A stretch of DNA of 64,000 nucleotides from Paenibacillus sp. FSL K6-3182 (GTDB taxonomy: Bacteria; Bacillota; Bacilli; Paenibacillales; Paenibacillaceae). Positions 1-64,000 of the stretch are shown here, piece after piece. Location: NCBI RefSeq assembly GCF_037976325.1, contig NZ_CP150265.1:5965001-6029000 (forward strand). Direction: 5' to 3'. Under the pieces are notes generated by a model. That model had not been told where the DNA came from and searched no databases. It saw only the letters and a program-made list of their open reading frames with translations. The translations under genes and the position numbers were made by a program. The number at the start of each line of letters is the position of its first letter. Position 1 is the stretch's first letter.

Positions 1-446
1 ATATGACCAAATGGCGGGAAAGCACACAACTCATTTACTGCGTTGGCTCAAACGAGAAGATGAAGGAAAAAATGCTTGCCGATCCCCTTTTTCAGCATCC
101 TAACATTCGTATACTTGGCTTCACTCGCGAGGTGAACAAGCTGATGGATGTCTCCGATCTTCTAATTACGAAGCCTGGCGGCATGACCTGCACAGAAGGA
201 ATGAGCAAAGGAATTCCAATGCTGTTTTATGAGCCGATTCCTGGACAAGAAGAAGAGAACTGCGAATATTTTATCAATAACGGATTTGGAGAAATGCTCG
301 ATTCGAACGATACTGTCGATAAGTGGTTCAAGCTTATCCATGAGCCCTACGCTTCAGGCCAGTTTAGAGACAGCCTGCTTACCAAACGCAATCAACAATA
401 CGACCCCACGAGTTGTCCGAACGCCGTCCTGCGACTGATGCAGTGA
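1..446 (+). CDS. MGDG-synthase/UgtP-type glycosyltransferase, C-terminal fragment
   Basis: The reading frame is open at the left window edge, so only the C-terminal part (about 148 residues) is visible and the ATG at base 3 is internal. The fragment carries the GT28/MurG-like donor-site signature: TKPGGMTCTE, then GIPML, then PGQEEENCEYF. In this family these segments bind the nucleotide sugar. Known relatives sit on the cytoplasmic face of the membrane and move glucose or galactose from a UDP-sugar onto diacylglycerol, giving the glycolipid anchor of lipoteichoic acid. The acceptor cannot be read from this fragment. The stop is TGA at 444-446 and the next gene starts 83 bp later on the same strand. 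Confidence 0.75.
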   Translation, partial: MTKWRESTQLIYCVGSNEKMKEKMLADPLFQHPNIRILGFTREVNKLMDVSDLLITKPGGMTCTEGMSKGIPMLFYEPIPGQEEENCEYFINNGFGEMLDSNDTVDKWFKLIHEPYASGQFRDSLLTKRNQQYDPTSCPNAVLRLMQ

Positions 447-480
447 CGGTTTTCTTTTTAAAATAAGAATGAAGCATAAA

Positions 481-508
481 TTGTATGCCCTTATCCAAAT
501 AGTATAAC
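481..508 (+). promoter_or_regulatory. candidate sigma-A promoter of the malic enzyme gene
   Basis: A -35-like TTGTAT (481-486) and a -10-like TATAAC (503-508) are 16 bp apart and end 21 bp upstream of the malic enzyme start, just ahead of a GAAGGGAG ribosome binding site. Assigned by match to consensus only. Confidence 0.35.
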
Positions 509-529
509 TGATGAAGGGAGCTGTTTATA

Positions 530-1945
530 ATGAGTTCGAAGATGACAGACGGAAAAACGATTATTTTGAGGTTGGAAATTGATACGAATCTTGCGCAGTT
601 TGGCCGAGCAGCTACAGCAATCGAACAAGCCAAAGGCGATATTATCGCCATAGACGTCATACATACAGACAAAAACAAAAGCTTGCGCGATTTAACTGTG
701 AAAATATCGGAGCATGGCGCAGCAGAACGGCTTACGACAGCGCTGAAATCATTAGAAGGCATTCGGCTCGTTCATATATCCGACCGTACCTTCCTGCTTC
801 ATCTTGGAGGTAAAATTTCAATTCAGCCGAAAACGCCGATCCAAAACCGCGATGACTTGTCCCGTGTCTATACACCGGATGTGGCTAGAGTATGCCAAGC
901 AATCGCCGAAGAACCGTCCAAAGCTTATACGCTCACCATAAAAAGAAATATGGTTGCCGTCGTTTCCGACGGAAGCGCGGTGCTTGGCCTCGGCAATATC
1001 GGTCCGTATGCAGCTATGCCTGTCATGGAAGGCAAAGCGATGCTGTTCAAGCAATTTGCCGATGTCGATGCGTTCCCGATCTGCCTCGACACGCAGGATA
1101 CCGAAACCATCATTGCAACGATCAAAAACATTGCGCCTGCCTTTGGCGGCATTAATTTAGAGGATATTTCCTCCCCTCGCTGCTTTGAAATTGAACAAAG
1201 GTTAAAGCAGGAGCTTGATATTCCTGTCTTTCATGATGATCAGCATGGTACTGCGGTCGTATTATACGCAGGGCTGCTAAATGCGCTGAAGCTGACAAAT
1301 CGAAGCCTCCAAGAGGCTCGCATCGTTATTTGTGGAATCGGGGCAGCAGGAACCGCTTGTACAAAAATGCTGATCGCCGGAGGAGCAAAACATATTATCG
1401 GTGTGGACCGGGCTGGGATATTGTCCGCTGACTGTGTTTATGACAACCCTATGTGGCAGTGGTATGCTAATCATACTAATGAAGAGCGAATCACAGGCGG
1501 TTTAGCTGAGGCGCTAAGCGGCGCTGATGTTTTTATAGGCGTTTCGGCCGGCGGCATATTGACGCGAGAGCATATTACAACGATGGCAAAAGATCCAATC
1601 GTTTTCGCAATGGCGAATCCAGAGCCCGAAATACGCCCTGAACTAGCTGAGGATATCGTCGCTGTTTTTGCTACGGGGAGATCGGATTATCCTAATCAGA
1701 TTAACAATGTTCTCTGCTTTCCGGGAATTTTCCGTGGAGCGCTCGATAGCCGCGCTGCTACAATTAATGAAGAAATGAAGCTTGCGGCAGCAGAAGCTAT
1801 TGCCTCCGTTATAAGCGATGAAGAGCTGAGCCCAATGTATATAGTTCCTAGCGTCTTCAACACGAGAGTCGTTGAGGAAGTACGGCGACGCGTCATACAG
1901 GCTGCACAGCAAAGCGGTGTCTCTCGCCGTCAAATTCGGGAGTAG
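530..1945 (+). CDS. NAD-dependent malic enzyme with N-terminal ACT domain
   Basis: This 471-residue cytoplasmic enzyme oxidatively decarboxylates malate to pyruvate. An ACT-like domain occupies residues 10-90 and probably senses a small ligand. The malic N-domain carries Tyr114 (SRVYTPDVAR) and Lys169 (MEGKAMLFK), the usual catalytic pair, and HDDQHGTA at 235-242 supplies the metal-binding acidic residues. The NAD(P) domain begins with GIGAAG at 269-274. Length fits bacterial short malic enzymes plus an ACT module. The ATG follows GAAGGGAG at suitable spacing. It appears monocistronic, with a good terminator directly downstream. Whether NAD or NADP is preferred cannot be told from the sequence. 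Confidence 0.9.
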   Translation: MSSKMTDGKTIILRLEIDTNLAQFGRAATAIEQAKGDIIAIDVIHTDKNKSLRDLTVKISEHGAAERLTTALKSLEGIRLVHISDRTFLLHLGGKISIQPKTPIQNRDDLSRVYTPDVARVCQAIAEEPSKAYTLTIKRNMVAVVSDGSAVLGLGNIGPYAAMPVMEGKAMLFKQFADVDAFPICLDTQDTETIIATIKNIAPAFGGINLEDISSPRCFEIEQRLKQELDIPVFHDDQHGTAVVLYAGLLNALKLTNRSLQEARIVICGIGAAGTACTKMLIAGGAKHIIGVDRAGILSADCVYDNPMWQWYANHTNEERITGGLAEALSGADVFIGVSAGGILTREHITTMAKDPIVFAMANPEPEIRPELAEDIVAVFATGRSDYPNQINNVLCFPGIFRGALDSRAATINEEMKLAAAEAIASVISDEELSPMYIVPSVFNTRVVEEVRRRVIQAAQQSGVSRRQIRE

Positions 1946-1977
1946 CTGCTGCCGCTCTATATTTTGTAGTAATTTCC

Positions 1978-2011
1978 GCTCGTTTACGGCCCCCGTAACG
2001 AGCTTTTTTTT
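1978..2011 (+). terminator. Rho-independent terminator after the malic enzyme gene
   Basis: GCTCGTTTACGG and CCGTAACGAGC form a GC-rich hairpin with one bulged base, followed by a run of T (2004-2011). Confidence 0.85.
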
Positions 2012-2207
2012 ATTTCTAGCAACGTTAATTTTTCTAAATCATCAATAATCATAAGAATTGAAAATGCTTGGGGGGAATATTCTGAAAAAGACGTTGAAAC
2101 CTGTAAGCAGGTTATCACGTATTCGTTCTTAAGCACTTGGTCTAGAGGAACTAGAGAAGCGGAAATGAAACACATGACAAGTATCATCTTCTTAAGCGAA
2201 AAAATTA

Positions 2208-2244
2208 TGCTATAATTAAAATATCAAGCGCTAAAGCGCTTTTT
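2208..2244 (+). promoter_or_regulatory. extended -10 promoter and adjoining inverted repeat before the DedA-like gene
   Basis: The 336-bp gap 2012-2347 has no convincing gene. It holds TGCTATAAT (2208-2216), an extended -10 element without a clear -35. The perfect inverted repeat AAGCGC-TAAA-GCGCTT (2226-2241) lies at the expected transcript start and is followed by TTT. It could be an operator or a short attenuator. A second small inverted repeat, AACCTG-TAAG-CAGGTT, lies at 2098-2113. Confidence 0.45.
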
Positions 2245-2347
2245 CAACAAGCTGCAGCATATGTTAGCATAAGTGGAATTTACACACGGTATATTTCGTA
2301 AAAGCAGGCTTTATGTGCAGGTTAGTTGATGGAAAGGGAGCCTGGTA

Positions 2348-2992
2348 ATGTTTCAAGCCGTAGTCGATTTTTTAAAGGATTTCGGTCCACTCGGATTGTT
2401 TATTCATTCGTTTCTAGACGCAGTTATATTTCCCATTCCTGCTTTTTTTCTTCAAGTTTCATTAAGCATACTTAATCCATCTACAGCATTATGGCTGGCC
2501 ACTGTGGGCTATATCGCCTGCCTCCTAGGTACACCTGTCGGGTATTATTTGGGAAAGATTATGGGCAAATCCGTTCTATATAAATTTCTAAAAAAAGAAT
2601 GGATCGATGCCGCTACGGATAAGTTTCAGAAAAATGGCGAAGCAGCCATTCTTATCGGCTCTTTCACACCTATTCCATTCAAAGTATTTACAATATTGTC
2701 TGGTTGCTTAAATTTCCCTCTTTGGAGATTAATCGGTTACGCAGCAATTGGCCGGGGCTTAAAGTTCTATATTGTTGGATCATTATTTTATTTCTACGGA
2801 CGCGCTGCGGAAAGCATGGTTAAGGATGTTTCCTTGTATATTTTTTTAGGAGCCGTGCCTATTCTCATTGTTTATCTTTTACTTCGCAAGAGACGTAACA
2901 AGAAGAAAGCGCTCGAGGACAAAGAAGCTGAAGCAGTCCAGAACGAACAAATTAAACATAACGATAATGCAAAAATTCAAATAGATTCATAA
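2348..2992 (+). CDS. YqaA/DedA-type VTT-domain membrane protein
   Basis: A 214-residue integral membrane protein of the DedA/VTT (SNARE-associated) superfamily. It has the membrane-embedded glycine-rich stretch GTPVGYYLGKIMGK near residue 60 and the FTPIPFKVFTILSG segment near 112, matching the conserved proline turn of the family. Several hydrophobic helices follow, with a basic and then acidic cytoplasmic tail from residue 180. Family members are linked to lipid scrambling or flipping and to membrane homeostasis; the substrate here is unknown. ATG at 2348 follows GAAAGGGAG. It is a single gene between its own promoter region and a strong bidirectional terminator. Confidence 0.8.
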   Translation: MFQAVVDFLKDFGPLGLFIHSFLDAVIFPIPAFFLQVSLSILNPSTALWLATVGYIACLLGTPVGYYLGKIMGKSVLYKFLKKEWIDAATDKFQKNGEAAILIGSFTPIPFKVFTILSGCLNFPLWRLIGYAAIGRGLKFYIVGSLFYFYGRAAESMVKDVSLYIFLGAVPILIVYLLLRKRRNKKKALEDKEAEAVQNEQIKHNDNAKIQIDS

Positions 2993-3010
2993 GCAATTTC
3001 ATACAGATGT

Positions 3011-3049
3011 AAAAAAGCCAGTTAGGATTAAATCCTAACTGGCTTTTTT
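3011..3049. terminator. bidirectional terminator
   Basis: A long, essentially perfect stem (AAGCCAGTTAGGATT paired with AATCCTAACTGGCTT) is flanked by A6 on the left and T6 on the right. It can terminate both the DedA-like gene and the convergent NlpC/P60 gene. Confidence 0.9.
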
Positions 3050-3053
3050 GAGG

Positions 3054-4082
3054 TTACAACGCGCTTCCACCGAACAGAATACGATACTCCCAATGTGTAC
3101 CTTCAATACTGCTGACGGTAACGCCGCCCCCCTCTTTCGAATACGTATGCAATACTTTGCCGTCTCCCAAATAAATCCCGTCATGAGTAATCGTAGCTTT
3201 AGATTTATCAATTCCATTATAGGCTGATGCCTTCGTTCCTTTATAGGACATAAAGAATACGATATCACCGCGTTTCAACTGCTTCCAGTTGGTCGTAATC
3301 GAACCTTTATCCTTTACGTACTGACCTTGCTGACGAGAGTCAGCCGGGAGCTTCAGAGAGACGCCATCAAGAAAGGCTTGTCTCACGAAATCGGAGCAAT
3401 CAAAAGTTGTCGTCGTGTTGCGATCAGAACTGTATTCATAAGGGGTGCCTAAATACTTCATCCCTGCAGCTATGATTTTCTCAACCTGCTTATCTTTTGA
3501 TACATCAGGATTCGTAACTGTTCCGCCGCCATTGCCGCCCGTGTTCCCCCCCGTATTCCCACCAGGAATAGTCCCAGTTACTTTCAAGTAGGAAGAATCT
3601 GTGCTTACATAGCCGCGAACACCGCTGCCATCCTTCACTTCATACCAATAGCTGTTTGTCTTTTCTACGATAGTTACCTGCTCACCTTTCTTCAAATATC
3701 GAATGCGTTCACCCGATGTCGATGCCGCCTTTCGGAAAGAAACAGAAGATAGAGCGACTGCATTGCCGTCTTGTGCAGGAACCGAGGTTTGAAGCTCAAT
3801 ATACTGTGATGAGGTTGATATGTAACCTTGCTTACCCGAAGAATCTGCTACTTTATACCAATATGAATTAACCTTCTCCATCACCGTAATTTGTTCGCCT
3901 TTCTTTAAACTGCGAATAATGGATGCTGATGTCGAAGGTGATGTGCGCATATTTACGCTCGATTGTACCTCTGCTGCTTGTGTTGTCTGAGCCGCCAGCG
4001 CTGCTGGAACTGAAAGTGAACTAAACAATAATGCTGCCGTTAACGTTGCTGTTGCCATCCTTTTTTTCATGCTGTGTTGCAA
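3054..4082 (-). CDS. secreted SH3b-SH3b-NlpC/P60 cell-wall hydrolase
   Basis: A 342-residue exported peptidoglycan hydrolase. A signal peptide (AATLTAALLF-like core, cleavage near the ALAA at 28-31) precedes two bacterial SH3 domains, at about 36-97 and 107-168. A Gly/Asn/Thr linker (173-190) leads to a C-terminal NlpC/P60 domain. Its catalytic Cys is C229 (FDCSDFV), the His is H300 (THDGIYLG) and H312 fits the third polar residue. Such enzymes cut D-Glu-to-diaminopimelate bonds in wall peptides. The TTG at 4082 is preferred because AAGGAGG lies 8 nt upstream of it; the ATG four codons on would be too far from that site. Confidence 0.9.
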   Translation of the reverse strand: MQHSMKKRMATATLTAALLFSSLSVPAALAAQTTQAAEVQSSVNMRTSPSTSASIIRSLKKGEQITVMEKVNSYWYKVADSSGKQGYISTSSQYIELQTSVPAQDGNAVALSSVSFRKAASTSGERIRYLKKGEQVTIVEKTNSYWYEVKDGSGVRGYVSTDSSYLKVTGTIPGGNTGGNTGGNGGGTVTNPDVSKDKQVEKIIAAGMKYLGTPYEYSSDRNTTTTFDCSDFVRQAFLDGVSLKLPADSRQQGQYVKDKGSITTNWKQLKRGDIVFFMSYKGTKASAYNGIDKSKATITHDGIYLGDGKVLHTYSKEGGGVTVSSIEGTHWEYRILFGGSAL

Positions 4083-4232
4083 TCCTTACGCCTCCTTGGT
4101 GTGTAAACAGTTTAAGTTTCACGGTTCTGCTTCATTGTAAATTCGATTAGATTAGACAAGTATCGACCAAAAAGCCTATTTAACCCCTCTTTGTAATAGG
4201 TTTTAAGAACCATAAAATCGTCGTATGCACAC

Positions 4233-4263
4233 AAAAAAAAGACATCCCAATTAAGAGAATGCC
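4233..4263 (-). terminator. possible terminator after the cation exporter gene
   Basis: On the minus strand GGCATTC and GGATGTC can pair, with two G-T pairs, and are followed by eight T. This is the only structured element in the 337-bp gap 4083-4419, where I see no gene. Confidence 0.45.
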
Positions 4264-4419
4264 TTAGTACCTAAATTAACTTGAAATTTACTCCATCACT
4301 GCAACTAAATTGTATGATTTTCATGTAAAGAGTAGGTCTTTTGGCAGAATCATCCTTTCATGCCATTTGAACCATGAATTATGGTTTTGAACTCATTTGG
4401 CAACAATTACCGATTGGAT

Positions 4420-5325
4420 TTAATGATTTTCTGGCTTGTTTGCCCCTGTATTCTCGATTAGCTCATCGGGCTCAACGTGAACATGTATGCTCATTATGTT
4501 ATGCTTCCTGCTCATTCGACGCTCGATTTCGTCACTTATTTGATGGCTTTCGATCAATGTAAGCTCGGGATCAACCTGAACGATTACATCGACAAGTACA
4601 TGACTGCCATGTACTCTAGCTTTAATATCCTTAATCGATTTAACGCCTTTCGTTTTGGCAATTGTTGAACTTAGAGAGGACAGCTCATTCTCATCAAAGC
4701 CGTCCGTAAGCGCATGCGTGGAGCTATAAAAGATTTCCCAAGCCGTTTTACATATGATAATACCTACAGCTATTGCCGCTACAGGATCAAGCCATGGCAA
4801 GCCAAATTGTGATCCTATAATACCGATAGCTGCCCCTATGCTCACAAGAGCATCTGACAAGTTATCCTTAGCCGCCGCTAATAAAGCTTGATTGTTAATT
4901 CGGAGGGCCAGCCTTCGATTATATATATAAACCCCGCCCATACATGCCGCAGCAAATAAAGCAATCCATGCTGTCATTAGATTAGGTATATGATGATTAG
5001 CAGCAAACAAGGATTTTACCGCACTGATCAATACTTGGATGCCCACCGTCGCCATAATGAACGAAGCGATAAGTGCTGCAATGGTCTCCGCTCGAAAATG
5101 TCCGTATGGATGATCCTTATCCGGCGGCTTCTGTGAAATTCGCAATCCAATCAGTACGGCTACTGACGCAACAATATCCGTAAGGTTGTTATAGCCGTCT
5201 GCAACGAGTGCTCCAGATACGAACCAGTAGCCTGCTCCGAGTTTGATGGCGGATAATCCCAAATAGGCGCCTATACTGACCCAAGCACCCTTCTCGCCCT
5301 GTTTAATCTCATCATACTGATTCAG
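4420..5325 (-). CDS. cation diffusion facilitator (Mn2+ exporter-like), apparent CTG start
   Basis: A CDF-family metal/proton antiporter of the cytoplasmic membrane. The body has the family pattern: helix II with NNLTD (Asn46...Asp50), the loop HPYGHFRAE, helix V with DNLSD (Asp154...Asp158), and a C-terminal cytoplasmic ferredoxin-like domain ending in HVHVEPDE. An N-x3-D plus D-x3-D site is the arrangement described for manganese CDF exporters, whereas zinc members carry His in helix V, so Mn2+ is inferred. A TTG at 5262 would cut off helix I. Coding similarity continues 21 codons further to CTG at 5325, eight bases after GGGGGG, and no ATG/GTG/TTG lies between it and the upstream stop. Confidence 0.82.
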   Translation of the reverse strand: MNQYDEIKQGEKGAWVSIGAYLGLSAIKLGAGYWFVSGALVADGYNNLTDIVASVAVLIGLRISQKPPDKDHPYGHFRAETIAALIASFIMATVGIQVLISAVKSLFAANHHIPNLMTAWIALFAAACMGGVYIYNRRLALRINNQALLAAAKDNLSDALVSIGAAIGIIGSQFGLPWLDPVAAIAVGIIICKTAWEIFYSSTHALTDGFDENELSSLSSTIAKTKGVKSIKDIKARVHGSHVLVDVIVQVDPELTLIESHQISDEIERRMSRKHNIMSIHVHVEPDELIENTGANKPENH

Positions 5326-5433
5326 CTTAAATACCCCCCAAGCAATAAAATATGTATTTTAAAACCATCCAACTAACCTATCGGTATCATTTTCGAACGA
5401 TCATATCCTAATTAACTTACCCGTTATTATAAG

Positions 5434-5462
5434 AAAAAAACAGCCGGTATAAGAACCGACTG
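5434..5462 (-). terminator. terminator after the iron-siderophore lipoprotein gene
   Basis: On the minus strand CAGTCGGT-TCTTAT-ACCGGCTG forms an 8-bp stem and is followed by seven T. Confidence 0.8.
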
Positions 5463-5479
5463 CTTTAAAAAGCGACTAT

Positions 5480-6478
5480 TTAGTTAATTTCATAAATCTT
5501 ATAAATTTCATCAAGCATTAGATTAGCTGCAATGACGCCGCCGGCTGTATTCCAGATCGCATCGCTCACTCTAATCGCTTTATTATTTTTTACAACTTGA
5601 AGGCTTTGCCACAATGGATCCTTCAACATCTCTTCTTCCATCTTCGTTCCTTTGCCATCACCTGTTTCATAAGTGAAGTAGAACAACATGTCAGCATCTA
5701 CTTCCGGCAAACGTTCTTTCGTAATTTCCTCAACGAATGTATCTTTATATTTTTGATTGTCTGGACGTGTAATTCCAAGCTTCGAGAATGCAATCCCTGT
5801 AAAAGTATCCTCTAAGTAAATGCGCGTTTTTCCCGCCATAAACCGAACGACTGACACCTTCTGGTTGAGCTTGTCGCCAGCTTTACTTTTAAAGTCTGCT
5901 GCACGGTTGTCATAGTCGGCAATGATTTTTTCGCCATCAGCTTTCTTGCCGATCGCATCAGCATATAGCATGAAATTAGACTGCCAAGCACCACGAAGCG
6001 TTTCAGAAAACACAGTAGGTGCAATAGCCTTAAGCTGATCATAAACTTTCTCTTGGCGCAATTTATTACCAATAATAAGATCAGGTTTTAGGCTTGCAAT
6101 CAGCTCGATGTTAGGCTGACTCTCTTCACCTACAACGGTAACACCTTCCATATCCGCTTTGATGTGGTCATACCATGGGTCGCCTGTCCAAGATTTCACC
6201 GCGCCTACCGGTTTAATGCCAAGTGCCAGCAACGCTTCTGTTCCTTCGTTAGATAATACGACGATACGAGTTGGATTACCTTCTATTTTGGTCTCGCCCA
6301 TAGCATGCGTAATTACTCTCATGTCTTCTTTCTTCGACGCGTTCGTTCCTTCTGTCGCCGATGAATTGCCTTCGTTATTTTTTGAACCGGATTGTCCGCA
6401 TCCCGAAACAATTACGGCTAGTGCAAGCAATAGGGCGGATGCTGTCCAAGTAAATTTCTTCTTTAATGCATAAGACAT
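5480..6478 (-). CDS. iron-siderophore ABC transporter substrate-binding lipoprotein
   Basis: A 332-residue FecB/FhuD-type (cluster 8) binding protein. The N-terminus has Lys residues, a hydrophobic core and the lipobox VSGC with Cys27, so it is lipidated on the outer membrane face. An acidic/Ser/Asn linker leads to the two-lobed binding domain, with typical segments such as RIVVLSNEGTEALLALGIKP and IELIASLKPDLIIGNK. Start is ATG at 6478 after GGGGAG. The gene is divergent from the permease-permease-ATPase operon and shares a Fur-box-containing control region with it. Its likely role is to deliver ferric siderophore to those permeases. The ligand class (catecholate or hydroxamate) cannot be told. 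Confidence 0.9.
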   Translation of the reverse strand: MSYALKKKFTWTASALLLALAVIVSGCGQSGSKNNEGNSSATEGTNASKKEDMRVITHAMGETKIEGNPTRIVVLSNEGTEALLALGIKPVGAVKSWTGDPWYDHIKADMEGVTVVGEESQPNIELIASLKPDLIIGNKLRQEKVYDQLKAIAPTVFSETLRGAWQSNFMLYADAIGKKADGEKIIADYDNRAADFKSKAGDKLNQKVSVVRFMAGKTRIYLEDTFTGIAFSKLGITRPDNQKYKDTFVEEITKERLPEVDADMLFYFTYETGDGKGTKMEEEMLKDPLWQSLQVVKNNKAIRVSDAIWNTAGGVIAANLMLDEIYKIYEIN

Positions 6479-6497
6479 TTTTTTCTCCCCTTCATGT

Positions 6498-6512
6498 TGA
6501 AAATCATTCTCA
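6498..6512. promoter_or_regulatory. Fur box in the leader of the binding-protein gene
   Basis: TGAAAATCATTCTCA matches the 7-1-7 Fur consensus TGATAATNATTATCA at 13 of 15 positions. It lies downstream of the minus-strand -10 element, where bound Fur-Fe would block transcription of the lipoprotein gene. Confidence 0.75.
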
Positions 6513-6529
6513 GTTTTATTACAAACGAA

Positions 6530-6558
6530 ACTATACCAGCCATCTAAAACAAAGTCAA
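6530..6558 (-). promoter_or_regulatory. sigma-A promoter of the binding-protein gene
   Basis: On the minus strand TTGACT (6553-6558) and TATAGT (6530-6535) are separated by exactly 17 bp, about 50 bp upstream of the start codon and between the two Fur boxes. Confidence 0.65.
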
Positions 6559-6563
6559 TAACT

Positions 6564-6582
6564 GTTGATAATGATTTTCAAC
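6564..6582. promoter_or_regulatory. Fur box between the divergent promoters
   Basis: GTTGATAATGATTTTCAAC contains TGATAATGATTTTCA, 14 of 15 to the Fur 7-1-7 consensus, within a 19-bp imperfect palindrome. It is a few bases from both -35 elements, so one site could repress both directions. Confidence 0.8.
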
Positions 6583-6586
6583 TTCA

Positions 6587-6615
6587 TTGACACTATGTAC
6601 ATGATCCCCTAAAAT
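6587..6615 (+). promoter_or_regulatory. sigma-A promoter of the permease-permease-ATPase operon
   Basis: A consensus TTGACA (6587-6592), a 17-bp spacer and TAAAAT (6610-6615) lie about 60 bp upstream of the first permease start. Confidence 0.7.
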
Positions 6616-6675
6616 GTTTTAGTAGTCCTAAATCATGAATACCCTTCACAATTGACATCAAGGAAAGAGGAAATT

Positions 6676-7683
6676 ATGAGTACATTATTACATACACGAG
6701 CCCAGAAAATAATAGGGCTGATAACCGGCTTGCTCCTCTTTGCTGCTGGTATCGTTTGCAGCATCGCTTTTGGAGTAACGAATATTAGCTGGCGCACGAT
6801 TTTAGCTTCATTTACCGCATTTGATGGCTCTCAGGAGCAGCTCATCATTCAAACGGCTAGAGTGCCGCGCGCGTTTATCGCAGCCGCAGTCGGAGCGAGT
6901 CTAGCTGTAGCTGGCTCACTCATGCAGGGAATTACCCGCAATCAGCTTGCTTCTCCGAGCATATTTGGCGTGAATTCAGGAGCCGCTTTCTTCATCGTCA
7001 TCGGCTCTGCCTTTTTCGGAGCTAGCGGCATGACGACTTTTGCAACGCTAGCGTTTGTAGGAGCAGCCTTTACAGTGACTCTCGTTTACTCGCTTGGCTC
7101 GATCGGCAACGATGGTTTGACACCGCTGAAGGTTACGCTTGCCGGCGCTGCTATGACTGCTTTCTTCTCTTCGCTCACGCTGGGAGTATTGCTTACAAGC
7201 GGCCAAACATTTGATCAGGTGCTTTATTGGTTTGTCGGATCCGTCTCAGGACGCGACATGAACATCTTTACAGCCGCTGCTCCATATATGGGTATTGCCC
7301 TGATAGCGGCCATCGTGCTTGCAAGACATATGAACGTGCTGGCGCTTGGAGAAGACGTCGCTGTAGGATTAGGCCAAAAAACCGTCTATATTAAATTAGC
7401 AGCTGGAATTATTATCGTTCTGCTCGCAGGCGGCTCGGTCTCTATGGCTGGTCCTATTGCTTTCGTTGGCATTATTATTCCTCATCTAATGCGTTATTTA
7501 GTTGGCATTGACTACCGCTGGGTTATTCCATACTGCGCGGTGTTTGGCGGCATATTGCTGCTTGCTGCTGATATCGGATCAAGATATATTTCATTTCCGA
7601 AGGAAGTGCCCGTCGGCATTATGACTGCAATTATTGGTGTTCCTTTCTTCGTGTTTATCGCTAGAAGAGGAGGCCAATCCTAA
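6676..7683 (+). CDS. iron-siderophore ABC transporter permease (FecCD family), first subunit
   Basis: A FecCD/BtuC-type membrane subunit of about 335 residues with roughly ten hydrophobic helices. Typical family segments are RVPRAFIAAAVGASLAVAGSLMQGITRN near the N-terminus and GPIAFVGIIIPHLMRYLVG toward the C-terminus, the latter forming the contact with the ATPase. ATG at 6676 is chosen because AGGAAAGAGG ends five bases before it; a TTG eight codons upstream has no ribosome binding site. The second permease follows after one base, so the two subunits are very likely co-translated and form a heterodimeric pore for the ferric-siderophore complex. Confidence 0.9.
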   Translation: MSTLLHTRAQKIIGLITGLLLFAAGIVCSIAFGVTNISWRTILASFTAFDGSQEQLIIQTARVPRAFIAAAVGASLAVAGSLMQGITRNQLASPSIFGVNSGAAFFIVIGSAFFGASGMTTFATLAFVGAAFTVTLVYSLGSIGNDGLTPLKVTLAGAAMTAFFSSLTLGVLLTSGQTFDQVLYWFVGSVSGRDMNIFTAAAPYMGIALIAAIVLARHMNVLALGEDVAVGLGQKTVYIKLAAGIIIVLLAGGSVSMAGPIAFVGIIIPHLMRYLVGIDYRWVIPYCAVFGGILLLAADIGSRYISFPKEVPVGIMTAIIGVPFFVFIARRGGQS

Positions 7684-7684
7684 T

Positions 7685-8731
7685 ATGAATAAATGGATCA
7701 CACTCAGGGGCCGCAAACACTCCTTTCAACTTGACCGCCGAACGTTAATGGTGATCGTTATGCTTCTAATTGCCAATTTAGCAGCAGTCGTCATTTGTGT
7801 TGGGCTTGGCAGCAAAACCATTAATCCTATCGATGTCTTACTTACTTTTGTGGGACAAGGTGATTCGTCTGATGCGATGATTATTTTTTCACTTCGTCTG
7901 CCACGCGTGTTGATTGCTGTAATGGTAGGCTCAGCACTCGCTGTTTCAGGGGCGCTGCTGCAAGGTATTGTGCGCAATCCTTTGACATCTCCCGACATTA
8001 TCGGCATTACGGGCGGAGCCTCTCTTGGCACCGTTATATTCATTTTGTATTTTTCGCATATAAGCATCCGGTTCATGCCGATCAGTGCTGTTATTGGAGC
8101 TTTTGCCGCTTCGTTCCTTATTTATTTATTTGCTTACCGAAAAGGAATCACGCCGCTCAGGCTCGTCCTAATTGGTATCGGAATGGCTACCGCACTAACT
8201 GCGGTTACCTACATGCTTATCCTTACGTCATCCTTCACGCCTACTGCGGTAGCCGTCAAAGCCTTTACTTTTATGACTGGCAGCATCTACGGCGTATCAT
8301 GGGACAGAGACTTTTGGACTTTGCTTCCTTGGCTTGTCGTTTTGTTTCCAATTGCGCTTATCTACGCTCGGCATCTTAATGTCCAAGAGCTTGGCGATGA
8401 GGTTGCTGCAAGCGTAGGCAGCTCCGTCCAAATGAAAAGAACGATTCTGCTCATCATCAGCGTTGCGCTCGCAGGTGTTGCGGTTGCTATAGGTGGTGCC
8501 ATTAATTTCATCGGGCTTATGGCGCCACATATTGCCCGGAAGCTTGTTGGCCCGTCTTATGGAGGCGTAATACCTGTGTCCGCTTTAATAGGGTCGCTCG
8601 TATTGCTGCTCTCTGACCTTATCGCAAGAACTGCGTTCCTTCCGCTAGATATTCCAGCAGGTGTCTTCACTGCAGCGATAGGCGCACCGTTCTTTATCTA
8701 TTTATTATATCGCCATCGCAACCGATCATAA
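7685..8731 (+). CDS. iron-siderophore ABC transporter permease (FecCD family), second subunit
   Basis: The second FecCD-family permease, 348 residues. It shows the family segments RLPRVLIAVMVGSALAVSGA followed by LLQGIVRNPL, and FIGLMAPHIARKLVG near the C-terminus, with about ten membrane helices after a short cytoplasmic N-terminus. The start is ATG at 7685, one base after the previous stop; its ribosome binding site GAGGAGG lies inside the end of the upstream gene. An upstream in-frame ATG at 7634 overlaps the first permease gene and is less likely. It would pair with the first permease in the translocation pore. Confidence 0.9.
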   Translation: MNKWITLRGRKHSFQLDRRTLMVIVMLLIANLAAVVICVGLGSKTINPIDVLLTFVGQGDSSDAMIIFSLRLPRVLIAVMVGSALAVSGALLQGIVRNPLTSPDIIGITGGASLGTVIFILYFSHISIRFMPISAVIGAFAASFLIYLFAYRKGITPLRLVLIGIGMATALTAVTYMLILTSSFTPTAVAVKAFTFMTGSIYGVSWDRDFWTLLPWLVVLFPIALIYARHLNVQELGDEVAASVGSSVQMKRTILLIISVALAGVAVAIGGAINFIGLMAPHIARKLVGPSYGGVIPVSALIGSLVLLLSDLIARTAFLPLDIPAGVFTAAIGAPFFIYLLYRHRNRS

Positions 8732-8782
8732 CGCACTGCGCGTTTATAATTAAACAATAATAAGCAAAGGGGAGAGATTATC

Positions 8783-9598
8783 GTGTCCTCCATTCAAGCG
8801 AAAAATCTTACGTTATCCTACGGACAAAAAGCGATTTTCAATAATCTTGATTTGCTGATCCCTCCCGGCAAGATCACAGTATTCATTGGCAGCAACGGCT
8901 GCGGCAAGTCAACGCTGCTCCGTTCCCTTGCCCGCCTTTTAAAGCCGCAAGAAGGCTCTATTCTAATTGATGGCCATGAGATTGCCAAACTCTCAAGCAA
9001 GGAAATCGCAAGGCGCCTAGCGATCTTGCCTCAAGGTCCAATCGCACCGGAAGGCTTAACCGTCCATCAGCTCGTCAAGCAAGGTCGTTATCCTTATCAA
9101 AGCTGGCTGCAGCAATGGTCGCATGAAGACGAGAAGATGGTCAAAAAGGCGCTTGAAGTGACGCATATGGACGAGCTGTCCTCGCGCTCACTGGACTCGC
9201 TATCCGGCGGTCAACGTCAACGTGCCTGGATAGCAATGACGCTAGCCCAAAACACGCCGACTATTTTGCTAGATGAGCCGACAACCTATTTGGATATGGC
9301 CCATCAGATCGAAATTCTTGATTTGCTTTTTGATTTAAACGAGCAGGAGAATCGTACGATTGTGATGGTGCTGCATGACATTAACCTAGCTTGCCGTTAT
9401 GCTGACCATATTGTAGCTGTGAAAGACGGCCAAATACATGCGCAGGGCAAACCGGAAGCCATTATGAACGAACAGCTTATACGCACCGTGTTTGATATGG
9501 AATGCCAAATCACAGCAGACCCCATATTTGGCACTCCCCTTTGCATCCCTTACGGGAAAGGCCGCAAGCTGCCATTAAAGCAAGAAAGCGTACGTTAA
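8783..9598 (+). CDS. iron-siderophore ABC transporter ATP-binding protein
   Basis: A 271-residue FecE/FhuC-type ATPase that drives the import complex from the cytoplasmic side. Walker A is GSNGCGKS (36-43), the ABC signature LSGGQ is at 140-144, Walker B ILLDEP at 161-166, and an H-loop follows in VLHDIN. The length is normal for the family. The start is GTG at 8783, preceded by AAAGGGGAG. A gap of 51 bp separates it from the second permease and no promoter is evident there, so it belongs to the same Fur-controlled operon. The gene ends in a strong terminator. Confidence 0.92.
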   Translation: MSSIQAKNLTLSYGQKAIFNNLDLLIPPGKITVFIGSNGCGKSTLLRSLARLLKPQEGSILIDGHEIAKLSSKEIARRLAILPQGPIAPEGLTVHQLVKQGRYPYQSWLQQWSHEDEKMVKKALEVTHMDELSSRSLDSLSGGQRQRAWIAMTLAQNTPTILLDEPTTYLDMAHQIEILDLLFDLNEQENRTIVMVLHDINLACRYADHIVAVKDGQIHAQGKPEAIMNEQLIRTVFDMECQITADPIFGTPLCIPYGKGRKLPLKQESVR

Positions 9599-9607
9599 GC
9601 GCATAAC

Positions 9608-9653
9608 AAAAAAAATGGTGGGGCAGGGTTTATTCTGCTCCACCATTTCTTTA
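9608..9653. terminator. bidirectional terminator between the iron operon and the GH13 gene
   Basis: AAATGGTGGGGCAG pairs with CTGCTCCACCATTT around an 8-nt loop, with A-rich sequence on the left and T-rich on the right, between convergent genes. Confidence 0.85.
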
Positions 9654-9674
9654 TAATCGCACGCTCACGCTGAG

Positions 9675-11336
9675 TTAGGTGATTACTTCATAGATTCTCG
9701 CTTCAAATGGCCTCAGCTCGATGCTTCGCCCTTCGTCATTCCAAGTGCTTAATGTATTCTCATACGTACCAAGCACCAGCTTCAGCTTCAAAGCTTCCTC
9801 TCCAAAAAACGAATCCGAGAACGTAAAGGTTTGGGCTTCTTCTCCGTGATTCAAAAGCACAACCCATTCGGTTCCCTCCAGCTCTCGAACATAAACATAA
9901 AGATTCGGATCATCTTCACTTATATCTGTAAAGTCGCCATAAACCATGACTGGATTGCTCTTTCTAAGCGCAATGAGCTTCCGATAAAAAGCTAATACCG
10001 AATTTGGATCTTTTTCCGCTTGTTCTACATTAATCTCTTCATAATTTGGATTAACCTTTATCCATGGCTCGGCGCTGCCAAAACCTGCATTCAGCTCCGT
10101 ATTCCATTGCATTGGCGTTCTGGAGTTATCACGGCTAAGCGCCTGCAATGAACGAAACACTGCGGCAGGATCTTTACCTTTGCCGACTTCCTCCACATAT
10201 CTGTTAATCATCGCAATATCTTTATAATCGCCGATCGTTTCATACCTTACGCCTGTCATACCGATTTCTTCGCCTTGATAAATGTATGGAATGCCTGGAA
10301 GCGTATGGACCATCGTAGCAAGCAGCTTAGCTGATTCCTCTCGGAATTCCTTATCATTCCCATAACGTGATACTTGCCGCGTATGATCATGGTTATTTAG
10401 AAACTGCGAGCCAAACCCTCGGCCAGCCAAAGCCTCCGCCCACTGCTTCTGGATGCGCTTGTAACGAACCATATCCCATTCTGGCATTTCATCCGCAACT
10501 TCAAAATGGAACAGCGTATTCAGCTCCATACGCTCCTCTTCAACGAACAAAGGACCTGTCTCCGGTGTTGCGAACGCAATTTCGCCAACGGTCATCATAT
10601 CGTAATGCCGGAAAACCTCACGGTTCATTTCCTGCAAATAATCATGCAGTCCCGGATTATGTGTTAAATACCTGATGTCATGTGGATCTTCTACATCGCT
10701 GAAGCTGTTTGGCTTAGCCAGCAATGCCAGAGCGTCGAGCCTCAGCCCGTCTACTCCTTTATCCAACCAGAAACGCAGCATGTTGTAGATTTCCATTCTC
10801 ATTTCTTTGTTTGCCCAGTTTAAATCCGGCTGCTCGATCGCAAATGAATGCATATAATATTGCTTTGTCGTCTCATCAAATTCCCAGCTTGAAGGGTTAA
10901 AATAAGAACGCCAGTTGGTAGGCGGCTCGCCCTCTCTACCATCCTGCCAAATATACCAATCTCGCTTCGGATTATTGATCGAGGAACGAGATTCGATGAA
11001 CCAAGGATGATGATTCGATGTATGATTAACGACGACGTCCATCATCAGCTTCATGCCTCTTGCATGCGTCTCCGCAACGATCTGATCAAAGTCTTCCATC
11101 GTACCTGCCTTTTTCATTACCGTATAATAGTCGGACACATCGTAACCATTGTCCTTGTCTGGGGATTCATTAAATGGATTAATCCAGACCATTGTCACAC
11201 CTAACGATTGAATATAATCCAGCTTTTCAATAACACCTCGAAGATCACCAATACCATCCCCATTTGTATCTTTAAAGCTGCGCCAATAAACCTGATAAAC
11301 AACTGATTCCTTCCACCAAGCCGGTTTTATCTGCAC
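9675..11336 (-). CDS. GH13 alpha-glucosidase (oligo-1,6-glucosidase/maltase type)
   Basis: A cytoplasmic glycoside hydrolase family 13 enzyme of 553 residues, close to the usual size of MalL-type enzymes. The Ca-loop-like DTNGDGIGDLRG is at 23-34. Conserved region I is DVVVNH (100-105), region II DGLRLDAL with nucleophile Asp201, region III TVGEIAF with acid/base Glu252, and region IV LNNHDHTR with Asp317. Alanine after the nucleophile, where classical alpha-1,6 enzymes have Val, hints at alpha-1,4 preference, but this is a weak guide. GTG at 11336 follows AAGGAGAG. It is the last gene of the LacI-controlled sugar operon and would hydrolyse the imported oligosaccharide. Confidence 0.9.
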   Translation of the reverse strand: MQIKPAWWKESVVYQVYWRSFKDTNGDGIGDLRGVIEKLDYIQSLGVTMVWINPFNESPDKDNGYDVSDYYTVMKKAGTMEDFDQIVAETHARGMKLMMDVVVNHTSNHHPWFIESRSSINNPKRDWYIWQDGREGEPPTNWRSYFNPSSWEFDETTKQYYMHSFAIEQPDLNWANKEMRMEIYNMLRFWLDKGVDGLRLDALALLAKPNSFSDVEDPHDIRYLTHNPGLHDYLQEMNREVFRHYDMMTVGEIAFATPETGPLFVEEERMELNTLFHFEVADEMPEWDMVRYKRIQKQWAEALAGRGFGSQFLNNHDHTRQVSRYGNDKEFREESAKLLATMVHTLPGIPYIYQGEEIGMTGVRYETIGDYKDIAMINRYVEEVGKGKDPAAVFRSLQALSRDNSRTPMQWNTELNAGFGSAEPWIKVNPNYEEINVEQAEKDPNSVLAFYRKLIALRKSNPVMVYGDFTDISEDDPNLYVYVRELEGTEWVVLLNHGEEAQTFTFSDSFFGEEALKLKLVLGTYENTLSTWNDEGRSIELRPFEARIYEVIT

Positions 11337-11364
11337 TCTAATCTCTCCTTCTCTCTATACAAAC

Positions 11365-11407
11365 AAATGGCGCGCGAGGGGACACCGTGTCCAGACGCTG
11401 CGCCATT
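11365..11407 (-). other. intra-operon stem-loop before the GH13 gene
   Basis: AATGGCGC (from 11366) and GCGCCATT (to 11407) form the outer stem, and GGACAC/GTGTCC a possible inner stem. It lies in the 83-bp gap between the second permease and GH13 genes and lacks a following T run, so it looks like an mRNA stability or processing element rather than a full terminator. Confidence 0.5.
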
Positions 11408-11419
11408 CTTTTGCTGCTG

Positions 11420-12511
11420 TTAACCTTTGATGGAGCCGCCAAGCATCCCGCGAACAAAGTATTTTTGAAGTGCAAAAAATACGGTGAGCGGCATGAGCAT
11501 CGAAACAAATGCTGCTGCTGTAAGCAAATGCCAGTCATTTCCTCTGGAGCCTACCATGTTTGCAATATTCATTGACAATACTTGCACTTCAGGCTGGCTT
11601 CCGAGAAATATAAGGGATATCAAATAATCATTCCATACCCATAAAAATTGGAATATGCTGATCGATGCTAGTGCTGGGACGGATAGCGGCAGGATGAGCC
11701 TGCTGAAAATTGTAAAATTCGTTGCCCCGTCCATAAATGCCGATTCGAACAAATCCTTGGGCAGCTGACTAATTGATGTGTACATGAAATATGTGATCAA
11801 TGGCAAACCAAACGCCGTATGCGCAAGCCAGATCCCAAAGTATGTGCCGTTCAGTCCAAGCGATGTATAATCGCGCAAAATCGGAATGAGCGCTACCTGT
11901 AAAGGCACGACAAGCAAAGCGATAACAATGACAAACAATGTCTTTCTCCCTGGGAACTTTAGCCAAGCAAAAGCATAAGCTGCAAAGGATGCGATGAAAA
12001 TCGGAATTACGGTAGCTGGTATTGTAACCGCAATCGTATTCCAGAAGGAACGCGACATACCGCTGCCCTTCTCTGTCTTGGTCGTACCATCTGGCATCGT
12101 GATGGAATATGTTTTTCCACCCAGCACCGTCTCATAGTTCTGAGTCGTAAAATTAGATATGATCGTCCACTGCTTATCCTGTACGTTCAGAAGTCTAGCT
12201 CTCCGGTTTTCCCAGATCAATCGTTCGCCGTTAAGCTCCACACCCGCACGCAGCTGATCATCGGTAAACGTTGTTCCATTCACCTTAATTGGCTCACGAA
12301 GATCGGTGTCCTTGGGCAGCTGAATTTGCTCTGTTGTGCTCCAATCTCGATGAGGCAGTATATTCCACCAGCCAGTAGATAATATATCTGCTGCAGGCCG
12401 GAAAGAGGAAACGAGCAGACCGAGCGTCGGGATAGTCCAAATGAGACATATGACAGCTAGCACTGTATTCACGAGCCACTTGGACTTACGGGATTTTTTG
12501 TTCCTGCTCAT
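11420..12511 (-). CDS. carbohydrate ABC transporter permease, MalG-like with enlarged external loop
   Basis: A 363-residue CUT1 permease. The EAA loop that contacts the ATPase reads ESAFMDGATNFTIFSRLILP, and the usual six-helix core follows residue 145. Most MalG-type proteins are about 280 residues. The excess lies between helix I and helix II: a hydrophilic, probably extracytoplasmic region of about 100 residues (35-145) rich in charged and aromatic residues. It may help receive the binding protein, as the large MalF loop does in E. coli. ATG at 12511 lies one base after the stop of the MalF-like gene, with AAGGAGGG inside that gene, so translation is coupled. No ATPase gene is in the operon. 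Confidence 0.88.
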   Translation of the reverse strand: MSRNKKSRKSKWLVNTVLAVICLIWTIPTLGLLVSSFRPAADILSTGWWNILPHRDWSTTEQIQLPKDTDLREPIKVNGTTFTDDQLRAGVELNGERLIWENRRARLLNVQDKQWTIISNFTTQNYETVLGGKTYSITMPDGTTKTEKGSGMSRSFWNTIAVTIPATVIPIFIASFAAYAFAWLKFPGRKTLFVIVIALLVVPLQVALIPILRDYTSLGLNGTYFGIWLAHTAFGLPLITYFMYTSISQLPKDLFESAFMDGATNFTIFSRLILPLSVPALASISIFQFLWVWNDYLISLIFLGSQPEVQVLSMNIANMVGSRGNDWHLLTAAAFVSMLMPLTVFFALQKYFVRGMLGGSIKG

Positions 12512-12512
12512 A

Positions 12513-13595
12513 TTAGAACCCTCCTTCTCTACGGAACTGCCGCAGATTGATTATGATGACTGGAATGACTGCAACGAGAAGCACAATGGCTAAGGTTGAA
12601 CCATAACCTGCATTTTGGTACATAAACAACTGGCGATAGAACTGTGTTGCCACAACGTCCGTCTCATATTGTCCGCCTGTCATGATCATAACAACGTCGA
12701 AGATTTTGAGTGTAAACACAATAATCGTTGTTGTAACGGATAACAAAGTTCCCGCAATGTAAGGAATCATGATTTTGAAAAAAATGCGAACCTCGCCTGC
12801 GCCATCCATACGAGCGGCCTCCAGCATATCCTCTGGGATGCTCTTAATCGCAGCTGAGAATATAACCATCGCAAAACCTGTTTGCATCCAAATGAGAATA
12901 ACGATAAGAAACAGGTTATTCCACGGCTGAATCATACTGAGCCATGCCTGCGGTTCCCCCCCAAATTTCACGACGATCGCATTCAGCAGTCCAATTTGCT
13001 CCTGGCCTGGCTGATAGTAATAAATAAATTTCCAGATAACACCTGCCGCTACGAACGAAATCGCCATCGGCATAAATATGAGACCCTTAGCCAGCTTCTC
13101 GAAGCTGCTTCGATCGGCAAGTATCGCAATAAGAAGACCTAAACCAACACAAGCCAGTGTGCCAAAGAACACCCAAAGCAAGTTGTTGCGCAGCGCCATG
13201 ATGAGCAGGCGGTCCGTAAATACAGCTACATAGTTGGCGAAACCGACAAAATTGACCGAGCCGGCATCAAAAAAGCTTAAGTATAGCGTCCGCAATGTCG
13301 GAAAGACAAGCAGCCAACCAAGCAGCAGCACCGCTGGGCCAACAAATACAAAAGGCAATATTCTCCGCTTCCATTGATCCGGATACTTTTCAACTACCCA
13401 GTTAAACGAATAGTAAATCGAATAAATACCAACTGCTCCCCATATGACTGCAAACACCGCATTGAGGATAGGCGGAAGGTTGGAGTCGCGAAAAAGTATA
13501 AATATGCCCCCGTGAATGACAATATTGATAACTGGCACGAGTATGGATAACAACAGTAGCCGCAGAGCATTGCCTTTCCTAGCCTGTAATTCCAT
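12513..13595 (-). CDS. carbohydrate ABC transporter permease, MalF-like
   Basis: A 360-residue CUT1 permease. Two or three extra hydrophobic segments (residues 10-75) precede the six-helix core, which starts near FVFVGPAVLLLGWLLVFPTL. The EAA motif is EAARMDGAGEVRIFFKIMIP. It pairs with the MalG-like protein to form the sugar channel. ATG at 13595 has AAGGAGG six bases upstream. The gene lies 164 bp downstream of the binding-protein gene, and that gap is filled with stem-loop repeats that probably lower expression of the permeases relative to the binding protein. Confidence 0.9.
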   Translation of the reverse strand: MELQARKGNALRLLLLSILVPVINIVIHGGIFILFRDSNLPPILNAVFAVIWGAVGIYSIYYSFNWVVEKYPDQWKRRILPFVFVGPAVLLLGWLLVFPTLRTLYLSFFDAGSVNFVGFANYVAVFTDRLLIMALRNNLLWVFFGTLACVGLGLLIAILADRSSFEKLAKGLIFMPMAISFVAAGVIWKFIYYYQPGQEQIGLLNAIVVKFGGEPQAWLSMIQPWNNLFLIVILIWMQTGFAMVIFSAAIKSIPEDMLEAARMDGAGEVRIFFKIMIPYIAGTLLSVTTTIIVFTLKIFDVVMIMTGGQYETDVVATQFYRQLFMYQNAGYGSTLAIVLLVAVIPVIIINLRQFRREGGF

Positions 13596-13610
13596 ATGAA
13601 TCCTCCTTCA

Positions 13611-13668
13611 AGGTTTGCGCAGCAAACCTATCTTCGTAAGCATAAACTTAGGTTTGCGTAGCAAACCT
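13611..13668. repeat. tandem stem-loop repeats in the sugar operon
   Basis: Two near-identical units lie 39 bp apart. AGGTTTGCGCAGCAAACCT (13611-13629) and AGGTTTGCGTAGCAAACCT (13650-13668) are each perfect 8-bp hairpins with a 3-nt loop, and each is followed by TCTTCGTAA. A diverged third copy occurs at 19826-19867. They lie between the binding-protein and permease genes. Confidence 0.75.
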
Positions 13669-13759
13669 TTCTTCGTAAAAGCCACCATTTACTGTACTGA
13701 TTATAGAGGGGCTTTCACCTTGCGGCGAGAAGCCCCCGAATCACTCAAGCAGCAGTCAA

Positions 13760-15151
13760 TTATTTTTTCCAGCCGGCTTGAATTTCTTTTAGTGCTGTAT
13801 CCAAATCTACTGTTCCACTTACCCAGTCTGTCATACCTTTCCAGAATGTACCTGCACCAACTGCGCCTGGCATAAGGTCAGAACCGTCAAAACGAATCGT
13901 TTCTGCTGTTTTCACGAATTCTGCCATTCTGCGTTCTTGATCGTTCGGGTACCATGATGGATCAGCATCATTCATAGGAGCTGTTACGCCGCCTGTTTGA
14001 ATCCAAGCTTTGAGCGACTCGCCCGTTGTGAAGAATTCCATTACAGCGCGAACCTCTGGACGATCATTAAACATAGCATAAATATCTCCAGAGATTAGAG
14101 CTGGTTGACCATATTTCTCATCAATGGCTGGAAGTGGGAACCAATCGTAATCATCAGCTGTCAAGCCTTCTGGGAAGAAGCTTGTAATAAAGCCGGCTTG
14201 ACGGTGAAGCCATGCTTTTGGCGGATTATCGAACAGCGGCTTAACTGCATCACCAAACGATGTTGTAGCGATCGATTTTTTACCACCGTATACATAGTCC
14301 TCGTTGAACCAGATTTCAGCCATTTTTTCGGCTGCATTTTTGACTACAGGGTCTGTGAATGGAAGCTCACCCGATACCCATTTGTCATAATTTTCAGGCG
14401 TAGTCGTGCGGAGCATAATATCCTCCATCCAGTCTGTAGCCGGCCAGCCAGTCGCTGTACCGCTCTCGATGCCGATGCTCCAAGCTGGATCGCCGTCTTT
14501 CGCGATTTGATCAGTCAGCGCCATAAGCTCTGTCCATGTTTTTGGAACGGTATAACCTGCTTCTGCAAATGCTTTTTTGTTGTACCACACTAAGCTTTTT
14601 ACGCTGCTGCGTGCCCAGATGCCGGACATTACGTCTCCGCTAGTACCTTTCATCGTAGCCATGTCAAGCCAGCTTTGGTTGTATTGTTTCTTCAAATACT
14701 CATCGCTAAGGAATGATTTTACATCAATTACCTTACCAGTATTCACAAAGCCCTTCAGCAAACCCGGCTGCGGGAAATCCGCAATATCAGGAGCGTTTCC
14801 GCCGTTTACACGTACCGAAATCGTTGCTTCGAACTCTTTAGAGCCTTCATACGCGATGTCGATTCCAGTCTTATCTTCGAACGCTTTAATGCTTTCGTTA
14901 AATTTCACTTCATCCGCATCCGTAAACGGACCGAACATCGTAACCTTTTTACCTTTAAAATCGCCATTTAATGCTTTAGCCAGCGCGCTGTCGCCCGCTC
15001 CTGCTCCTGCATTCGTTCCGCCCTCTGCTGGCTTCTCTGTCGGCTGGTTCGTTGTATTATTATTTTTCCCTCCGCAAGCCGTAATCGTCATCACAAGCGC
15101 TAGCGTTAGAATAAAGACAGTCGATGCTTTTTTTGTTTTTCTCGTGTACAT
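13760..15151 (-). CDS. carbohydrate ABC transporter substrate-binding lipoprotein
   Basis: A cluster-1 (MalE/alpha-glucoside-type) solute-binding protein of 463 residues. The signal sequence runs from MYTRKTKKAS through a hydrophobic core to a lipobox ITAC, so it is lipid-anchored outside. A Gly/Ala/Thr-rich linker precedes the binding domain, which contains aromatic segments (WPATDWMEDI, GAGTFWKGMTDW) typical of sugar stacking. ATG at 15151 is preferred, with AAAGG nine bases upstream; an ATG three codons earlier abuts that site. It is the first structural gene of the operon. Its leader holds a cre site, a 20-bp palindrome and a small SD-led ORF. Confidence 0.9.
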   Translation of the reverse strand: MYTRKTKKASTVFILTLALVMTITACGGKNNNTTNQPTEKPAEGGTNAGAGAGDSALAKALNGDFKGKKVTMFGPFTDADEVKFNESIKAFEDKTGIDIAYEGSKEFEATISVRVNGGNAPDIADFPQPGLLKGFVNTGKVIDVKSFLSDEYLKKQYNQSWLDMATMKGTSGDVMSGIWARSSVKSLVWYNKKAFAEAGYTVPKTWTELMALTDQIAKDGDPAWSIGIESGTATGWPATDWMEDIMLRTTTPENYDKWVSGELPFTDPVVKNAAEKMAEIWFNEDYVYGGKKSIATTSFGDAVKPLFDNPPKAWLHRQAGFITSFFPEGLTADDYDWFPLPAIDEKYGQPALISGDIYAMFNDRPEVRAVMEFFTTGESLKAWIQTGGVTAPMNDADPSWYPNDQERRMAEFVKTAETIRFDGSDLMPGAVGAGTFWKGMTDWVSGTVDLDTALKEIQAGWKK

Positions 15152-15185
15152 AGACCTCATCCTTTCATGTTTAAGTAATCAGTAA

Positions 15186-15239
15186 TTAAATTACACTTAC
15201 TCGGCCCTTTTGAAACGTTAAATTAACGTCAGATAACAA
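15186..15239 (-). CDS. candidate 17-residue leader peptide upstream of the binding-protein gene
   Basis: A very strong ribosome binding site (AAAGGAGGTGAGG on the minus strand, about 15247-15259) has no known gene after it. The nearest start is TTG at 15239, opening a 17-codon ORF (MLSDVNLTFQKGRVSVI) that ends 34 bp before the binding-protein start. A short palindrome, ACGTTAAATTAACGT (15215-15229), lies within it. It may be a regulatory leader peptide or a decoy; coding is unproven. Confidence 0.3.
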   Translation of the reverse strand: MLSDVNLTFQKGRVSVI

Positions 15240-15319
15240 GTTGTTGCCTCACCTCCTTTAAAGTGCCAATGTAGGTTGTTTTTATGCTCAATAGGTATCG
15301 AAAACAAAATCTTCTAAAT

Positions 15320-15334
15320 AGATAACGCTTCCAT
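15320..15334 (-). promoter_or_regulatory. cre site (CcpA catabolite repression) for the alpha-glucoside operon
   Basis: On the minus strand ATGGAAGCGTTATCT fits the relaxed cre consensus WTGNAANCGNWNNCW at every position. It lies next to the palindromic operator and about 170 bp upstream of the binding-protein start, implying glucose repression. Confidence 0.65.
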
Positions 15335-15336
15335 TG

Positions 15337-15356
15337 CTCTGAAAAGCTTTTCAGAG
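15337..15356. promoter_or_regulatory. LacI-type operator of the alpha-glucoside operon
   Basis: CTCTGAAAAGCTTTTCAGAG is a perfect 20-bp palindrome. The core GAAAAGCTTTTC recurs upstream of the neighbouring lacI-type gene, which strongly suggests both are bound by that regulator. Confidence 0.75.
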
Positions 15357-15444
15357 AGGAGTTAAAGCGAACGACCAAAGCCAAAATGTAGAGGCAAAGC
15401 CGTTTCACTATTAATATTCGAATCTAAGTATTATCGTTTCACAC

Positions 15445-16455
15445 CTATGATGAATAGGACTTGGTTGACTCCCGTACAATTAAATGATGTGGAAGCTTTT
15501 CTCTGAGCACTTCAACTTTCCCCGTTGTAATCAGCTCATGCAGCTTCTCAACGGATCGATACCCAATATCATAGGTTGGCTGGTCTATCGTCGTTAGCTT
15601 AGGTATAAACATATGAGCCATTCGGATATTGTCAAAACCTACGACAGACATTTGCTCAGGTACGGATTTGCCATTGTCGCGCAAATATGAAATCGCACCC
15701 ATCGCGAATTCATCCGAAGCTGCAAAAACGGCCGTCAAATCGGGACAACGAGTGAACAGTCGTTCAGCTGCATCATAAGCATGCTCAAATCGATGTATAG
15801 CAAATTCAATGCAATTCTCGTTTTCTGAGAGGTTATATTCCTGAAGCACCTTCTTAAAGCCCGTATATCGCGGCTCACCGGAGATTGTGATTCCTAAAGG
15901 AAAACCAATCATACCTATGCGGCAATGTCCTGCTTCAATTAAATGTTTGACCGCATCATACGCACCCTGCTCATCATCAATATCAACAGAAGGAATATCA
16001 TACTCCGGAGCATTGGTAGAAGCTAGAACGAATGGCAGACGATAGCGCTGCATCTCCTCGTAATATTCTTCATGCAATGAATCACTTGTAAATATGATGC
16101 CATCTACCTGCTTCTCAAAAAAGCTTTGCACATAAGCGATCGTCCGCTGCTTGTCGCGGTCTGTATTACAGATCATCAGACTATGGTTCAGCATAACAGC
16201 CGCATCCTGCATTCCGCGTATTAAGCCGGCATAATACGGATTTTCTATATCCGGAATCATAACGCCAAGCGTGTCTGATTTTTTGTAAATCAAACCTCTG
16301 GCAAATCCATTCGGCTGGTATTGAAGTTCCTCAATAGCTTCCAGCACCTTGATACGTTTCTCTTCCACTACGGTTTCCGGCGCATTCATGACCCGGGATA
16401 CGGTGCTTATGGACACGTTAGCGTATTTTGCTACATCGCGTATAGTCGATTTCAT
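15445..16455 (-). CDS. LacI-family transcriptional regulator of the alpha-glucoside operon
   Basis: A 336-residue LacI/GalR repressor. The N-terminal helix-turn-helix is TIRDVAKYANVSISTVSRVM with the hinge helix near residues 50-56. The periplasmic-binding-protein-like effector domain starts at DTLGVMIPDIENPYYAGLI and ends with VVGFDN...LTTIDQP. ATG at 16455 is the family-typical start (MKSTIRDVA) and has AAAGG upstream; the in-frame extension to 16527 is not conserved in type. It lies directly upstream of the binding-protein gene on the same strand. Palindromes sharing GAAAAGCTTTTC lie before both genes, so autoregulation plus operon control is the simplest reading. The inducer is probably an alpha-glucoside. 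Confidence 0.9.
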   Translation of the reverse strand: MKSTIRDVAKYANVSISTVSRVMNAPETVVEEKRIKVLEAIEELQYQPNGFARGLIYKKSDTLGVMIPDIENPYYAGLIRGMQDAAVMLNHSLMICNTDRDKQRTIAYVQSFFEKQVDGIIFTSDSLHEEYYEEMQRYRLPFVLASTNAPEYDIPSVDIDDEQGAYDAVKHLIEAGHCRIGMIGFPLGITISGEPRYTGFKKVLQEYNLSENENCIEFAIHRFEHAYDAAERLFTRCPDLTAVFAASDEFAMGAISYLRDNGKSVPEQMSVVGFDNIRMAHMFIPKLTTIDQPTYDIGYRSVEKLHELITTGKVEVLREKLPHHLIVRESTKSYSS

Positions 16456-16512
16456 AATGGCACGCCTTTCTTGATGAGTAAGAATGATGTAACATGCGCT
16501 AGTTTGAATTTT

Positions 16513-16518
16513 ATTATA
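16513..16518 (-). promoter_or_regulatory. -10 element of the lacI-type gene
   Basis: A consensus TATAAT on the minus strand lies 57 bp upstream of the start codon. No strong -35 is evident at 17 bp. Confidence 0.4.
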
Positions 16519-16551
16519 ATGAGTCATGTTTCACATTTATGAAAGTGCTTA

Positions 16552-16579
16552 CTGAAAAGCTTTTCTGAAAACCTTTTCA
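16552..16579. promoter_or_regulatory. tandem operators upstream of the lacI-type gene
   Basis: Two adjacent palindromes, CTGAAAAGCTTTTCTG (16552-16567) and TGAAAACCTTTTCA (16566-16579), share the half site TGAAAA with the 20-bp palindrome before the binding-protein gene. The rest of the 407-bp gap 16456-16862 shows no gene. Confidence 0.65.
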
Positions 16580-16807
16580 AACGTAGTATAACTCCCTTTT
16601 ACGCATAAATCAACCAAAAAATTTTCAAGTTTGTCCATCTTATTTTATGCCAATAGTTGCACAACTTTAGATAAGGCTGCTCCCGAGCTTAACGGTATTT
16701 TCTACTAATGAAAATAATAACGTGGCCATTGAGGCTTCATATCTGTATATTGTGAGCAAATGAAATGACATCTAGACTTGAGAATTTTATTCGGTTCTCC
16801 ATATAGA

Positions 16808-16852
16808 CAAAAAAAGCGTCAATCAGCGAGACTATCCTCACTAATTGACGCT
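16808..16852 (-). terminator. terminator after the ABC-F gene
   Basis: On the minus strand AGCGTCAATTAG pairs with CTGATTGACGCT around a partly paired loop, followed by seven T. Confidence 0.85.
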
Positions 16853-16862
16853 CTATAGTAAA

Positions 16863-18482
16863 TTAAACAGCGTACATACGTTCACGAAGCGCTTTAACCT
16901 CAGCACTTTCAAGGTACTCGTCATAAGTCATCATCCGGTCGATTACACCGTTCGGCGTAATTTCAACGATGCGGTTAGCGATCGTTTGTACGAACTGATG
17001 GTCATGCGAAGTGAACAAAATCGTACAATCCGTATCTGTCAGACCATTATTCAAAGCCGTAATGGATTCAAGATCCAAGTGATTCGTTGGCTCATCCAAA
17101 ATAAATACGTTCGCGCCCTCAAGCATCATCTTGGAGAGCATGCAGCGAACTTTCTCGCCTCCGGACAACACGCTTGCTTTCTTCATTGCATCATCGCCCG
17201 AGAAGAGCATACGGCCAAGGAATCCGCGAATAAAGGTTTCATCCGGATCTTTTGAATATTGACGAAGCCATTCCACAAGGTTCAAATCAACACCATCAAA
17301 ATATGGTGAGTTGTCTTTCGGGAAATAAGCCTGCGATGTTGTTACACCCCATGAGTAGCTGCCAGCATCTGCTTCAACTTCACCAACAAGCAATTGGAAA
17401 AGCAAAGTCTTAGGCAAGCTGTTCGGTCCAACAAATGCAACTTTATCGCCTTTATTAAGAGCGATCGTCAGATTGTCGATCACTTTCTCGCCGTCGATCG
17501 TTTTGGTCAAGCCATCAACAAGCAGGAGCTGCTTGCCCGCTTCACGCTCACCTTTGAAGAGGATAAACGGATATTTACGGTTAGATGGACGAATATCATC
17601 AAGCGAAATTTTCTCAAGAAGCTTCTGTCTCGAAGTTGCTTGTTTCGCTTTCGATTTGTTCGCACTAAAGCGTTGAATAAACGCCTGCAATTCCTTGATC
17701 TTATCTTCCTTCTTCTTGTTCTCACCGCGCATCAACTGCAAAGCAAGTTGGCTTGATTCGTACCAGAAGTCATAGTTGCCGACATACATTTGGATTTTAC
17801 CAAAGTCGATATCCGCAATATGTGTACATACCGTATTCAGGAAGTGCCTGTCATGGCTGACTACGACAACAGTTCCTTGGTAATCGGCAAGGAAATCTTC
17901 CAACCAGCGAATGGACTCAATGTCCAAGTGGTTGGTAGGCTCATCGAGCAATAGAATGTTCGGTGTGCCAAACAATGCTTGAGCCAGCAATACGCGGACT
18001 TTCTCATTGCCGCTTAGCTCAGCCATTTTCTTATCATGCAGGTCAGGAGTAATACCAAGTCCATTTAGCATCTCTGCTGCTTCAGACTCAGCTTCCCAGC
18101 CGTTCATGTCTGCGAAGTCAGCTTCAAGCTCACCTGCACGCATGCCGTCTTCATCAGTGAAGTCTGCTTTTGCATACAAAGCGTCCTTCTCCTTCATTAC
18201 TTCATAAAGACGCTTGTGACCCATCATTACCGTCTCAAGTACAACGGACTCGTCATATTCATAATGGTTCTGCTTTAGAACGGCTAGCCGTTCACCCGGC
18301 GTTATATGCACTTCTCCGTGCGATTGCTCAACTTCACCGGATAATATTTTCAAAAAGGTCGATTTACCCGCGCCGTTAGCGCCGATCAAGCCATAACAGT
18401 TGCCTGGCGTGAACTTAATGCTAACATCTTCAAAAAGCGCCCGCTTCCCGTAACGGAGCGTTATGCCACTTGTACTAATCAT
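16863..18482 (-). CDS. ABC-F family ATPase (YkpA/YbiT type)
   Basis: A soluble 540-residue protein with two ABC ATPase modules and no membrane segments. Such ABC-F proteins act at the ribosomal E site or in translation quality control. Module 1 has Walker A GANGAGKST near residue 37, LSGNEKVR, and LLLDEPTNHLD; a charged coiled linker (about 245-300) follows; module 2 has LSGGEKVR and FILDEPTNHLD. The second P-loop reads GPNSLPKT, lacking the usual glycine before Lys. ATG at 18482 gives the family-typical MISTSGITLRYGKRALFEDV; a GTG seven codons upstream is possible but non-conserved. Resistance function is not implied by sequence alone. Confidence 0.88.
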   Translation of the reverse strand: MISTSGITLRYGKRALFEDVSIKFTPGNCYGLIGANGAGKSTFLKILSGEVEQSHGEVHITPGERLAVLKQNHYEYDESVVLETVMMGHKRLYEVMKEKDALYAKADFTDEDGMRAGELEADFADMNGWEAESEAAEMLNGLGITPDLHDKKMAELSGNEKVRVLLAQALFGTPNILLLDEPTNHLDIESIRWLEDFLADYQGTVVVVSHDRHFLNTVCTHIADIDFGKIQMYVGNYDFWYESSQLALQLMRGENKKKEDKIKELQAFIQRFSANKSKAKQATSRQKLLEKISLDDIRPSNRKYPFILFKGEREAGKQLLLVDGLTKTIDGEKVIDNLTIALNKGDKVAFVGPNSLPKTLLFQLLVGEVEADAGSYSWGVTTSQAYFPKDNSPYFDGVDLNLVEWLRQYSKDPDETFIRGFLGRMLFSGDDAMKKASVLSGGEKVRCMLSKMMLEGANVFILDEPTNHLDLESITALNNGLTDTDCTILFTSHDHQFVQTIANRIVEITPNGVIDRMMTYDEYLESAEVKALRERMYAV

Positions 18483-18633
18483 TCGTTTAATCCCGTCCTT
18501 CACTACAAAATCACTTTATCTTGATCTATTATACCACAGTATGCAAGGAAACCGAACCTTCTTTTGCCTTTGCCTTAGCATTTGGATAGACAATCCAGCA
18601 ACGAGGATTACTTTTAATTCATCGATCTCACGA

Positions 18634-18692
18634 TAAAAAAACCTTCCTCCATGCGACTTTGATACAGTTGTCGCATTAAGGAAGGTTTTTAT
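18634..18692 (-). terminator. terminator after the Gfo/Idh/MocA gene
   Basis: AAAAACCTTCC...AATGCGAC and GTCGCAT...GGAAGGTTTTTTT form a long interrupted stem; on the minus strand it ends in seven T. Confidence 0.8.
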
Positions 18693-18730
18693 CAATACAC
18701 TATGAAGCAGTGATGTCTTTTTTTAAAAGA

Positions 18731-19798
18731 TTAATCCCACTTCAGCTTAACTTCATTGCCCGTGCGGGATGATTCATATATTGCGTCAAGAATACGGTTA
18801 TTTGTGTAGCCCGAAAGTGCAGACGTAATCGGCTGCCTGCCTTCGCGAATGCAATCGACAAAATGGCGGCTCATTAGAATCCGATCCTCTTCGCCCTCTA
18901 GCGGATTGATGTCGCTTTCAACGACTTCATTGTTCTCATGCGTAACATACTTCCCATTATTGCCAATGATCGCTACGCCGCCCTCTGTTCCCATCAAATG
19001 AATGAACGGGTCTTCCGGCAGGAAGGCTGAATGTGCTGCCCAGCTTACCTCAAGCGACAAGGTTGCTCCATTATCAAGTTTAATAAGCGCCGAGGCAAGG
19101 TCCTCAACGTCATAGTACCCGTCCCAATTTGGCGTACCCCATGTTCCTGTACCAAGACGGTTAGGACCAAATTCTGCATAAGTCGAGCCGTATACGGAAA
19201 CAGGCTTCGGATTGCCCATGAGATAAAGCGAAAGATCGAGCATATGAACTCCGATGTCAATAAGCGGGCCGCCGCCTGCTTGGTCTTTGCGAGTGAACCA
19301 TGAGCCCCAGCCGGGAATGCCCTTTTTGCGGAACCAGCCTGCTTTTGCATTATAGATATGGCCTACATCGCCGTTATCAATTCGCTGCTTAAGTGCGCGG
19401 CTTAGTCCAGTCCAGCGCATTTGATGCGACATCATTAGTATTTTACCTGATTTCTCAGCTTCCTCTACGATTAGCCGCGCTGCTTCGGAATCAATGGCCA
19501 TCGGTTTCTCCAGTAGAACATGCTTGCCTTGCTTTAGTGCTTCAATAGCAAGCTCGGCATGAAATTGGTTAGGCACACCAATAACAACTGCATCGATCGA
19601 TGAGTCTTCAAGCAGCGATTGCGGACTTGGATGAACCGTTTCAATACCGTACTCAGCAGCACGCTGCTCAGCAAGCGGAAGGTAAGCGTCCGTTACAGCA
19701 ACAACATCGATACCTTCGACTTTATTGAATGTCTGCATATGTATACTACCGATTGCACCTGCACCGATAACGCCTAGACGAATGTTTGCATGAATCAT
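18731..19798 (-). CDS. Gfo/Idh/MocA family oxidoreductase
   Basis: A 355-residue NAD(P)-dependent sugar or inositol dehydrogenase. The N-terminal Rossmann fold begins LGVIGAGAIGSIHMQTF (dinucleotide GxGxxG at 12-17), followed by the family EKPMA motif near residue 96 and a DIGVHMLDL segment near 180 carrying the catalytic-type histidine of the C-terminal domain. ATG at 19798 follows AAGGAGG. It is a single gene. A stem-loop repeat like those in the sugar operon and a separate 19-bp inverted repeat lie just upstream. The substrate cannot be predicted. Confidence 0.88.
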   Translation of the reverse strand: MIHANIRLGVIGAGAIGSIHMQTFNKVEGIDVVAVTDAYLPLAEQRAAEYGIETVHPSPQSLLEDSSIDAVVIGVPNQFHAELAIEALKQGKHVLLEKPMAIDSEAARLIVEEAEKSGKILMMSHQMRWTGLSRALKQRIDNGDVGHIYNAKAGWFRKKGIPGWGSWFTRKDQAGGGPLIDIGVHMLDLSLYLMGNPKPVSVYGSTYAEFGPNRLGTGTWGTPNWDGYYDVEDLASALIKLDNGATLSLEVSWAAHSAFLPEDPFIHLMGTEGGVAIIGNNGKYVTHENNEVVESDINPLEGEEDRILMSRHFVDCIREGRQPITSALSGYTNNRILDAIYESSRTGNEVKLKWD

Positions 19799-19825
19799 TC
19801 CTTGCTCCTCCTTATAGGTACCTTG

Positions 19826-19867
19826 CTTCGTAAGATAAGCTTAGATTTGCGCAAGCAAACCTAAGCT
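19826..19867. repeat. third copy of the dispersed stem-loop repeat
   Basis: CTTCGTAAG (19826-19834) followed by the hairpin AGCTTAGATTTGC-GCAA-GCAAACCTAAGCT (12 of 13 pairs) resembles 13633-13668. It lies 28 bp upstream of the Gfo/Idh/MocA start, in its leader. Confidence 0.6.
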
Positions 19868-19893
19868 CCCTAAAATTATTCCACTATGCATAC

Positions 19894-19912
19894 TTATACT
19901 TAGCAAGTATAA
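19894..19912. promoter_or_regulatory. inverted repeat upstream of the Gfo/Idh/MocA gene
   Basis: TTATACTT-AGC-AAGTATAA is a perfect 8-bp inverted repeat about 95 bp upstream of the start codon. It could be an operator overlapping the promoter; no partner regulator gene is adjacent. Confidence 0.35.
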
Positions 19913-19967
19913 CGGTTTCGTTTACCGTCGTCATTGCTCGAATTTGGCAAACCTTTGTCCTCGTTTG

Positions 19968-21074
19968 TTATTTCCCGGACATACGCCATGTCTCGCCATG
20001 CGGCAGAACTAGAATTCGCTCGTCAGAAATACATCGTTTTCTGCGTTCAGCCTCCAAGCGATCGAGCGCTTCACGAGGCGTATCATCCGCAAGCTTAAAC
20101 GCACCATAGTGCATAGGAATAAACCACTTGGCATCCAAATCATCGAAGGCTTGGAGCGCTTGCTCCGGCGTAATATGCTGCGGCGCCATGAACCATTCCG
20201 GTTCATACGCTCCAATCGGCAATAACGCTACATCAACCGGGAAGCGGCGGCCGATCTCCTTGAAGCCTTGAAAATAACCGCTGTCCCCCGCGAAATAAAT
20301 AGTCGGAAAATCAGATATGACTGGCCGCTCGACGGAAGCTGTACCGCTAAAAAACGGACAACTCCGAGCAGCTGCCGGCTCGGACGCGCTTGCGATTTGC
20401 GCTCGCGACTCTGCAGCTGATTCCATTCCGTCACCGGCCTCAAAAGTATCACGAACATGGCTTACAAGCTTCTCGCTGCGTGATGCTGGACGCTCAATGA
20501 CAAAGCCTCCCCAATGCGAGCTATTCGTATCCCATGGATTTCGGCGAGTCGAATGCTGTGATGGCACAAAAGTGAATTTCACGCCGTTATACATAACGGA
20601 TTCCCACCAGTGCAGCTCCTTAATTCTAAGAAAGCCCTTCTTGCGAAGCTTGGCACCTAGTCCTGCAGGCACAAGCAATTGTCTAGCGCCAACCAGTCTG
20701 CGCAGCGAATTTATATTTAAATGATCATAATGAGAATGCGATATAAGCACGATATCAATAGGCGGAACGTCCTCTACCTTGATACCCGGCGCTGAAAGTC
20801 TTTTTTGAAATGCCATTTGAGTCGACCACACAGGGTCTGTAATAATGTTCAATCCGCCGAACTGAATAAAAAAAGTGGAATGCCCTACCCAAGTAATAGA
20901 AGGCCATTTTCGGTTATTCTCCAAGTATGCGATGTCAGGTTCAACATTCGGAACGGTGAATGAATAATCTTTCATTCTCAGCTTGCGAATGCGTTCCTGA
21001 CGCCATCTTTTGAACTGCTTCATTGAAGTGTGCTGCTCGATAGGATCTATATTAGCAAATCGTTTTAACTTCAA
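19968..21074 (-). CDS. metallo-beta-lactamase-fold hydrolase (UlaG/NAPE-PLD-like) with a central insert
   Basis: A 368-residue MBL-fold protein. WVGHSTFFIQFGGLNIITDP begins the fold and HSHYDHLN provides the HxHxDH zinc motif; later GDSGYF and HYGAF supply the Asp and His ligands. This arrangement fits the lactonase/phospholipase-D-like subgroup. Between them (about residues 195-250) is an Ala/Ser/Glu-rich stretch that looks like a low-complexity insertion. The TTG at 21074 is preferred because AGGAGG lies nine bases upstream; the ATG at 21095 precedes that site and would put it inside the gene. Hydrophilic, no signal peptide, so cytoplasmic. Substrate unknown. Confidence 0.85.
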   Translation of the reverse strand: MKLKRFANIDPIEQHTSMKQFKRWRQERIRKLRMKDYSFTVPNVEPDIAYLENNRKWPSITWVGHSTFFIQFGGLNIITDPVWSTQMAFQKRLSAPGIKVEDVPPIDIVLISHSHYDHLNINSLRRLVGARQLLVPAGLGAKLRKKGFLRIKELHWWESVMYNGVKFTFVPSQHSTRRNPWDTNSSHWGGFVIERPASRSEKLVSHVRDTFEAGDGMESAAESRAQIASASEPAAARSCPFFSGTASVERPVISDFPTIYFAGDSGYFQGFKEIGRRFPVDVALLPIGAYEPEWFMAPQHITPEQALQAFDDLDAKWFIPMHYGAFKLADDTPREALDRLEAERRKRCISDERILVLPHGETWRMSGK

Positions 21075-21362
21075 CCGTCCATCCCTCCTTCGCATTCATT
21101 TCTTGTTTTATTAAGATACCAAGCCAGCGGTACTCAATGCAAATATGTTATTTATGCGAAATCATCCACGCACTCGTATGACAGTCTATCCAGAAATGTG
21201 AATTAGAGACAATCTCTCGTTTCATCGTTCGCATCCTAACATAAAATCAGTTACACTTGGTTATAAAGCATTTACACATAAGATTACGCTTTCGACGCAG
21301 CATTTGTTACATAAATGAAGCAGATGAGCGTCTAAATATCAATTAGCCCAGGAGGTTTCCTT

Positions 21363-22517
21363 ATGAAACTAATTTCAATAGAACCAACGCCGAGTCCCAA
21401 TTCCATGAAGCTGAACGTCGATGAGATGCTCCCTCGCGGACGCAGACTCACCTACAAAACGAGTGAAGCAAGCGACGCTCCTGAGCTGCTTCAGCAGCTT
21501 TTGCAAATAAACGGAGTGAAAAGCTTATTCCGTACAGCTGACTTTATTGCGCTTGACCGCAAGCCTGGAGCAGATTGGGCAGCTATACTCGCTGAAGCAG
21601 GACAATTGCTGCAGAAGGTTGCTGATGGCGACAACGGCGAGAGCAGCGGGAAAGGACCTTCAACTAGCTTTGGCGAAGCGCAGGTGCTCGTTCAAATGTA
21701 TCGCGGCATTCCGATGCAGGTGCGCGTAAGAATGGGAGACATAGAGGCACGTTCAGCGCTACCGCCACAGTTTGGCGAGGCGGTTAACCTTGCCGCTGGC
21801 TCTGGCATGATTCGCGAGCGCAAGCTGGAGGTGTTTGGCGTTCGCTACGGAGAGCCTGAGGAAATTGCAGCTGAAATTGTACGCGAGCTGGAAGCTTCCT
21901 ATTCGAGTGAGAGATTGGACACTCTTGTGCAAGCAGCTATTGAGCAAGGGAATGCTGGTGCTGAAGGAGAAGCTCCAGCTGTCGTAAGGCCAGCTCCGCT
22001 AACTTTTGAACAAGCGCAAGAGCAGTTCGCCTCACCGGATTGGCAGGTTCGTTACGCAGCATTGGAGAGATACGTTTCCGCTATAGAAGGTTTGCCTCTG
22101 CTTGCACAAGCGATAAAGGATGAGAACACATCCATTCGTCGTCTTGCCGTTATCTATCTTGGCGATCTGCGAGCGCCTGAAGCGCTGCCGTATTTGTTTA
22201 TGGCGCTGCGTGATTCCTCAACTTCCGTTAGAAGGACGGCTGGCGACACGCTGTCTGATCTTGGTGATCCCGCTGCGGTTGGACCGATGATTGAATCGCT
22301 CCGTGACAAAAACAAGCTTGTCCGCTGGCGCGCGGCACGCTTCCTCTATGAAGCAGGAGATGAATCTGCGATCGATGCGCTGCGCGAAGCTGCTAACGAT
22401 AATGAATTTGAAATTCAGCTTCAAGCCAAAATGGCGCTTGAACGTATTGAACGCGGTGAAGAAGCAGCCGGCTCTGTATGGCAGCAAATGACCGCGGCGA
22501 GAAAAAATGAGCAATAA
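21363..22517 (+). CDS. NifU-N plus HEAT-repeat protein (conserved virulence factor C family)
   Basis: A 384-residue cytoplasmic protein. Residues 1-85 resemble the NifU/Nfu N-terminal fold (EPTPSPNSMKL, INGVKSLFRTADFIALDRKP), without an Fe-S-binding CxxC. A middle region of about 120 residues follows. The C-terminal part (from about 220) consists of HEAT/PBS-type helical repeats such as VRYAALERYV, SIRRLAVIYLGDL, SVRRTAGDTLSDLGD and VRWRAARFLYEAGD. This domain order matches proteins annotated as CvfC in Staphylococcus; the molecular role is unsettled. ATG at 21363 has AGGAGG six bases upstream. The gene stands alone and is convergent with the transglutaminase gene. Confidence 0.82.
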   Translation: MKLISIEPTPSPNSMKLNVDEMLPRGRRLTYKTSEASDAPELLQQLLQINGVKSLFRTADFIALDRKPGADWAAILAEAGQLLQKVADGDNGESSGKGPSTSFGEAQVLVQMYRGIPMQVRVRMGDIEARSALPPQFGEAVNLAAGSGMIRERKLEVFGVRYGEPEEIAAEIVRELEASYSSERLDTLVQAAIEQGNAGAEGEAPAVVRPAPLTFEQAQEQFASPDWQVRYAALERYVSAIEGLPLLAQAIKDENTSIRRLAVIYLGDLRAPEALPYLFMALRDSSTSVRRTAGDTLSDLGDPAAVGPMIESLRDKNKLVRWRAARFLYEAGDESAIDALREAANDNEFEIQLQAKMALERIERGEEAAGSVWQQMTAARKNEQ

Positions 22518-22527
22518 TTGATTTACT

Positions 22528-22571
22528 CCAATAGGAAAGGGGGTGCAGAGATGCACCCCCTTTCCTATTGG
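22528..22571. terminator. long hairpin after the HEAT-repeat gene
   Basis: A perfect 20-bp stem around a GAGA loop (CCAATAGGAAAGGGGGTGCA and its complement). There is no T run on either side, so termination would be atypical. Confidence 0.55.
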
Positions 22572-22577
22572 AACAAA

Positions 22578-22603
22578 ATGAGGTGCAGCCCACTGCACCT
22601 CAT
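22578..22603. terminator. second hairpin between convergent genes
   Basis: ATGAGGTGCAG pairs with CTGCACCTCAT around CCCA, directly after the transglutaminase stop codon on the minus strand and six bases from the first hairpin. The GGTGCA core is shared by both hairpins. Confidence 0.5.
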
Positions 22604-22607
22604 CCTA

Positions 22608-23792
22608 TTATTTCGTATATTCCAGCTGAAGATTAACAAGAAGTGATTGATCGCCAGCATAAGGCTCATAGCTTGCCCGATAACCGACTGCTACGTTTAT
22701 ACGTTTGAAGGCAGCCTTTAAAGCTGCTGGGAATTGATCACCTTGCTCATATCTGAATGACAAGCTCCCTGCCTTGGAATCAAGCGCCGATTGTATAACT
22801 TGATTCAGCTGCGCTGAGCTTGATACCGTATATTCTGGTTCTAGCCAGTGCAAGCCAAGTGCGATCTTCAGCCTGCTGAAGCGGCTGCGCTCCGCCTTTC
22901 CCCCTTGCTTCTCCAGCTCACGAATCGTATCCGCATAGGAGACGTTTGCAGCAGGATAAGTTCTAGTCCACTGGTGATCAACGCGCAGTTCCTCATCCGT
23001 TCTCAAATAATAGTTATAACGAATCGTACTCTCGCTTGGCGAAACTTTTTGTGCCGTGATTTGGCTGCCTGCTGATGCTGCTGCGACCGGATCATCCCAG
23101 GTTAGATCCAAATGGTACCAAACACCGTCTACCTGCACCATATTCCATGCATGCTCGCCCGTATTCACAGTACCCTCTGCGATTAAAACTGTCAGTCCCG
23201 CTTGTTTCAGCATTTTATAGCCTAGCAATGAGTATCCTTGACACACGGTTTCTCCGAGTGTCACCGCATCATAAGCAGTGTAATGCTTCAATGTTTTATC
23301 ATACTCCACATTGCTGACGACCCAGTCGTGAATGGCTTTTATTTTCTCATGCTCATTCATACCCGGCTCTATTATAGATTGGAGCGCTTTTGCAACGGTG
23401 CGATCTACAACTGCCGTTTGTTCCAGTGTCTCGCGGTATCTGGCTTCCAGAGCAACCGTCGATTTATTTCCCCAGCTGCGAATGGTGTAGATGTAGGATT
23501 CAAGAATGTAGGCTGAATAATCATCATGCTTTAAAGCAGCACGAATGACCTCTGTCATTTTCTTCGATAGTTCCTGCTTGTCCCCCGTGTATGTCACTGA
23601 AAACCGCTCGGACCTGGCTTTAAAATGTTTAGCAAGCTCGAGCTCCAAGCGCTCTATCTTATTCGTTTCATCCAAGGCGGCCACCTCCTCCGACTCTGCT
23701 GCCGCCGGAAATAAATCCAGCTTGAGGTCAAGACAAAATGCAGCTACTACGATAACGACAACCACCAACAATTTAGAAGCTACTCTACGCAT
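22608..23792 (-). CDS. exported transglutaminase-like cysteine protein
   Basis: A 394-residue protein with an N-terminal signal peptide or membrane anchor (MRRVASKLLVVVVIVVAAF). A helical region follows, then a transglutaminase-core domain. The catalytic triad is seen as Cys in GETVCQGYSLLGYKML, His in GEHAWNMVQVDG and Asp in HLDLTWDDP. Such domains in Bacillota act as wall-associated proteases or crosslinkers; the substrate is not evident. ATG at 23792 has AAGGAGG six bases upstream; an in-frame extension to 23906 lacks any site. It appears monocistronic and faces the HEAT-repeat gene across paired hairpins. Confidence 0.85.
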   Translation of the reverse strand: MRRVASKLLVVVVIVVAAFCLDLKLDLFPAAAESEEVAALDETNKIERLELELAKHFKARSERFSVTYTGDKQELSKKMTEVIRAALKHDDYSAYILESYIYTIRSWGNKSTVALEARYRETLEQTAVVDRTVAKALQSIIEPGMNEHEKIKAIHDWVVSNVEYDKTLKHYTAYDAVTLGETVCQGYSLLGYKMLKQAGLTVLIAEGTVNTGEHAWNMVQVDGVWYHLDLTWDDPVAAASAGSQITAQKVSPSESTIRYNYYLRTDEELRVDHQWTRTYPAANVSYADTIRELEKQGGKAERSRFSRLKIALGLHWLEPEYTVSSSAQLNQVIQSALDSKAGSLSFRYEQGDQFPAALKAAFKRINVAVGYRASYEPYAGDQSLLVNLQLEYTK

Positions 23793-23972
23793 TCGAACCT
23801 CCTTAACAATAAGTGAAAGAAAGCAACCATTTATCGGAAACTTCTTCACATTTATATTTTCAACTATAAGGGATGCCCGCTTATAAGCTAGCAGCCTTGT
23901 AATCAAACTGTAATATTTCTCTCATCTTGGTTTCATCTTATGCTTATATAATAAATTCATGACCCCCCTTTA

Positions 23973-24950
23973 TTATATATTCTCTCTTGAAGCCTGCAGC
24001 CTCGTGCCGCGGGCTTCCTTTTTGATAGAAGCATATTCCATGGATTCCAGCAAAAAAGGGATAACCTTCTCCCAAAAGCTAGAATCTTGCTCGGAAGTGC
24101 TATGTCCTTTGGTCGATACGAACAGTGTTTTTATCAGATGATCTGGCAATTGCTCTTTCAGCTGCTTCAGATCCTCCGCACTAATAAACTCATCACCATT
24201 CGAATGAATCATCATAATCGGTGTACGGCCAATGTCGGAGCTGCCGGCATGTTTAGCTATTACAGCAGGAATGCTGGCCTCTTTAAACTGCGACCACGAT
24301 ATGCGTGAACGAATAAGCCATATCATCGGAATCAGATAGGCTAACGGGAAAAGCGGCAGTTTTTTGCGTCGCAATTCCGATTTCATCATCGTATCGAAAT
24401 GGACGGGCATTGAATCCGTTACGACCGCTCTCACCTTCATGCCTTGATCAAGCGCAAGCAGCGCTCCAAATCCGCCAAGGGAATGACCTAGTATGGCAAT
24501 TCGGTCTGGATCCATACCTGGCAAATTTTTGGCTGTATCAAGAGCAGCGAGCACATCATCCCGAAACATGAGCGCGGAAGGCGCAGAAATCGAATCGCTG
24601 TTGCCGTGGCTGCGCGCATCATACATCAATATAGCGAACCCTGCTTCATAAATCGGACGCGTATACCTAAGCACTCTCGTCCGATTCGATCCCCAGCCAT
24701 GCGCTATAATAATAAGAGGCGCAAGTCCGTCCTTTAACAAGTCGTTGGAAGCAGGCTGAAGCAGCCAGCCTTCCAGCTTAGAGCCATGATTAGTGAACGT
24801 TAAGGATTGCCACTGCGTGTCGACAATGGGAGTCTCCGCATTCATAATCTTTCGAGGCTTCTGGCTGCGCGCACCCATTTGCCAGATTAGCGCAGCAAGC
24901 AGCAAAACAATAATAAAGAAGATGATAACGATCCATAAGACAACGTCCAT
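23973..24950 (-). CDS. membrane-anchored alpha/beta hydrolase
   Basis: A 325-residue protein with one N-terminal membrane helix (DVVLWIVIIFFIIVLLLAAL) and an alpha/beta-hydrolase domain. The nucleophile serine is in GHSLGGFG, the acid in IHSNGDEFI and the histidine in TKGHSTSE, in correct order; HGWGSNRTR forms the oxyanion-side loop. It probably acts as an esterase or peptidase at the membrane. ATG at 24950 with AAGGAGG seven bases upstream sets the start; an extension to 25043 would overlap eda. It is the last gene of the araC-mutY-eda chain, 17 bp after eda. Confidence 0.85.
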   Translation of the reverse strand: MDVVLWIVIIFFIIVLLLAALIWQMGARSQKPRKIMNAETPIVDTQWQSLTFTNHGSKLEGWLLQPASNDLLKDGLAPLIIIAHGWGSNRTRVLRYTRPIYEAGFAILMYDARSHGNSDSISAPSALMFRDDVLAALDTAKNLPGMDPDRIAILGHSLGGFGALLALDQGMKVRAVVTDSMPVHFDTMMKSELRRKKLPLFPLAYLIPMIWLIRSRISWSQFKEASIPAVIAKHAGSSDIGRTPIMMIHSNGDEFISAEDLKQLKEQLPDHLIKTLFVSTKGHSTSEQDSSFWEKVIPFLLESMEYASIKKEARGTRLQASRENI

Positions 24951-24967
24951 GAGATAACCTCCTTGCT

Positions 24968-25600
24968 CTATAACTTGCTTACGATATCTACGAATTGCCG
25001 TGCTCGCTCCGTTACTTGAGCGAATTTCCCTTCGCGAACCCATTCCAAATTAACGAGCTTGCTGCCCATTCCAACAGCATTTGCTCCTGCCTTAAAGTAA
25101 TCTGCAATATTATGTAAATCCACTCCACCAGTAGCAATCATCGGAATATCGTTTAAAGGTCCGCGAATTTCCTGCAAGTAACCTATGCCGAGCGTGCCCA
25201 TTGGAAAAATTTTCACAGCATCCGCTCCTGCCTTCCAAGCTTTCACAATTTCAGTCGGTGTCATAACACCGGGCCATACAGAGAGGCCGTGCTCGCGGCC
25301 ATATGCAATAACTTCCTCATCTAGGTTAGGCGATATGAGATATTGGGCACCTGCCGCCACAGCCTCCTTAGCAAGGTCTACATCTGTTACTGTGCCGGCA
25401 CCTACTGCAGCCTTTCCATCAAACTTCGAACGCCAACGCTCTATCATAGCCGCTGCTCCGCCCGTGTTCATCGTAATTTCCATCATATGAATGCCGCCGT
25501 CTATTAAAGCCTGCGCTGTATCGTCTGCATGCCGATCTTCAATTCCTCGTAAAATGGCTACGATTTTGTGCTGCAAGAGCAGCTCCAGCATATTGCTCAT
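24968..25600 (-). CDS. eda: KDPG/KHG aldolase
   Basis: A 210-residue class I aldolase that splits 2-keto-3-deoxy-6-phosphogluconate (and 4-hydroxy-2-oxoglutarate) into pyruvate and an aldehyde. Family markers are VAILRGIE at the start, EITMNTGGA with the catalytic-type Glu, GAGTV, and the Schiff-base lysine in DAVKIFPMG. ATG at 25600 follows GGAGGAG. It lies 28 bp after mutY and 17 bp before the hydrolase. Other sugar-acid genes (KDG kinase, uronate isomerase) are not adjacent, so the pathway it serves is not revealed by the neighbourhood. Confidence 0.9.
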   Translation of the reverse strand: MSNMLELLLQHKIVAILRGIEDRHADDTAQALIDGGIHMMEITMNTGGAAAMIERWRSKFDGKAAVGAGTVTDVDLAKEAVAAGAQYLISPNLDEEVIAYGREHGLSVWPGVMTPTEIVKAWKAGADAVKIFPMGTLGIGYLQEIRGPLNDIPMIATGGVDLHNIADYFKAGANAVGMGSKLVNLEWVREGKFAQVTERARQFVDIVSKL

Positions 25601-25628
25601 TTGCTTCTCCTCCGACTCTTATATTCAT

Positions 25629-26870
25629 TTATTCCCAAAATTGCTTTAAAATGCGCAAAAATAAATTCGGAAACGGCAGCGTGTCCATATCTTCCTTTGA
25701 AATCCATCGGTAAGTGCTCGGCTGATCATTATGCTCCTCAGTAGAATCATCTATTGCTGCCGCTTTTTGATTCACTTCATAAGAGGACGCTGCCTCCGCA
25801 GCAATAGCTGCGTTGTCCGATGCAGCTGCGATGTCTGCGTCTACAGCTGAATAAGATATTTCACCCAAATCGGCTAAATAAAAACGCATTTTCCAATGAA
25901 TATGACTAAAAATATGATCAGCATCTGTAAACCAGCTGCGCGGACGAATAAGAAGTCCCGTGTCCTCATCAAGCATGCGGCTGATCATCTCGGCGAGCTC
26001 GCCCTGCTCCTTCGGAGCTGTTTCATCCAGCCAGTTCACCTTATCCGGCGGCAGCAGCAAATGAGGAAGCTCCCACATTTGGGCGAGAAGGCCTGTAGCT
26101 GGACGCTGCCTTACGAGCACTTTGCCGGCATTTTCCCCGCTGCCAACAACGATCACTGCCGCCCTAAACTCTGGACGAGGAGGCTTAGCCTTTGTCTTAA
26201 TCGGCAATTCCATCTCTCTGCCTGCTAGTCTCGCCTCACAATGCTCCATTACAGGGCAAGGCAAACAGCTTGGCGATTTTGGCGTACACACGAGAGCACC
26301 CAGCTCCATCAGCGCTTGATTGAAGTCGCCAGCGGCGCCTTCTGGAATAAGCGAAGCAGCCAGCTTCTCAATGCCTACTCGCGTAGAAGCTTTTGCGATA
26401 TCATCCTCCAAGCAAAAATATCGCGAGAGCACACGCATCACATTACCATCAACTGCCGGCTCTGGACGATTAAATGCGATGCTCATAATAGCCCCGCTAG
26501 TATAAGGGCCAACGCCCTTTAATCCAGCAACGGATACTTTATCATCTGGGACGATTCCCCCATATCGCTCAACGACCTCTTTGGCACCTGCTTGCAAATT
26601 GCGGGCACGCGAGTAGTAGCCGAGACCCTCCCAGCTTTTGAGCACTTCCTCCTCAGGAGCTTCAGCAAGCGCTCGTACTGTGGGGAATTTACTCATAAAT
26701 TGGTTGTAATATGGAATGACAGTGTCTACCCTCGTCTGCTGCAGCATAATTTCGGATACCCATACCCGATAAGGATCTTTATTAATCCTCCATGGCAAAT
26801 CGCGTTTGATAAGCCGATACCAATTTAGCAGCTCTGTACTAAAATACGTCTTTACATCTATTTCTCCCAT
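25629..26870 (-). CDS. mutY: A/G-specific adenine DNA glycosylase MutY
   Basis: A 413-residue base-excision repair glycosylase that removes adenine mispaired with 8-oxoguanine. The catalytic Glu40 lies in SEIMLQQT, the helix-hairpin-helix in GLKGVGPYT (116-124) and the catalytic Asp141 in VDGNVMRV. The Fe-S cluster cysteines are 195, 202, 205 and 211 in the canonical C-x6-C-x2-C-x5-C spacing. A NUDIX-like 8-oxoG recognition domain follows from about 230. Within it an Ala/Ser/Asp-rich insertion (about 350-390) is unusual. The start ATG overlaps the stop of the upstream araC-type gene (TAATG), indicating translational coupling. Confidence 0.95.
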   Translation of the reverse strand: MGEIDVKTYFSTELLNWYRLIKRDLPWRINKDPYRVWVSEIMLQQTRVDTVIPYYNQFMSKFPTVRALAEAPEEEVLKSWEGLGYYSRARNLQAGAKEVVERYGGIVPDDKVSVAGLKGVGPYTSGAIMSIAFNRPEPAVDGNVMRVLSRYFCLEDDIAKASTRVGIEKLAASLIPEGAAGDFNQALMELGALVCTPKSPSCLPCPVMEHCEARLAGREMELPIKTKAKPPRPEFRAAVIVVGSGENAGKVLVRQRPATGLLAQMWELPHLLLPPDKVNWLDETAPKEQGELAEMISRMLDEDTGLLIRPRSWFTDADHIFSHIHWKMRFYLADLGEISYSAVDADIAAASDNAAIAAEAASSYEVNQKAAAIDDSTEEHNDQPSTYRWISKEDMDTLPFPNLFLRILKQFWE

Positions 26871-27748
26871 TAGCTTTTCTCCTCGTTCATTCTTGTTGTA
26901 AGCGTCTTTCGATTGGTTCCGGTATTTTTTCCAATCCGTCTATACTGAACCGGCGTGATGCCTGTATATCTTTTGAACAGCCGTGATAAATAATGATTTT
27001 GCATGCCAACCTGCTTCGCAACAACGGCTACAGGAAGCTCCGTTTCCATAAGCAGCTGCTTAGCGATCGCGATGCGGCGATTCGTCACATATTGGATCGG
27101 CGAACAGCCCATGATGTTTTTGAAGGATGTAATGAAATAGTTTGGATGAAGAAAAGCAAACTTAGCTAGCTCTTCAATTTGTATATTCTGATGCAAATTT
27201 GCTTCAATATAGGCGAGCACTTCATTCCATTTTACCTCAAAATCCGATTGCTGGAATGTTGTTCTCTGCACATGGCTTTCTTCTAAATAATAGGCAAGCA
27301 GCTCCAGCAGCACCGACTTTAACCGCAGCTCTCGTGTAATCGATTTACGATGCTGATATTCGTTCATTTTTATAAAAAGGTTTTTCATCATTTCTTTGTC
27401 TTTCACATAAACAAATGGCGGAAGCTGCAGCGCATTAATAACTTGAAAATCGCTAAGCTCCAAACGGAAATGGCACCAATAAAGCCCAAGCTTCTCATTT
27501 CCCTCTGTACCAAAAGATTGTTTTGTACCCGCTGGCAAAAAATAAAGAGTACCCGGCTGTACGAAATAGGTGTCATTTTGTATGTTAAGCCGGGCTTCTC
27601 CCTTGACTGTATAACCGAAACGGAAAAAATCCGGCTCGGTTTTTTGCTCGAACCAGCCCGGTTCAAATTCGTTATAGGCAGTCATAATAACCTCGGCTTG
27701 AATGTTGTTCAACTGATTTTGCAAAATACTTTCTATTGTCGGTTTCAT
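26870..27748 (-). CDS. AraC-family transcriptional regulator
   Basis: A 292-residue regulator with an N-terminal cupin/AraC-binding region (VQPGTLYFLPAGTKQSF) and a C-terminal double helix-turn-helix (IQIEELAKFAFLHPNYFITS; GMQNHYLSRLFKRYTGITP). This architecture usually senses a sugar. ATG at 27748 follows AGGAGA. It heads the chain araC-mutY-eda-hydrolase and overlaps mutY by one base. A perfect 19-bp inverted repeat lies 24 bp upstream and could be its own operator. The target genes are not certain; eda downstream is a reasonable candidate. Confidence 0.88.
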   Translation of the reverse strand: MKPTIESILQNQLNNIQAEVIMTAYNEFEPGWFEQKTEPDFFRFGYTVKGEARLNIQNDTYFVQPGTLYFLPAGTKQSFGTEGNEKLGLYWCHFRLELSDFQVINALQLPPFVYVKDKEMMKNLFIKMNEYQHRKSITRELRLKSVLLELLAYYLEESHVQRTTFQQSDFEVKWNEVLAYIEANLHQNIQIEELAKFAFLHPNYFITSFKNIMGCSPIQYVTNRRIAIAKQLLMETELPVAVVAKQVGMQNHYLSRLFKRYTGITPVQYRRIGKNTGTNRKTLTTRMNEEKS

Positions 27749-27771
27749 GAATTCTCCTATAAGTAAAACTG

Positions 27772-27790
27772 AGATATAATAGTTATATCT
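27772..27790. promoter_or_regulatory. inverted repeat upstream of the araC-type gene
   Basis: AGATATAA-TAG-TTATATCT is a perfect 8-bp inverted repeat that includes a TATAAT on the plus strand. It lies in the divergent region between the araC-type and cytochrome c genes and may be an operator or overlap a promoter. Confidence 0.4.
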
Positions 27791-27917
27791 TCTCTCTAGT
27801 GGTTAACATCTTCTCTATTATACGAACTAACGATTCAAATTCATATGGAAGTCTTATGAATATCCTAAACAAGACCGAATCTTCCATAATAAAGAATAAA
27901 CGAAAGGATTGCTATAT

Positions 27918-28265
27918 ATGAATCGGAACCGAGGTTTTTCTATTGCAACAACATTCTTTATAGCCGTGTTACTGCTGGCAGGCTGTGGAAGCAAAGAAAA
28001 CAGCTCTCCTGAGAAAACCAACGCGCTGATTGGGCCGGAAGAAGTTATTTCGGTTTATAAGGCCAATTGCGTCAGCTGTCACGGAACCGGGCTTCAAGGC
28101 AGAGTAGGCCCGGCAACAAATCTCCAAAAAGTTGGAGAGCGCATGAGTGCTGCTGATATTACGAAACAGATTGAAGAGGGCGAAGGCTCGATGCCTGCTT
28201 TTAAAGAGCGTCTGACTGCTGAAGAAATTGCTGGGCTCTCTAATTGGTTGGCAAGCAAAAAATAA
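27918..28265 (+). CDS. membrane-anchored c-type cytochrome lipoprotein (c551/CccB type)
   Basis: A 115-residue exported cytochrome. The signal sequence ends in the lipobox LLAGC, so the mature protein is tethered to the outer membrane face. After a short linker there is one heme-c motif, CVSCH, and the sixth ligand Met lies in EGSMPAF; the final helix is LTAEEIAGLSNWL. Small cytochromes of this kind pass electrons from the bc complex to the terminal oxidase. ATG at 27918 is set by GAAAGGA nine bases upstream. It is a single gene with a strong terminator, divergent from the araC-type gene. Confidence 0.9.
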   Translation: MNRNRGFSIATTFFIAVLLLAGCGSKENSSPEKTNALIGPEEVISVYKANCVSCHGTGLQGRVGPATNLQKVGERMSAADITKQIEEGEGSMPAFKERLTAEEIAGLSNWLASKK

Positions 28266-28275
28266 CAAAGGCTTA

Positions 28276-28328
28276 GCGAAAAAAAAGGATGCCTGAGCAG
28301 ATTATGCTGCTCAAGCATCCTTTTTTTC
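28276..28328. terminator. bidirectional terminator
   Basis: AGGATGC-CTGAGCAG pairs with CTGCTCAAGCATCCT around ATTATG, with A-rich and T7 flanks, between the convergent cytochrome c and YjzC-like genes. Confidence 0.88.
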
Positions 28329-28342
28329 TTGTTCATGTTCGC

Positions 28343-28570
28343 TTAATAGCCGATATGATGGCCGTTTATTTTTGGAGAGCTCATGAAATGAAGTGCCGCT
28401 TGGCCGGCGTAGGTCCAATGCGTTTCACCCATTTGGGGATGCATCGGAAATAAATCACCCTGTACAAGCACTAGATCTCCGCCCCAATCGTCTGAATACA
28501 ACCCGTCGAATTCAACCCATTGTCCGGTTTTAAACCGACGCTTCGTTTTTTGCAGCCGCTGCTCCTTCAT
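28343..28570 (-). CDS. small conserved protein, YjzC-like
   Basis: A hydrophilic 75-residue protein. The pattern FKTGQW...GLY...VLVQGDLFP...HWTY resembles the small Bacillus protein YjzC (FKPGE...G.Y...GD.FP...WTY); I base this on recall of the family pattern and treat it as tentative. ATG at 28570 has GAGAGGGG about nine bases upstream; an ATG three codons earlier would abut that site. No signal peptide or cysteines. Function unknown. Confidence 0.6.
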   Translation of the reverse strand: MKEQRLQKTKRRFKTGQWVEFDGLYSDDWGGDLVLVQGDLFPMHPQMGETHWTYAGQAALHFMSSPKINGHHIGY

Positions 28571-28631
28571 TGTCGACATCCCCTCTCGACTAGCTAACTT
28601 GGTATATTACATTCCAAGTATAGGCAAAAGG

Positions 28632-29030
28632 TTACTCCGATATCCGTTCCGCAACAGCAAAAGCTGAAGCAAGCTTTCGTTCATGCGTAATCGTAACATG
28701 AATTCGAACAGCCTCTCTGCTAAAGCCTAGGCGATTCCAAGCTGCCACCGTTAAGTTGCACTCGGGTTTGCCACAGCTTCCTCGCAAAATTTCGATGTCT
28801 GTGAATCCTAATATATTCCCTATTCCACAGCCAAAAGCTTTCACAACCGCTTCCTTCGCAGCGAAACGTCCAGCCGTGAACTGATAAAGCCGCTCCCCTG
28901 TATACTCCGAAGCCAGCTCTCGCTCGCCCGCAGACAGCACCCGCTCCAAAAACCTTCTTCCTGTGCGGCCATCCACTATTTTCGCGATTCTTGTAATATC
29001 TGATAAATCATGTCCGATGCCGATGATCAT
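28632..29030 (-). CDS. acpS: holo-[acyl-carrier-protein] synthase
   Basis: A 132-residue phosphopantetheinyl transferase that loads the 4'-phosphopantetheine arm of CoA onto acyl carrier protein. The start MIIGIGHDLSDITRI contains the metal-binding Asp of the family, and RFAAKEAVVKAFG carries the conserved WxxKEA-like Glu and Lys. C-terminal THERKLASAFA is also typical. ATG at 29030 is the natural start (AAGGCGGG upstream); an in-frame extension to 29126 is non-conserved. It stands 96 bp downstream of the CopC-CopD gene on the same strand and may be read from that operon or its own promoter. Confidence 0.92.
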   Translation of the reverse strand: MIIGIGHDLSDITRIAKIVDGRTGRRFLERVLSAGERELASEYTGERLYQFTAGRFAAKEAVVKAFGCGIGNILGFTDIEILRGSCGKPECNLTVAAWNRLGFSREAVRIHVTITHERKLASAFAVAERISE

Positions 29031-29126
29031 GCTAACACCCGCCTTTTCCCTGATGGTGAGATTAGCAGAAGCATGAAGCGAAGTCAAGCATGGACATGCC
29101 TTTCCCTCTTCATTTTGCCGTAACAA

Positions 29127-31205
29127 CTATTCCGTTAACGAGTCGCCTATCGCTCGCTCATAATGAAAGTTGTTTCCTTTTTCGTCTTTTACATCAACCG
29201 TAATTAACCCTTTTTTCTGATCATCGATAAACTCACCTGATGAACGATACGTATATTTCGTAAAGCCTGGAAATTCAAACATCTCTTCCCCCATCGGCTG
29301 CAATTCCAGCGGAATCACAATGTTGTTTCCTTGCTCGGTTTCCTTTTCCGCTTCTGCTTGATTCGAGTCTGTCTTAACAGCTACTTCCGCGGATAAAGGC
29401 GTTCCCTGATCTTCAGGAAGCCACAAATCAAGGCGTACAGCCTGATCCCCAGTCTGATCATTCTCCGAAATACGCAAACTCATATGCGCCTGCTCACCCA
29501 TCACATGCCAATAGATCGGTTCAGCCAGCTTCGACTCCACGCGTGCTTCCGGCGGAGAAGTTGTAGATAACCAGCCTGCCAGCACGAATAGAGCAACAGC
29601 AAGCAGCATCTCAATTCGGATGCCAACCAGCAACCCTCTTGCGGCGCTCGCTTTCGCGATTTGCGGCATGAATACAAGCTTATGAAGTGCTGCAATGACG
29701 ACGACAAGCAGCATGAGAATGGTTTTGGCGAGGATTAGCTTGCCATACGCTGTAGTGAACAATTGTCCCCATTCTGAGAGCCTAGCAGCCGAAAGCCATA
29801 TTCCGCTAATCAAAATAACGATCATGCTTGGCAGCGCCCACTTTGCGAAACGCACAGCCGCTTGGTTCAAGCGCTCCACGGCATTTCTATGGAAAGTTAA
29901 TGATAGCAAACCCGCAAGGCCACCAAACCATATTGCGGCAGCAGACATATGGATTGTATGGGTCACTATTCCAAATACGACATCGGTTAAAGCAGCATTC
30001 GCATGGCCTGTGAGCGGGAAGCTCACTATCAATGCCGCTGCAGCTATCCATTTAATCATATTCGCCCATCGTCTCTCCCGAATAGGGGCAAATGCGAGAA
30101 GAAGTGCGATTAAAGCAAGCCCAACTCTTAACGTCGCTATCTTTCCAATCATTGTTCCATTAGCTAGTGCATAGATGGATACACCGCCGAATTGGTCTGC
30201 AAGCATCGACAAGCGAAGCAAGCCGGAAACCAGCCAAATAAGCGCTGCGGCTCCCATCACTAGTCTCTCGGCTCGGACGGAGAAACCAAAGGGTGCCTTT
30301 GATTCTTCATCTCTCCAGATGACATATCGGAAAAACAATATTCCAGCGAGAATAACAGCCGTCAAAATATCGAGTATGCGCATCAGCACCATGAAGCCTT
30401 GGCCACCCGCATGATCGTGCTCGGCCTCTCCTGCGCTGCTGTCGCCGCTGTGATTGCTATGGCTGCTGTGATCAGTAGCCGTATCCTGTTCGATCTGCGG
30501 AGCAGCATTATCATCTTCCACAGCATCCGCATCAACATCTTTTGTATTTGTATTTGTATTTATATCCGGCTCTGCTGTCTCCACCTCTTCACTGCTTGAA
30601 ATCGTGGGAAACGGGGGAGCGGCCGTCCCTTCACTGACTTCTATAGACTCAGCAGTCGGAGTGGGCGATGCAGATGGCGTAGGCGTTATATCCGGCTTCT
30701 TTGTAGGCTTAGGTTTAATTGTGGGCTCTGGACTCTTTGTAATTACTGGCTTGTCAGTCGCTTTTGCTTCATTTCCAGAGCTGTTCCCTGTATTACCAGC
30801 AGAAGCACCATCCAGTGAAACCGTATCATCCGGTTTCACAGCCTCAAGCTTCACGCCTACCGCAAATTTAAAGGAACCGTCTGTTATATGAGAATCAAGC
30901 GATAACACCTGCCAGCTTACTTCATAAATGCCCTTATCCAGCTTAGGAATGGTATAAACAAGCGTAAGATCATCATCACTGCTTAACTTGCCAGTTATGT
31001 CAGTGCCGCTACTGCTTTTTAGTGAAATATTACTTAGCTTCGTATCGATTTTCTCTGTAAATTTTATTCGAATGGCAGGCGGAGCTTCCGCCAGCTCCGC
31101 ATCCCCATAAGGTGTCGATTGCGCAATATAGGCATGCGCCGAGACGAAGCTCGGCAGGCATGCCCATATTATTACTATTGCAAATATCAATCTTATTTTT
31201 TTCAT
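29127..31205 (-). CDS. CopC-CopD fusion copper-handling membrane protein
   Basis: A 692-residue protein. After a signal peptide ending FVSAHA, a CopC-type domain (about 25-122) begins with the N-terminal His used for copper binding and contains SWQVLSLDSHITDGSFKFAVG. A long Thr/Pro/Glu linker (125-235) with TPTPSASPTPT ends in a His-rich patch (HSSHSNHSG, EHDHAGG). Then about eight membrane helices form a CopD-like domain (HTIHMSAAAIWFGGLAGLL), followed by an external C-terminal domain. The order matches Bacillus YcnJ, a copper acquisition protein. ATG at 31205 is preferred over TTG at 31211, with AAGGA six bases upstream. It follows the DUF4198 gene after nine bases. Confidence 0.85.
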   Translation of the reverse strand: MKKIRLIFAIVIIWACLPSFVSAHAYIAQSTPYGDAELAEAPPAIRIKFTEKIDTKLSNISLKSSSGTDITGKLSSDDDLTLVYTIPKLDKGIYEVSWQVLSLDSHITDGSFKFAVGVKLEAVKPDDTVSLDGASAGNTGNSSGNEAKATDKPVITKSPEPTIKPKPTKKPDITPTPSASPTPTAESIEVSEGTAAPPFPTISSSEEVETAEPDINTNTNTKDVDADAVEDDNAAPQIEQDTATDHSSHSNHSGDSSAGEAEHDHAGGQGFMVLMRILDILTAVILAGILFFRYVIWRDEESKAPFGFSVRAERLVMGAAALIWLVSGLLRLSMLADQFGGVSIYALANGTMIGKIATLRVGLALIALLLAFAPIRERRWANMIKWIAAAALIVSFPLTGHANAALTDVVFGIVTHTIHMSAAAIWFGGLAGLLSLTFHRNAVERLNQAAVRFAKWALPSMIVILISGIWLSAARLSEWGQLFTTAYGKLILAKTILMLLVVVIAALHKLVFMPQIAKASAARGLLVGIRIEMLLAVALFVLAGWLSTTSPPEARVESKLAEPIYWHVMGEQAHMSLRISENDQTGDQAVRLDLWLPEDQGTPLSAEVAVKTDSNQAEAEKETEQGNNIVIPLELQPMGEEMFEFPGFTKYTYRSSGEFIDDQKKGLITVDVKDEKGNNFHYERAIGDSLTE

Positions 31206-31214
31206 CTGCAATCC

Positions 31215-32276
31215 TTATTTCGTGTAAATGGCGACAGCTGCTTGATTACCGCCTACGGCAGGGAAGTATTCAACAGAAGCACCAGCTTCCTCAGCTGCGG
31301 AACGAAGGGTTACTGCACCTGTGCCTTTATATGCTGCGTCTACGTATTGCTTAATGAACGCTGCATCTACTTTTGTCGTACCATTTGAAACGGTCAAACT
31401 GCTTACAGCTACTACGTTTCCGTTTACGTAAACATGTGGTTTAGCAGACACGGCGCTGCCTGGGAGCTTCACTGATTTATTTTGAACCGTGAAAGTCATT
31501 GTAGCTTCGTAATTTGTTGCGCTGTATTCGCCTTCCTTAGCTTCCGTAGTGCTTGGCTTCGCACGTACTAAGTAATAATCGGCAGCACCCGTCGTAAATG
31601 AAACCACGCCCTTATCATCGGTCTTCAGCTCCACTGCTTCAGAATTGCTGCGACGAATAATATCAACGGCTGTATTAGTAAGCGGTTTGCCCTTTAGAAG
31701 CAGCTCAATCGACACTTTTTCACCCGGTGTAACTGCAGCAGGATTGAACAGAGGGATGAGCTCCGCTCTATCCGGGCTTACTTCCTTAGAGAAACCTGTA
31801 AGTGCTTTAACCCGATCAATGACAGGAATATCGCTAATCGCTACGAATGATTTGGCACTGCGCAGCGTACGAGTAGCAGCGTCTGCACCTTTGTACACGC
31901 TGTCTGCTTCGGTTGATATAATATACGCGCCTGGAACATTTGATTTAAAAGACGCAACAAAGAAATTATTTAGCGCTGGCGTTGTTTCCGTAGCCGGTTC
32001 TCCAGTGTAGAAACGAGTGCCTGTAATATCTGACTTCTGCCCAGCCGGCGTAGTCACATATACTTTTGAAGTGCTGCCCCACTGTCCTTCCAACCGATAG
32101 CTCTTGTGCTCGTTGGAGTGGTTTCCATACATAAGCTCAACATAGGAAACTTGACCAGGCGCTACGATTGGTGCACTCGTCTGAGACCAACCGTCATGCG
32201 CGAATACTGGAGCCGCCGCTCCTAGTGTCAACATAGCTGCCAGTGCGACACCTGCGATTTTTTTCTTAAGCTTCAT
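31215..32276 (-). CDS. secreted DUF4198-type metal-uptake-associated protein
   Basis: A 353-residue exported protein with signal peptide MKLKKKIAGVALAAMLTLGA...VFAHDGW. The body resembles DUF4198 (NikM/CbiK periplasmic) proteins: a His-starting mature N-terminus, beta-rich domain, LRSAKSFVAIS and a Gly-rich carbohydrate-binding-like segment with VELKTDDKGVVSF. The last about 85 residues (HVYVNGNVV...VTLRSAAEEAGASVEYFP) look like a copper-amine-oxidase-N-like stalk domain common in Paenibacillus surface proteins. It is the first gene of a two-gene metal operon with the CopC-CopD fusion. Its ribosome binding site GGGGG can be masked by a leader hairpin. The metal (Cu, Ni or Co) is not decided. 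Confidence 0.75.
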   Translation of the reverse strand: MKLKKKIAGVALAAMLTLGAAAPVFAHDGWSQTSAPIVAPGQVSYVELMYGNHSNEHKSYRLEGQWGSTSKVYVTTPAGQKSDITGTRFYTGEPATETTPALNNFFVASFKSNVPGAYIISTEADSVYKGADAATRTLRSAKSFVAISDIPVIDRVKALTGFSKEVSPDRAELIPLFNPAAVTPGEKVSIELLLKGKPLTNTAVDIIRRSNSEAVELKTDDKGVVSFTTGAADYYLVRAKPSTTEAKEGEYSATNYEATMTFTVQNKSVKLPGSAVSAKPHVYVNGNVVAVSSLTVSNGTTKVDAAFIKQYVDAAYKGTGAVTLRSAAEEAGASVEYFPAVGGNQAAVAIYTK

Positions 32277-32283
32277 AAAAATA

Positions 32284-32327
32284 CCCCCATCGATTTGGAT
32301 TCACTGTCCAAATTGTATCAATGGGGG
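32284..32327 (-). promoter_or_regulatory. leader hairpin masking the ribosome binding site of the metal operon
   Basis: On the minus strand CCCCCAT pairs with ATGGGGG, and inside it ATTTGGA pairs with TCCAAAT around CAGTGAA. The GGGGG (32284-32288) is the only ribosome binding site, seven bases before the DUF4198 start, so folding would block translation. Confidence 0.6.
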
Positions 32328-32440
32328 AGCTGTATCACATGACTCGTTAGAGCTATATAGTGGTGAACGATATGTGAATCATGACTATGCAATTATAGAG
32401 AGTGAAGCTTTCCTTCCGTCTGGAACGATACGCAACTCGT

Positions 32441-34072
32441 TTAAGTTCTATATTCACTAAAATCAACTGAAAGGCCATTGATTAATTTCTCACTGCTGCC
32501 TTCTCCATCAACATTTAGCTCAAGTACGCTCTTATCATGGCTCACATACTTCACACTAAGCCTTTCCTCAGCAGACCAAGCTGGCCTATTGTTTTTTGCC
32601 TGTTCCACAAATGCTTCATAGCTGCTTATGCCATTATTCAACGCATCGTTATGGCTGATTACTTCGACAATTACGCCGTTTTCTGAGCCTTTGCTTGTCA
32701 CGATAGAGCGATCCGAACGATGTTCCAGATCATAAGGCTGCATGACATAAACCGCCAAAAACACATCCTCTGTCTGACCAACAAGCATGCCCGGCTCTTG
32801 CAGCCAATCCATACATGGCAATAACCCGATAATCGTATTGTCTTTGTCAGAAGGAATCGGATATAAAGCCATTATTGTGTTTTTGTAATAGAGAACTTCC
32901 GTAAATTCGGTTTGATGCCGCAAATCTTCAACCGCATTCGCCTCTGCCGGATGGAAGAAGTAGAGTTGATTCACGCTGTTTTGCAGTCCCAATGGCAAAG
33001 AAATATCCCAGCGATGCTGCTCATTGTCAAACTCCGAGAAGCGCTCCCACATTCCGCCCGCTGCAAAATCCGATGTAATGTAGGCATAGCTGTGAAGCAT
33101 GCTTGCTCCTTCATCCGTTAGCTTCGTAATTGCCTTTTTCACCTCAGTTGGCTCACTGCGATTAAGCGCCGTACGACGAGCTGTTTCAGGCGCCTCATAA
33201 AATAAAAATCCTGCATACTCCGTCCGTGGCATTTGCTCTGGAAGCTCGAAATCACCGAATTGCACATAATCATGCAGAACGTTGCTATCAAGCGGGATGT
33301 CATGCTTCTGACCGCGGCAATGAGCACCGACAAAGGCCCCTTTCAAATAGAATGCAGCTCGCTCATTCCAAAGAAAATCAAGCATATCGGCGAGTTCTTG
33401 TTTAATGGCTGCGTCCTCTATTTCGTACCAAGCACATGTGAATGCCTGCACCCAATGCCAGAACCAAGGCAAGCTGTTGTATTCGGACATGCCATACTTG
33501 CGAATATGGGCTAATGTAAGCTGAAGATTGCTGCGACCATCCTCCAGCAAATCAGCATCGGCAAACATTTGTCCAAAAATCAGCTTTGCAGCTGTATATT
33601 TTGCATCGTGATGACCAAATACATTTTTATGATGGTAGAAGCCGCTTCGATAAATATGGATAAGAGCAGTATCAAATGCTTGGATTAGCTGTTCATTAAA
33701 AAACGTCCTATAGCGTCTCGCAAAAAATGCCATCAAGCTCCCCATCAGCTCTACGGGCAACGTATTTGGCTTGGAGTCCTTCGGAACATCCTCTAGTCTA
33801 AGCGGCCAATGTCCATAAGTATCGCTTTCTACATCCTGATCTTGCAGCGCAAGCACCTCTAGAAGCACAGATTCCGCAGTTCGTTTAGCAGCCTCTCTCT
33901 CAAACGGCAGTTGTTCTGAGTTATCAACTGCAGCTGCAAGCAAATAGGAAGCATAATAAAAGTTATCGCGTAAATCGTGGTGGAACCATAAACCGCTGCT
34001 TAATAATGGCTGGTTATGGGCTGCAATTGCTATTTTTTGAATAGTCTCTTTTTGCTTAGCTGTGAAGCTCAT
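32441..34072 (-). CDS. unrecognised 543-residue protein with toroid plus beta-sandwich look
   Basis: I do not recognise the family. The N-terminal two thirds is mainly helical with many aromatic and His residues (SSGLWFHHDLRDNFYYASYLL, HWPLRLED, NSLPWFWHWVQAF, GAHCRGQKHDIP), resembling an (alpha/alpha) toroid as in polysaccharide lyases and some glycosidases. The last third (from about 340) looks beta-rich. There is no signal peptide, so it is probably cytoplasmic. ATG at 34072 follows GAGGAGA. It is a single gene, divergent from the amidoligase-like gene. A cytoplasmic carbohydrate-active enzyme is a guess from overall appearance, not from catalytic residues. Confidence 0.65.
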   Translation of the reverse strand: MSFTAKQKETIQKIAIAAHNQPLLSSGLWFHHDLRDNFYYASYLLAAAVDNSEQLPFEREAAKRTAESVLLEVLALQDQDVESDTYGHWPLRLEDVPKDSKPNTLPVELMGSLMAFFARRYRTFFNEQLIQAFDTALIHIYRSGFYHHKNVFGHHDAKYTAAKLIFGQMFADADLLEDGRSNLQLTLAHIRKYGMSEYNSLPWFWHWVQAFTCAWYEIEDAAIKQELADMLDFLWNERAAFYLKGAFVGAHCRGQKHDIPLDSNVLHDYVQFGDFELPEQMPRTEYAGFLFYEAPETARRTALNRSEPTEVKKAITKLTDEGASMLHSYAYITSDFAAGGMWERFSEFDNEQHRWDISLPLGLQNSVNQLYFFHPAEANAVEDLRHQTEFTEVLYYKNTIMALYPIPSDKDNTIIGLLPCMDWLQEPGMLVGQTEDVFLAVYVMQPYDLEHRSDRSIVTSKGSENGVIVEVISHNDALNNGISSYEAFVEQAKNNRPAWSAEERLSVKYVSHDKSVLELNVDGEGSSEKLINGLSVDFSEYRT

Positions 34073-34150
34073 TATACGAATCTCCTCAATATTACCTTTT
34101 TTCTTCTAATCATATATAATTTGAATAATAAGTGATACCTCTTCATTATT

Positions 34151-34164
34151 TTTTGAGTTCAAAA
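34151..34164. promoter_or_regulatory. short palindrome in the divergent region
   Basis: TTTTGA-GT-TCAAAA is a perfect 14-bp inverted repeat between the 543-residue protein gene and the mini-ORF. It could be an operator. The 220-bp region otherwise holds only the mini-ORF and a plus-strand TATAAT near 34116. Confidence 0.25.
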
Positions 34165-34198
34165 CTACAATCATTTTTTCGAATAAGGAGGACATTTT

Positions 34199-34225
34199 AT
34201 GTTCAGAAAAAAAATCCCTCGTTAA
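34199..34225 (+). CDS. mini-ORF with strong ribosome binding site and A8 slippage tract
   Basis: AAGGAGG (34185-34191) is followed at seven bases by ATG and eight codons (MFRKKIPR, stop TAA at 34223). Codons 3-6 consist of a run of eight A (34207-34214). If one A were lost or slippage occurred, the frame would stay open for 24 codons, becoming hydrophobic, and stop exactly before the ATG at 34275. It may be a leader peptide, a programmed slippage cassette, or the remains of a small gene. Confidence 0.35.
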   Translation: MFRKKIPR

Positions 34226-34292
34226 TCTCGTGGTCCGCCTCGTCTCCTCTCTTTACATGATGAAGCTTATATAAATGGAGAGGATGATGGCA

Positions 34293-35201
34293 ATGTGGCC
34301 AAAAATCGTTGATTGGAAAGAGCTGCGTTTTGGCGTGGAAATTGAGTTTGTAGGCGGAAATCCAGAAAGCTTGGAGCTGCTGCCTGGTTGGGTTATTTCT
34401 TTGGATGAGCGGCAAATTGATGCACAAGGTATGGAATCAGGCAGTGAGCTAAAGCCGCCTCCGATCTTGTGGGAAGACCGTGAGCAAATTCAGATCATGT
34501 TAAGCAGGCTGAGGGAACAAGGAGCAACAGCTAATTGGAGCTGCGGACTCCATGTTCATATTGGTCTCGAACCGTGGGGAGAAGATGCTGTCCTCCCGCT
34601 TATAGACGCCGCACTGGAATATCAACAAACGATCCAAGCGTTATTGAATACGAGCGAGCACCGACTGCTGTTCTGCCCGCCCGTTACTCCGGACATGCGT
34701 GAGAGCTATATTGCAAATCCAAGCGATGAAGCCGTTCTCCATGAAGGACGTCCGCAATCTCATCGTTGTGGAATAAACACAGCGGCTTGGTTTGATATAG
34801 GCACGGTGGAAATTCGTTATGCAAATGGCTCAGTGAATGATGAAGAAATTCTCCGTACCATTGAGCTGTGCTTGCGATTCGTAGCAGCGAAAGGTGCCGG
34901 CCGTAAGCTTTCAACCGATCCCCTAAAAATGGCTCTTGAGCTTGAAGCACCTATTGATGGTTATCCTTCTGATTTACCACCGCCACAATGGTATCAAGAA
35001 AGGTGCTGGCTGGAGGAAGCTCTCATTCCCATCTTGACGCCGCTGGCGGCAGAACTTGTACCGGGTGGAGAAATTCATCATATCGTACCTGTTCAAGATG
35101 GTATTATGGTTGCTATTGAGAAATCTGGAGAACACCTATTTAAATTTGTGCTAAAGCCTTCTGCCCAGAGCTGGACAGTTGTACGTCAAGTTGAATCATA
35201 A
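34293..35201 (+). CDS. putative amidoligase-family enzyme (carboxylate-amine ligase fold)
   Basis: A 302-residue cytoplasmic protein with the hallmarks of the putative amidoligase family related to glutamine-synthetase-like ligases: FGVEIEFVG near the start, SCGLHVHIG near residue 88, and INTAAWFDIGTVEIRYANGS near 170. The acidic and His residues in these segments would bind ATP and metals. Such proteins are predicted to join a carboxylate to an amine; the substrate is unknown here. ATG at 34293 is nine bases after GAGAGG; earlier ATGs at 34275 and 34284 are less well placed. It is preceded by the mini-ORF and ends in a terminator, with no obvious enzymatic partner nearby. Confidence 0.75.
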   Translation: MWPKIVDWKELRFGVEIEFVGGNPESLELLPGWVISLDERQIDAQGMESGSELKPPPILWEDREQIQIMLSRLREQGATANWSCGLHVHIGLEPWGEDAVLPLIDAALEYQQTIQALLNTSEHRLLFCPPVTPDMRESYIANPSDEAVLHEGRPQSHRCGINTAAWFDIGTVEIRYANGSVNDEEILRTIELCLRFVAAKGAGRKLSTDPLKMALELEAPIDGYPSDLPPPQWYQERCWLEEALIPILTPLAAELVPGGEIHHIVPVQDGIMVAIEKSGEHLFKFVLKPSAQSWTVVRQVES

Positions 35202-35208
35202 ATCAAAA

Positions 35209-35252
35209 ACCCTTCCGCCGCGTTTCGGTGGAAGGGTCTTCTTATTTTTTTA
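35209..35252 (+). terminator. terminator after the amidoligase-like gene
   Basis: ACCCTTCCGCC pairs with GGTGGAAGGGT around a GCGTTTC loop, followed by a T-rich tail (35238-35252). It overlaps the end of the convergent DUF2809 gene. Confidence 0.75.
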
Positions 35253-35622
35253 AAATAAAATATCGATCAACAATTATGGCAAACATAATGCCTATGCTGT
35301 ACCTGATCAAATCCACGGTCAAAAAACCGCTCCCGAGCACTAAAGCTCCAATAAACGTCCTGCGAATCTCATTAATCCAATCCACCTGGTAGAGCTGACT
35401 AAACTCGATGCCAAAACAAAAGATGAGGCTAGCGCCAGCAGCCCAAAACAAGTTTTTGTGCACCCCTATGGTACGGAAGCCATAATAAATCATGCATGCC
35501 CAAAGCGCATCGCCAAAATGCTCTGCAACAAACCCAGGCAGCGAATCTGCAAAGCTCCTTGAACTGTAGCCAAGCACCATCGTTATAACAACCGCAATCG
35601 CGTATCGTATTCTCGGTTTCAT
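35242..35622 (-). CDS. DUF2809 family membrane protein
   Basis: A 126-residue protein with four hydrophobic segments. Conserved-looking features are FVAEHFGDALWACMIYYGFR, GIEFSQLYQVDWINEIR and the final LGSGFLTVDLIRYSIG, which fit the DUF2809 family of small membrane proteins of unknown function. ATG at 35622 follows AGGTGA. It lies seven bases downstream of the P-loop protein gene, so the two are probably cotranscribed. Confidence 0.78.
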   Translation of the reverse strand: MKPRIRYAIAVVITMVLGYSSRSFADSLPGFVAEHFGDALWACMIYYGFRTIGVHKNLFWAAGASLIFCFGIEFSQLYQVDWINEIRRTFIGALVLGSGFLTVDLIRYSIGIMFAIIVDRYFILKK

Positions 35623-35629
35623 TTGATAA

Positions 35630-36469
35630 TCACCTGCTTAAACGATTTTGCAGATCGATTTGGATTTGGCTGTGGATCTTGTCCCAGTCCAAGCTGCTTT
35701 TATTAAACAGCATTTTATCGATCGGCAACTCGTTTAGTATCGCTAATTCATAGGCCTTTCGCAGCTCAAGCACCTCGAGAAGACCTTGAGTTCCATTAAG
35801 CCCTCTACTTTTGCCGTAGCCCTGCTCCGTGTAATACCAAGTAATAAAGTTTAGCCATTCTGTTGGCCGTTCAGCAATTATTGCAGGAAATGCATGTTTA
35901 AAGTCATCCTGATACAAATAGAGCAATACCGGATTTAGCTGCTTAATCAAGCGATTCAGTTCATGAATATAGGTCGATATTTCAACCTCGGAACAATTGT
36001 CTCGTACAAGCATGACGGTTAAAGGATTTTGCAAAAAACAGCATTCCAGTATGTATACTTCATCCCCGTTAATAGCCTGTCTCGAAAGATCGCTCCACTT
36101 TTCAATAATGAGTTGCTGATGCCTCTCCAAAGGGAGGTTATATACATCATAATCCCCGAAATATTCACTATTAATCGAATCTGTTTCCTTTAGCAGCTTC
36201 CCGTAATATACGATATATCCGTCCGCCTTAGTCTCGGAATGCTTAATGATTAACTGCTGTTGTTCCGTATATTTTTGCAGCATTTGCTTATATTGTTCTT
36301 CTGTAAAATAAGCCGCGAAATCATAATCGGCCGGGTGCTCCAAATCCCCCTCCAAAAACAAGCGATTGGCAATATTCTGTTCATCTAATAGCTGCTTCAC
36401 AAAACGTGCCGTACTCGTTTTCCCTGATCCGGGCAATCCTTCAACAAGGATTAACTTCGTATTATTCAT
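35630..36469 (-). CDS. P-loop NTPase, small-molecule-kinase-like
   Basis: A 279-residue cytoplasmic protein with an N-terminal Walker A, LVEGLPGSGKTSTARFV (GxxGxGKT at residues 11-18), in the context typical of thymidylate-kinase or chloramphenicol-phosphotransferase-like enzymes. A later segment, DEVYILECCFLQNPL, fits a Walker B-like strand. The rest is helical. ATG at 36469 has AGGAG upstream. It is followed seven bases later by the DUF2809 gene. The substrate is unknown. Confidence 0.75.
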   Translation of the reverse strand: MNNTKLILVEGLPGSGKTSTARFVKQLLDEQNIANRLFLEGDLEHPADYDFAAYFTEEQYKQMLQKYTEQQQLIIKHSETKADGYIVYYGKLLKETDSINSEYFGDYDVYNLPLERHQQLIIEKWSDLSRQAINGDEVYILECCFLQNPLTVMLVRDNCSEVEISTYIHELNRLIKQLNPVLLYLYQDDFKHAFPAIIAERPTEWLNFITWYYTEQGYGKSRGLNGTQGLLEVLELRKAYELAILNELPIDKMLFNKSSLDWDKIHSQIQIDLQNRLSR

Positions 36470-36569
36470 GGCATTCAGCTCCTTTCACAACTACTATATT
36501 CTATCTTCCAGCCGTTTCTCCTCCATCATTGGCGTGCGCTTAGCTAATCAAATGCTGCTCCACTGCAAC

Positions 36570-36619
36570 AAAAAAAGACTGTCCCCTGCCGAATTCTCGG
36601 TTCAAGGGACAGTCTTTTT
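36570..36619. terminator. terminator after nadE
   Basis: AAAAAGACTGTCCC pairs with GGGACAGTCTTTTT; on the minus strand the stem ends in seven T, just downstream of nadE. Confidence 0.88.
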
Positions 36620-36644
36620 ACTGCTCGAAGCTTAAAGCAGCTCA

Positions 36645-37454
36645 TTAAATACCCGGAATCGGGGAGCGCTTATGCTCGGTTTTCAAATATTGCTTTTCAA
36701 GCTTCTCGCGAGCCTCGTCGCTAATGGACTTGCCTTCGAGATAGTCGCTGTTATCACCATAAGTGATGCCTAGCTCGCCCTCGTCGGTTTGTCCGTCCCA
36801 TAGGCCTGCCGTTGGCGCTTTGTCGAGCACGCTTTGCGGTACGCCGATATGGGAGGCCAGCTCACGAACCTGCCGTTTATTAAGCGTACTAAGCGGAGTA
36901 ACATCAACCGCTCCGTCGCCCCATTTCGTGTAAAAGCCTGTAATCGCTTCAGATGCATGATCTGTACCAACGACTAACAGATTAAGGTCGAATGCAAGCG
37001 CGTATTGCATAACCATCCGCGTTCTCGCTTTCACGTTGCCTTTGCCGCCGCGACTCAAATGACGCGGAATGCCTAACGACTTAAAGCTATGCTCCACTTC
37101 AATCGCGATTTCATCCACAGCTTCTTCAATATTCGTCTCCGCGCGGTGCTTTAGCTGGAACGCTTCCGCTACTGCATAACTATCCGCAATATCGGATTGC
37201 TCGCCATAAGGCTGAAATACTCCAAGCGTCATATACTCGCGGCCTGTTTCAGCGCTAAGCTCATCTGTTGCCCGCTTGCAAAGACCCGCTGCGACTGCGC
37301 TGTCAATTCCGCCGCTAATCGCAATAAGCAAACCCGTTGTTCCCGAGTTCGTTACGTATTCCTTCAAGAAATCAACCCGTTTGCGAATTTCCTGCTCCGG
37401 ATCGATTTGCGGCTTAACGCCAAGTCTTTGAATAATGGATTGTTGTAAGCTCAT
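36645..37454 (-). CDS. nadE: ammonia-dependent NAD+ synthetase
   Basis: A 269-residue enzyme that amidates nicotinic acid adenine dinucleotide to NAD+ using ATP and ammonia. The PP-loop SGGIDSAV lies near residue 45, followed by KARTRMVMQYALA, GTDHASEAITGFYTKWGDGAVDVTPL and the C-terminal KRSPIPGI. There is no N-terminal glutaminase domain, and the length fits the short bacterial form. ATG at 37454 has GGAAGG six bases upstream; an in-frame extension to 37478 would overlap the bacilliredoxin gene. It lies 14 bp after that gene and is probably cotranscribed with it. Confidence 0.95.
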   Translation of the reverse strand: MSLQQSIIQRLGVKPQIDPEQEIRKRVDFLKEYVTNSGTTGLLIAISGGIDSAVAAGLCKRATDELSAETGREYMTLGVFQPYGEQSDIADSYAVAEAFQLKHRAETNIEEAVDEIAIEVEHSFKSLGIPRHLSRGGKGNVKARTRMVMQYALAFDLNLLVVGTDHASEAITGFYTKWGDGAVDVTPLSTLNKRQVRELASHIGVPQSVLDKAPTAGLWDGQTDEGELGITYGDNSDYLEGKSISDEAREKLEKQYLKTEHKRSPIPGI

Positions 37455-37468
37455 AGTTACCTTCCTAA

Positions 37469-37903
37469 TTAGCGGCAAAACCGATCGAAAGCGTCTGTCA
37501 GATCGGCTGCAATGTCCGATGCGGAACGATTTTCGATCTGGTGGCGCTCGATAAAGTGTACTAGCTCTCCATCCTTCAACAAAGCGATTGAAGGGGAAGA
37601 TGGCGGATATGGAGCGAAAAACTCACGAGCTTTTGCTGTTGCTTCTTTATCTTGTCCTGCAAATACAGTGTATAAATGATCAGGAGTAATATCGTGTTGA
37701 AGCGCATCAGCCACGCCTGGACGACATTGGCCTGCTGCACATCCGCAAACGGAATTGATAACAACAAGCGCCGTACCTTTTGCATTTGGCAATTTTTCTT
37801 CTACTTCTTCAGGTGTGCGAAGCTCCTGAATACCAATTCGAGTAAGATCGTCTCTCATAGGCTGCACCATATCTAACATGTATCGTTCGAATGACATCGA
37901 CAT
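37469..37903 (-). CDS. BrxA/BrxB-family bacilliredoxin
   Basis: A 144-residue thioredoxin-fold protein of the YphP/YqiW family. The active site C53-G-C55 lies in INSVCGCAAGQC, with a third cysteine at 60. SSPSIALLKDGELVHFIERHQIE is a typical family segment. Bacilliredoxins remove bacillithiol from oxidised protein cysteines in the cytoplasm. ATG at 37903 follows AAAGGAG, with a sigma-A-like promoter about 40 bp upstream. It is followed by nadE after 14 bp. Confidence 0.92.
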   Translation of the reverse strand: MSMSFERYMLDMVQPMRDDLTRIGIQELRTPEEVEEKLPNAKGTALVVINSVCGCAAGQCRPGVADALQHDITPDHLYTVFAGQDKEATAKAREFFAPYPPSSPSIALLKDGELVHFIERHQIENRSASDIAADLTDAFDRFCR

Positions 37904-37940
37904 CGAAACACACTCCTTTAATTACTTTATTTTAGCTACT

Positions 37941-37970
37941 ATTATACCTTCCGTAGTCAAAATAAAGCAA
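37941..37970 (-). promoter_or_regulatory. sigma-A promoter of the bacilliredoxin-nadE unit
   Basis: On the minus strand TTGCTT (37965-37970), an 18-bp spacer and a consensus TATAAT (37941-37946) precede the bacilliredoxin start by 38 bp. Confidence 0.55.
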
Positions 37971-37990
37971 CCGGAGCGCTCGCACTCCGG
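37971..37990 (-). terminator. weak terminator after the DUF3905 gene
   Basis: CCGGAG pairs with CTCCGG around an 8-nt loop, followed on the minus strand by TTGCTTTATTTT. That tail doubles as the -35 region of the next promoter. Confidence 0.5.
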
Positions 37991-38005
37991 CTGTTCTTTT
38001 TCAGC

Positions 38006-38383
38006 TTAAACAGGAGCGTCTTTCGGCTTGTCCAAACCAAATGCCGCATTTTTGTCAGGATGAGTAAATATGCCTCCTTGCGGCTGAAGGCCCTCCTCAA
38101 AAATATCCCGATTTTCAGCGGTTAGAAAACCTACATCCTTAAAAGGATGCACCCATTCATCGCCAGCCATCACAGCTGGATCTGTTTCCTCGCTCCACTG
38201 CGACAATGGTGAATCCGGAGACTCATATTCATGATCGCCTATAACGATGCCGTGTGAGTTCACAAACGGCGTACGGCTTCCTCGCCCTTCGCGAAACTGA
38301 GGCAGAAATTCGATTTCAAAAGGATCTAATGCGGGATCATCTTTAAGTATTTCATCTTCATTCTTGTGCTCATGATCTGGCAT
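38006..38383 (-). CDS. DUF3905 family protein
   Basis: A 125-residue hydrophilic, acidic protein. The segments PFEIEFLPQFREGRG, GIVIGDHEYESPDSPLSQW, DPAVMAGDEWVHPFKD and DVGFLTAENRDIFEEG fit what I recall of the DUF3905 family, found in spore-forming Bacillota; function unknown. ATG at 38383 has GGAGGTG five bases upstream. It lies 15 bp after a 46-residue small protein gene and is presumably translated from the same message. Confidence 0.72.
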   Translation of the reverse strand: MPDHEHKNEDEILKDDPALDPFEIEFLPQFREGRGSRTPFVNSHGIVIGDHEYESPDSPLSQWSEETDPAVMAGDEWVHPFKDVGFLTAENRDIFEEGLQPQGGIFTHPDKNAAFGLDKPKDAPV

Positions 38384-38398
38384 ATGAACACCTCCGCG

Positions 38399-38539
38399 CT
38401 AAATTGAAGGACGATTAGGTCCATCAAGCTTTTTGTCAAAACCAGCGGATTCGGGTGATTTGCTGTCAGCAGCCGTATTATTCTTTGCCTGCTTCGCTTG
38501 CTCAGCCGAACGATCTTTTTCCTCATTATGCTGCGTCAT
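38399..38539 (-). CDS. 46-residue hydrophilic small protein
   Basis: A short open frame from ATG at 38539 to TAG at 38399 with AGAGGAG about nine bases upstream. The protein is Lys/Glu/Gln/Ala-rich (MTQHNEEKDRSAEQAKQAK) and ends in SAGFDKKLDGPNRPSI, which looks like a constrained tail. There are no cysteines or membrane segments. Position directly ahead of the DUF3905 gene, with only 15 bp between, argues for a real operon partner. It may be a spore-associated small protein, but no function can be assigned. Confidence 0.65.
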   Translation of the reverse strand: MTQHNEEKDRSAEQAKQAKNNTAADSKSPESAGFDKKLDGPNRPSI

Positions 38540-38620
38540 TGTGAGCGCTCCTCTCGTCATAAAATGTAACCGCAATTGCCGGTTATCTTTCAGAGGTAGT
38601 ATGCTCAGCTGGCGCTTTCC

Positions 38621-39097
38621 TTATAAATCCTGAGATAAACGAACCATATCAACAACCTGTATTCCGTTCTCATAAATCGCTTCCGGATAATGTCTAATAA
38701 AGAAGTCTCGGTCAATACTCGTCATTCGAAAGCCGCATTTCTGATACAATGCAAGCTGGCTGACCCCTGAATTGCCCGTTCCAATTTCAATCGTTTTGTA
38801 GCCTAGAAGCTTTGCATATGAAATCGCATAAAGTACCATTTGCTTCCCAAACCCTTGGCCTTGCTTTGACTCCGCTACTGCTACATTTACGATCTCGATC
38901 GTCTCGGGCCTTGTTGGCAGCAGTACAAGTACTGCAATAATTTCATTGCTTATAACACCTACAAAAACTTCCCCGCGTTTTATGTATTCTTCTACGAGCT
39001 TAATCGAAGGATCTGCTAACAAGAGCAGTTCCATTGGGGGTTGTTCGTTTGCTAACAACTTACGCATTTCCATTTCCACTCTAATTTGCTCCTTCAT
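38621..39097 (-). CDS. GNAT-family N-acetyltransferase
   Basis: A 158-residue acetyl-CoA-dependent transferase. Motif A, VAVAESKQGQGFGKQMVLYA, contains the Q/RxxGxG/A pyrophosphate loop, and NSGVSQLALYQKCGFRM is motif B. The ATG at 39097 directly follows the stop of the sensor kinase gene (TGAATG), suggesting coupling. The start is uncertain: AAGGAG inside the first codons could serve GTG at 39079. The acceptor is unknown. Confidence 0.85.
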   Translation of the reverse strand: MKEQIRVEMEMRKLLANEQPPMELLLLADPSIKLVEEYIKRGEVFVGVISNEIIAVLVLLPTRPETIEIVNVAVAESKQGQGFGKQMVLYAISYAKLLGYKTIEIGTGNSGVSQLALYQKCGFRMTSIDRDFFIRHYPEAIYENGIQVVDMVRLSQDL

Positions 39098-40783
39098 TCA
39101 ACTCGCGCGTTCCTCCGGCACTGTGAAAGTAACGATAAACGCTGTACCTTCACCTTCCTTCGACTCAACGTCAATCCGGCCATTATGGCGCTCAGCGATG
39201 CTTAGGCATAACGGCAGGCCAAGCCCTGTTCCTTGCGTCTTCGTCGAGAAAAAAGGCTCGAACAAATGCTGCATTTGCTCTGGAGGTATACCGACACCCT
39301 GATCGGCAATCCGCAGCTCAATTTTATTTCCATTATTACGAGTACTAATATGTAATGAGCCCTTATTGCCCATAGCTTCCATTCCGTTACGGGCAATATT
39401 AAGAAATAGCTGCTTAATTTCTCTGTCGTTCATCATAATTAAAGGTATATCTTCGCAAAGGCTCACTTCAATAGATTGGCCTCGCAAATTCGCATCCGCA
39501 CTAAGCAGAGGTATAAGTTCATTAACAACATCATGCAGGGAAGTCAGCTCCATGGCTAGTTCCCTATTTTGAGCAAGCGATAGAAAATCACTAATAATCA
39601 TATTCGCACGATCCAGCTCATCGATCACAATCTGAAAGTATTCCTCTTGATTTTTTGGACTGCGCTCCTGAATCAATTGGACAAAGCCGCGAATAACCGC
39701 CATCGGATTGCGTATTTCATGAGTGATGCTTGCAGCCATTTGACCTACCAGGCTTAATCGTTCCATTCGCCCAACCTCACTCTGAAGTTGACGAAGCTCC
39801 GTTACATCCTGAACGATAAGTGATGCGCCTGCATTTTCAGCATTAACCGATGTACGCATCGAAATCGTCGACAAGAGCAGCATTTTATCGCCGCTAACGT
39901 ACGGAACGAGTGTGTTCTTCCTGCCGTTTAACGCCTGAGAAAGCAGCTTTATGCAGACATCCCCATGTCCATCCTGAAAAATAAGCGGGAAGGAGACGCC
40001 AAGCAAGTCCTTCACTTCCGAATCCTTTGAAGGCAGGCTGAGAACTGTTTTGGCTATATCATTAAAATGTGTGATTTTGCCTTCTCGATCAACAATGACT
40101 ACCCCAAATGAAGTCTCATCTATAAATTGCTGAAGCTTCTCCACTTCATTGCTATAATTAACCGACATTCGTTTCACTTCATCATAGAGCTGCTGCTTCT
40201 CCTTAACATTTTCGATCATAAAGATAGAGAGCCAAGTTGCCATTAAAGATGCACAAACAGAGATCAACTGCACGTAAATCATCACATTCGACCACCAAAT
40301 ACCATTAAATAACATAATTCCAGTAACGGAAATAATGTAGTATAGGATCAAAATGGACATGATCACTAAGCCCCTGCGTTTTTTCTGTTCTTTGCCTAAA
40401 ACAGAAGTACGCTGGAAAGATGGAATCGCATACAACATCAGCGGGACAAAACCAATGACAAAAATGATAAAGTTAATGACTTCCAAGCTGCCTTCGAGCA
40501 TAGATACTCTTACTACAATGTAGATGACGGTTAAGACGGCTAATGTTGGCACGCCTCCATAGAGAGACCCTATTACATAAGGAATGAGACGAAAATCGAC
40601 TTCATAACCTAATAAATCAGGAGCAGTCACCATACACAACACCATCGATCCACCGCAAAAAAGGCTCATAAAAATAGGTATTCCCTTCCATCTTTGGTCT
40701 TTGTCATACCAAAGCTGAAAGGCGAAAACAGGCAATAAGGACACAATGAATTGTAAGAGCAATTCCTTTAACACAGACGTCAC
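39098..40783 (-). CDS. membrane sensor histidine kinase, KinB-like
   Basis: A 561-residue kinase. About six membrane helices fill residues 1-195 in the 5TM-5TMR_LYT pattern seen in KinB and LytS, with little external loop. A PAS domain spans about 215-330. The HisKA domain has phosphoacceptor His355 in ASITHEIRNPMAVIRGF, and the HATPase domain shows the N box, DQGVGIP and GTGLGL. This layout is typical of sporulation kinases feeding Spo0F/Spo0A, and no cognate response regulator gene is adjacent, which fits. The GTG at 40783 is preceded by GGGGG. The GNAT gene follows directly. Confidence 0.88.
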   Translation of the reverse strand: MTSVLKELLLQFIVSLLPVFAFQLWYDKDQRWKGIPIFMSLFCGGSMVLCMVTAPDLLGYEVDFRLIPYVIGSLYGGVPTLAVLTVIYIVVRVSMLEGSLEVINFIIFVIGFVPLMLYAIPSFQRTSVLGKEQKKRRGLVIMSILILYYIISVTGIMLFNGIWWSNVMIYVQLISVCASLMATWLSIFMIENVKEKQQLYDEVKRMSVNYSNEVEKLQQFIDETSFGVVIVDREGKITHFNDIAKTVLSLPSKDSEVKDLLGVSFPLIFQDGHGDVCIKLLSQALNGRKNTLVPYVSGDKMLLLSTISMRTSVNAENAGASLIVQDVTELRQLQSEVGRMERLSLVGQMAASITHEIRNPMAVIRGFVQLIQERSPKNQEEYFQIVIDELDRANMIISDFLSLAQNRELAMELTSLHDVVNELIPLLSADANLRGQSIEVSLCEDIPLIMMNDREIKQLFLNIARNGMEAMGNKGSLHISTRNNGNKIELRIADQGVGIPPEQMQHLFEPFFSTKTQGTGLGLPLCLSIAERHNGRIDVESKEGEGTAFIVTFTVPEERAS

Positions 40784-40894
40784 GTCCGATCCCCCTACTA
40801 CGCTCTGAATCTATTCCATATTATGTTTTTTACGTGAAATAGCTTACTATTTGAAACAATCTATTAATCCGATTAAAACATAAAATACATCTAT

Positions 40895-41731
40895 TTACAA
40901 TTGTTCTTCCAGCCAAAAAACTAGCTCTTGAACAGCCTCTTTCCCCTCCACGTCATTGTGCAACTCGTGATACCCGCCATCCCAGCGTCTAAAATAACAT
41001 TGGTCTCCGATTCGCTCAGCAACAAGCGCGCTTGCTTCAAAGGATGTTACGCGATCAGAAGTGCCATGCATAAGCAGCAGTGGAACCTGCAGACTGGATG
41101 CATGAGCGATCGCCCACTCGCCGGCAGCGGTAATCTCCATATACGTTTGGAGAGTAATTTTGGTATGACATAACGGATCTTCCACGATAGGCGCAGCAAG
41201 GTCATAGCCAGGACGAAATAAATCGGCAGGATTTAAGCCTGTTGATTGGTGCATCTTCGGGACAACCGCTGCCAATTTGCGTCCAAACCACTCCACAGCT
41301 GGATGCGGTTTGAATGCTAGCCGAAGCCAAGGGCTTGTCAGTATGAGTCCACGAATTGGAGGCTGAAGTCGCAGCGCACAATTAAGCGCCACATTGCCGC
41401 CCATACTGTGGCCGTATAAGAAGATCGGCGTTCCCGGGTGCCGTTTGCCAGCCTCTTCAATCATAAGCGCTGCATCGCTTACAGCTGCGCCAAGTGAATG
41501 CAGATGCCCCCGTTTGCCTGAAGAGCGGCCATGGCCTTGCTGATCCAGCGCTATAAGTACAAAGCCAGCAGCAGTAAGCTGAGCAGCTACATGTCCATAA
41601 CGATCGCCATGCTCCCCCATCCCGTGTACGAGACAGACGACAGCTTTTGTCTCTCTCGTTTCTGACGTCCATTCCCGCAAAAATATTTGCGACCCCTTAG
41701 CTCCAGTTATGACCCATTCATCTCGCAGCAT
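40895..41731 (-). CDS. alpha/beta hydrolase (monoacylglycerol lipase/lysophospholipase type)
   Basis: A 278-residue soluble hydrolase of the PldB/MGL group. HGMGEHGDRY provides the oxyanion segment typical of monoglyceride lipases. The nucleophile serine is in GHSMGGN, the acid in LMHGTSDRVT and the histidine in GGYHELHND. No signal peptide, so cytoplasmic. ATG at 41731 follows AAAGGCGGCG. It is divergent from the flavoprotein gene, with 62 bp between and an apparent shared -10 palindrome. The natural substrate is unknown; acylglycerol or lysophospholipid is the family expectation. Confidence 0.88.
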   Translation of the reverse strand: MLRDEWVITGAKGSQIFLREWTSETRETKAVVCLVHGMGEHGDRYGHVAAQLTAAGFVLIALDQQGHGRSSGKRGHLHSLGAAVSDAALMIEEAGKRHPGTPIFLYGHSMGGNVALNCALRLQPPIRGLILTSPWLRLAFKPHPAVEWFGRKLAAVVPKMHQSTGLNPADLFRPGYDLAAPIVEDPLCHTKITLQTYMEITAAGEWAIAHASSLQVPLLLMHGTSDRVTSFEASALVAERIGDQCYFRRWDGGYHELHNDVEGKEAVQELVFWLEEQL

Positions 41732-41754
41732 TCAAACGCCGCCTTTCTTTTGTG

Positions 41755-41766
41755 GTATTATAATAC
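41755..41766. promoter_or_regulatory. overlapping divergent -10 elements
   Basis: The perfect palindrome GTATTATAATAC presents TATAAT on both strands, midway in the 62-bp gap between the hydrolase and flavoprotein genes. No clear -35 was seen for either direction. Confidence 0.35.
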
Positions 41767-41793
41767 TACTAATAATATAGCAGGTGGAAAGCG

Positions 41794-43050
41794 ATGCAAT
41801 ATGATGCAATTGTAATTGGTGGAGGCTCCGCAGGACTAATGGCGGGTATTGCTGCAAGCAAGGAAGGCGCTAAAGTGCTTCTCCTAGACAAAGGCGATAA
41901 ATTAGGACGCAAACTAGGCATATCCGGCGGCGGCCGATGCAATGTAACGAATAATAAAGAACTGGATGAGCTGATCAAGCATATTCCCGGTAATGGGCGT
42001 TTTCTTCACAGTACCTTCTCCAATTTCAATAACAAGGATATTATCGCCTTTTTTGAGAACCTTGGCATTGCTTTAAAGGAAGAGGATAACGGGCGCATGT
42101 TCCCCGTATCAGATAGAGCTAAAACGGTCGTAGATACGCTTGTTAACCAGGTACGCAAACAAGGTGTCAAAATCATACTGAACGCTCCTGTCGATCATAT
42201 CATGTATGACAATGGAAGGGTCACAGGCGTGCGTACAAAAGCTGGTGAAACATTCCGTGCCCGCAGTGTCATTGTAGCTTCCGGCGGCAAGTCCGTGCCC
42301 CAAACCGGCTCAACCGGCGACGGTTATGCATGGGCAGAAAAAGCCGGGCATACGATAACTGAGCTTTTTCCAACTGAGGTTCCGCTTACGTCAAATGAGC
42401 CCTTCATTGTAAGCAAGGAGCTGCAAGGGCTATCTCTGAGAGACGTTGCACTGTCGGTTTGGAACCCGAAAGGGAAGCAGATTATTGAGCATCAAGGCGA
42501 TATGCTATTTACGCATTTCGGTATTTCCGGACCGATTGTGCTAAGATGCAGTCAATTTGTAGTGAAAGCTCTTAAGCAATTTAAGACGGGCAATATTGAG
42601 GTTGCGATTGACTTAGTGCCTGATAAAAGCAAAGACGAGGTCTATAAGGAAACACTGAAACTCTCCGAGCTTGAACCGAAAAAAACGATTAAAAATGTTC
42701 TTAAAGGTTATTTGCCGGAAAAAATGATACCAATCTTGCTTCAAAAGGCGGGTTTGCCGGATAGCCTTACTTATGACAATATTCCAAAACAGGACTGGAT
42801 AGCCCTTTCGCTGCTGATCAAACATTTTCCGATTAGAGTGTATGGCTCTTTATCCATTGAAGATGCTTTCGTAACCGGCGGAGGCATTCAGTTAAAGGAA
42901 ATCGATCCAAAGACGATGCAATCCAAGCTCATGAGCGGCTTGTTTTTTTGCGGAGAAATATTGGATATTCATGGCTACACCGGAGGCTACAACATTACTG
43001 CGGCTTTCTCCACAGGCTATACGGCAGGACTTCATGCTGTCATTCAGTAA
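41794..43050 (+). CDS. HI0933/BaiN-family FAD-dependent oxidoreductase
   Basis: A 418-residue flavoprotein. The N-terminal FAD-binding Rossmann motif is [15 protein letters not shown], followed by [25 protein letters not shown], the hallmark of the HI0933/YtfP family. [15 protein letters not shown] and the C-terminal [20 protein letters not shown] are also diagnostic. Members are cytoplasmic and loosely annotated as aminoacetone oxidases or BaiN-like reductases; the substrate is uncertain. ATG at 41794 follows AGGTGG. The gene stands alone and ends in a strong terminator. Confidence 0.92.
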
Positions 43051-43055
43051 GGATA

Positions 43056-43102
43056 TAAAAAGGCTGTCAAACGTCGTTAAACGTTGAGACAGCCTTTTTT
43101 TA
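43056..43102. terminator. bidirectional terminator
   Basis: AAAAAGGCTGTC pairs with GACAGCCTTTTT around an ACGT-containing loop, between the convergent flavoprotein and acidic hypothetical genes. Confidence 0.88.
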
Positions 43103-43127
43103 TTGCAATTATGTACGTGAAGTACGG

Positions 43128-43538
43128 CTAAATTCGAACATCTCCTGAAAAATGATCATACGTCCCGGGATCAGGAAGAAATTCCTCAGAATAATCCGCA
43201 GCTTCATCCCGATTGTGCAGCTCCTCAGCGTCATTGCCTTGTCCACCCTCTGTAGCCCAGTCCTCATTCACAAGATGTGCCGGAATTGCAATCGCATCAT
43301 GCGAGTATGCAGTGCCGGTAACTGCATCCTCATCGATACTTGCTTGCTCGACGAGCTGACCGCCATGTGATTGTGCAATTTCGAGTGCTGAAGTTAGATC
43401 GCTTCCTTCTAAATGAACATGCATGCTGCTTCCTTCATGAAGAACCGTCTCATATCCGAGCTCCCTCAGCGTCTCGCAAGCAAGAGCCGCACTTTGAGCA
43501 TCGTTAAAATCAAACAATAAGGCTGAGTTCGTAGACAA
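43128..43538 (-). CDS. acidic hypothetical protein with small alpha/beta N-domain
   Basis: A 136-residue protein I cannot assign. Residues 1-70 alternate strand and helix (SALLFDFNDAQSAALACETL, YETVLHEGSSMHVHLEG, LTSALEIAQSHGGQL), resembling a small ferredoxin-like fold. The rest is very acidic and probably disordered (DEAADYSEEFLPDPGTYDHF). TTG at 43538 is the start, with AAAGGATGA about eight bases upstream. No membrane segment. Divergent from the PAS-HTH regulator. Confidence 0.65.
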   Translation of the reverse strand: MSTNSALLFDFNDAQSAALACETLRELGYETVLHEGSSMHVHLEGSDLTSALEIAQSHGGQLVEQASIDEDAVTGTAYSHDAIAIPAHLVNEDWATEGGQGNDAEELHNRDEAADYSEEFLPDPGTYDHFSGDVRI

Positions 43539-43653
43539 TAGCGATCATCCTTTCTAACGTTTTGTTTAACATGCCCTATTCATACAAAATCATGTAAAAA
43601 AAGAATACGGCAAGGCGTCATGATATATAATTACAAATAACTATTTTATTATG

Positions 43654-43671
43654 TTATGTTTTGTGACATAA
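43654..43671. promoter_or_regulatory. inverted repeat upstream of the PAS-HTH regulator
   Basis: TTATGT-TTTGTG-ACATAA is a 6-bp inverted repeat, and a further TTACATAA follows at 43675, so ACATAA-type half sites cluster about 50 bp before the regulator start. A TATAAT lies at 43626-43631. Possible autoregulatory site. Confidence 0.35.
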
Positions 43672-43719
43672 TCATTACATAAGTGTGCAGCTAGGCTATT
43701 GATAAGGAGGATGTCATCG

Positions 43720-44625
43720 ATGAACCATTTATTTTATTTACTTTCAGATCCTATGCTTATCGTCGAGTGGGACGAATCCCGTTGGTCTATTGTAGACGTC
43801 AATCAAGCTTTTGCAGCTTTTTCCGGTTTTAAGAAATCAGATCTTATGCTCCTCGATCCATCTACTATTATATCGACGGATGAGACAACTCTCTCCTTTG
43901 ATGAAGCCGTACATCAACTTGCTGATGAGCAAGCCCTATCACCGCTTCTTGAATGCAAGCTTGTCACGAAGTCATCGACTCCTGCAGATATACGTTTGTC
44001 CTGCCGCAAGCTCCAACTCGAAGACCGCATTGTTTATGTCATCATTTGCAAGGATTTACGGGAAGCCAAATGGATTGACGAATATATTTTGCATCATAAA
44101 ATAATGGTATCTGCCGTTGTGAATGAGCGCTATAACATTATGAGCTTTAAGCATTATTATGCTCCTGTACAGCAGCCCTCCTCTTCCTATTTGAACAAAT
44201 CCATATTTGAGCTTGTTCCAGACCATGAACGAAGCAAGCTTAAGAGGGTATTAGAATATGCGAAAAACAACCGAACGGCTGAATCCGTGGACTTTCATCT
44301 TAAGCTTGGGGATCGTTGCTATAATGCTGATGCGGTTGTTCAGCCGTTTTACAATGGCAATCGGACGTTAAAAAACTTTGTTGTCATATTAACCAGCCTT
44401 CATATGAATAATCAGGATGAGGACCCCTCCTATAAGCTTCGTATGCTTATGCTCAGTAAAAATATATCCGTCACTTCACTCGCTCAGTCAACGCTTATCT
44501 CTCTTACGACCATTTCCAAAATTCGCAATGGGAAAATAAAAAAGCCCCAGCGTCTAACGGCAGAATTGATCGCCGGAGAGTTGGGTGTTAGACCCGAAAT
44601 GATATGGAGCAGCTATAAACGATAA
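43720..44625 (+). CDS. PAS-PAS-HTH regulator
   Basis: A 301-residue soluble protein. Two PAS-like domains occupy about 1-110 (LLSDPMLIVEWDESRWSIVDVNQAFAAFSGF shows the PAS entry; DLRE ends it) and 115-225. The C-terminal about 60 residues form an XRE-like helix-turn-helix: YKLRMLMLSKNISVTSLAQ, then STLISLTTISKIRNGKIKKP, then ELGVRPEMIW. It therefore looks like a one-component sensor-regulator. ATG at 43720 is nine bases after AAGGAGG; the closer ATG at 43711 is too near. The neighbouring chemotaxis receptor gene is broken. The signal and targets are unknown. Confidence 0.8.
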   Translation: MNHLFYLLSDPMLIVEWDESRWSIVDVNQAFAAFSGFKKSDLMLLDPSTIISTDETTLSFDEAVHQLADEQALSPLLECKLVTKSSTPADIRLSCRKLQLEDRIVYVIICKDLREAKWIDEYILHHKIMVSAVVNERYNIMSFKHYYAPVQQPSSSYLNKSIFELVPDHERSKLKRVLEYAKNNRTAESVDFHLKLGDRCYNADAVVQPFYNGNRTLKNFVVILTSLHMNNQDEDPSYKLRMLMLSKNISVTSLAQSTLISLTTISKIRNGKIKKPQRLTAELIAGELGVRPEMIWSSYKR

Positions 44626-44644
44626 TAGCTGCTCCACGTTTTAT

Positions 44645-45691
44645 TTAAAGCTTGAATTTTTGAGCCACTTCGTTCATTTCCATTGCAATTACACGCAAGC
44701 CGTTAGCTGCAGAAACTTCGCCGGCAATTGCGGAGGTTCTAGAGGCAATTCCTGTCATTTGGGAAATGGATGAATTGACCTCCCGTGCACTTGCTGCAGC
44801 TGCTCCGAGGAGGATACTGCCTCCTGAATTTTTTCAAGCACATCTCTTGAAGCATGTGCGATTTGAATGAATGCATCTCCTGTATCTGTTATACTTGCCA
44901 GTCCTTCTATCGATTCAGCTTCACTCATTCTCATAGCCTTCACGGCAGTTTCTGTATCATTCTGAATTTCATTGATCAAATCCTGAATTTTCACAACAGA
45001 TTCCGCTGACTGTGTAGAGAGCTTGCGCACTTCTTCCGCTACAACCGCGAAGCCCCTTCCATGCTCTCCCGCTCTTACCGCCTCAATCGCGGCGTTCAGC
45101 GCCAGCAGATTTGTCTGCTTTGAAATATTTCCAATCAGCTCAGATATGGTTCCAATATTTCGGGTGTGCGCTGCGAGCTGCTGTACACCGAGAGCCATTT
45201 CTTCTGAGGCGTGACTTATTTCTAGAAAGCTATGCAGCTGCTCCTGCGAACCTGCGGCTACCTCTCGAAAACTGTTCATTGCATGCTGCGCTGAGTTGCG
45301 ATTTTGCTCTGAAATAGCCAGCATCTCTTCTGATGAAGCGGTTATGTTCATCCAAAGCATGCTGTACACTCGTAATGGCAGAACGAAGAGAGGCAAGCAT
45401 TTCAGCGGAAGCACTGACCATTTCTCCAATTTCATCACGATTTTTCACTTTCGGGACGATAGCGGATAAATTTCCTTGGGCTACCTCTGAAAGGAATTGC
45501 GCCGTTTTCTGAATCGGAATGGAGATCGCTCTGCGAACGTACCAGATAAGAAATCCGACAAGTACCGTTGCCGCTGCAAGACCGCTAATGATCTCAATGT
45601 TGTTCTGTTTATGTATATCCCCGCTAACGTTTACCGCTCTCTCTGCTCCTTCACGATAGAATGTTAGTTTAAATGTTTTAATAAAAGGCAT
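44645..45691 (-). pseudogene. degraded methyl-accepting chemotaxis protein
   Basis: The frame beginning at 45691 gives the end of a membrane segment (IISGLAAATVLVGFLIWYV) and a HAMP domain (ISIPIQKTAQFLSEVAQGNL). At about 45350 similarity jumps to another frame ([18 protein letters not shown]) that holds the signalling hairpin ([34 protein letters not shown]). At about 44798 it jumps again to a frame ending NEVAQKFKL at the stop 44645. No sensor domain is present upstream, where an in-frame stop occurs. Two frameshifts plus N-terminal loss make function unlikely; sequencing error could explain the shifts but not the missing sensor. Confidence 0.85.
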
Positions 45692-45710
45692 TTTTCTGAA
45701 TCACTGGTCC

Positions 45711-45759
45711 AAAAAAAAAAAAGAAAGGACCGTCACCCTCAAATCGAGGATAACAGTCC
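45711..45759 (-). terminator. terminator after xylB
   Basis: On the minus strand GGACTGTTATCCTC pairs imperfectly with GAGGGTGACGGTCC and is followed by TTTC and a run of twelve T. Confidence 0.8.
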
Positions 45760-45775
45760 CTTCTATTGTATACGA

Positions 45776-47272
45776 CTAGCCGCGATAAGGCGCTAGCGCC
45801 TCATTCAAGCCTTTTGTTTGCTCATAAACCTGCTGGTACACTTTGAAAATGCCTGCATAAGCAGCAACCGCTTCAGGCTGCGGCGAATACGAATCTGCAT
45901 GCTTAACGAATTTATTCGCACAGGACTCCAAGCTGTCGAACCAGCCTGCACCATATGCAGCAAGCATCGCAGCGCCTAAACCAGGTCCTTGCTCATTCTC
46001 TAATGCGACAACCCTTGCATTGAAAATATCAGCCTGCATTTGCAGCCATACTGGGTTTTGCGCGCCGCCGCCGATCGAAATGATCGTATCGACCGTCTTG
46101 CCGGCGCTTCTAAACATATCGACTGACTCATTAAGCGAGAAAGTAATGCCTTCCATCACCGCACGAGCAAAATGAATGCGTTCATGTGAGCCGTCAACGC
46201 CGATAAAGCTTGCACGAATGAGCGGATCCGCATGTGGGGTGCGTTCGCCAACGAGATATGGCGTGAACACCAATCCGCCAGCTCCCGGCTTCACTGCACC
46301 TACACCTTCGAGCAATTGATCAAAGGATTCATTCGGAGCGAATGTTTTCTTAAACCAGCTCAAGCTGTAGCCAGCAGCAAGCGTAACTCCCATTGCATAA
46401 AAGGAGTCCTCTTTGCCGTGATTAAAGAAATGCACCTTGCCTGCAAAATCCTTCGTCTTATCATTCTCATAAGAGAGAATAACACCGGAAGTACCAATGC
46501 TGCAAAGCGTTAAACCTTCGGATAAAATACCTGAGCCAATCGCCCCGCATGCATTATCCGCTCCACCCGCGAACACCTTCGTCGTGCTTGGCAGCCCTGT
46601 GCTGTCAGCATACAGCGGCAGCAGCGTACCTACGAGTCCATGCGACTCAACAAGCGGTGGACAAAGTTCGGCCGGGATTCCAAACGCTTCAAGCACTTCT
46701 TCGCTCCATGCTTTGCCAGCCACATCAAGAAGAAGCGTTCCCGCCGCATCGGAGTAATCCATATGAAGCTCGCCTGTTAAGCGGTAGCGAAGATAATCCT
46801 TCGGCAGAAGGAACAGCTTTGCCTTTGCGAAGGCATCCGGCTCGTTCTCGCGAACCCATAAAATCTTAGGAAGCGTAAAGCCCTCCAAAGCTGGATTGCG
46901 AGTAATGCTAAGCAGCTTGTCTCCAAGCGTGCGTTCAATTTCACGGCATTGCGCCGTTGTACGCGTATCATTCCATAAGATAGCGTTGCGAACAGGATTT
47001 CCTTCACCGTCCAGCAGTACAAGTCCGTGCATTTGGCCGGAGAAGCTAATCCCTTCAATTGACTGGGCATCGATGCCTGCTGTTGATGTCAATTCACGCA
47101 AAGCCTCAACTGTACCTTCTACCCAATCATCTGCCCGCTGCTCGCTCCACCCGGAGTAAGCATGAAACAGCGGGTAGCTGCGGGAGACTTCCCCAGCTAC
47201 CGTGCCATCACGGTCAACAAGCAGCACTTTAACGGCGCTCGTTCCTAAATCTATACCGATTACATAGCTCAT
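45776..47272 (-). CDS. xylB: xylulokinase
   Basis: A 498-residue FGGY-family kinase that phosphorylates D-xylulose to xylulose 5-phosphate. The N-terminal phosphate loop is IGIDLGTSAVKVLLVD, and GISFSGQMHGLVLLD holds the M-H-G segment typical of xylulokinases. FAGGADNACGAIGSG and SIGGGAQNPVWLQMQADI are the ATPase-fold signatures of the C-terminal domain. ATG at 47272 follows GGGAGGA. It lies 19 bp downstream of xylA on the same strand, forming xylAB, and ends in a terminator. Confidence 0.95.
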   Translation of the reverse strand: MSYVIGIDLGTSAVKVLLVDRDGTVAGEVSRSYPLFHAYSGWSEQRADDWVEGTVEALRELTSTAGIDAQSIEGISFSGQMHGLVLLDGEGNPVRNAILWNDTRTTAQCREIERTLGDKLLSITRNPALEGFTLPKILWVRENEPDAFAKAKLFLLPKDYLRYRLTGELHMDYSDAAGTLLLDVAGKAWSEEVLEAFGIPAELCPPLVESHGLVGTLLPLYADSTGLPSTTKVFAGGADNACGAIGSGILSEGLTLCSIGTSGVILSYENDKTKDFAGKVHFFNHGKEDSFYAMGVTLAAGYSLSWFKKTFAPNESFDQLLEGVGAVKPGAGGLVFTPYLVGERTPHADPLIRASFIGVDGSHERIHFARAVMEGITFSLNESVDMFRSAGKTVDTIISIGGGAQNPVWLQMQADIFNARVVALENEQGPGLGAAMLAAYGAGWFDSLESCANKFVKHADSYSPQPEAVAAYAGIFKVYQQVYEQTKGLNEALAPYRG

Positions 47273-47291
47273 TTGTCAGAGTCCTCCCGAC

Positions 47292-48605
47292 TTAAACGCT
47301 GAAAATAACTTCGCTCAAGATAAGGCGGATTCGTTCTTGACGTCCGGACTCATTTTTAATTGGATTGTTTTGAAGCGCATATTGCTCAAGTGAAGCAAGC
47401 GTTGCTTTGCCGGAAACGATATCCGCGCCGATGCCTTCTTTAAAGCTGCGGTAACGGTTGTCAACGATGTTGTCGAGAATTTTCTCTTCCGTCAATTTGG
47501 CAGCTGCTTTCAAGCCCCAAGCGAAGCTGTCCATACCAGCGATGTGAGCAAGGAACAGATCATCCGTTTCGAATGATGCACGGCGAACCTTCGCATCGAA
47601 GTTAACGCCGCCGCGGCCAATGCCGCCAGCTTTCAATACTTCAAACATCGTTAGTGTAGTTGAATATAGATCGGTTGGGAATTCATCTGTATCCCAGCCA
47701 AGAAGAAGGTCGCCTTGGTTCGCATCAAGCGATCCAAGCATGCCGTTGATTGCAGCCGTACGAATCTCGTGCTCGAACGTATGGCCTGCAAGCGTAGCAT
47801 GGTTCGCTTCAAGGTTAAGTTTGAAATGATCCTTCAAGCCGTATTTTTGCAAGAACGAAATCGTTGTTGCTGCGTCATAGTCGTACTGATGTTTAGTTGG
47901 CTCTTTTGGTTTCGGCTCGATCAGGAATTGCGCGTCGAAGCCAATTTCCTTCGCGTAAGCGATTGCCATATGATACAAGCGTGCTAGGTTATCAAGCTCA
48001 AAGCCCATGTCCGTGTTAAGAAGTGTTTCGTAACCTTCGCGGCCGCCCCAGAAAACATAGTTTTCCGCACCAAGCTCTTTACCCACTTCAAGACCTTTTT
48101 TCAGCTGCGCACCAGCATAAGCATAAACGTCAGCATTGCAAGTTGTGCCAGCGCCATGAACAAAGCGCGGATTCGTGAACATATTAACAGTGTTCCAAAG
48201 CAGCTTTTTACCGGAGGATTTCATATTGTCCTTCAATAAAGCTACGATAACATCAAGATTTTTGTTCGTTTCTTGCAGCGTTTCGCCTTCAGGTGCAATG
48301 TCCACATCGTGGAAAGCAAAGAAAGGAATATTCAATTTAGTCATGAATTCAAAGTTAGCTTCAACACGCGCTTTCGAGCGGTCAAGGCCTGTATATTGAT
48401 CCCAGCCGCGAACCATAGTAGCTGATCCGAAAGGGTCCGAACCATTCGCATTAAATGTATGCCAGTAAGCAACTGCGAAGCGAAGATGCTCTTCCATCGT
48501 TTTGCCCATAATAACTTGGTTTGGATCGTAATGTTTGAATGCAAGCGGATTGTCTGAGCCCTTACCTTCAAATTGGATTGTGTTAATATTTTTAAAATAA
48601 GTCAT
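47292..48605 (-). CDS. xylA: xylose isomerase
   Basis: A TIM-barrel enzyme of 437 residues (long, group II form) that converts D-xylose to D-xylulose. Active-site segments are [11 protein letters not shown] with the catalytic His-Asp pair, [25 protein letters not shown] with metal-binding Glu, [15 protein letters not shown] and DANQGD. ATG at 48605 is chosen; a TTG three codons upstream at 48614 is only four bases from AAGGAGG. The leader carries a cre-like site and the XylR operator. It is the first gene of the xylAB operon and is divergent from xylR. Confidence 0.96.
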
Positions 48606-48641
48606 CGTAATCAAAATCCTCCTTCATGGATTAGAAGTTTA

Positions 48642-48656
48642 TGATAGTGCTTACAT
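48642..48656 (-). promoter_or_regulatory. cre-like site in the xylA leader
   Basis: On the minus strand ATGTAAGCACTATCA fits the relaxed cre consensus except for the central G (CA instead of CG). It lies between the XylR operator and xylA, as cre does in other Bacillota xyl operons. Confidence 0.5.
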
Positions 48657-48674
48657 AAAGAATAACATGCCTCC

Positions 48675-48703
48675 ACTTAGTTTGTCTATTAAACAAACTA
48701 AGT
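48675..48703. promoter_or_regulatory. XylR operator
   Basis: ACTTAGTTTGT and ACAAACTAAGT form a perfect 11-bp inverted repeat with a 7-bp spacer, matching the well-known XylR operator (TTAGTTTGTT-N-AACAAACTAA). It overlaps the xylA promoter region (candidate -10 TATTCT on the minus strand near 48660). Confidence 0.9.
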
Positions 48704-48836
48704 TTTTGTGTTAAAATAAATGCAGTACTTATTAGGCTTAGATGTCTCAAAATCCGCATCCCCATCTAGTAGGCTCTAGATTAGGCTTTTCATGATACAA
48801 TAATAAATATTTTTATTTGGACGGAGGCACTCTTTT

Positions 48837-50003
48837 TTGAAAAGGAAACCAACAGGCGACTTAGCGCTCATCAAAAAAATAAATACAGCCATCGTGCTTG
48901 AAGCGGTGCTTGGTTATGCCCCGCTCTCTCGAGCTCAAATATCGGAGTTGACCGGATTAAACAAGGCGACTGTTTCCAGTCTCGTTCAGGATTTGATCGA
49001 CACCCATCTCGTCGTTGAGAATGGTCCCGGACTATCCAGCGGCGGGCGCAAACCTGTCATGCTGCTCTTTAATGGTACGGCCGGTTATGCTGTCGGCATC
49101 GATCTTGGTGTCAATTATATTCGCGGCCTGCTCGTAGACCTCGAAGGCAATGTGATTGCCGAGCAGCAGCGCAGTCTGAAGCAGCAGGATGCTGATCATG
49201 TCATTGGGCAGTTAATTTCATGTATTGAGCTGCTTATTAATGATGCGCCAGAGAGCTCATACGGGATTGTCGGAATCGGCGTCGGCGTACCAGGTATCGT
49301 GGATGACAATGGCACGATTCTTTTTGCACCAAACTTAAAATGGCGACAAGTTGAGCTGCAGCAGCAGCTCGAAGAGCGCTTCAATCTTCCAGTTACGATA
49401 GACAATGAAGCAAATGCGGGTGCGCAAGGAGAGCAGAAATACGGCGCAGGACAAGGCATCGCTAACCAAATTTATGTCAGCGTCGGAATCGGTATTGGAA
49501 CAGGCATTATTTTGAACAAGGAATTATATAAGGGCGCGTCAGGATTCTCGGGTGAGCTCGGCCATCTCTCGATTGAGTATGACGGCAAACCTTGCAGCTG
49601 CGGCAATCGTGGCTGTTGGGAGTTATATGCTTCGGAGAATGCTTTGCTTGAGAGTACAGCATCGTTAGGCTTTGAGAACTTGGAAGATCTGCTGCTTGCT
49701 GCAACAGCTGGAGATGAACGCGTTATCGCGCATATACGCTCGATTGGCGATTATTTAGGCGCAGGCATTGCTAATATCGTCAACGTATTTAATCCTGACG
49801 TTGTCATTATTGGCAACCGTATGAGCCGTGCTGCTCAGTGGCTGGAGCCAGCCGTACAAGCTGCCGTCGATCAGCGCACACTATCGTATCATCGCGAACG
49901 TATGCGAATCTTGTTTGCAGAGCTTCAAGAGCAGTCAGCTGTACGCGGCGCGGCATATTACGCGATTAGCACGTTTTTCACGAAGATTAAGAGCGGGCAG
50001 TAG
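48837..50003 (+). CDS. xylR: ROK-family xylose repressor
   Basis: A 388-residue ROK repressor. The N-terminal winged helix has SRAQISELTGLNKATVSSLV. The ROK fold follows with IDLGVNYIRGLLVDLEG, GVGVPGIVDD, DNEANAGAQGE and the zinc motif CSCGNRGCWE (C-x-C-x4-C). In the absence of xylose it would bind the operator at 48675-48703 and shut off xylAB. TTG at 48837 is used, with GGAGG about nine bases upstream; there is no ATG nearby. Divergent from xylA. A terminator follows. Confidence 0.93.
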   Translation: MKRKPTGDLALIKKINTAIVLEAVLGYAPLSRAQISELTGLNKATVSSLVQDLIDTHLVVENGPGLSSGGRKPVMLLFNGTAGYAVGIDLGVNYIRGLLVDLEGNVIAEQQRSLKQQDADHVIGQLISCIELLINDAPESSYGIVGIGVGVPGIVDDNGTILFAPNLKWRQVELQQQLEERFNLPVTIDNEANAGAQGEQKYGAGQGIANQIYVSVGIGIGTGIILNKELYKGASGFSGELGHLSIEYDGKPCSCGNRGCWELYASENALLESTASLGFENLEDLLLAATAGDERVIAHIRSIGDYLGAGIANIVNVFNPDVVIIGNRMSRAAQWLEPAVQAAVDQRTLSYHRERMRILFAELQEQSAVRGAAYYAISTFFTKIKSGQ

Positions 50004-50041
50004 CATCGTTATGCATTGCTGAACATTGTTTTTTTCTCATG

Positions 50042-50077
50042 GCCTGCAGCAGACTAACTCTGATGCAGGCTTTTTTT
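50042..50077 (+). terminator. terminator after xylR
   Basis: GCCTGCA pairs with TGCAGGC around a 15-nt loop, followed by seven T. Confidence 0.75.
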
Positions 50078-50306
50078 AACAGGACAGCATTACAATAATA
50101 TTCACCCGGCTTGATCAGCTCCTTTTCGCCCCTCTTTATTTCTCTTTGCACGATACATCTTGGAAAATATGAAGTGCTCACATTTAGGTTTAGTACGGCT
50201 ACTTAGGTTATTGTATGGCTGTAACTTTGATCAGTATTTTTAATCAGTTAATAGCTTCGATTTAATACCATCTTCTTTTAAATTGGTGTTTTAAATAAGC
50301 AATTTA

Positions 50307-50416
50307 TTAATTTAAAAGTTAATTATAAAAGATTTAAATTAATTATTCATTGACAATTCGGTCTAATATTCATTAAAATCAATAATATAAGAACTTATTA
50401 TTAACTTTTAAATTAA
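50307..50416. repeat. 22-bp inverted repeat flanking the GH2 promoter
   Basis: Arm 1 (50307-50328, core TTAATTTAAAAGTTAATTA) and arm 2 (50395-50416, core ATTAACTTTTAAATTAA) are reverse complements at 21 of 22 positions, 66 bp apart. The promoter lies between them. The upstream part of this 432-bp gap (50078-50306) shows no gene. Confidence 0.65.
50350..50379 (+). promoter_or_regulatory. promoter of the GH2 gene
   Basis: TTGACA (50350-50355), an 18-bp spacer and TAAAAT (50374-50379) lie in very AT-rich DNA about 57 bp upstream of the GH2 start. Confidence 0.55.
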
Positions 50417-50435
50417 CATAATGGAGGAATGAAAA

Positions 50436-52184
50436 ATGGAACAGCAGCAAATCCCTCGCCCTGAATACCCAAGACCCCAGTTCACTCGAAATTCATGGCT
50501 CAATTTAAATGGTGAATGGCAATTCGAAATGGATCCTGGAAAAAGCGGTATCTCGCGCGGATTAAACCAAGACGAGCAAAAGCTAACTCAACGCATCATC
50601 GTCCCCTTTTGTCCAGAGAGCCGGCTGTCAGGCATTGGGCATACTGATTTCATTCCAGCCGTTTGGTACAAACGAAGCTTCAAGCTTCCTGACAACTGGA
50701 ACGGCGGACATACAATATTGCATTTTGGAGCGGTAGACTACGAGGCTCAGGTGTGGGTTAATGGCAAGCATGTAGGCAAGCATCGAGGCGGTTACAGTTC
50801 TTTCTCATTCAATATTACAGATGCCCTCCAGCAAGGTGAAAATATGGTTACCGTATATGCCGAGGATGATACTCGCTCTGGCTTACAACCGCGCGGCAAG
50901 CAGAGCGGTACCTACCATTCACAAGGCTGCGACTATACCCGCACGACTGGCATATGGCAAACAGTTTGGCTTGAGCATGTGTCTGAAACATATATAGAAT
51001 CTTGCCGTTTCGTTCCAGACCCGGAGAATAGCTGCCTGCATGTGACTGCCAAGCTGTCTGGCAACACAAAAGATGTACAGTTCCGATGTAATGCGCTGCT
51101 CGATGGCCTGTCCGTAGGAAAACAAACGGCAAACGCCGGCTCGATGTCCGTTTCATTAACGCTGCCCCTCTCTAAAATCAAATTATGGAACACCGATTCA
51201 CCTGTTCTTTATGATCTTGAGCTTGAACTCATTCGAGATGGCGAAGTATTGGACTCAGCTTCTTCATATTTTGGTTTGCGTTCCATTCAATTGGATGGTA
51301 AGGCGTTCCGTATTAATGGCAAATCCGTATTCCAACGGCTCGTTCTTGATCAAGGCTTCTATCCTGAAGGCATTTATACAGCACCTACTGACGATGATTT
51401 AAAACAAGATATTGAAATGTCGCTCGCACTTGGTTTCAACGGTGCAAGATTGCATGAGAAAATGTTCGAGCCTAGATTCCTATATTGGGCAGATAAGCTT
51501 GGATATTTGGTTTGGGGAGAGCATGCTAACTGGGGTCTCGATATATCAACAGCTGCCAGCCTTGCTCAATTTCTACCGGAATGGATTGAGGGTGTGGAAC
51601 GAGACTTTAACCATCCAAGCTTGATCGGATGGTGCCCATTTAATGAAACATGGGACTCATCGCGCGGCACTCGTCAAGATAATGACGTACTTCGCGTCGT
51701 TTATGAGACGACTAAAGCTATTGATCCAACGCGTCCGGTCATCGATACAAGCGGCAACTTCCATGTTGTAACGGACATTTTTGACGTCCACGATTATGAT
51801 CAGAATCCTGTTACATTCAGGGAACGTTATCAGCCGCTTGCCGAGAAAGGCGAGGCGTGGGTTTCCTTCCCCGATAGACAAAGCTATAACGGCCAACCTT
51901 ATTTCGTCAGTGAGTATGGCGGAATTTGGTGGAATCCTAACCAGTCCGATGAGAAAAGCTGGGGCTACGGGGATCGTCCACAAAGTGTCGAGCAATTTAT
52001 TGAAAGATATGACGGCTTGACCAGTACTCTTCTTGAGAATCCTAATATGTTCGGGTTCTGTTATACACAGCTTTATGACGTGGAACAAGAAGTGAATGGG
52101 CTTTATACTTACGATCGACAACCGAAGTTTGATGTTGAACGAATTAAAGCGATCAACAGCAAAAAAGCCGCTATCGAGGATTAG
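50436..52184 (+). CDS. glycoside hydrolase family 2 protein (beta-galactosidase/beta-glucuronidase clan)
   Basis: A cytoplasmic 582-residue GH2 enzyme. The sugar-binding jelly roll (about 15-190) contains LNLNGEWQFEMDPG and VWVNGKHVGKHRGGYSSFSF. An immunoglobulin-like domain (about 195-285) and a TIM barrel follow. The acid/base Glu404 lies in CPFNETWD and the nucleophile Glu493 in VSEYGGIWW. It lacks the C-terminal domains of large LacZ enzymes and any signal peptide. ATG at 50436 follows GGAGG. It sits beside the xylose genes but has its own AT-rich promoter with inverted repeats. A xylan- or pectin-derived beta-glycoside is possible but not shown. Confidence 0.88.
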   Translation: MEQQQIPRPEYPRPQFTRNSWLNLNGEWQFEMDPGKSGISRGLNQDEQKLTQRIIVPFCPESRLSGIGHTDFIPAVWYKRSFKLPDNWNGGHTILHFGAVDYEAQVWVNGKHVGKHRGGYSSFSFNITDALQQGENMVTVYAEDDTRSGLQPRGKQSGTYHSQGCDYTRTTGIWQTVWLEHVSETYIESCRFVPDPENSCLHVTAKLSGNTKDVQFRCNALLDGLSVGKQTANAGSMSVSLTLPLSKIKLWNTDSPVLYDLELELIRDGEVLDSASSYFGLRSIQLDGKAFRINGKSVFQRLVLDQGFYPEGIYTAPTDDDLKQDIEMSLALGFNGARLHEKMFEPRFLYWADKLGYLVWGEHANWGLDISTAASLAQFLPEWIEGVERDFNHPSLIGWCPFNETWDSSRGTRQDNDVLRVVYETTKAIDPTRPVIDTSGNFHVVTDIFDVHDYDQNPVTFRERYQPLAEKGEAWVSFPDRQSYNGQPYFVSEYGGIWWNPNQSDEKSWGYGDRPQSVEQFIERYDGLTSTLLENPNMFGFCYTQLYDVEQEVNGLYTYDRQPKFDVERIKAINSKKAAIED

Positions 52185-52203
52185 TGCTCATTAGTCTCAA
52201 ACA

Positions 52204-52241
52204 TAAAACAGGCATGCTGCGATGGCAGCATGCCTGTTTTT
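52204..52241. terminator. bidirectional terminator
   Basis: ACAGGCATGCTGC and GCAGCATGCCTGT form a perfect 13-bp stem around GATG, followed by T-rich sequence, between the convergent GH2 and giant exoprotein genes. Confidence 0.88.
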
Positions 52242-52281
52242 ATTGCTTTTCTACTTACAATTGACCTAATAACCCGCTCCA

Positions 52282-55200
52282 TTATTGAACGCGATGTACG
52301 CCAACAATATCTAATGTTTGTCCATCGATCGTTATGTCTACTGATTTCGTTTTCACTGTGCCATTATTGTAGTAAGCAGAAAATGTGAATGTTAAGGTGC
52401 CTTTAGCAAGCTTTGTGAATGATGCATCCCAAAGCTCACCCTTCCAGTTGGTTTGCCCTGCGTTTAATGCGGTTAGAGACGTTTCGTAAGTATGCATATG
52501 CACCTCTACCCGATCCGCTTTTGTAGCCGTACCTGTAATGGTCGTATCTGCCTCCAGTATAAATTTCTCTCCCGCCCAAAATATCGAATAACCGCGCGGC
52601 GAATTCTCATCTCCTGATTGTTTTAAATTAAAAGCCTTACGATGCTGATCCCATAGCTCAGTATGCCGTACATAAGCATTGACATGTAGCGGCAGCACCT
52701 GCAACGTTTTGGTTACGCTAACCGGCTCAGCTATACCGTCGCTAACCGTTAGCTTCATACTCCAAAGCCCTACCGTTGTTAACCTCAGTGAAGGCCCTTT
52801 TACCGGATAGTTTGGACCATTAACGGTATAGAAATAGCTGTTCTTCACGCCGAGCGGACTTGTCAGCTCATAAGCAATCGTAAGCGTATTGCCATCAGCA
52901 TCTGTCACATTCGATAGAAACGTTGTCATATCTCCTTCATATACAGGTTTGGGCGTCCAATCAAAGTCAGCCGTCGGAGGTCGATTGGTAACGAAATAAA
53001 TATATTCATAATGCCCTTCATTGCCGGCAACGTCATAATCGATTATGGTAAGGCGATATGCTTGTCCAGAAATCAACCCAGCAACTTTGTATGATTGCTT
53101 AGAAAGTGCTAAAGGAATGCTGTATTCTATTTTACCGTCACCATTTAAATCAATATTCGTCACACTGCCGCTCGCGTTCACTTTTTGCAAATAGAAAGTG
53201 CGAGCAGCATGTCCCGAGGAAGGCTCGGCATCATAGAAGGTATTGAACTGAACCGTTACGGCCGTAGGTTCAACAGTAAGCTGTTCATTCACATCTGCAG
53301 GTTTAACCGTATCGACAAAGAAAAACCCGTTGCTTGAATACGGTCCCCATATATAGCTGTCGTTCGCTCTCGCTCTCCAGTAATGCAGCCCCTCAGCTAA
53401 CGCAGGTGTTGTGTAATTATCAGCAGCCAAAGCTGAGTTTGTGTCCACTACCATAACACCGCTTGATGCTTTGAACACCTCATAGTCTATCGCTTTAATG
53501 GGGTGGTTCTCTGGATCAATCGTAAACGCGTGCAGCTGTGGGCGATTTGAGTTTGTATAAATAGGATTATTAGCATCTAGCCCGTTAAACGAAAGTAAAT
53601 AGGTTTGCGGCGGGAGATCCAGCACAAAATATTTAATATTGCTTAAATTAGACCATACCCCTACTGAGTAAACCTGCCCTTGCACCTTAACGACGCGACC
53701 TGGAACGATGCTTTCCGCAAGCATAGGATACGTAAGTGCATTTCCTTCATGCTCAATATACAAGGCCGTTTCATTGTTATCGACATAGGTTAGTGTTAAA
53801 CGATAACTTTCTTGCGGATCATTCTCCTTGTCATAATACGTCCATCGAATCGTCGGTTCTTTAATCAGCACCGTCGGTGTTGTTGGAGTCGTTCCAGCAG
53901 GTACCGTAATGGTCATAACAGGCTTCGTTTGGTTAACTGGCGGTATTCCGTCCTTATAGACTATCGATTGCCCCCAATAAGACCATGCTCCGTGTATATC
54001 TCGAACTTGCTCCTGTACAATCAGCTCCACTCCAGGGCGATTATAGTACTCCCGTTTCCCGACTGTCCATGTGCTTTGATCAGCCCATCGTGTACGGAAT
54101 AACTTGTCTGATAAAATATGAGCAATATCAGGATCATAAGAGGTATCAAATGTTTCATAATCTAGTGCTTCACCTTCTGCAAAAACCTTGCCTGTAAACC
54201 TAACATCCGGCTGTGCGACCGGTCGTCGATGTACATAAAGCAGCTTTTTCACTGGCTCTGACCATTTGCTATAAGCAGAAAGACCAGGATTGTCTTTAGC
54301 ACGGAAGGTGATTTCATATACCCCAGGTTTCTCTAGCTCGTTTATGGTTGATCCATACGTTTTTCCGCTATAAATGCTCAACCCTTCTGGATTTTCAAAG
54401 AAGTTTGGATTATGGCTGTAGCTCCACTCTTCTGCTCCCATTGGATCTTTTTCAACGTCATTGAATAGTTTCTCATAAGAGATCGGATCATTGACGAGAA
54501 CAGAATCATAGGTTTGTTCGATGTAAGTGTCACCATAGTTCGTTTTCTTTACATTAGAGAATACAGCGTTGGATTGCCCAAGTGACATTAATCCCGCGTA
54601 GCCTCTTGTATACGTACCATCGGCAACCTCTAGTACTTTCGCATAATTCACATATACACGCTGAATGCCATTAACCGATTCTACTTTAATCGGATACGTG
54701 TTAAATGCAGTTCGTGTCATTGGTGTAGATTGCAATAATCTTTTCGCACCATTGACTACACGGAATAGCGACAGGGTGTTCTTGCTCCACTCCATTGCAT
54801 ACATATTTTTCTCATTCTGAATCTGAAAAGCAGCTCCGATAACCTTGTCGTTTCTTATATCACTTACATTTGCATGAAATTCTAAGGCGTAGTTTTTCAT
54901 AGCACTTCCAACATCATAGAGCAGTCCGCCCCAATCGTCACTCGTAATTTCAACGGTATTTGCATCTATTTCCTTTAATGTTCCATTAGCGTTAGCTGAA
55001 ACAAACGGCATGACATTTTTATCGTAAAAAACATAAATGGAGCCATCCGGTAAAATAGGTGTTGATGATGATCCTGATAGCTTTTGATTATTTCCTGGTT
55101 CTGCTCCGGAATATGGCGTCTGGGCAATGACACTATTGGTTGTTGCGTTATACAACGTGGCCCATATTTTTTTAGGTGCATCGGGATCACCCCAAGAGGT

Positions 55201-58200
55201 TCCCACAGGCATAAACACTGGATAAATAATCTGATCGTATTGATTGATAAATATTTTACCAAGGTTTGCACCATAATCTACACCTTGAAAACCGCCGTGT
55301 TGGTCTCCATAGTAATTAAAAAATGCATTATACGATTCGTGCGTTCTGCCTTGGGAATACGTCAATAAATTGGAAAAAACGATTGGATTTGCATTGGGTG
55401 CTACATCTGAATAACCTAATGGATGTGAACTTTCGTAACTGACAATCCTTCTTCCAAAAGCGCTCTTAAATATTTCTTCACCGTAATAGTTAGTACCGCT
55501 CTCAATTGCCTCAAACATAGTAGTACCTGTTTTACTGCTACCCATGGACACATAATTTACATAGACAAATCTTTTTGAATCAGATATGGAAGCCGCAGAT
55601 AGTCCAATTGCACCCCCTACAGTAACGTTACGAGTTACACCATTTTTTTTCACTTGTACAACGAGACCTCTCACTCCTCCTAATCCAGAAGAATAGCGAT
55701 CTTCAAAGTTATACGTAACGTACGTATCTCCGTTATCATCTTCGGTCAAGTTAATGTTTGAAATAAATCCACGATCCAAGTTCTCCCCTGGTGCTTCCCA
55801 CACTAAGCTTTTCGTTTTTAAGGAGTATTTGAAAATTCGCAATTGATTATTGTAATTATAATTATATTGCTCAGGCACATCATACGAGAATTTACTAGCC
55901 ACATACATATATTCGCCATCAGATGATATTTGGACAAGAGCCGGTCCAATTCCGCTGCCTAGTCCGCTAGGTGATGTTAAACTAGATTGCAAATTAATCG
56001 AATCAAGATATACACCATTTTTATCGTACCTCGCAATGACCGCTAAATACGGGTTGGCTGCATTTTGTCTTCTATCTGCAAAGTAAAATGTTTCATCTCC
56101 GCCAATTTCCATAAGTGTGAAATTGCTAGGTGTATCAAAATTAACCGTCCTCAAAAGCTCACCTGTAATTGAATTTCGTTCATAAAATGTATAGGGATAG
56201 TTAGGCAAGCTATAATTCTGACTATAAGAATATAGACGATTCCCACCGAAAACCTTGTTAAATATTATTTCTGAATTTGGCACACTCCAAGTGGGTTTAG
56301 CAACAATATCAGCAGCAAGCTGATATTTTGTTCGTGAGTTCGCTCCATTTCCTGAGTTCGGGTATCCAACTGAAAAGTTTGCGTACACTCCATTTTTTGT
56401 CGATAGTGTAGTAGCATCCGCTTTCCATGCCGCTTTTTGGGCATTTCCGCCTTTGTATGGCGTCTTAACCGTCCACGAACGGAAAATCGATTGTGTTGAG
56501 TAGTTCGTAACTGGTGGGCCGCTGTCTTCTCCCTGTCCTGGCTGCTGTGTAGTTCCAAACACGTTGAAGTTTGCAGACGGCTTGTAGTTCAGAATATCAG
56601 TAATGGCAATGCCCGAACTACCTTTTAACCCATAGTCTTCTGTCACGGTAGCACGATACTGCCTCTTCCCTACTTTAGAGTAATTGAGCGAATGCGTTGT
56701 TTTAAAAACTCCATTATATAAGGGTTTCCACGCTTCTTCCTCAAAGTTTCCATCACCATCTTGGTCATATCGCTCTTCGAGAAAAAGATGATTTAGAATA
56801 TCGCCGTCAGGACTCTCTGCATCGATATAAAGCATGAATCCGTTACCTCGATATGATTCTTCAGGTGCTAGCACTTCGACTGTAGGTGGTGCATCAGGAA
56901 TAACCTCCATAATTAAATCATCCCAATCACTAGCTCTTCCAGTCGTGTCATAAACCTTTCCTTCGATACTATATTCGCCTAAATTAGCAGGCGTTACGGT
57001 GAACCAACCATTTGTATAGGCTGCATCTCCTACTTTTTTATAGCGCATCTCCGACTTGCTAAAATCTATTTTTTCGCCTCTATCCTCTAATGGTGTATAC
57101 GAGTTTAAAAGATTGTAAGGTCGCTCTAAAGGCCTTCCTTGTATCACACGCGTTATTCCCGATACGATGGCTACTGGTTTGGGATCGACAACCCGAAGCA
57201 ATGCAGTATCCTTTTGCGATCCGCCAAATCCATCGGTTACGGTAATTTCAGCCGTATAAAACCCAGGATTTGAATAAGTCTTGTACAAAAACTCAAAGTC
57301 TGTATTATTTGGTAGTACTGCGCTCAAGTTGTTCGTGAATGTCCATGTGTAGCCGTTCAGTCCTTTTGACCGATTTATAAGCGAGGACTTTTCCCCTGCA
57401 ATAATACTAGGAGGATCAAATTCTATATCCGCTTTCAAATCAGGCTTAGGTGTAGGTGTTGGCTCAGGAGTTGGCGTAGGGCTTGTGCTTGGATTTGGCG
57501 TTGCTTTATTTGCCACGTTTATTATCAGCTGCGCCCACTCCGAAACTTTTTTTGCGCTATTGGTGACACGCAGCTCAATTATGTATTTCCCTTCAGCAGC
57601 AAAATCTTTTGCTGTTGGTTTTGTTGCAATCGTTTTACCTGTTGGGTTTTTATATTTCCAATCTCGAATGGTGATAGATTCCTTGCCTGGCGAATAGGAG
57701 AGTTTGTCATCAAGCTTCGGCTCTGTTGCCGGCTTCATGGTTATTTCGGGGGTTGTTCGATGGTCTCCCTCTTTATGAGAGATGATAGCTATTGGAGTAG
57801 TGGGTTCGTTCTTTTTGTTGAATGCAATTTTAAAATCTTTGGTATTGTTATTTTCGTTTGATTCGATGACGGCTTCACCAAAATCAGTCTTCGCTGTGAA
57901 GGTCTTAATTCCGCTTGATGTAGAGGATACATTGACGGTAACTGTTTTGGTTTGTCCGGGTGGTATGTTTGAAATGATTTCTGATTTAATTGTTGTCCCA
58001 ACTATACCTACCGTAAATGCTCCGCTACTTAACGTTTTACTTTTATTCTCTGAAGTAATTTTAATTGGTATAGAGTCGCCAACCCATGCATCTGCCGGAT
58101 TGACTATTGCGCTAATGATAAGATCAGGTTTTGAGGGCGGTGGCGGAAGCGGTTCAGCTGGAATAGTAAAGATTTCATACCACCACGAATCATCAGGCTG

Positions 58201-58833
58201 CCATATATTCCACATTTGAACGACACCAGGAGAAAATTTTGTTCGAGCTTGCTGTATTATGACATAGTCTAAGAGTGTATCCCCCGTCCAGCTCGTTCCT
58301 TTTAATTTATTGTAACTTTCTAAAAATGTTTTTGAATGACCATACGGATCTATTATTTCTTTCATCCATTGTGCTGCATCAGGATTACTATTAAGCACTG
58401 TCGATTCCCTTATATTTTTTGATTTTCCTACACTAGTGTCCCATGGTGTCTTTACCCAATTCTTCGCCACACTTTTGGTTGCATTTGAATCACTTTCAAA
58501 CATCCAGTTTCGATATAGATTTCCTTCATAATCCCAACCAAGATAACGAGATTGTCCCTTTTTTTCATCTTGCACTAATTTGTCAACATCTGATGGACAA
58601 CCATAAACTATAACACTTGAACCAATGTTGGATTGATTTAATAAAAATTTTTCGTTTAAAGCACCTTTAGAGTTTTTCAACGGTATATTATAAAAATCAA
58701 TATATTCTTGCGCCAAATCGCTATATTTAGCTGGTGCTGGACAATTCGTAGCTGCACTAACATGTAGAGGGAATGAAGTTATGAAAACCACAAAACATAA
58801 AGCTATGATAAGTAAATTCTTAACGACTTTCAT
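52282..58833 (-). CDS. giant secreted multi-domain protein (CARDB, PKD/Ig-like, propeller-like)
   Basis: A 2183-residue exported protein. After the signal peptide (KNLLIIALCFVVFITSF, cut near HVSAA) comes a unique Trp/Asn-rich domain (30-235). A CARDB domain (about 239-335, ESNENNNTKDFKI) and an Ig/PKD-like region follow, with a PTPTPEPTPTPKP linker near 450. More PKD-like domains precede an EF-hand-like DQDGDGNFEEEA near 691. A repeat-rich beta region at 800-1250 suggests a propeller. A lectin-like domain lies at 1315-1430, then more Ig/Fn3-like domains and DLNGDGKIEYS near 1895. There is no SLH or sortase motif. The ATG at 58833 has GGTGGGTGAG upstream, inside the SLH gene end. Binding partner unknown. 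Confidence 0.85.
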   Translation of the reverse strand: MKVVKNLLIIALCFVVFITSFPLHVSAATNCPAPAKYSDLAQEYIDFYNIPLKNSKGALNEKFLLNQSNIGSSVIVYGCPSDVDKLVQDEKKGQSRYLGWDYEGNLYRNWMFESDSNATKSVAKNWVKTPWDTSVGKSKNIRESTVLNSNPDAAQWMKEIIDPYGHSKTFLESYNKLKGTSWTGDTLLDYVIIQQARTKFSPGVVQMWNIWQPDDSWWYEIFTIPAEPLPPPPSKPDLIISAIVNPADAWVGDSIPIKITSENKSKTLSSGAFTVGIVGTTIKSEIISNIPPGQTKTVTVNVSSTSSGIKTFTAKTDFGEAVIESNENNNTKDFKIAFNKKNEPTTPIAIISHKEGDHRTTPEITMKPATEPKLDDKLSYSPGKESITIRDWKYKNPTGKTIATKPTAKDFAAEGKYIIELRVTNSAKKVSEWAQLIINVANKATPNPSTSPTPTPEPTPTPKPDLKADIEFDPPSIIAGEKSSLINRSKGLNGYTWTFTNNLSAVLPNNTDFEFLYKTYSNPGFYTAEITVTDGFGGSQKDTALLRVVDPKPVAIVSGITRVIQGRPLERPYNLLNSYTPLEDRGEKIDFSKSEMRYKKVGDAAYTNGWFTVTPANLGEYSIEGKVYDTTGRASDWDDLIMEVIPDAPPTVEVLAPEESYRGNGFMLYIDAESPDGDILNHLFLEERYDQDGDGNFEEEAWKPLYNGVFKTTHSLNYSKVGKRQYRATVTEDYGLKGSSGIAITDILNYKPSANFNVFGTTQQPGQGEDSGPPVTNYSTQSIFRSWTVKTPYKGGNAQKAAWKADATTLSTKNGVYANFSVGYPNSGNGANSRTKYQLAADIVAKPTWSVPNSEIIFNKVFGGNRLYSYSQNYSLPNYPYTFYERNSITGELLRTVNFDTPSNFTLMEIGGDETFYFADRRQNAANPYLAVIARYDKNGVYLDSINLQSSLTSPSGLGSGIGPALVQISSDGEYMYVASKFSYDVPEQYNYNYNNQLRIFKYSLKTKSLVWEAPGENLDRGFISNINLTEDDNGDTYVTYNFEDRYSSGLGGVRGLVVQVKKNGVTRNVTVGGAIGLSAASISDSKRFVYVNYVSMGSSKTGTTMFEAIESGTNYYGEEIFKSAFGRRIVSYESSHPLGYSDVAPNANPIVFSNLLTYSQGRTHESYNAFFNYYGDQHGGFQGVDYGANLGKIFINQYDQIIYPVFMPVGTSWGDPDAPKKIWATLYNATTNSVIAQTPYSGAEPGNNQKLSGSSSTPILPDGSIYVFYDKNVMPFVSANANGTLKEIDANTVEITSDDWGGLLYDVGSAMKNYALEFHANVSDIRNDKVIGAAFQIQNEKNMYAMEWSKNTLSLFRVVNGAKRLLQSTPMTRTAFNTYPIKVESVNGIQRVYVNYAKVLEVADGTYTRGYAGLMSLGQSNAVFSNVKKTNYGDTYIEQTYDSVLVNDPISYEKLFNDVEKDPMGAEEWSYSHNPNFFENPEGLSIYSGKTYGSTINELEKPGVYEITFRAKDNPGLSAYSKWSEPVKKLLYVHRRPVAQPDVRFTGKVFAEGEALDYETFDTSYDPDIAHILSDKLFRTRWADQSTWTVGKREYYNRPGVELIVQEQVRDIHGAWSYWGQSIVYKDGIPPVNQTKPVMTITVPAGTTPTTPTVLIKEPTIRWTYYDKENDPQESYRLTLTYVDNNETALYIEHEGNALTYPMLAESIVPGRVVKVQGQVYSVGVWSNLSNIKYFVLDLPPQTYLLSFNGLDANNPIYTNSNRPQLHAFTIDPENHPIKAIDYEVFKASSGVMVVDTNSALAADNYTTPALAEGLHYWRARANDSYIWGPYSSNGFFFVDTVKPADVNEQLTVEPTAVTVQFNTFYDAEPSSGHAARTFYLQKVNASGSVTNIDLNGDGKIEYSIPLALSKQSYKVAGLISGQAYRLTIIDYDVAGNEGHYEYIYFVTNRPPTADFDWTPKPVYEGDMTTFLSNVTDADGNTLTIAYELTSPLGVKNSYFYTVNGPNYPVKGPSLRLTTVGLWSMKLTVSDGIAEPVSVTKTLQVLPLHVNAYVRHTELWDQHRKAFNLKQSGDENSPRGYSIFWAGEKFILEADTTITGTATKADRVEVHMHTYETSLTALNAGQTNWKGELWDASFTKLAKGTLTFTFSAYYNNGTVKTKSVDITIDGQTLDIVGVHRVQ

Positions 58834-58841
58834 TATAAAAC

Positions 58842-59822
58842 TCACCCACCAATCCAAAAGGATACCCCTGTATCATCTGAACCTTTATATACAACAAAAC
58901 TTCTTCCATCGTAAGTCGTTTCTATTTCATCCGTAGCGTCCCCGGCTTTAGAACTATCCACTTTAAGATAGTTACTATAGGCTTTTTCAAATGATATAGG
59001 ATAATAATATTTTAAAATATCTTTGACAAATTCTTTTACATCCGCTGAACTTTCAAAAGTGTTAAGTGTAGTTCTTTTTAATTCAGCCTTATATTCAATT
59101 GTCACTTTATTATCTTGAAATGTATCCGTTCCTTTAAGGTTAATTAGAATGGTTTGATTTCTACCATAAGTCGTATTCCCCTTAAAACTAGGTAAACTCT
59201 GAATCAATGTATTCAACTCTTCCTTCGTCTTCGGATAAGCCACCGGCTTCCCATTCTTCGCCATCAACGTATTCAGAATCATCACCACTGCCTCAGCACG
59301 AGTTGCATTCTTCTCTCCGCCCATCGAACCATCAGGATAACCCTTCATAATCTCCAGTTTTTTTGCCACAGCCAAATAACCTGACTTTACGCCTTCGGCA
59401 TCTTTGCCTAGCGCACGGATCGTCATACGCGCGATCTCTTCTCGCGTAATCATACGATTTGGATCAAATGTATTTTCAGGATAGTCGCCAACCTTAATAA
59501 TCGATTGTTTTAAACCCGTAGCAATATAAGTTCGGAACCAACCCGTATCATCAACAAAAGGCGTATCTGTATCTTCCACTTTCACCTTCATCGCCATCGC
59601 AATCGACTTCAAAAACTCTGCACGCGTCATGTTCGCATTTGGCTTAAATGTTTTTGCATCATAACCATTAATCCATCCTTGGTTAATAGCCGTCGCAATT
59701 TCATCCTTTGCCCAATGCGTTTTTGTATCTGTAAAAGCAACTGCTGCCGCAGCTGTCTCCGTATTTATCAGAAACGTCACCAATAACGTAATTGCGAGCA
59801 AGATTTGTCCTATTTTCCGCAT
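58842..59822 (-). CDS. S-layer-homology (SLH) domain surface protein
   Basis: A 326-residue exported protein. A signal peptide ends near TAAAAVA. Three SLH domains follow: about 29-75 (FTDTKTHWAKDEI...NANMTRAEFL), 87-140 (FVDDTGWFRTYIATGL...RMITREEIARM) and a shorter one at 145-190 (IMKGYPDGSMGGEKNATRAEAV). These bind pyruvylated wall polymer. The C-terminal about 130 residues form an unassigned domain rich in Lys, Thr and Tyr. ATG at 59822 is chosen (GGAGTGG upstream) over ATG at 59837. Its stop is eight bases before the giant protein start, so both are made from one message. The 330-bp upstream gap has no gene. Confidence 0.92.
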   Translation of the reverse strand: MRKIGQILLAITLLVTFLINTETAAAAVAFTDTKTHWAKDEIATAINQGWINGYDAKTFKPNANMTRAEFLKSIAMAMKVKVEDTDTPFVDDTGWFRTYIATGLKQSIIKVGDYPENTFDPNRMITREEIARMTIRALGKDAEGVKSGYLAVAKKLEIMKGYPDGSMGGEKNATRAEAVVMILNTLMAKNGKPVAYPKTKEELNTLIQSLPSFKGNTTYGRNQTILINLKGTDTFQDNKVTIEYKAELKRTTLNTFESSADVKEFVKDILKYYYPISFEKAYSNYLKVDSSKAGDATDEIETTYDGRSFVVYKGSDDTGVSFWIGG

Positions 59823-60036
59823 ATTTAACCACTCCATTTATTAGGATGATAAAAATTCACCAGCGATAAAAAAACATTTTTAACACATTTTTTTACAGCA
59901 GCTTCATAATCATTCTTCTTGCCTGTCTCTTTCCCCTTCTTTTCTTATCCCCTTTCCCTCCACTATTTCCCGTATTTCGACAACATTCCTTCCCCCATCA
60001 GCAGGCAACTCTCCCAAGAAACACTGCTGAAGCAAC

Positions 60037-60082
60037 GCAAAAAAAGCACGCCCCTCCCTCTACCGAGGGAATAAGCGTGCTT
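60037..60082 (-). terminator. terminator after the MFS gene
   Basis: On the minus strand GAAGCACGC...TCCCTC and GAGGGA...GCGTGCTT form a two-part stem followed by seven T. Confidence 0.82.
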
Positions 60083-60152
60083 CGCTATCCTACATATCAA
60101 CTACAGCAAATGTTACTTCACACCGGAGAATCTGTCAATAACCCGCAGCCAA

Positions 60153-61397
60153 CTAAGAACTAGACTGAACAACAAGCGGTTTATGCTTGAACAACGGAAC
60201 AAGGAGCAGCATTCCCAAAAACATAATCGATCCTGCGACGCAATAAATGCCGACGAGCGGAAACACCGTTTTGAGCTGTCCGGCAACAAGCGTCATAATA
60301 ACCATCATCCCCATAAACATCGGGGTAAGCACGCCATTGACCCGTCCCGTATAGGACTCCTCCGAATATTGCAAAATCATTGTGCTAATACCGATTTGAA
60401 TCATCGGGAAGCCTAAACCGCTAATAAATTGCAGCACTAATGTAATGGGTATGCTTGTTGATAAGCCTACACCAATCATACAAAGCGAGCTCATTAATAG
60501 GCCAATTGCGAGCAGCTTTTGCGGAGCTACTTTTTTGGCTATAACCATGACAGCCCCGCCGCCAACCAGCATCGCTATCCCGTTAACCATCAGAATATAT
60601 TGCAAAAACTCCTTAGGCTGACCCAGACGTTCAAGCACGATGAACAAGCCAAGCGTCTGGGCAATTCCTACTGCCGTACCCGCTAGTGCAAACGTACCTC
60701 CAAGTGCTTTCAAGACTGGACTGCGCCATACATACTTGAATCCATCCTTGAACTCTTTCCAGAAATGCTTCTCCAATGCAGCGTCTGTTTTCTCCACTTC
60801 ACGATCACGCGGAATTCTGAACAAAACGACAGCGGAGAGCAAGAACGCTACGCCCATGACTCCAATGGAAACTTCGATGCCGAACTTTTGATACGATATG
60901 ACACCAAGTGACGGACCAAGCACCATGAATATCGCCATAAGCGATTGGAACATCGCCATCGCCGATTGCAATTGCTCTGCCGGAATATGCTGCTTAAACA
61001 GCTTCATCGCAGAGGGCTGTGAAAATTGTGATAGGATTGCCGATACAAACGTTGCAAAATACACCATATGCCATGAACCGTAAAGCAATGTAATCAGTAC
61101 AACAAACACAGATAACGCTGATAAAAAGTCACACCAAATCATCGTGAGCCGCGGCTTCCAGCGATCTGCAAACGTTCCTCCGATGAACGAGAACACGAAA
61201 ATCGGTAAAAATTCCACGAAGCCCATCAAACTAATCGCAAACGGGTCCTCGTTCGTCTTGTCTGTCACATACATTAGAATAGCGAAGTTCCTTACCCAAA
61301 TTCCAATTTGAAGCAATACGTTTGAAAATATAATCGTTTGAAAAAACTTGTTTCGAAGCAAACTTTCTCCCGCTCCTGTTACTTCTTTAGCAGACAT
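60153..61397 (-). CDS. MFS transporter, probable exporter
   Basis: A 414-residue major-facilitator protein with about twelve membrane helices. The loop between helices 2 and 3 reads GGTFADRWKPRL, the MFS signature G-x3-D-R. The central loop is charged (EVEKTDAALEKHFWKEF). The overall pattern, including LSQFSQPSAMKLF and GRVNGVLTPMF, fits the MFS_3/enterobactin-exporter-like group of efflux proteins. ATG at 61397 is preferred, about twelve bases after GGGAG, over GTG at 61409. Substrate unknown. It lies 34 bp downstream of the GIY-YIG protein gene, so the two may be cotranscribed. Confidence 0.82.
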   Translation of the reverse strand: MSAKEVTGAGESLLRNKFFQTIIFSNVLLQIGIWVRNFAILMYVTDKTNEDPFAISLMGFVEFLPIFVFSFIGGTFADRWKPRLTMIWCDFLSALSVFVVLITLLYGSWHMVYFATFVSAILSQFSQPSAMKLFKQHIPAEQLQSAMAMFQSLMAIFMVLGPSLGVISYQKFGIEVSIGVMGVAFLLSAVVLFRIPRDREVEKTDAALEKHFWKEFKDGFKYVWRSPVLKALGGTFALAGTAVGIAQTLGLFIVLERLGQPKEFLQYILMVNGIAMLVGGGAVMVIAKKVAPQKLLAIGLLMSSLCMIGVGLSTSIPITLVLQFISGLGFPMIQIGISTMILQYSEESYTGRVNGVLTPMFMGMMVIMTLVAGQLKTVFPLVGIYCVAGSIMFLGMLLLVPLFKHKPLVVQSSS

Positions 61398-61431
61398 TTC
61401 AATCAGCACTCTCCCTCAACCAAAAAATGAT

Positions 61432-62793
61432 TTATTTCTCCACCTTCTCGGCAGGGCCATGATAACCCTTTTCACCATAAGGCTGCAGCTTCTCGGCCCA
61501 TAGCTCCTTTAAATCGTTGACTTCTCTGTTGTATTGCCGCACCATGTCAACGGGCTGACGGCCTTCCGGGTCCAATACGTCTTTATAATCATAACGAATC
61601 TTTTGTTCCAATTTAACGGTCTCTAGAACGAGAAAAGAAAAGTTTTCGCCGCCAAATTGCTTCCATTCCTTCTGTAGCTCCTTATTCGCATGACCATTCA
61701 TATTCAGTACAAACTGCTCTTTTCCCCAAAGGGCATCTAAATTAGTGGAGCTTCCTAAATAAATTTTTCCGTTCACATTATTTTTGATCTGAAAAACACC
61801 CATCTGCCGCTCACGCTCTTGATATTCAGCTGTCAGCTGCTTCCTCTTTGCCTTATCCATTTTTGGTTCACCCTTTCGTTCTTCCTCTTGCTCCTGCACT
61901 TTGGCCTGAGCTTTCTGTTTATCCGTTTTTCCTTGCTTGCCTTTAGCAGATTTCTTTTGGGCTGTCATTTGCTCAACCTGCTCGGTCGACCCACTCTGTT
62001 CAAGCTCATTTTTCTTAATTCCTGAACCCTTCACCCAATACACTTTGCCATCATCTTTACGATCCAAGTAGCCATAATCGATCAGATAGCGGCGCAGTGT
62101 TGCATAATCTTCTTCCCAAAAAGAAATTAACCGCTCATTCACTTCTTTCTCTGTATAGCGGACTCCGCTTTTGAAATAAGAGGCAATATGACGCAGCACT
62201 GCTACTTTACGTTTCTCCTTGCGCGGAAATGAGGCGAGTGGACCTTCAGGACCATCTGGAAAATATTGCTTCAAAAGATCTGCGTATTCATCCTCTGTAA
62301 TTGCATAACGTTCATCGATTTGTGTAGCCGTCCGATGTACAGGCACGAATCGCGGAGCAGCAGTGTTGCCATGGTCCATCATTTCAATAATCGCGAGCAG
62401 CAGCTTTGCTTGCTTGGCCTTTTCCTTCAGCACGAAACGATGATTTCGAATGGTCGAAGCGCTGCCTATACCAGTACGGCTCATCATCTCGTTGTCAGTC
62501 AGCTGATCGGCAAAACCTTGAATAAGCTCCTTCTGCAAGTCGGTCAGACCCGTCTGCCGCTTATCCAGCTCAAGTAAATAATCAAGCATGGAGCCATGCT
62601 CCTGCTGCACATGATAGGCTGCATATTTACGCGCCTCATACCAGCGTCCAGACTGCTCATCCCGAAAAATCTCTCCATCCTCAAAGCTTTCTCCGCAAAT
62701 GAGGCAATAATAAAATCCTTCCGCTTCCTCATATACATAACCTTGCTTCAGTTCTTCTAGCGACGCCGACCAAAATCGTTCCTCAGTAACCAT
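61432..62793 (-). CDS. zinc-finger/HTH/DUF2087/GIY-YIG fusion protein
   Basis: A 453-residue cytoplasmic protein with an unusual domain string. Residues 28-66 hold a zinc-finger-like pattern (CLICGESF...YHVQQEHGS). Residues 82-135 look like a LuxR-type helix-turn-helix (LTDNEMMSRTGIGSASTIRNH). Residues 165-255 match DUF2087 (FPRKEKRKVAVLRHI, YTEKEVNERLISFWEEDYATLRRYLIDYGYLDR). A charged Lys/Glu/Gln linker (265-330) leads to a C-terminal GIY-YIG-like domain (GVFQIKNNVNGKIYLGSSTN, then QKEWKQFGGENFSFLVLE). The GIY and YIG triplets are changed to GVF and YLG, so nuclease activity is doubtful. ATG start at 62793. Confidence 0.8.
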   Translation of the reverse strand: MVTEERFWSASLEELKQGYVYEEAEGFYYCLICGESFEDGEIFRDEQSGRWYEARKYAAYHVQQEHGSMLDYLLELDKRQTGLTDLQKELIQGFADQLTDNEMMSRTGIGSASTIRNHRFVLKEKAKQAKLLLAIIEMMDHGNTAAPRFVPVHRTATQIDERYAITEDEYADLLKQYFPDGPEGPLASFPRKEKRKVAVLRHIASYFKSGVRYTEKEVNERLISFWEEDYATLRRYLIDYGYLDRKDDGKVYWVKGSGIKKNELEQSGSTEQVEQMTAQKKSAKGKQGKTDKQKAQAKVQEQEEERKGEPKMDKAKRKQLTAEYQERERQMGVFQIKNNVNGKIYLGSSTNLDALWGKEQFVLNMNGHANKELQKEWKQFGGENFSFLVLETVKLEQKIRYDYKDVLDPEGRQPVDMVRQYNREVNDLKELWAEKLQPYGEKGYHGPAEKVEK

Positions 62794-62875
62794 TTATCTA
62801 AACACCTCTCAATAACGTTTGCTTATTTTATAAACATTATATAATTATGTTTGGTTTTTATCAAATATTATTTTC

Positions 62876-62917
62876 AACAAAAAAAGTCGCCTTAAGAAAA
62901 TATCCTTAAAGCGACTA
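62876..62917 (-). terminator. terminator after the Fsr-type transporter gene
   Basis: On the minus strand AGTCGCTTTAAG pairs with CTTAAGGCGACT around ATATTTT (one mismatch), followed by seven T. Confidence 0.85.
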
Positions 62918-62937
62918 TTCTGTCATTCCTATTCGAG

Positions 62938-64000
62938 TTACACCGATTCTTTCCTATCCTTTGGCAGCATAAGCGCCAGCAAACCCATTAGCGGTAACAC
63001 GCTGCAAGCGACCATAACAAAACTGAGTGAACGGGCGTCCGCCAAATATCCGAGAACAACCGCACCAAGTCCACCCATTCCAAAAGCAAGACCCGTTATA
63101 AGCCCTGAAGCCGTGCCTACCTTGCTGGGCATTAGCTCCTGCGCGTACACGACGCTGACCGAGAAGCCCGATTGCAAAACAAAACCAAGCACTACGATTA
63201 CTGGATATACCCAGGCTAGAGGCAGATGCGGCAGAATGAGAGCGAATGGTGCTGCACCTAGAATGGAAATCAGCATCATTTTTTTGCGTCCGATCCGATC
63301 CGCCAATATGCCACCAAGAAAGGTACCAGCAACACCAGCTGCCATAAATAGAAACAATGGAATCTGTGCTTGCTTAATCGTCAGATGATAGGCTTCCACC
63401 ACATAAAACTGATAAAAGTTACCGATCGCTGCAGCATACCAGGATCGTGCAAATACGATCACGAACAAGATAGCAAGTGCAAACGCAACAACCTTGGGTG
63501 CAAGAGCGGGCTTCGCGCTGCCTGCCGCTTTGCGCTGCATTTTGCCATCATGTACAGCTAACTGCGTCTTATACCAAGGAACGACTTTCGTCAAAATAAT
63601 AATGGCTGTAGCAGCAAGCAATGTCCCCCATATAGCACCCTTCTGTCCAAACGGCAGGAAGATCAGCATCGTCATCAACGGGCCGAGCATTTGACCAAAA
63701 TTACCGCCAACCTGATAGATCGACTGGGAGAAAGCTCTGCGATTGCCTGCGGCCAAATGCACAACCCGAGAGCCCTCCGGATGGAACACGGCTGAGCCAA
63801 GCCCCACAAACACAACCGCGAGCAGCACCAAGTAGAAGTTCGATGCGAAGGCTAAGCCAACCATCCCGAGCATGCTGGCACACATCCCGACAGGAAGCAT
63901 CCAAGGCGCGGGTCTCTTATCCGAGATCAAGCCCACAACAGGCTGCATAACGGATGAAGTCATATTGAGCGTAAAAGCAATCCAGCCGATTTGTGCCAAG
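62938..64000 (-). CDS. fosmidomycin-resistance-type MFS transporter, N-terminus outside window
   Basis: The frame is open at the right window edge, leaving 353 residues. About ten membrane helices are visible. The early segment GLISDKRPAPWMLPVGM is the helix 2-3 loop, and GLGSAVFHPEGSRVVHLAAG followed by SIYQVGGNFGQMLGPL is characteristic of the Fsr (fosmidomycin resistance) group, as is GILADRIGRKKMM in the second half. Full-length members have about 400 residues, so roughly 45 are missing and no start is assigned. It would export a small anionic compound or drug. A terminator separates it from the GIY-YIG gene. Confidence 0.85.
   Translation of the reverse strand, partial: LAQIGWIAFTLNMTSSVMQPVVGLISDKRPAPWMLPVGMCASMLGMVGLAFASNFYLVLLAVVFVGLGSAVFHPEGSRVVHLAAGNRRAFSQSIYQVGGNFGQMLGPLMTMLIFLPFGQKGAIWGTLLAATAIIILTKVVPWYKTQLAVHDGKMQRKAAGSAKPALAPKVVAFALAILFVIVFARSWYAAAIGNFYQFYVVEAYHLTIKQAQIPLFLFMAAGVAGTFLGGILADRIGRKKMMLISILGAAPFALILPHLPLAWVYPVIVVLGFVLQSGFSVSVVYAQELMPSKVGTASGLITGLAFGMGGLGAVVLGYLADARSLSFVMVACSVLPLMGLLALMLPKDRKESV

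Follow-up and report, generated by a model that had tools for sequence, protein, structure and literature searches.

The locus analyzed here lies in a 64,000-nucleotide stretch (hereafter the window) of the 7.56-Mb, single-contig genome of Paenibacillus sp. FSL K6-3182 and consists of two genes on the minus strand, as do all of the protein features given below. The first (58842–59837), assigned by ORF call and Pfam, encodes an SLH protein of 331 residues with a signal peptide–like start; an alternative ATG at 59822 yields 326 residues, the length of the database entry P0061. Its stop codon, ending at 58842, is separated by a gap of 8 nt from the ATG (58833) of the second gene (52282–58833, stop ending at 52282), which encodes an exported protein of 2183 residues, referred to here as the giant. 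The coordinates, strand, lengths, and gap of the initial annotation all agree with our ORF calls. A terminator-like hairpin of 16 pairs (52205–52240) sits between the giant gene and a convergent GH2 gene; the region contains 8 terminator-like sites versus 6.8 expected by chance. Elsewhere in the window, a chemotaxis receptor–like protein (44755–45691, minus strand) seems by eye to be split over two overlapping frames, and its gene is possibly frameshifted.

The SLH repeats of the first protein (residues 31–195, 59253–59747) score 96.2 bits in three stretches against Pfam SLH (PF00395), over the curated cut-off. They are followed by a C-terminal domain (C-domain; residues 205–331, 58845–59225), the proposed receptor for the giant, for which no Pfam family is found over cut-off. 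This domain is variable, with a mean identity of 0.50 over 20 pairs versus 0.75–0.76 for the SLH part. The structural model of the anchor has a mean pLDDT of 84.3, with 10-residue means of 88–97 in the C-domain. A first guess from the C-terminal ends, that all anchor types share a single C-domain family, was dropped after profile–profile comparison, in which only groups g3 and g4 joined (E = 1.4e-16); the window type gave E = 0.047 with g2 and E = 0.02 with g4, and g2 versus g4 gave E = 0.0029 at a probability of 11%. Homology between the C-domains of the different main types is thus not recognizable, and we claim no common C-domain family.

The N-terminal domain of the giant (N-domain; residues 28–235, 58129–58752), which we propose as the plug for the anchor, had been described as novel. 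It belongs instead to an already named family, the Athe_2463 domain (NCBIfam NF047340; function unknown). The match covers residues 72–223 and, at 77.6 bits, exceeds the cut-off of 36; the model of the N-domain has a mean pLDDT of 84.8. The host genome contains one match to this domain and many SLH repeats (150 scored). The CARDB domain that follows (residues 235–332, 57838–58131) was correctly called and scores 45.9 bits in Pfam, over the cut-off. Of the several PKD/Ig-like units proposed initially, a single stretch, PKD_4 at residues 487–543 (57205–57375; 38.5 bits), passes the Pfam cut-off, and the others score below it. The propeller-like region (residues 770–1270, 55024–56526) varies more than any other part of the giant, with a mean identity of 0.32 (20 pairs). 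A profile of residues 765–1275 matches designed Cake repeat proteins with a best whole-chain E of 1.7e-9, but no individual stretch of these matches is significant alone, and a single-sequence search of the giant found no propeller. Residues ~1276–1436 (54526–55008), previously described as lectin-like, take the more specific form of a β-sandwich that matches a levanase module (4b1m; E = 1.7e-9 in a profile search), which we take to be CBM66. Two DxDxDG motifs, at residues 690 and 1895, are what remains of the proposed EF-hand–like loops, with no Pfam EF-hand match in the giant. The tail comprises residues 1441–2183 (52285–54513), and its last 260 residues define the set of 58 loci discussed below. 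The giant carries stalk-type PKD_4 and CARDB alongside levanase module–like and propeller-like regions. In keeping with the initial view that it lacks a wall anchor of its own, Pfam at E ≤ 1 returns no SLH, sortase-anchor, cohesin, or dockerin family in the giant, no wall-binding family scores over the cut-off in Pfam or NCBIfam, and the C terminus (...DITIDGQTLDIVGVHRVQ) contains no LPxTG-type sorting motif.

Within the host's family, 85 of 394 genomes contain the Athe_2463 domain at E ≤ 0.001, 54 of them with scores over the cut-off; for genomes sampled across the phylum, the figures are 29 of 398 and 26, and all 14 control genomes lack it. An SLH ORF lies directly upstream in 30 of the 31 loci L009–L039, which are the window (L009) and the best-scoring Athe_2463 matches, with L035 ending at a contig edge. 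Among 51 genomes of the genus, 50 contain a match to P0040, a relative of the giant with a different N terminus, and 20 further stretches were taken from such genomes. Among 70 giants longer than 1400 residues, 65 share the tail and 58 of these, including that of the window, are unique; the underlying loci are the best genome-search matches and further hand-picked stretches rather than every match, and L084, L087, L095, L096, and L123 fall outside the set, their tails not being shared at 1e-5. An anchor is encoded upstream of the giant in all 58 unique tail-family loci examined: SLH in 46, Cu_amine_oxidN1 in five, and Cu_amine_oxidN1 with an intervening gene in seven, as counted with SLH and Cu_amine_oxidN1 models built from sequences collected in this analysis (the latter from five seeds, L112 and L158 among them). 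The adjacency on which the initial annotation had staked the two-gene system thus holds in relatives, with one gene between the partners in seven cases.

Several loci depart from this simple arrangement. In the three-gene loci (L158–L162, L166, and L167), a protein of 733–757 residues is encoded between the Cu_amine_oxidN1-type anchor and a protein of 1615–1990 residues, as if the N-terminal part of the giant formed a separate gene; the intervening protein of L158, the one three-gene locus scanned, contains PKD. L108, L109, and L121 encode a second SLH protein of 313–322 residues just upstream of the anchor (Pfam SLH in L108 and L109), preceded in L109 by an HD-domain protein. In L114 (G005), the giant is broken into two ORFs of 1005 and 837 residues, each below the 1400-residue size threshold. 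One genome, G357, carries three anchor–giant pairs.

Many, not all, distant Athe_2463 loci also have a partner of the SLH or Cu_amine_oxidN1 type. In other Bacillota and in a Paenibacillaceae class of ~930 residues, the upstream partner is often of the Cu_amine_oxidN1 (stalk) type instead (L099 by Pfam). No Pfam family, wall-binding families included, is recognized in the partner of L082, the partner of L079 scores below the SLH cut-off, and a pattern search found no stalk motif in L103 and L106. Gene calls give no partner within 400 nt in L061 and L093; a stalk-like ORF is seen by eye in the raw ORF list of L061. Automated partner assignment returned no domain ORF for L063 and L094 and misassigned L045. 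The Athe_2463-like proteins of L099–L107 (Paenibacillaceae; ~905–1015 residues), mostly accompanied by a stalk-type partner, end in many cases in MYDDL/MFDDL-like motifs, and the genes of L100 and L104 adjoin type VII secretion–like genes (by eye).

Comparison with a second genome of the same species, Paenibacillus sp. FSL A5-0031 (L077), reveals a divergent block of ~1.28 kb (58000–59280) that spans the gene border. It comprises the anchor C-domain from residue ~186, the 8-nt gap, the signal peptide and N-domain of the giant, and the start of CARDB, ending ~45 residues into this domain (to residue ~279). DNA identity inside the block is 0.30–0.83 in segments of 30 nt; outside, it averages 0.959 over 98 segments of 75 nt, the lowest being 0.84. 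The proteins follow this pattern, with identities of 0.95 for the SLH part, 0.46 for the C-domain, 0.48 for the N-domain, 0.88 for CARDB, and 0.92–0.97 for the further parts. Comparison with L072 gives the same edges, with lower identity in the flanking DNA (mean 0.843). The C-domain of the window is closest to that of L070, its N-domain is equally close to those of L069 and L070, and its five remaining segments are closest to L077. We infer that the block arose by recombination.

The C-domain and N-domain segments are adjacent in the DNA, so linkage alone could couple them, single exchange tracts being sufficient. On this alternative, co-variation would result from exchange of, or diversifying selection on, one contiguous stretch, and the giant would be released or bind the wall unaided. 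The extension of the block into CARDB is consistent with linkage; the anchor-side edge, which lies where the SLH repeats stop in the L077 and L072 comparisons alike, argues against it, as does the lack of any wall-binding family over cut-off in the giant. Co-variation was quantified over 20 window-type pairs, L147 and L148 being left out as too distant. The C-domain and N-domain share nearest neighbors in 13 of the 20 pairs, with a partial r of 0.52 across the gene border, versus 5 of 20 and 0.24 for the C-domain and its own SLH part, a contrast that also speaks against linkage. None of 4999 permutations reached the C-domain/N-domain value. The N-domain also correlates with the neighboring CARDB (8 of 20; partial r 0.26), a point for linkage. 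For the C-domain and the head, the values are 4 of 20 and 0.02. Raw correlations are less distinct, at 0.76 for C-domain and N-domain and 0.71 and 0.68 for the C-domain and the two SLH halves. The head forms a second block, in which the propeller region correlates with the PKD region (residues 450–760; partial r 0.83) and with the levanase-like part (0.72).

The N-modules of the 58 tail-family giants fall into five clusters (38, 9, 6, 4, and 1 members). In the 51 two-gene pairs, the N-modules represent three clusters and the anchor C-domains seven. Every C-domain cluster occurs with a single N-cluster, a rule to which none of the 51 pairs is an exception and which again speaks against linkage. 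The seven three-gene loci stand outside this statement, the clustered partner there being the intervening protein rather than the anchor; in these, intervening-protein cluster C3 pairs with both N2 and N4. For the 38 Athe-type pairs, the nearest neighbor by N-domain and that by anchor wall part always belong to the same C-domain group (38 of 38 each), versus 31 of 38 by tail. Because the wall part also groups in every case, the C-domain groups may partly follow clades. The tail is almost as similar between C-domain groups (0.38) as within them (0.50), unlike the N-domain (0.07 versus 0.47). Set against a strict coupling of the two domains, L072 and L077 are mismatched, with N-domains 0.74 but C-domains only 0.50 identical, and the nearest relatives of L077 are discordant (L111 by C-domain and L075 by N-domain). 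Taken with the evidence on both sides, linkage alone is a rather unlikely explanation.

We favor, with a probability of about 0.7, a two-gene surface-display unit in which the SLH protein would tether the giant through matched C-domain and N-domain types. In this proposal, which rests on sequence comparison, the SLH protein would be exported and use its SLH repeats to bind secondary cell wall polymer, and its C-domain would act as a receptor that takes up the Athe_2463 domain at the N terminus of the giant. Encoded by the next gene, the giant would thereby be held on the wall noncovalently. CARDB, PKD, and further Ig-like units would carry outward a variable head composed of the propeller-like region and the levanase-type carbohydrate-binding module. 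The C-domain and N-domain would constitute matched types tending toward joint inheritance and exchange, with the head varying separately. Export by signal peptide is predicted from the sequence, and wall binding of the anchor from SLH family membership; docking of the N-domain on the C-domain is suggested by their co-variation, from which the tether gains support, and the giant is presumed to reside at the wall. Together, export, SLH wall binding, and noncovalent docking would provide the simplest account. The most likely function of the head is adhesion to plant or soil glycans, as judged from the presence of the levanase-like module. The two-part tether of the initial annotation is thus consistent with a pair kept in 58 of 58 loci and favored by C-domain/N-domain co-variation, but requires amendment in that the anchor is not always an SLH protein. 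No sign for or against the contact-dependent interaction also suggested there was seen.

Two more specific roles, both of which are compatible with the tether, were considered from genomic context. In the first, the pair would belong to a Tad/Flp-type pilus, the anchor as its wall tether and the giant as its adhesin or exit collar. A phmmer search of the fetched stretches with the Tad proteins of L073, L092, and L125 places Tad or Tad-like genes near the pair in 13 related loci. Six of these are among the 57 other tail-family loci (L073, L109, L121, L125, L155, and L167), the match in L155 resting on a CpaF fragment only and that in L167 on an E of about 1e-5 only. The other seven are among 20 stretches (15 genomes) from other Bacillota, three with TadB/C (L087, L088, and L092) and four (L082, L084, L085, and L098) by a CpaF-type ATPase alone, a match that is indistinguishable from other secretion ATPases and for this reason was not counted in L089 (E = 3e-11) and L096 (4e-13), where it is weaker. 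In L073, Pfam T2SSE scores 100.6 bits, over its cut-off, with RcpC and T2SSF just under theirs, and small pilin- or TadE-like ORFs are seen by eye in some of these stretches. Although some relatives (L073, L121, and L125) are beside Tad pilus genes, phmmer finds no match in the window or in 51 of the 57 tail-family loci. The window pair, located away from pilus genes, may still serve a Tad-like pilus encoded elsewhere; the host genome does have a Tad-like locus at 1.70 Mb, but this lacks an anchor–giant pair, and we regard a pilus role as quite unlikely.

The second role, that of a xylan- or xylose-specific surface module induced together with adjacent xyl genes, is more doubtful still. Xylose genes lie near the pair of the window, and a xylA, xylB, or ROK xylR relative adjoins 31 of the 57 unique tail-family loci (window not counted), with six C-end clusters (C0, C1, C2, C5, C6, and C7) found beside xylose-type genes; in the other 26, the stretch contains no xyl gene. 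A near-perfect inverted repeat of xyl-operator type occupies 48676–48702, in the interval that separates xylA from the divergently oriented ROK regulator gene xylR. It was the sole such repeat found, with none ahead of the SLH gene, and XylR control of the pair was rejected on this ground. Among solved structures, the sugar-binding–like module has its nearest relative in a levanase. In favor of a xylan role, the Caldicellulosiruptor bescii proteins Athe_2463 and Athe_2464, products of one operon, are reported to reach their highest abundance on xylan and xylose (PMC5865380).

A broader proposal, somewhat unlikely when its four parts are taken jointly, is that of a polymorphic surface-display platform. 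It would hold that (a) one chromosomal slot beside Paenibacillus xylose genes, with a common tail family, accommodates six anchor C-domain clusters, three N-module families, and a three-gene form; (b) the propeller head is a second module with its own, separate variation; (c) the locks are specific, so that one genome can carry several orthogonal tethers, as in G357 with its three pairs; and (d) a Tad-type pilus supplied the wall anchor from which the module descends.

In cellulosomes, SLH-borne cohesins anchor scaffoldins, and wall display through a second protein is thus already known. The proposed unit resembles this system in that an SLH protein would hold a large secreted protein via a matched protein–protein pair; it differs in that neither the SLH protein nor the giant contains a cohesin or dockerin family (Pfam, E ≤ 1), and in that one anchor is co-encoded per giant, with a presumed interface that varies with the giant's N-module. 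SpaA of Paenibacillus alvei is an S-layer protein with SLH repeats and solved structures, from which the present anchor differs in that its SLH unit carries a variable C-domain of ~130 residues. A survey of fibrillar adhesins describes long exported proteins with stalk-type domains and an adhesive head, which the giant may resemble, and reports that anchors are mostly C-terminal in Gram-positives and that 1,785 proteins have no known anchor (PMC8286594); here, in contrast, the anchor would be a separate, co-encoded protein and the wall end N-terminal. S-layer cassette types of Clostridium difficile differ between strains (PMC6254364), a comparable allelic difference of a bounded surface-protein cassette, whereas the present block covers parts of two genes, with one domain from each. 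Athe_2463 of C. bescii shares the N-domain family, in which the giant scores over the cut-off, and is likewise one of two genes in one operon; Athe_2463 and Athe_2464 were reported as proteins of unknown function (PMC5865380). A relation to CmoA of Paenibacillus sp. NAIST15-1 was rejected, as that protein has different domains (vWFA and IPT/TIG) and a flagellar locus (PMC5072692). A literature search of open-licence papers found no published description of the two-gene system.

Adhesin-like exoproteins in which no anchor can be recognized are numerous, and for some of them the explanation would be a separate, type-matched anchor protein encoded alongside. If the tether is correct, a simple rule for finding further anchors would be to check one gene upstream, and the Athe_2463 domain would gain a testable role. 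The pairs would, in addition, be natural and possibly orthogonal protein pairs for protein display on Paenibacillus.
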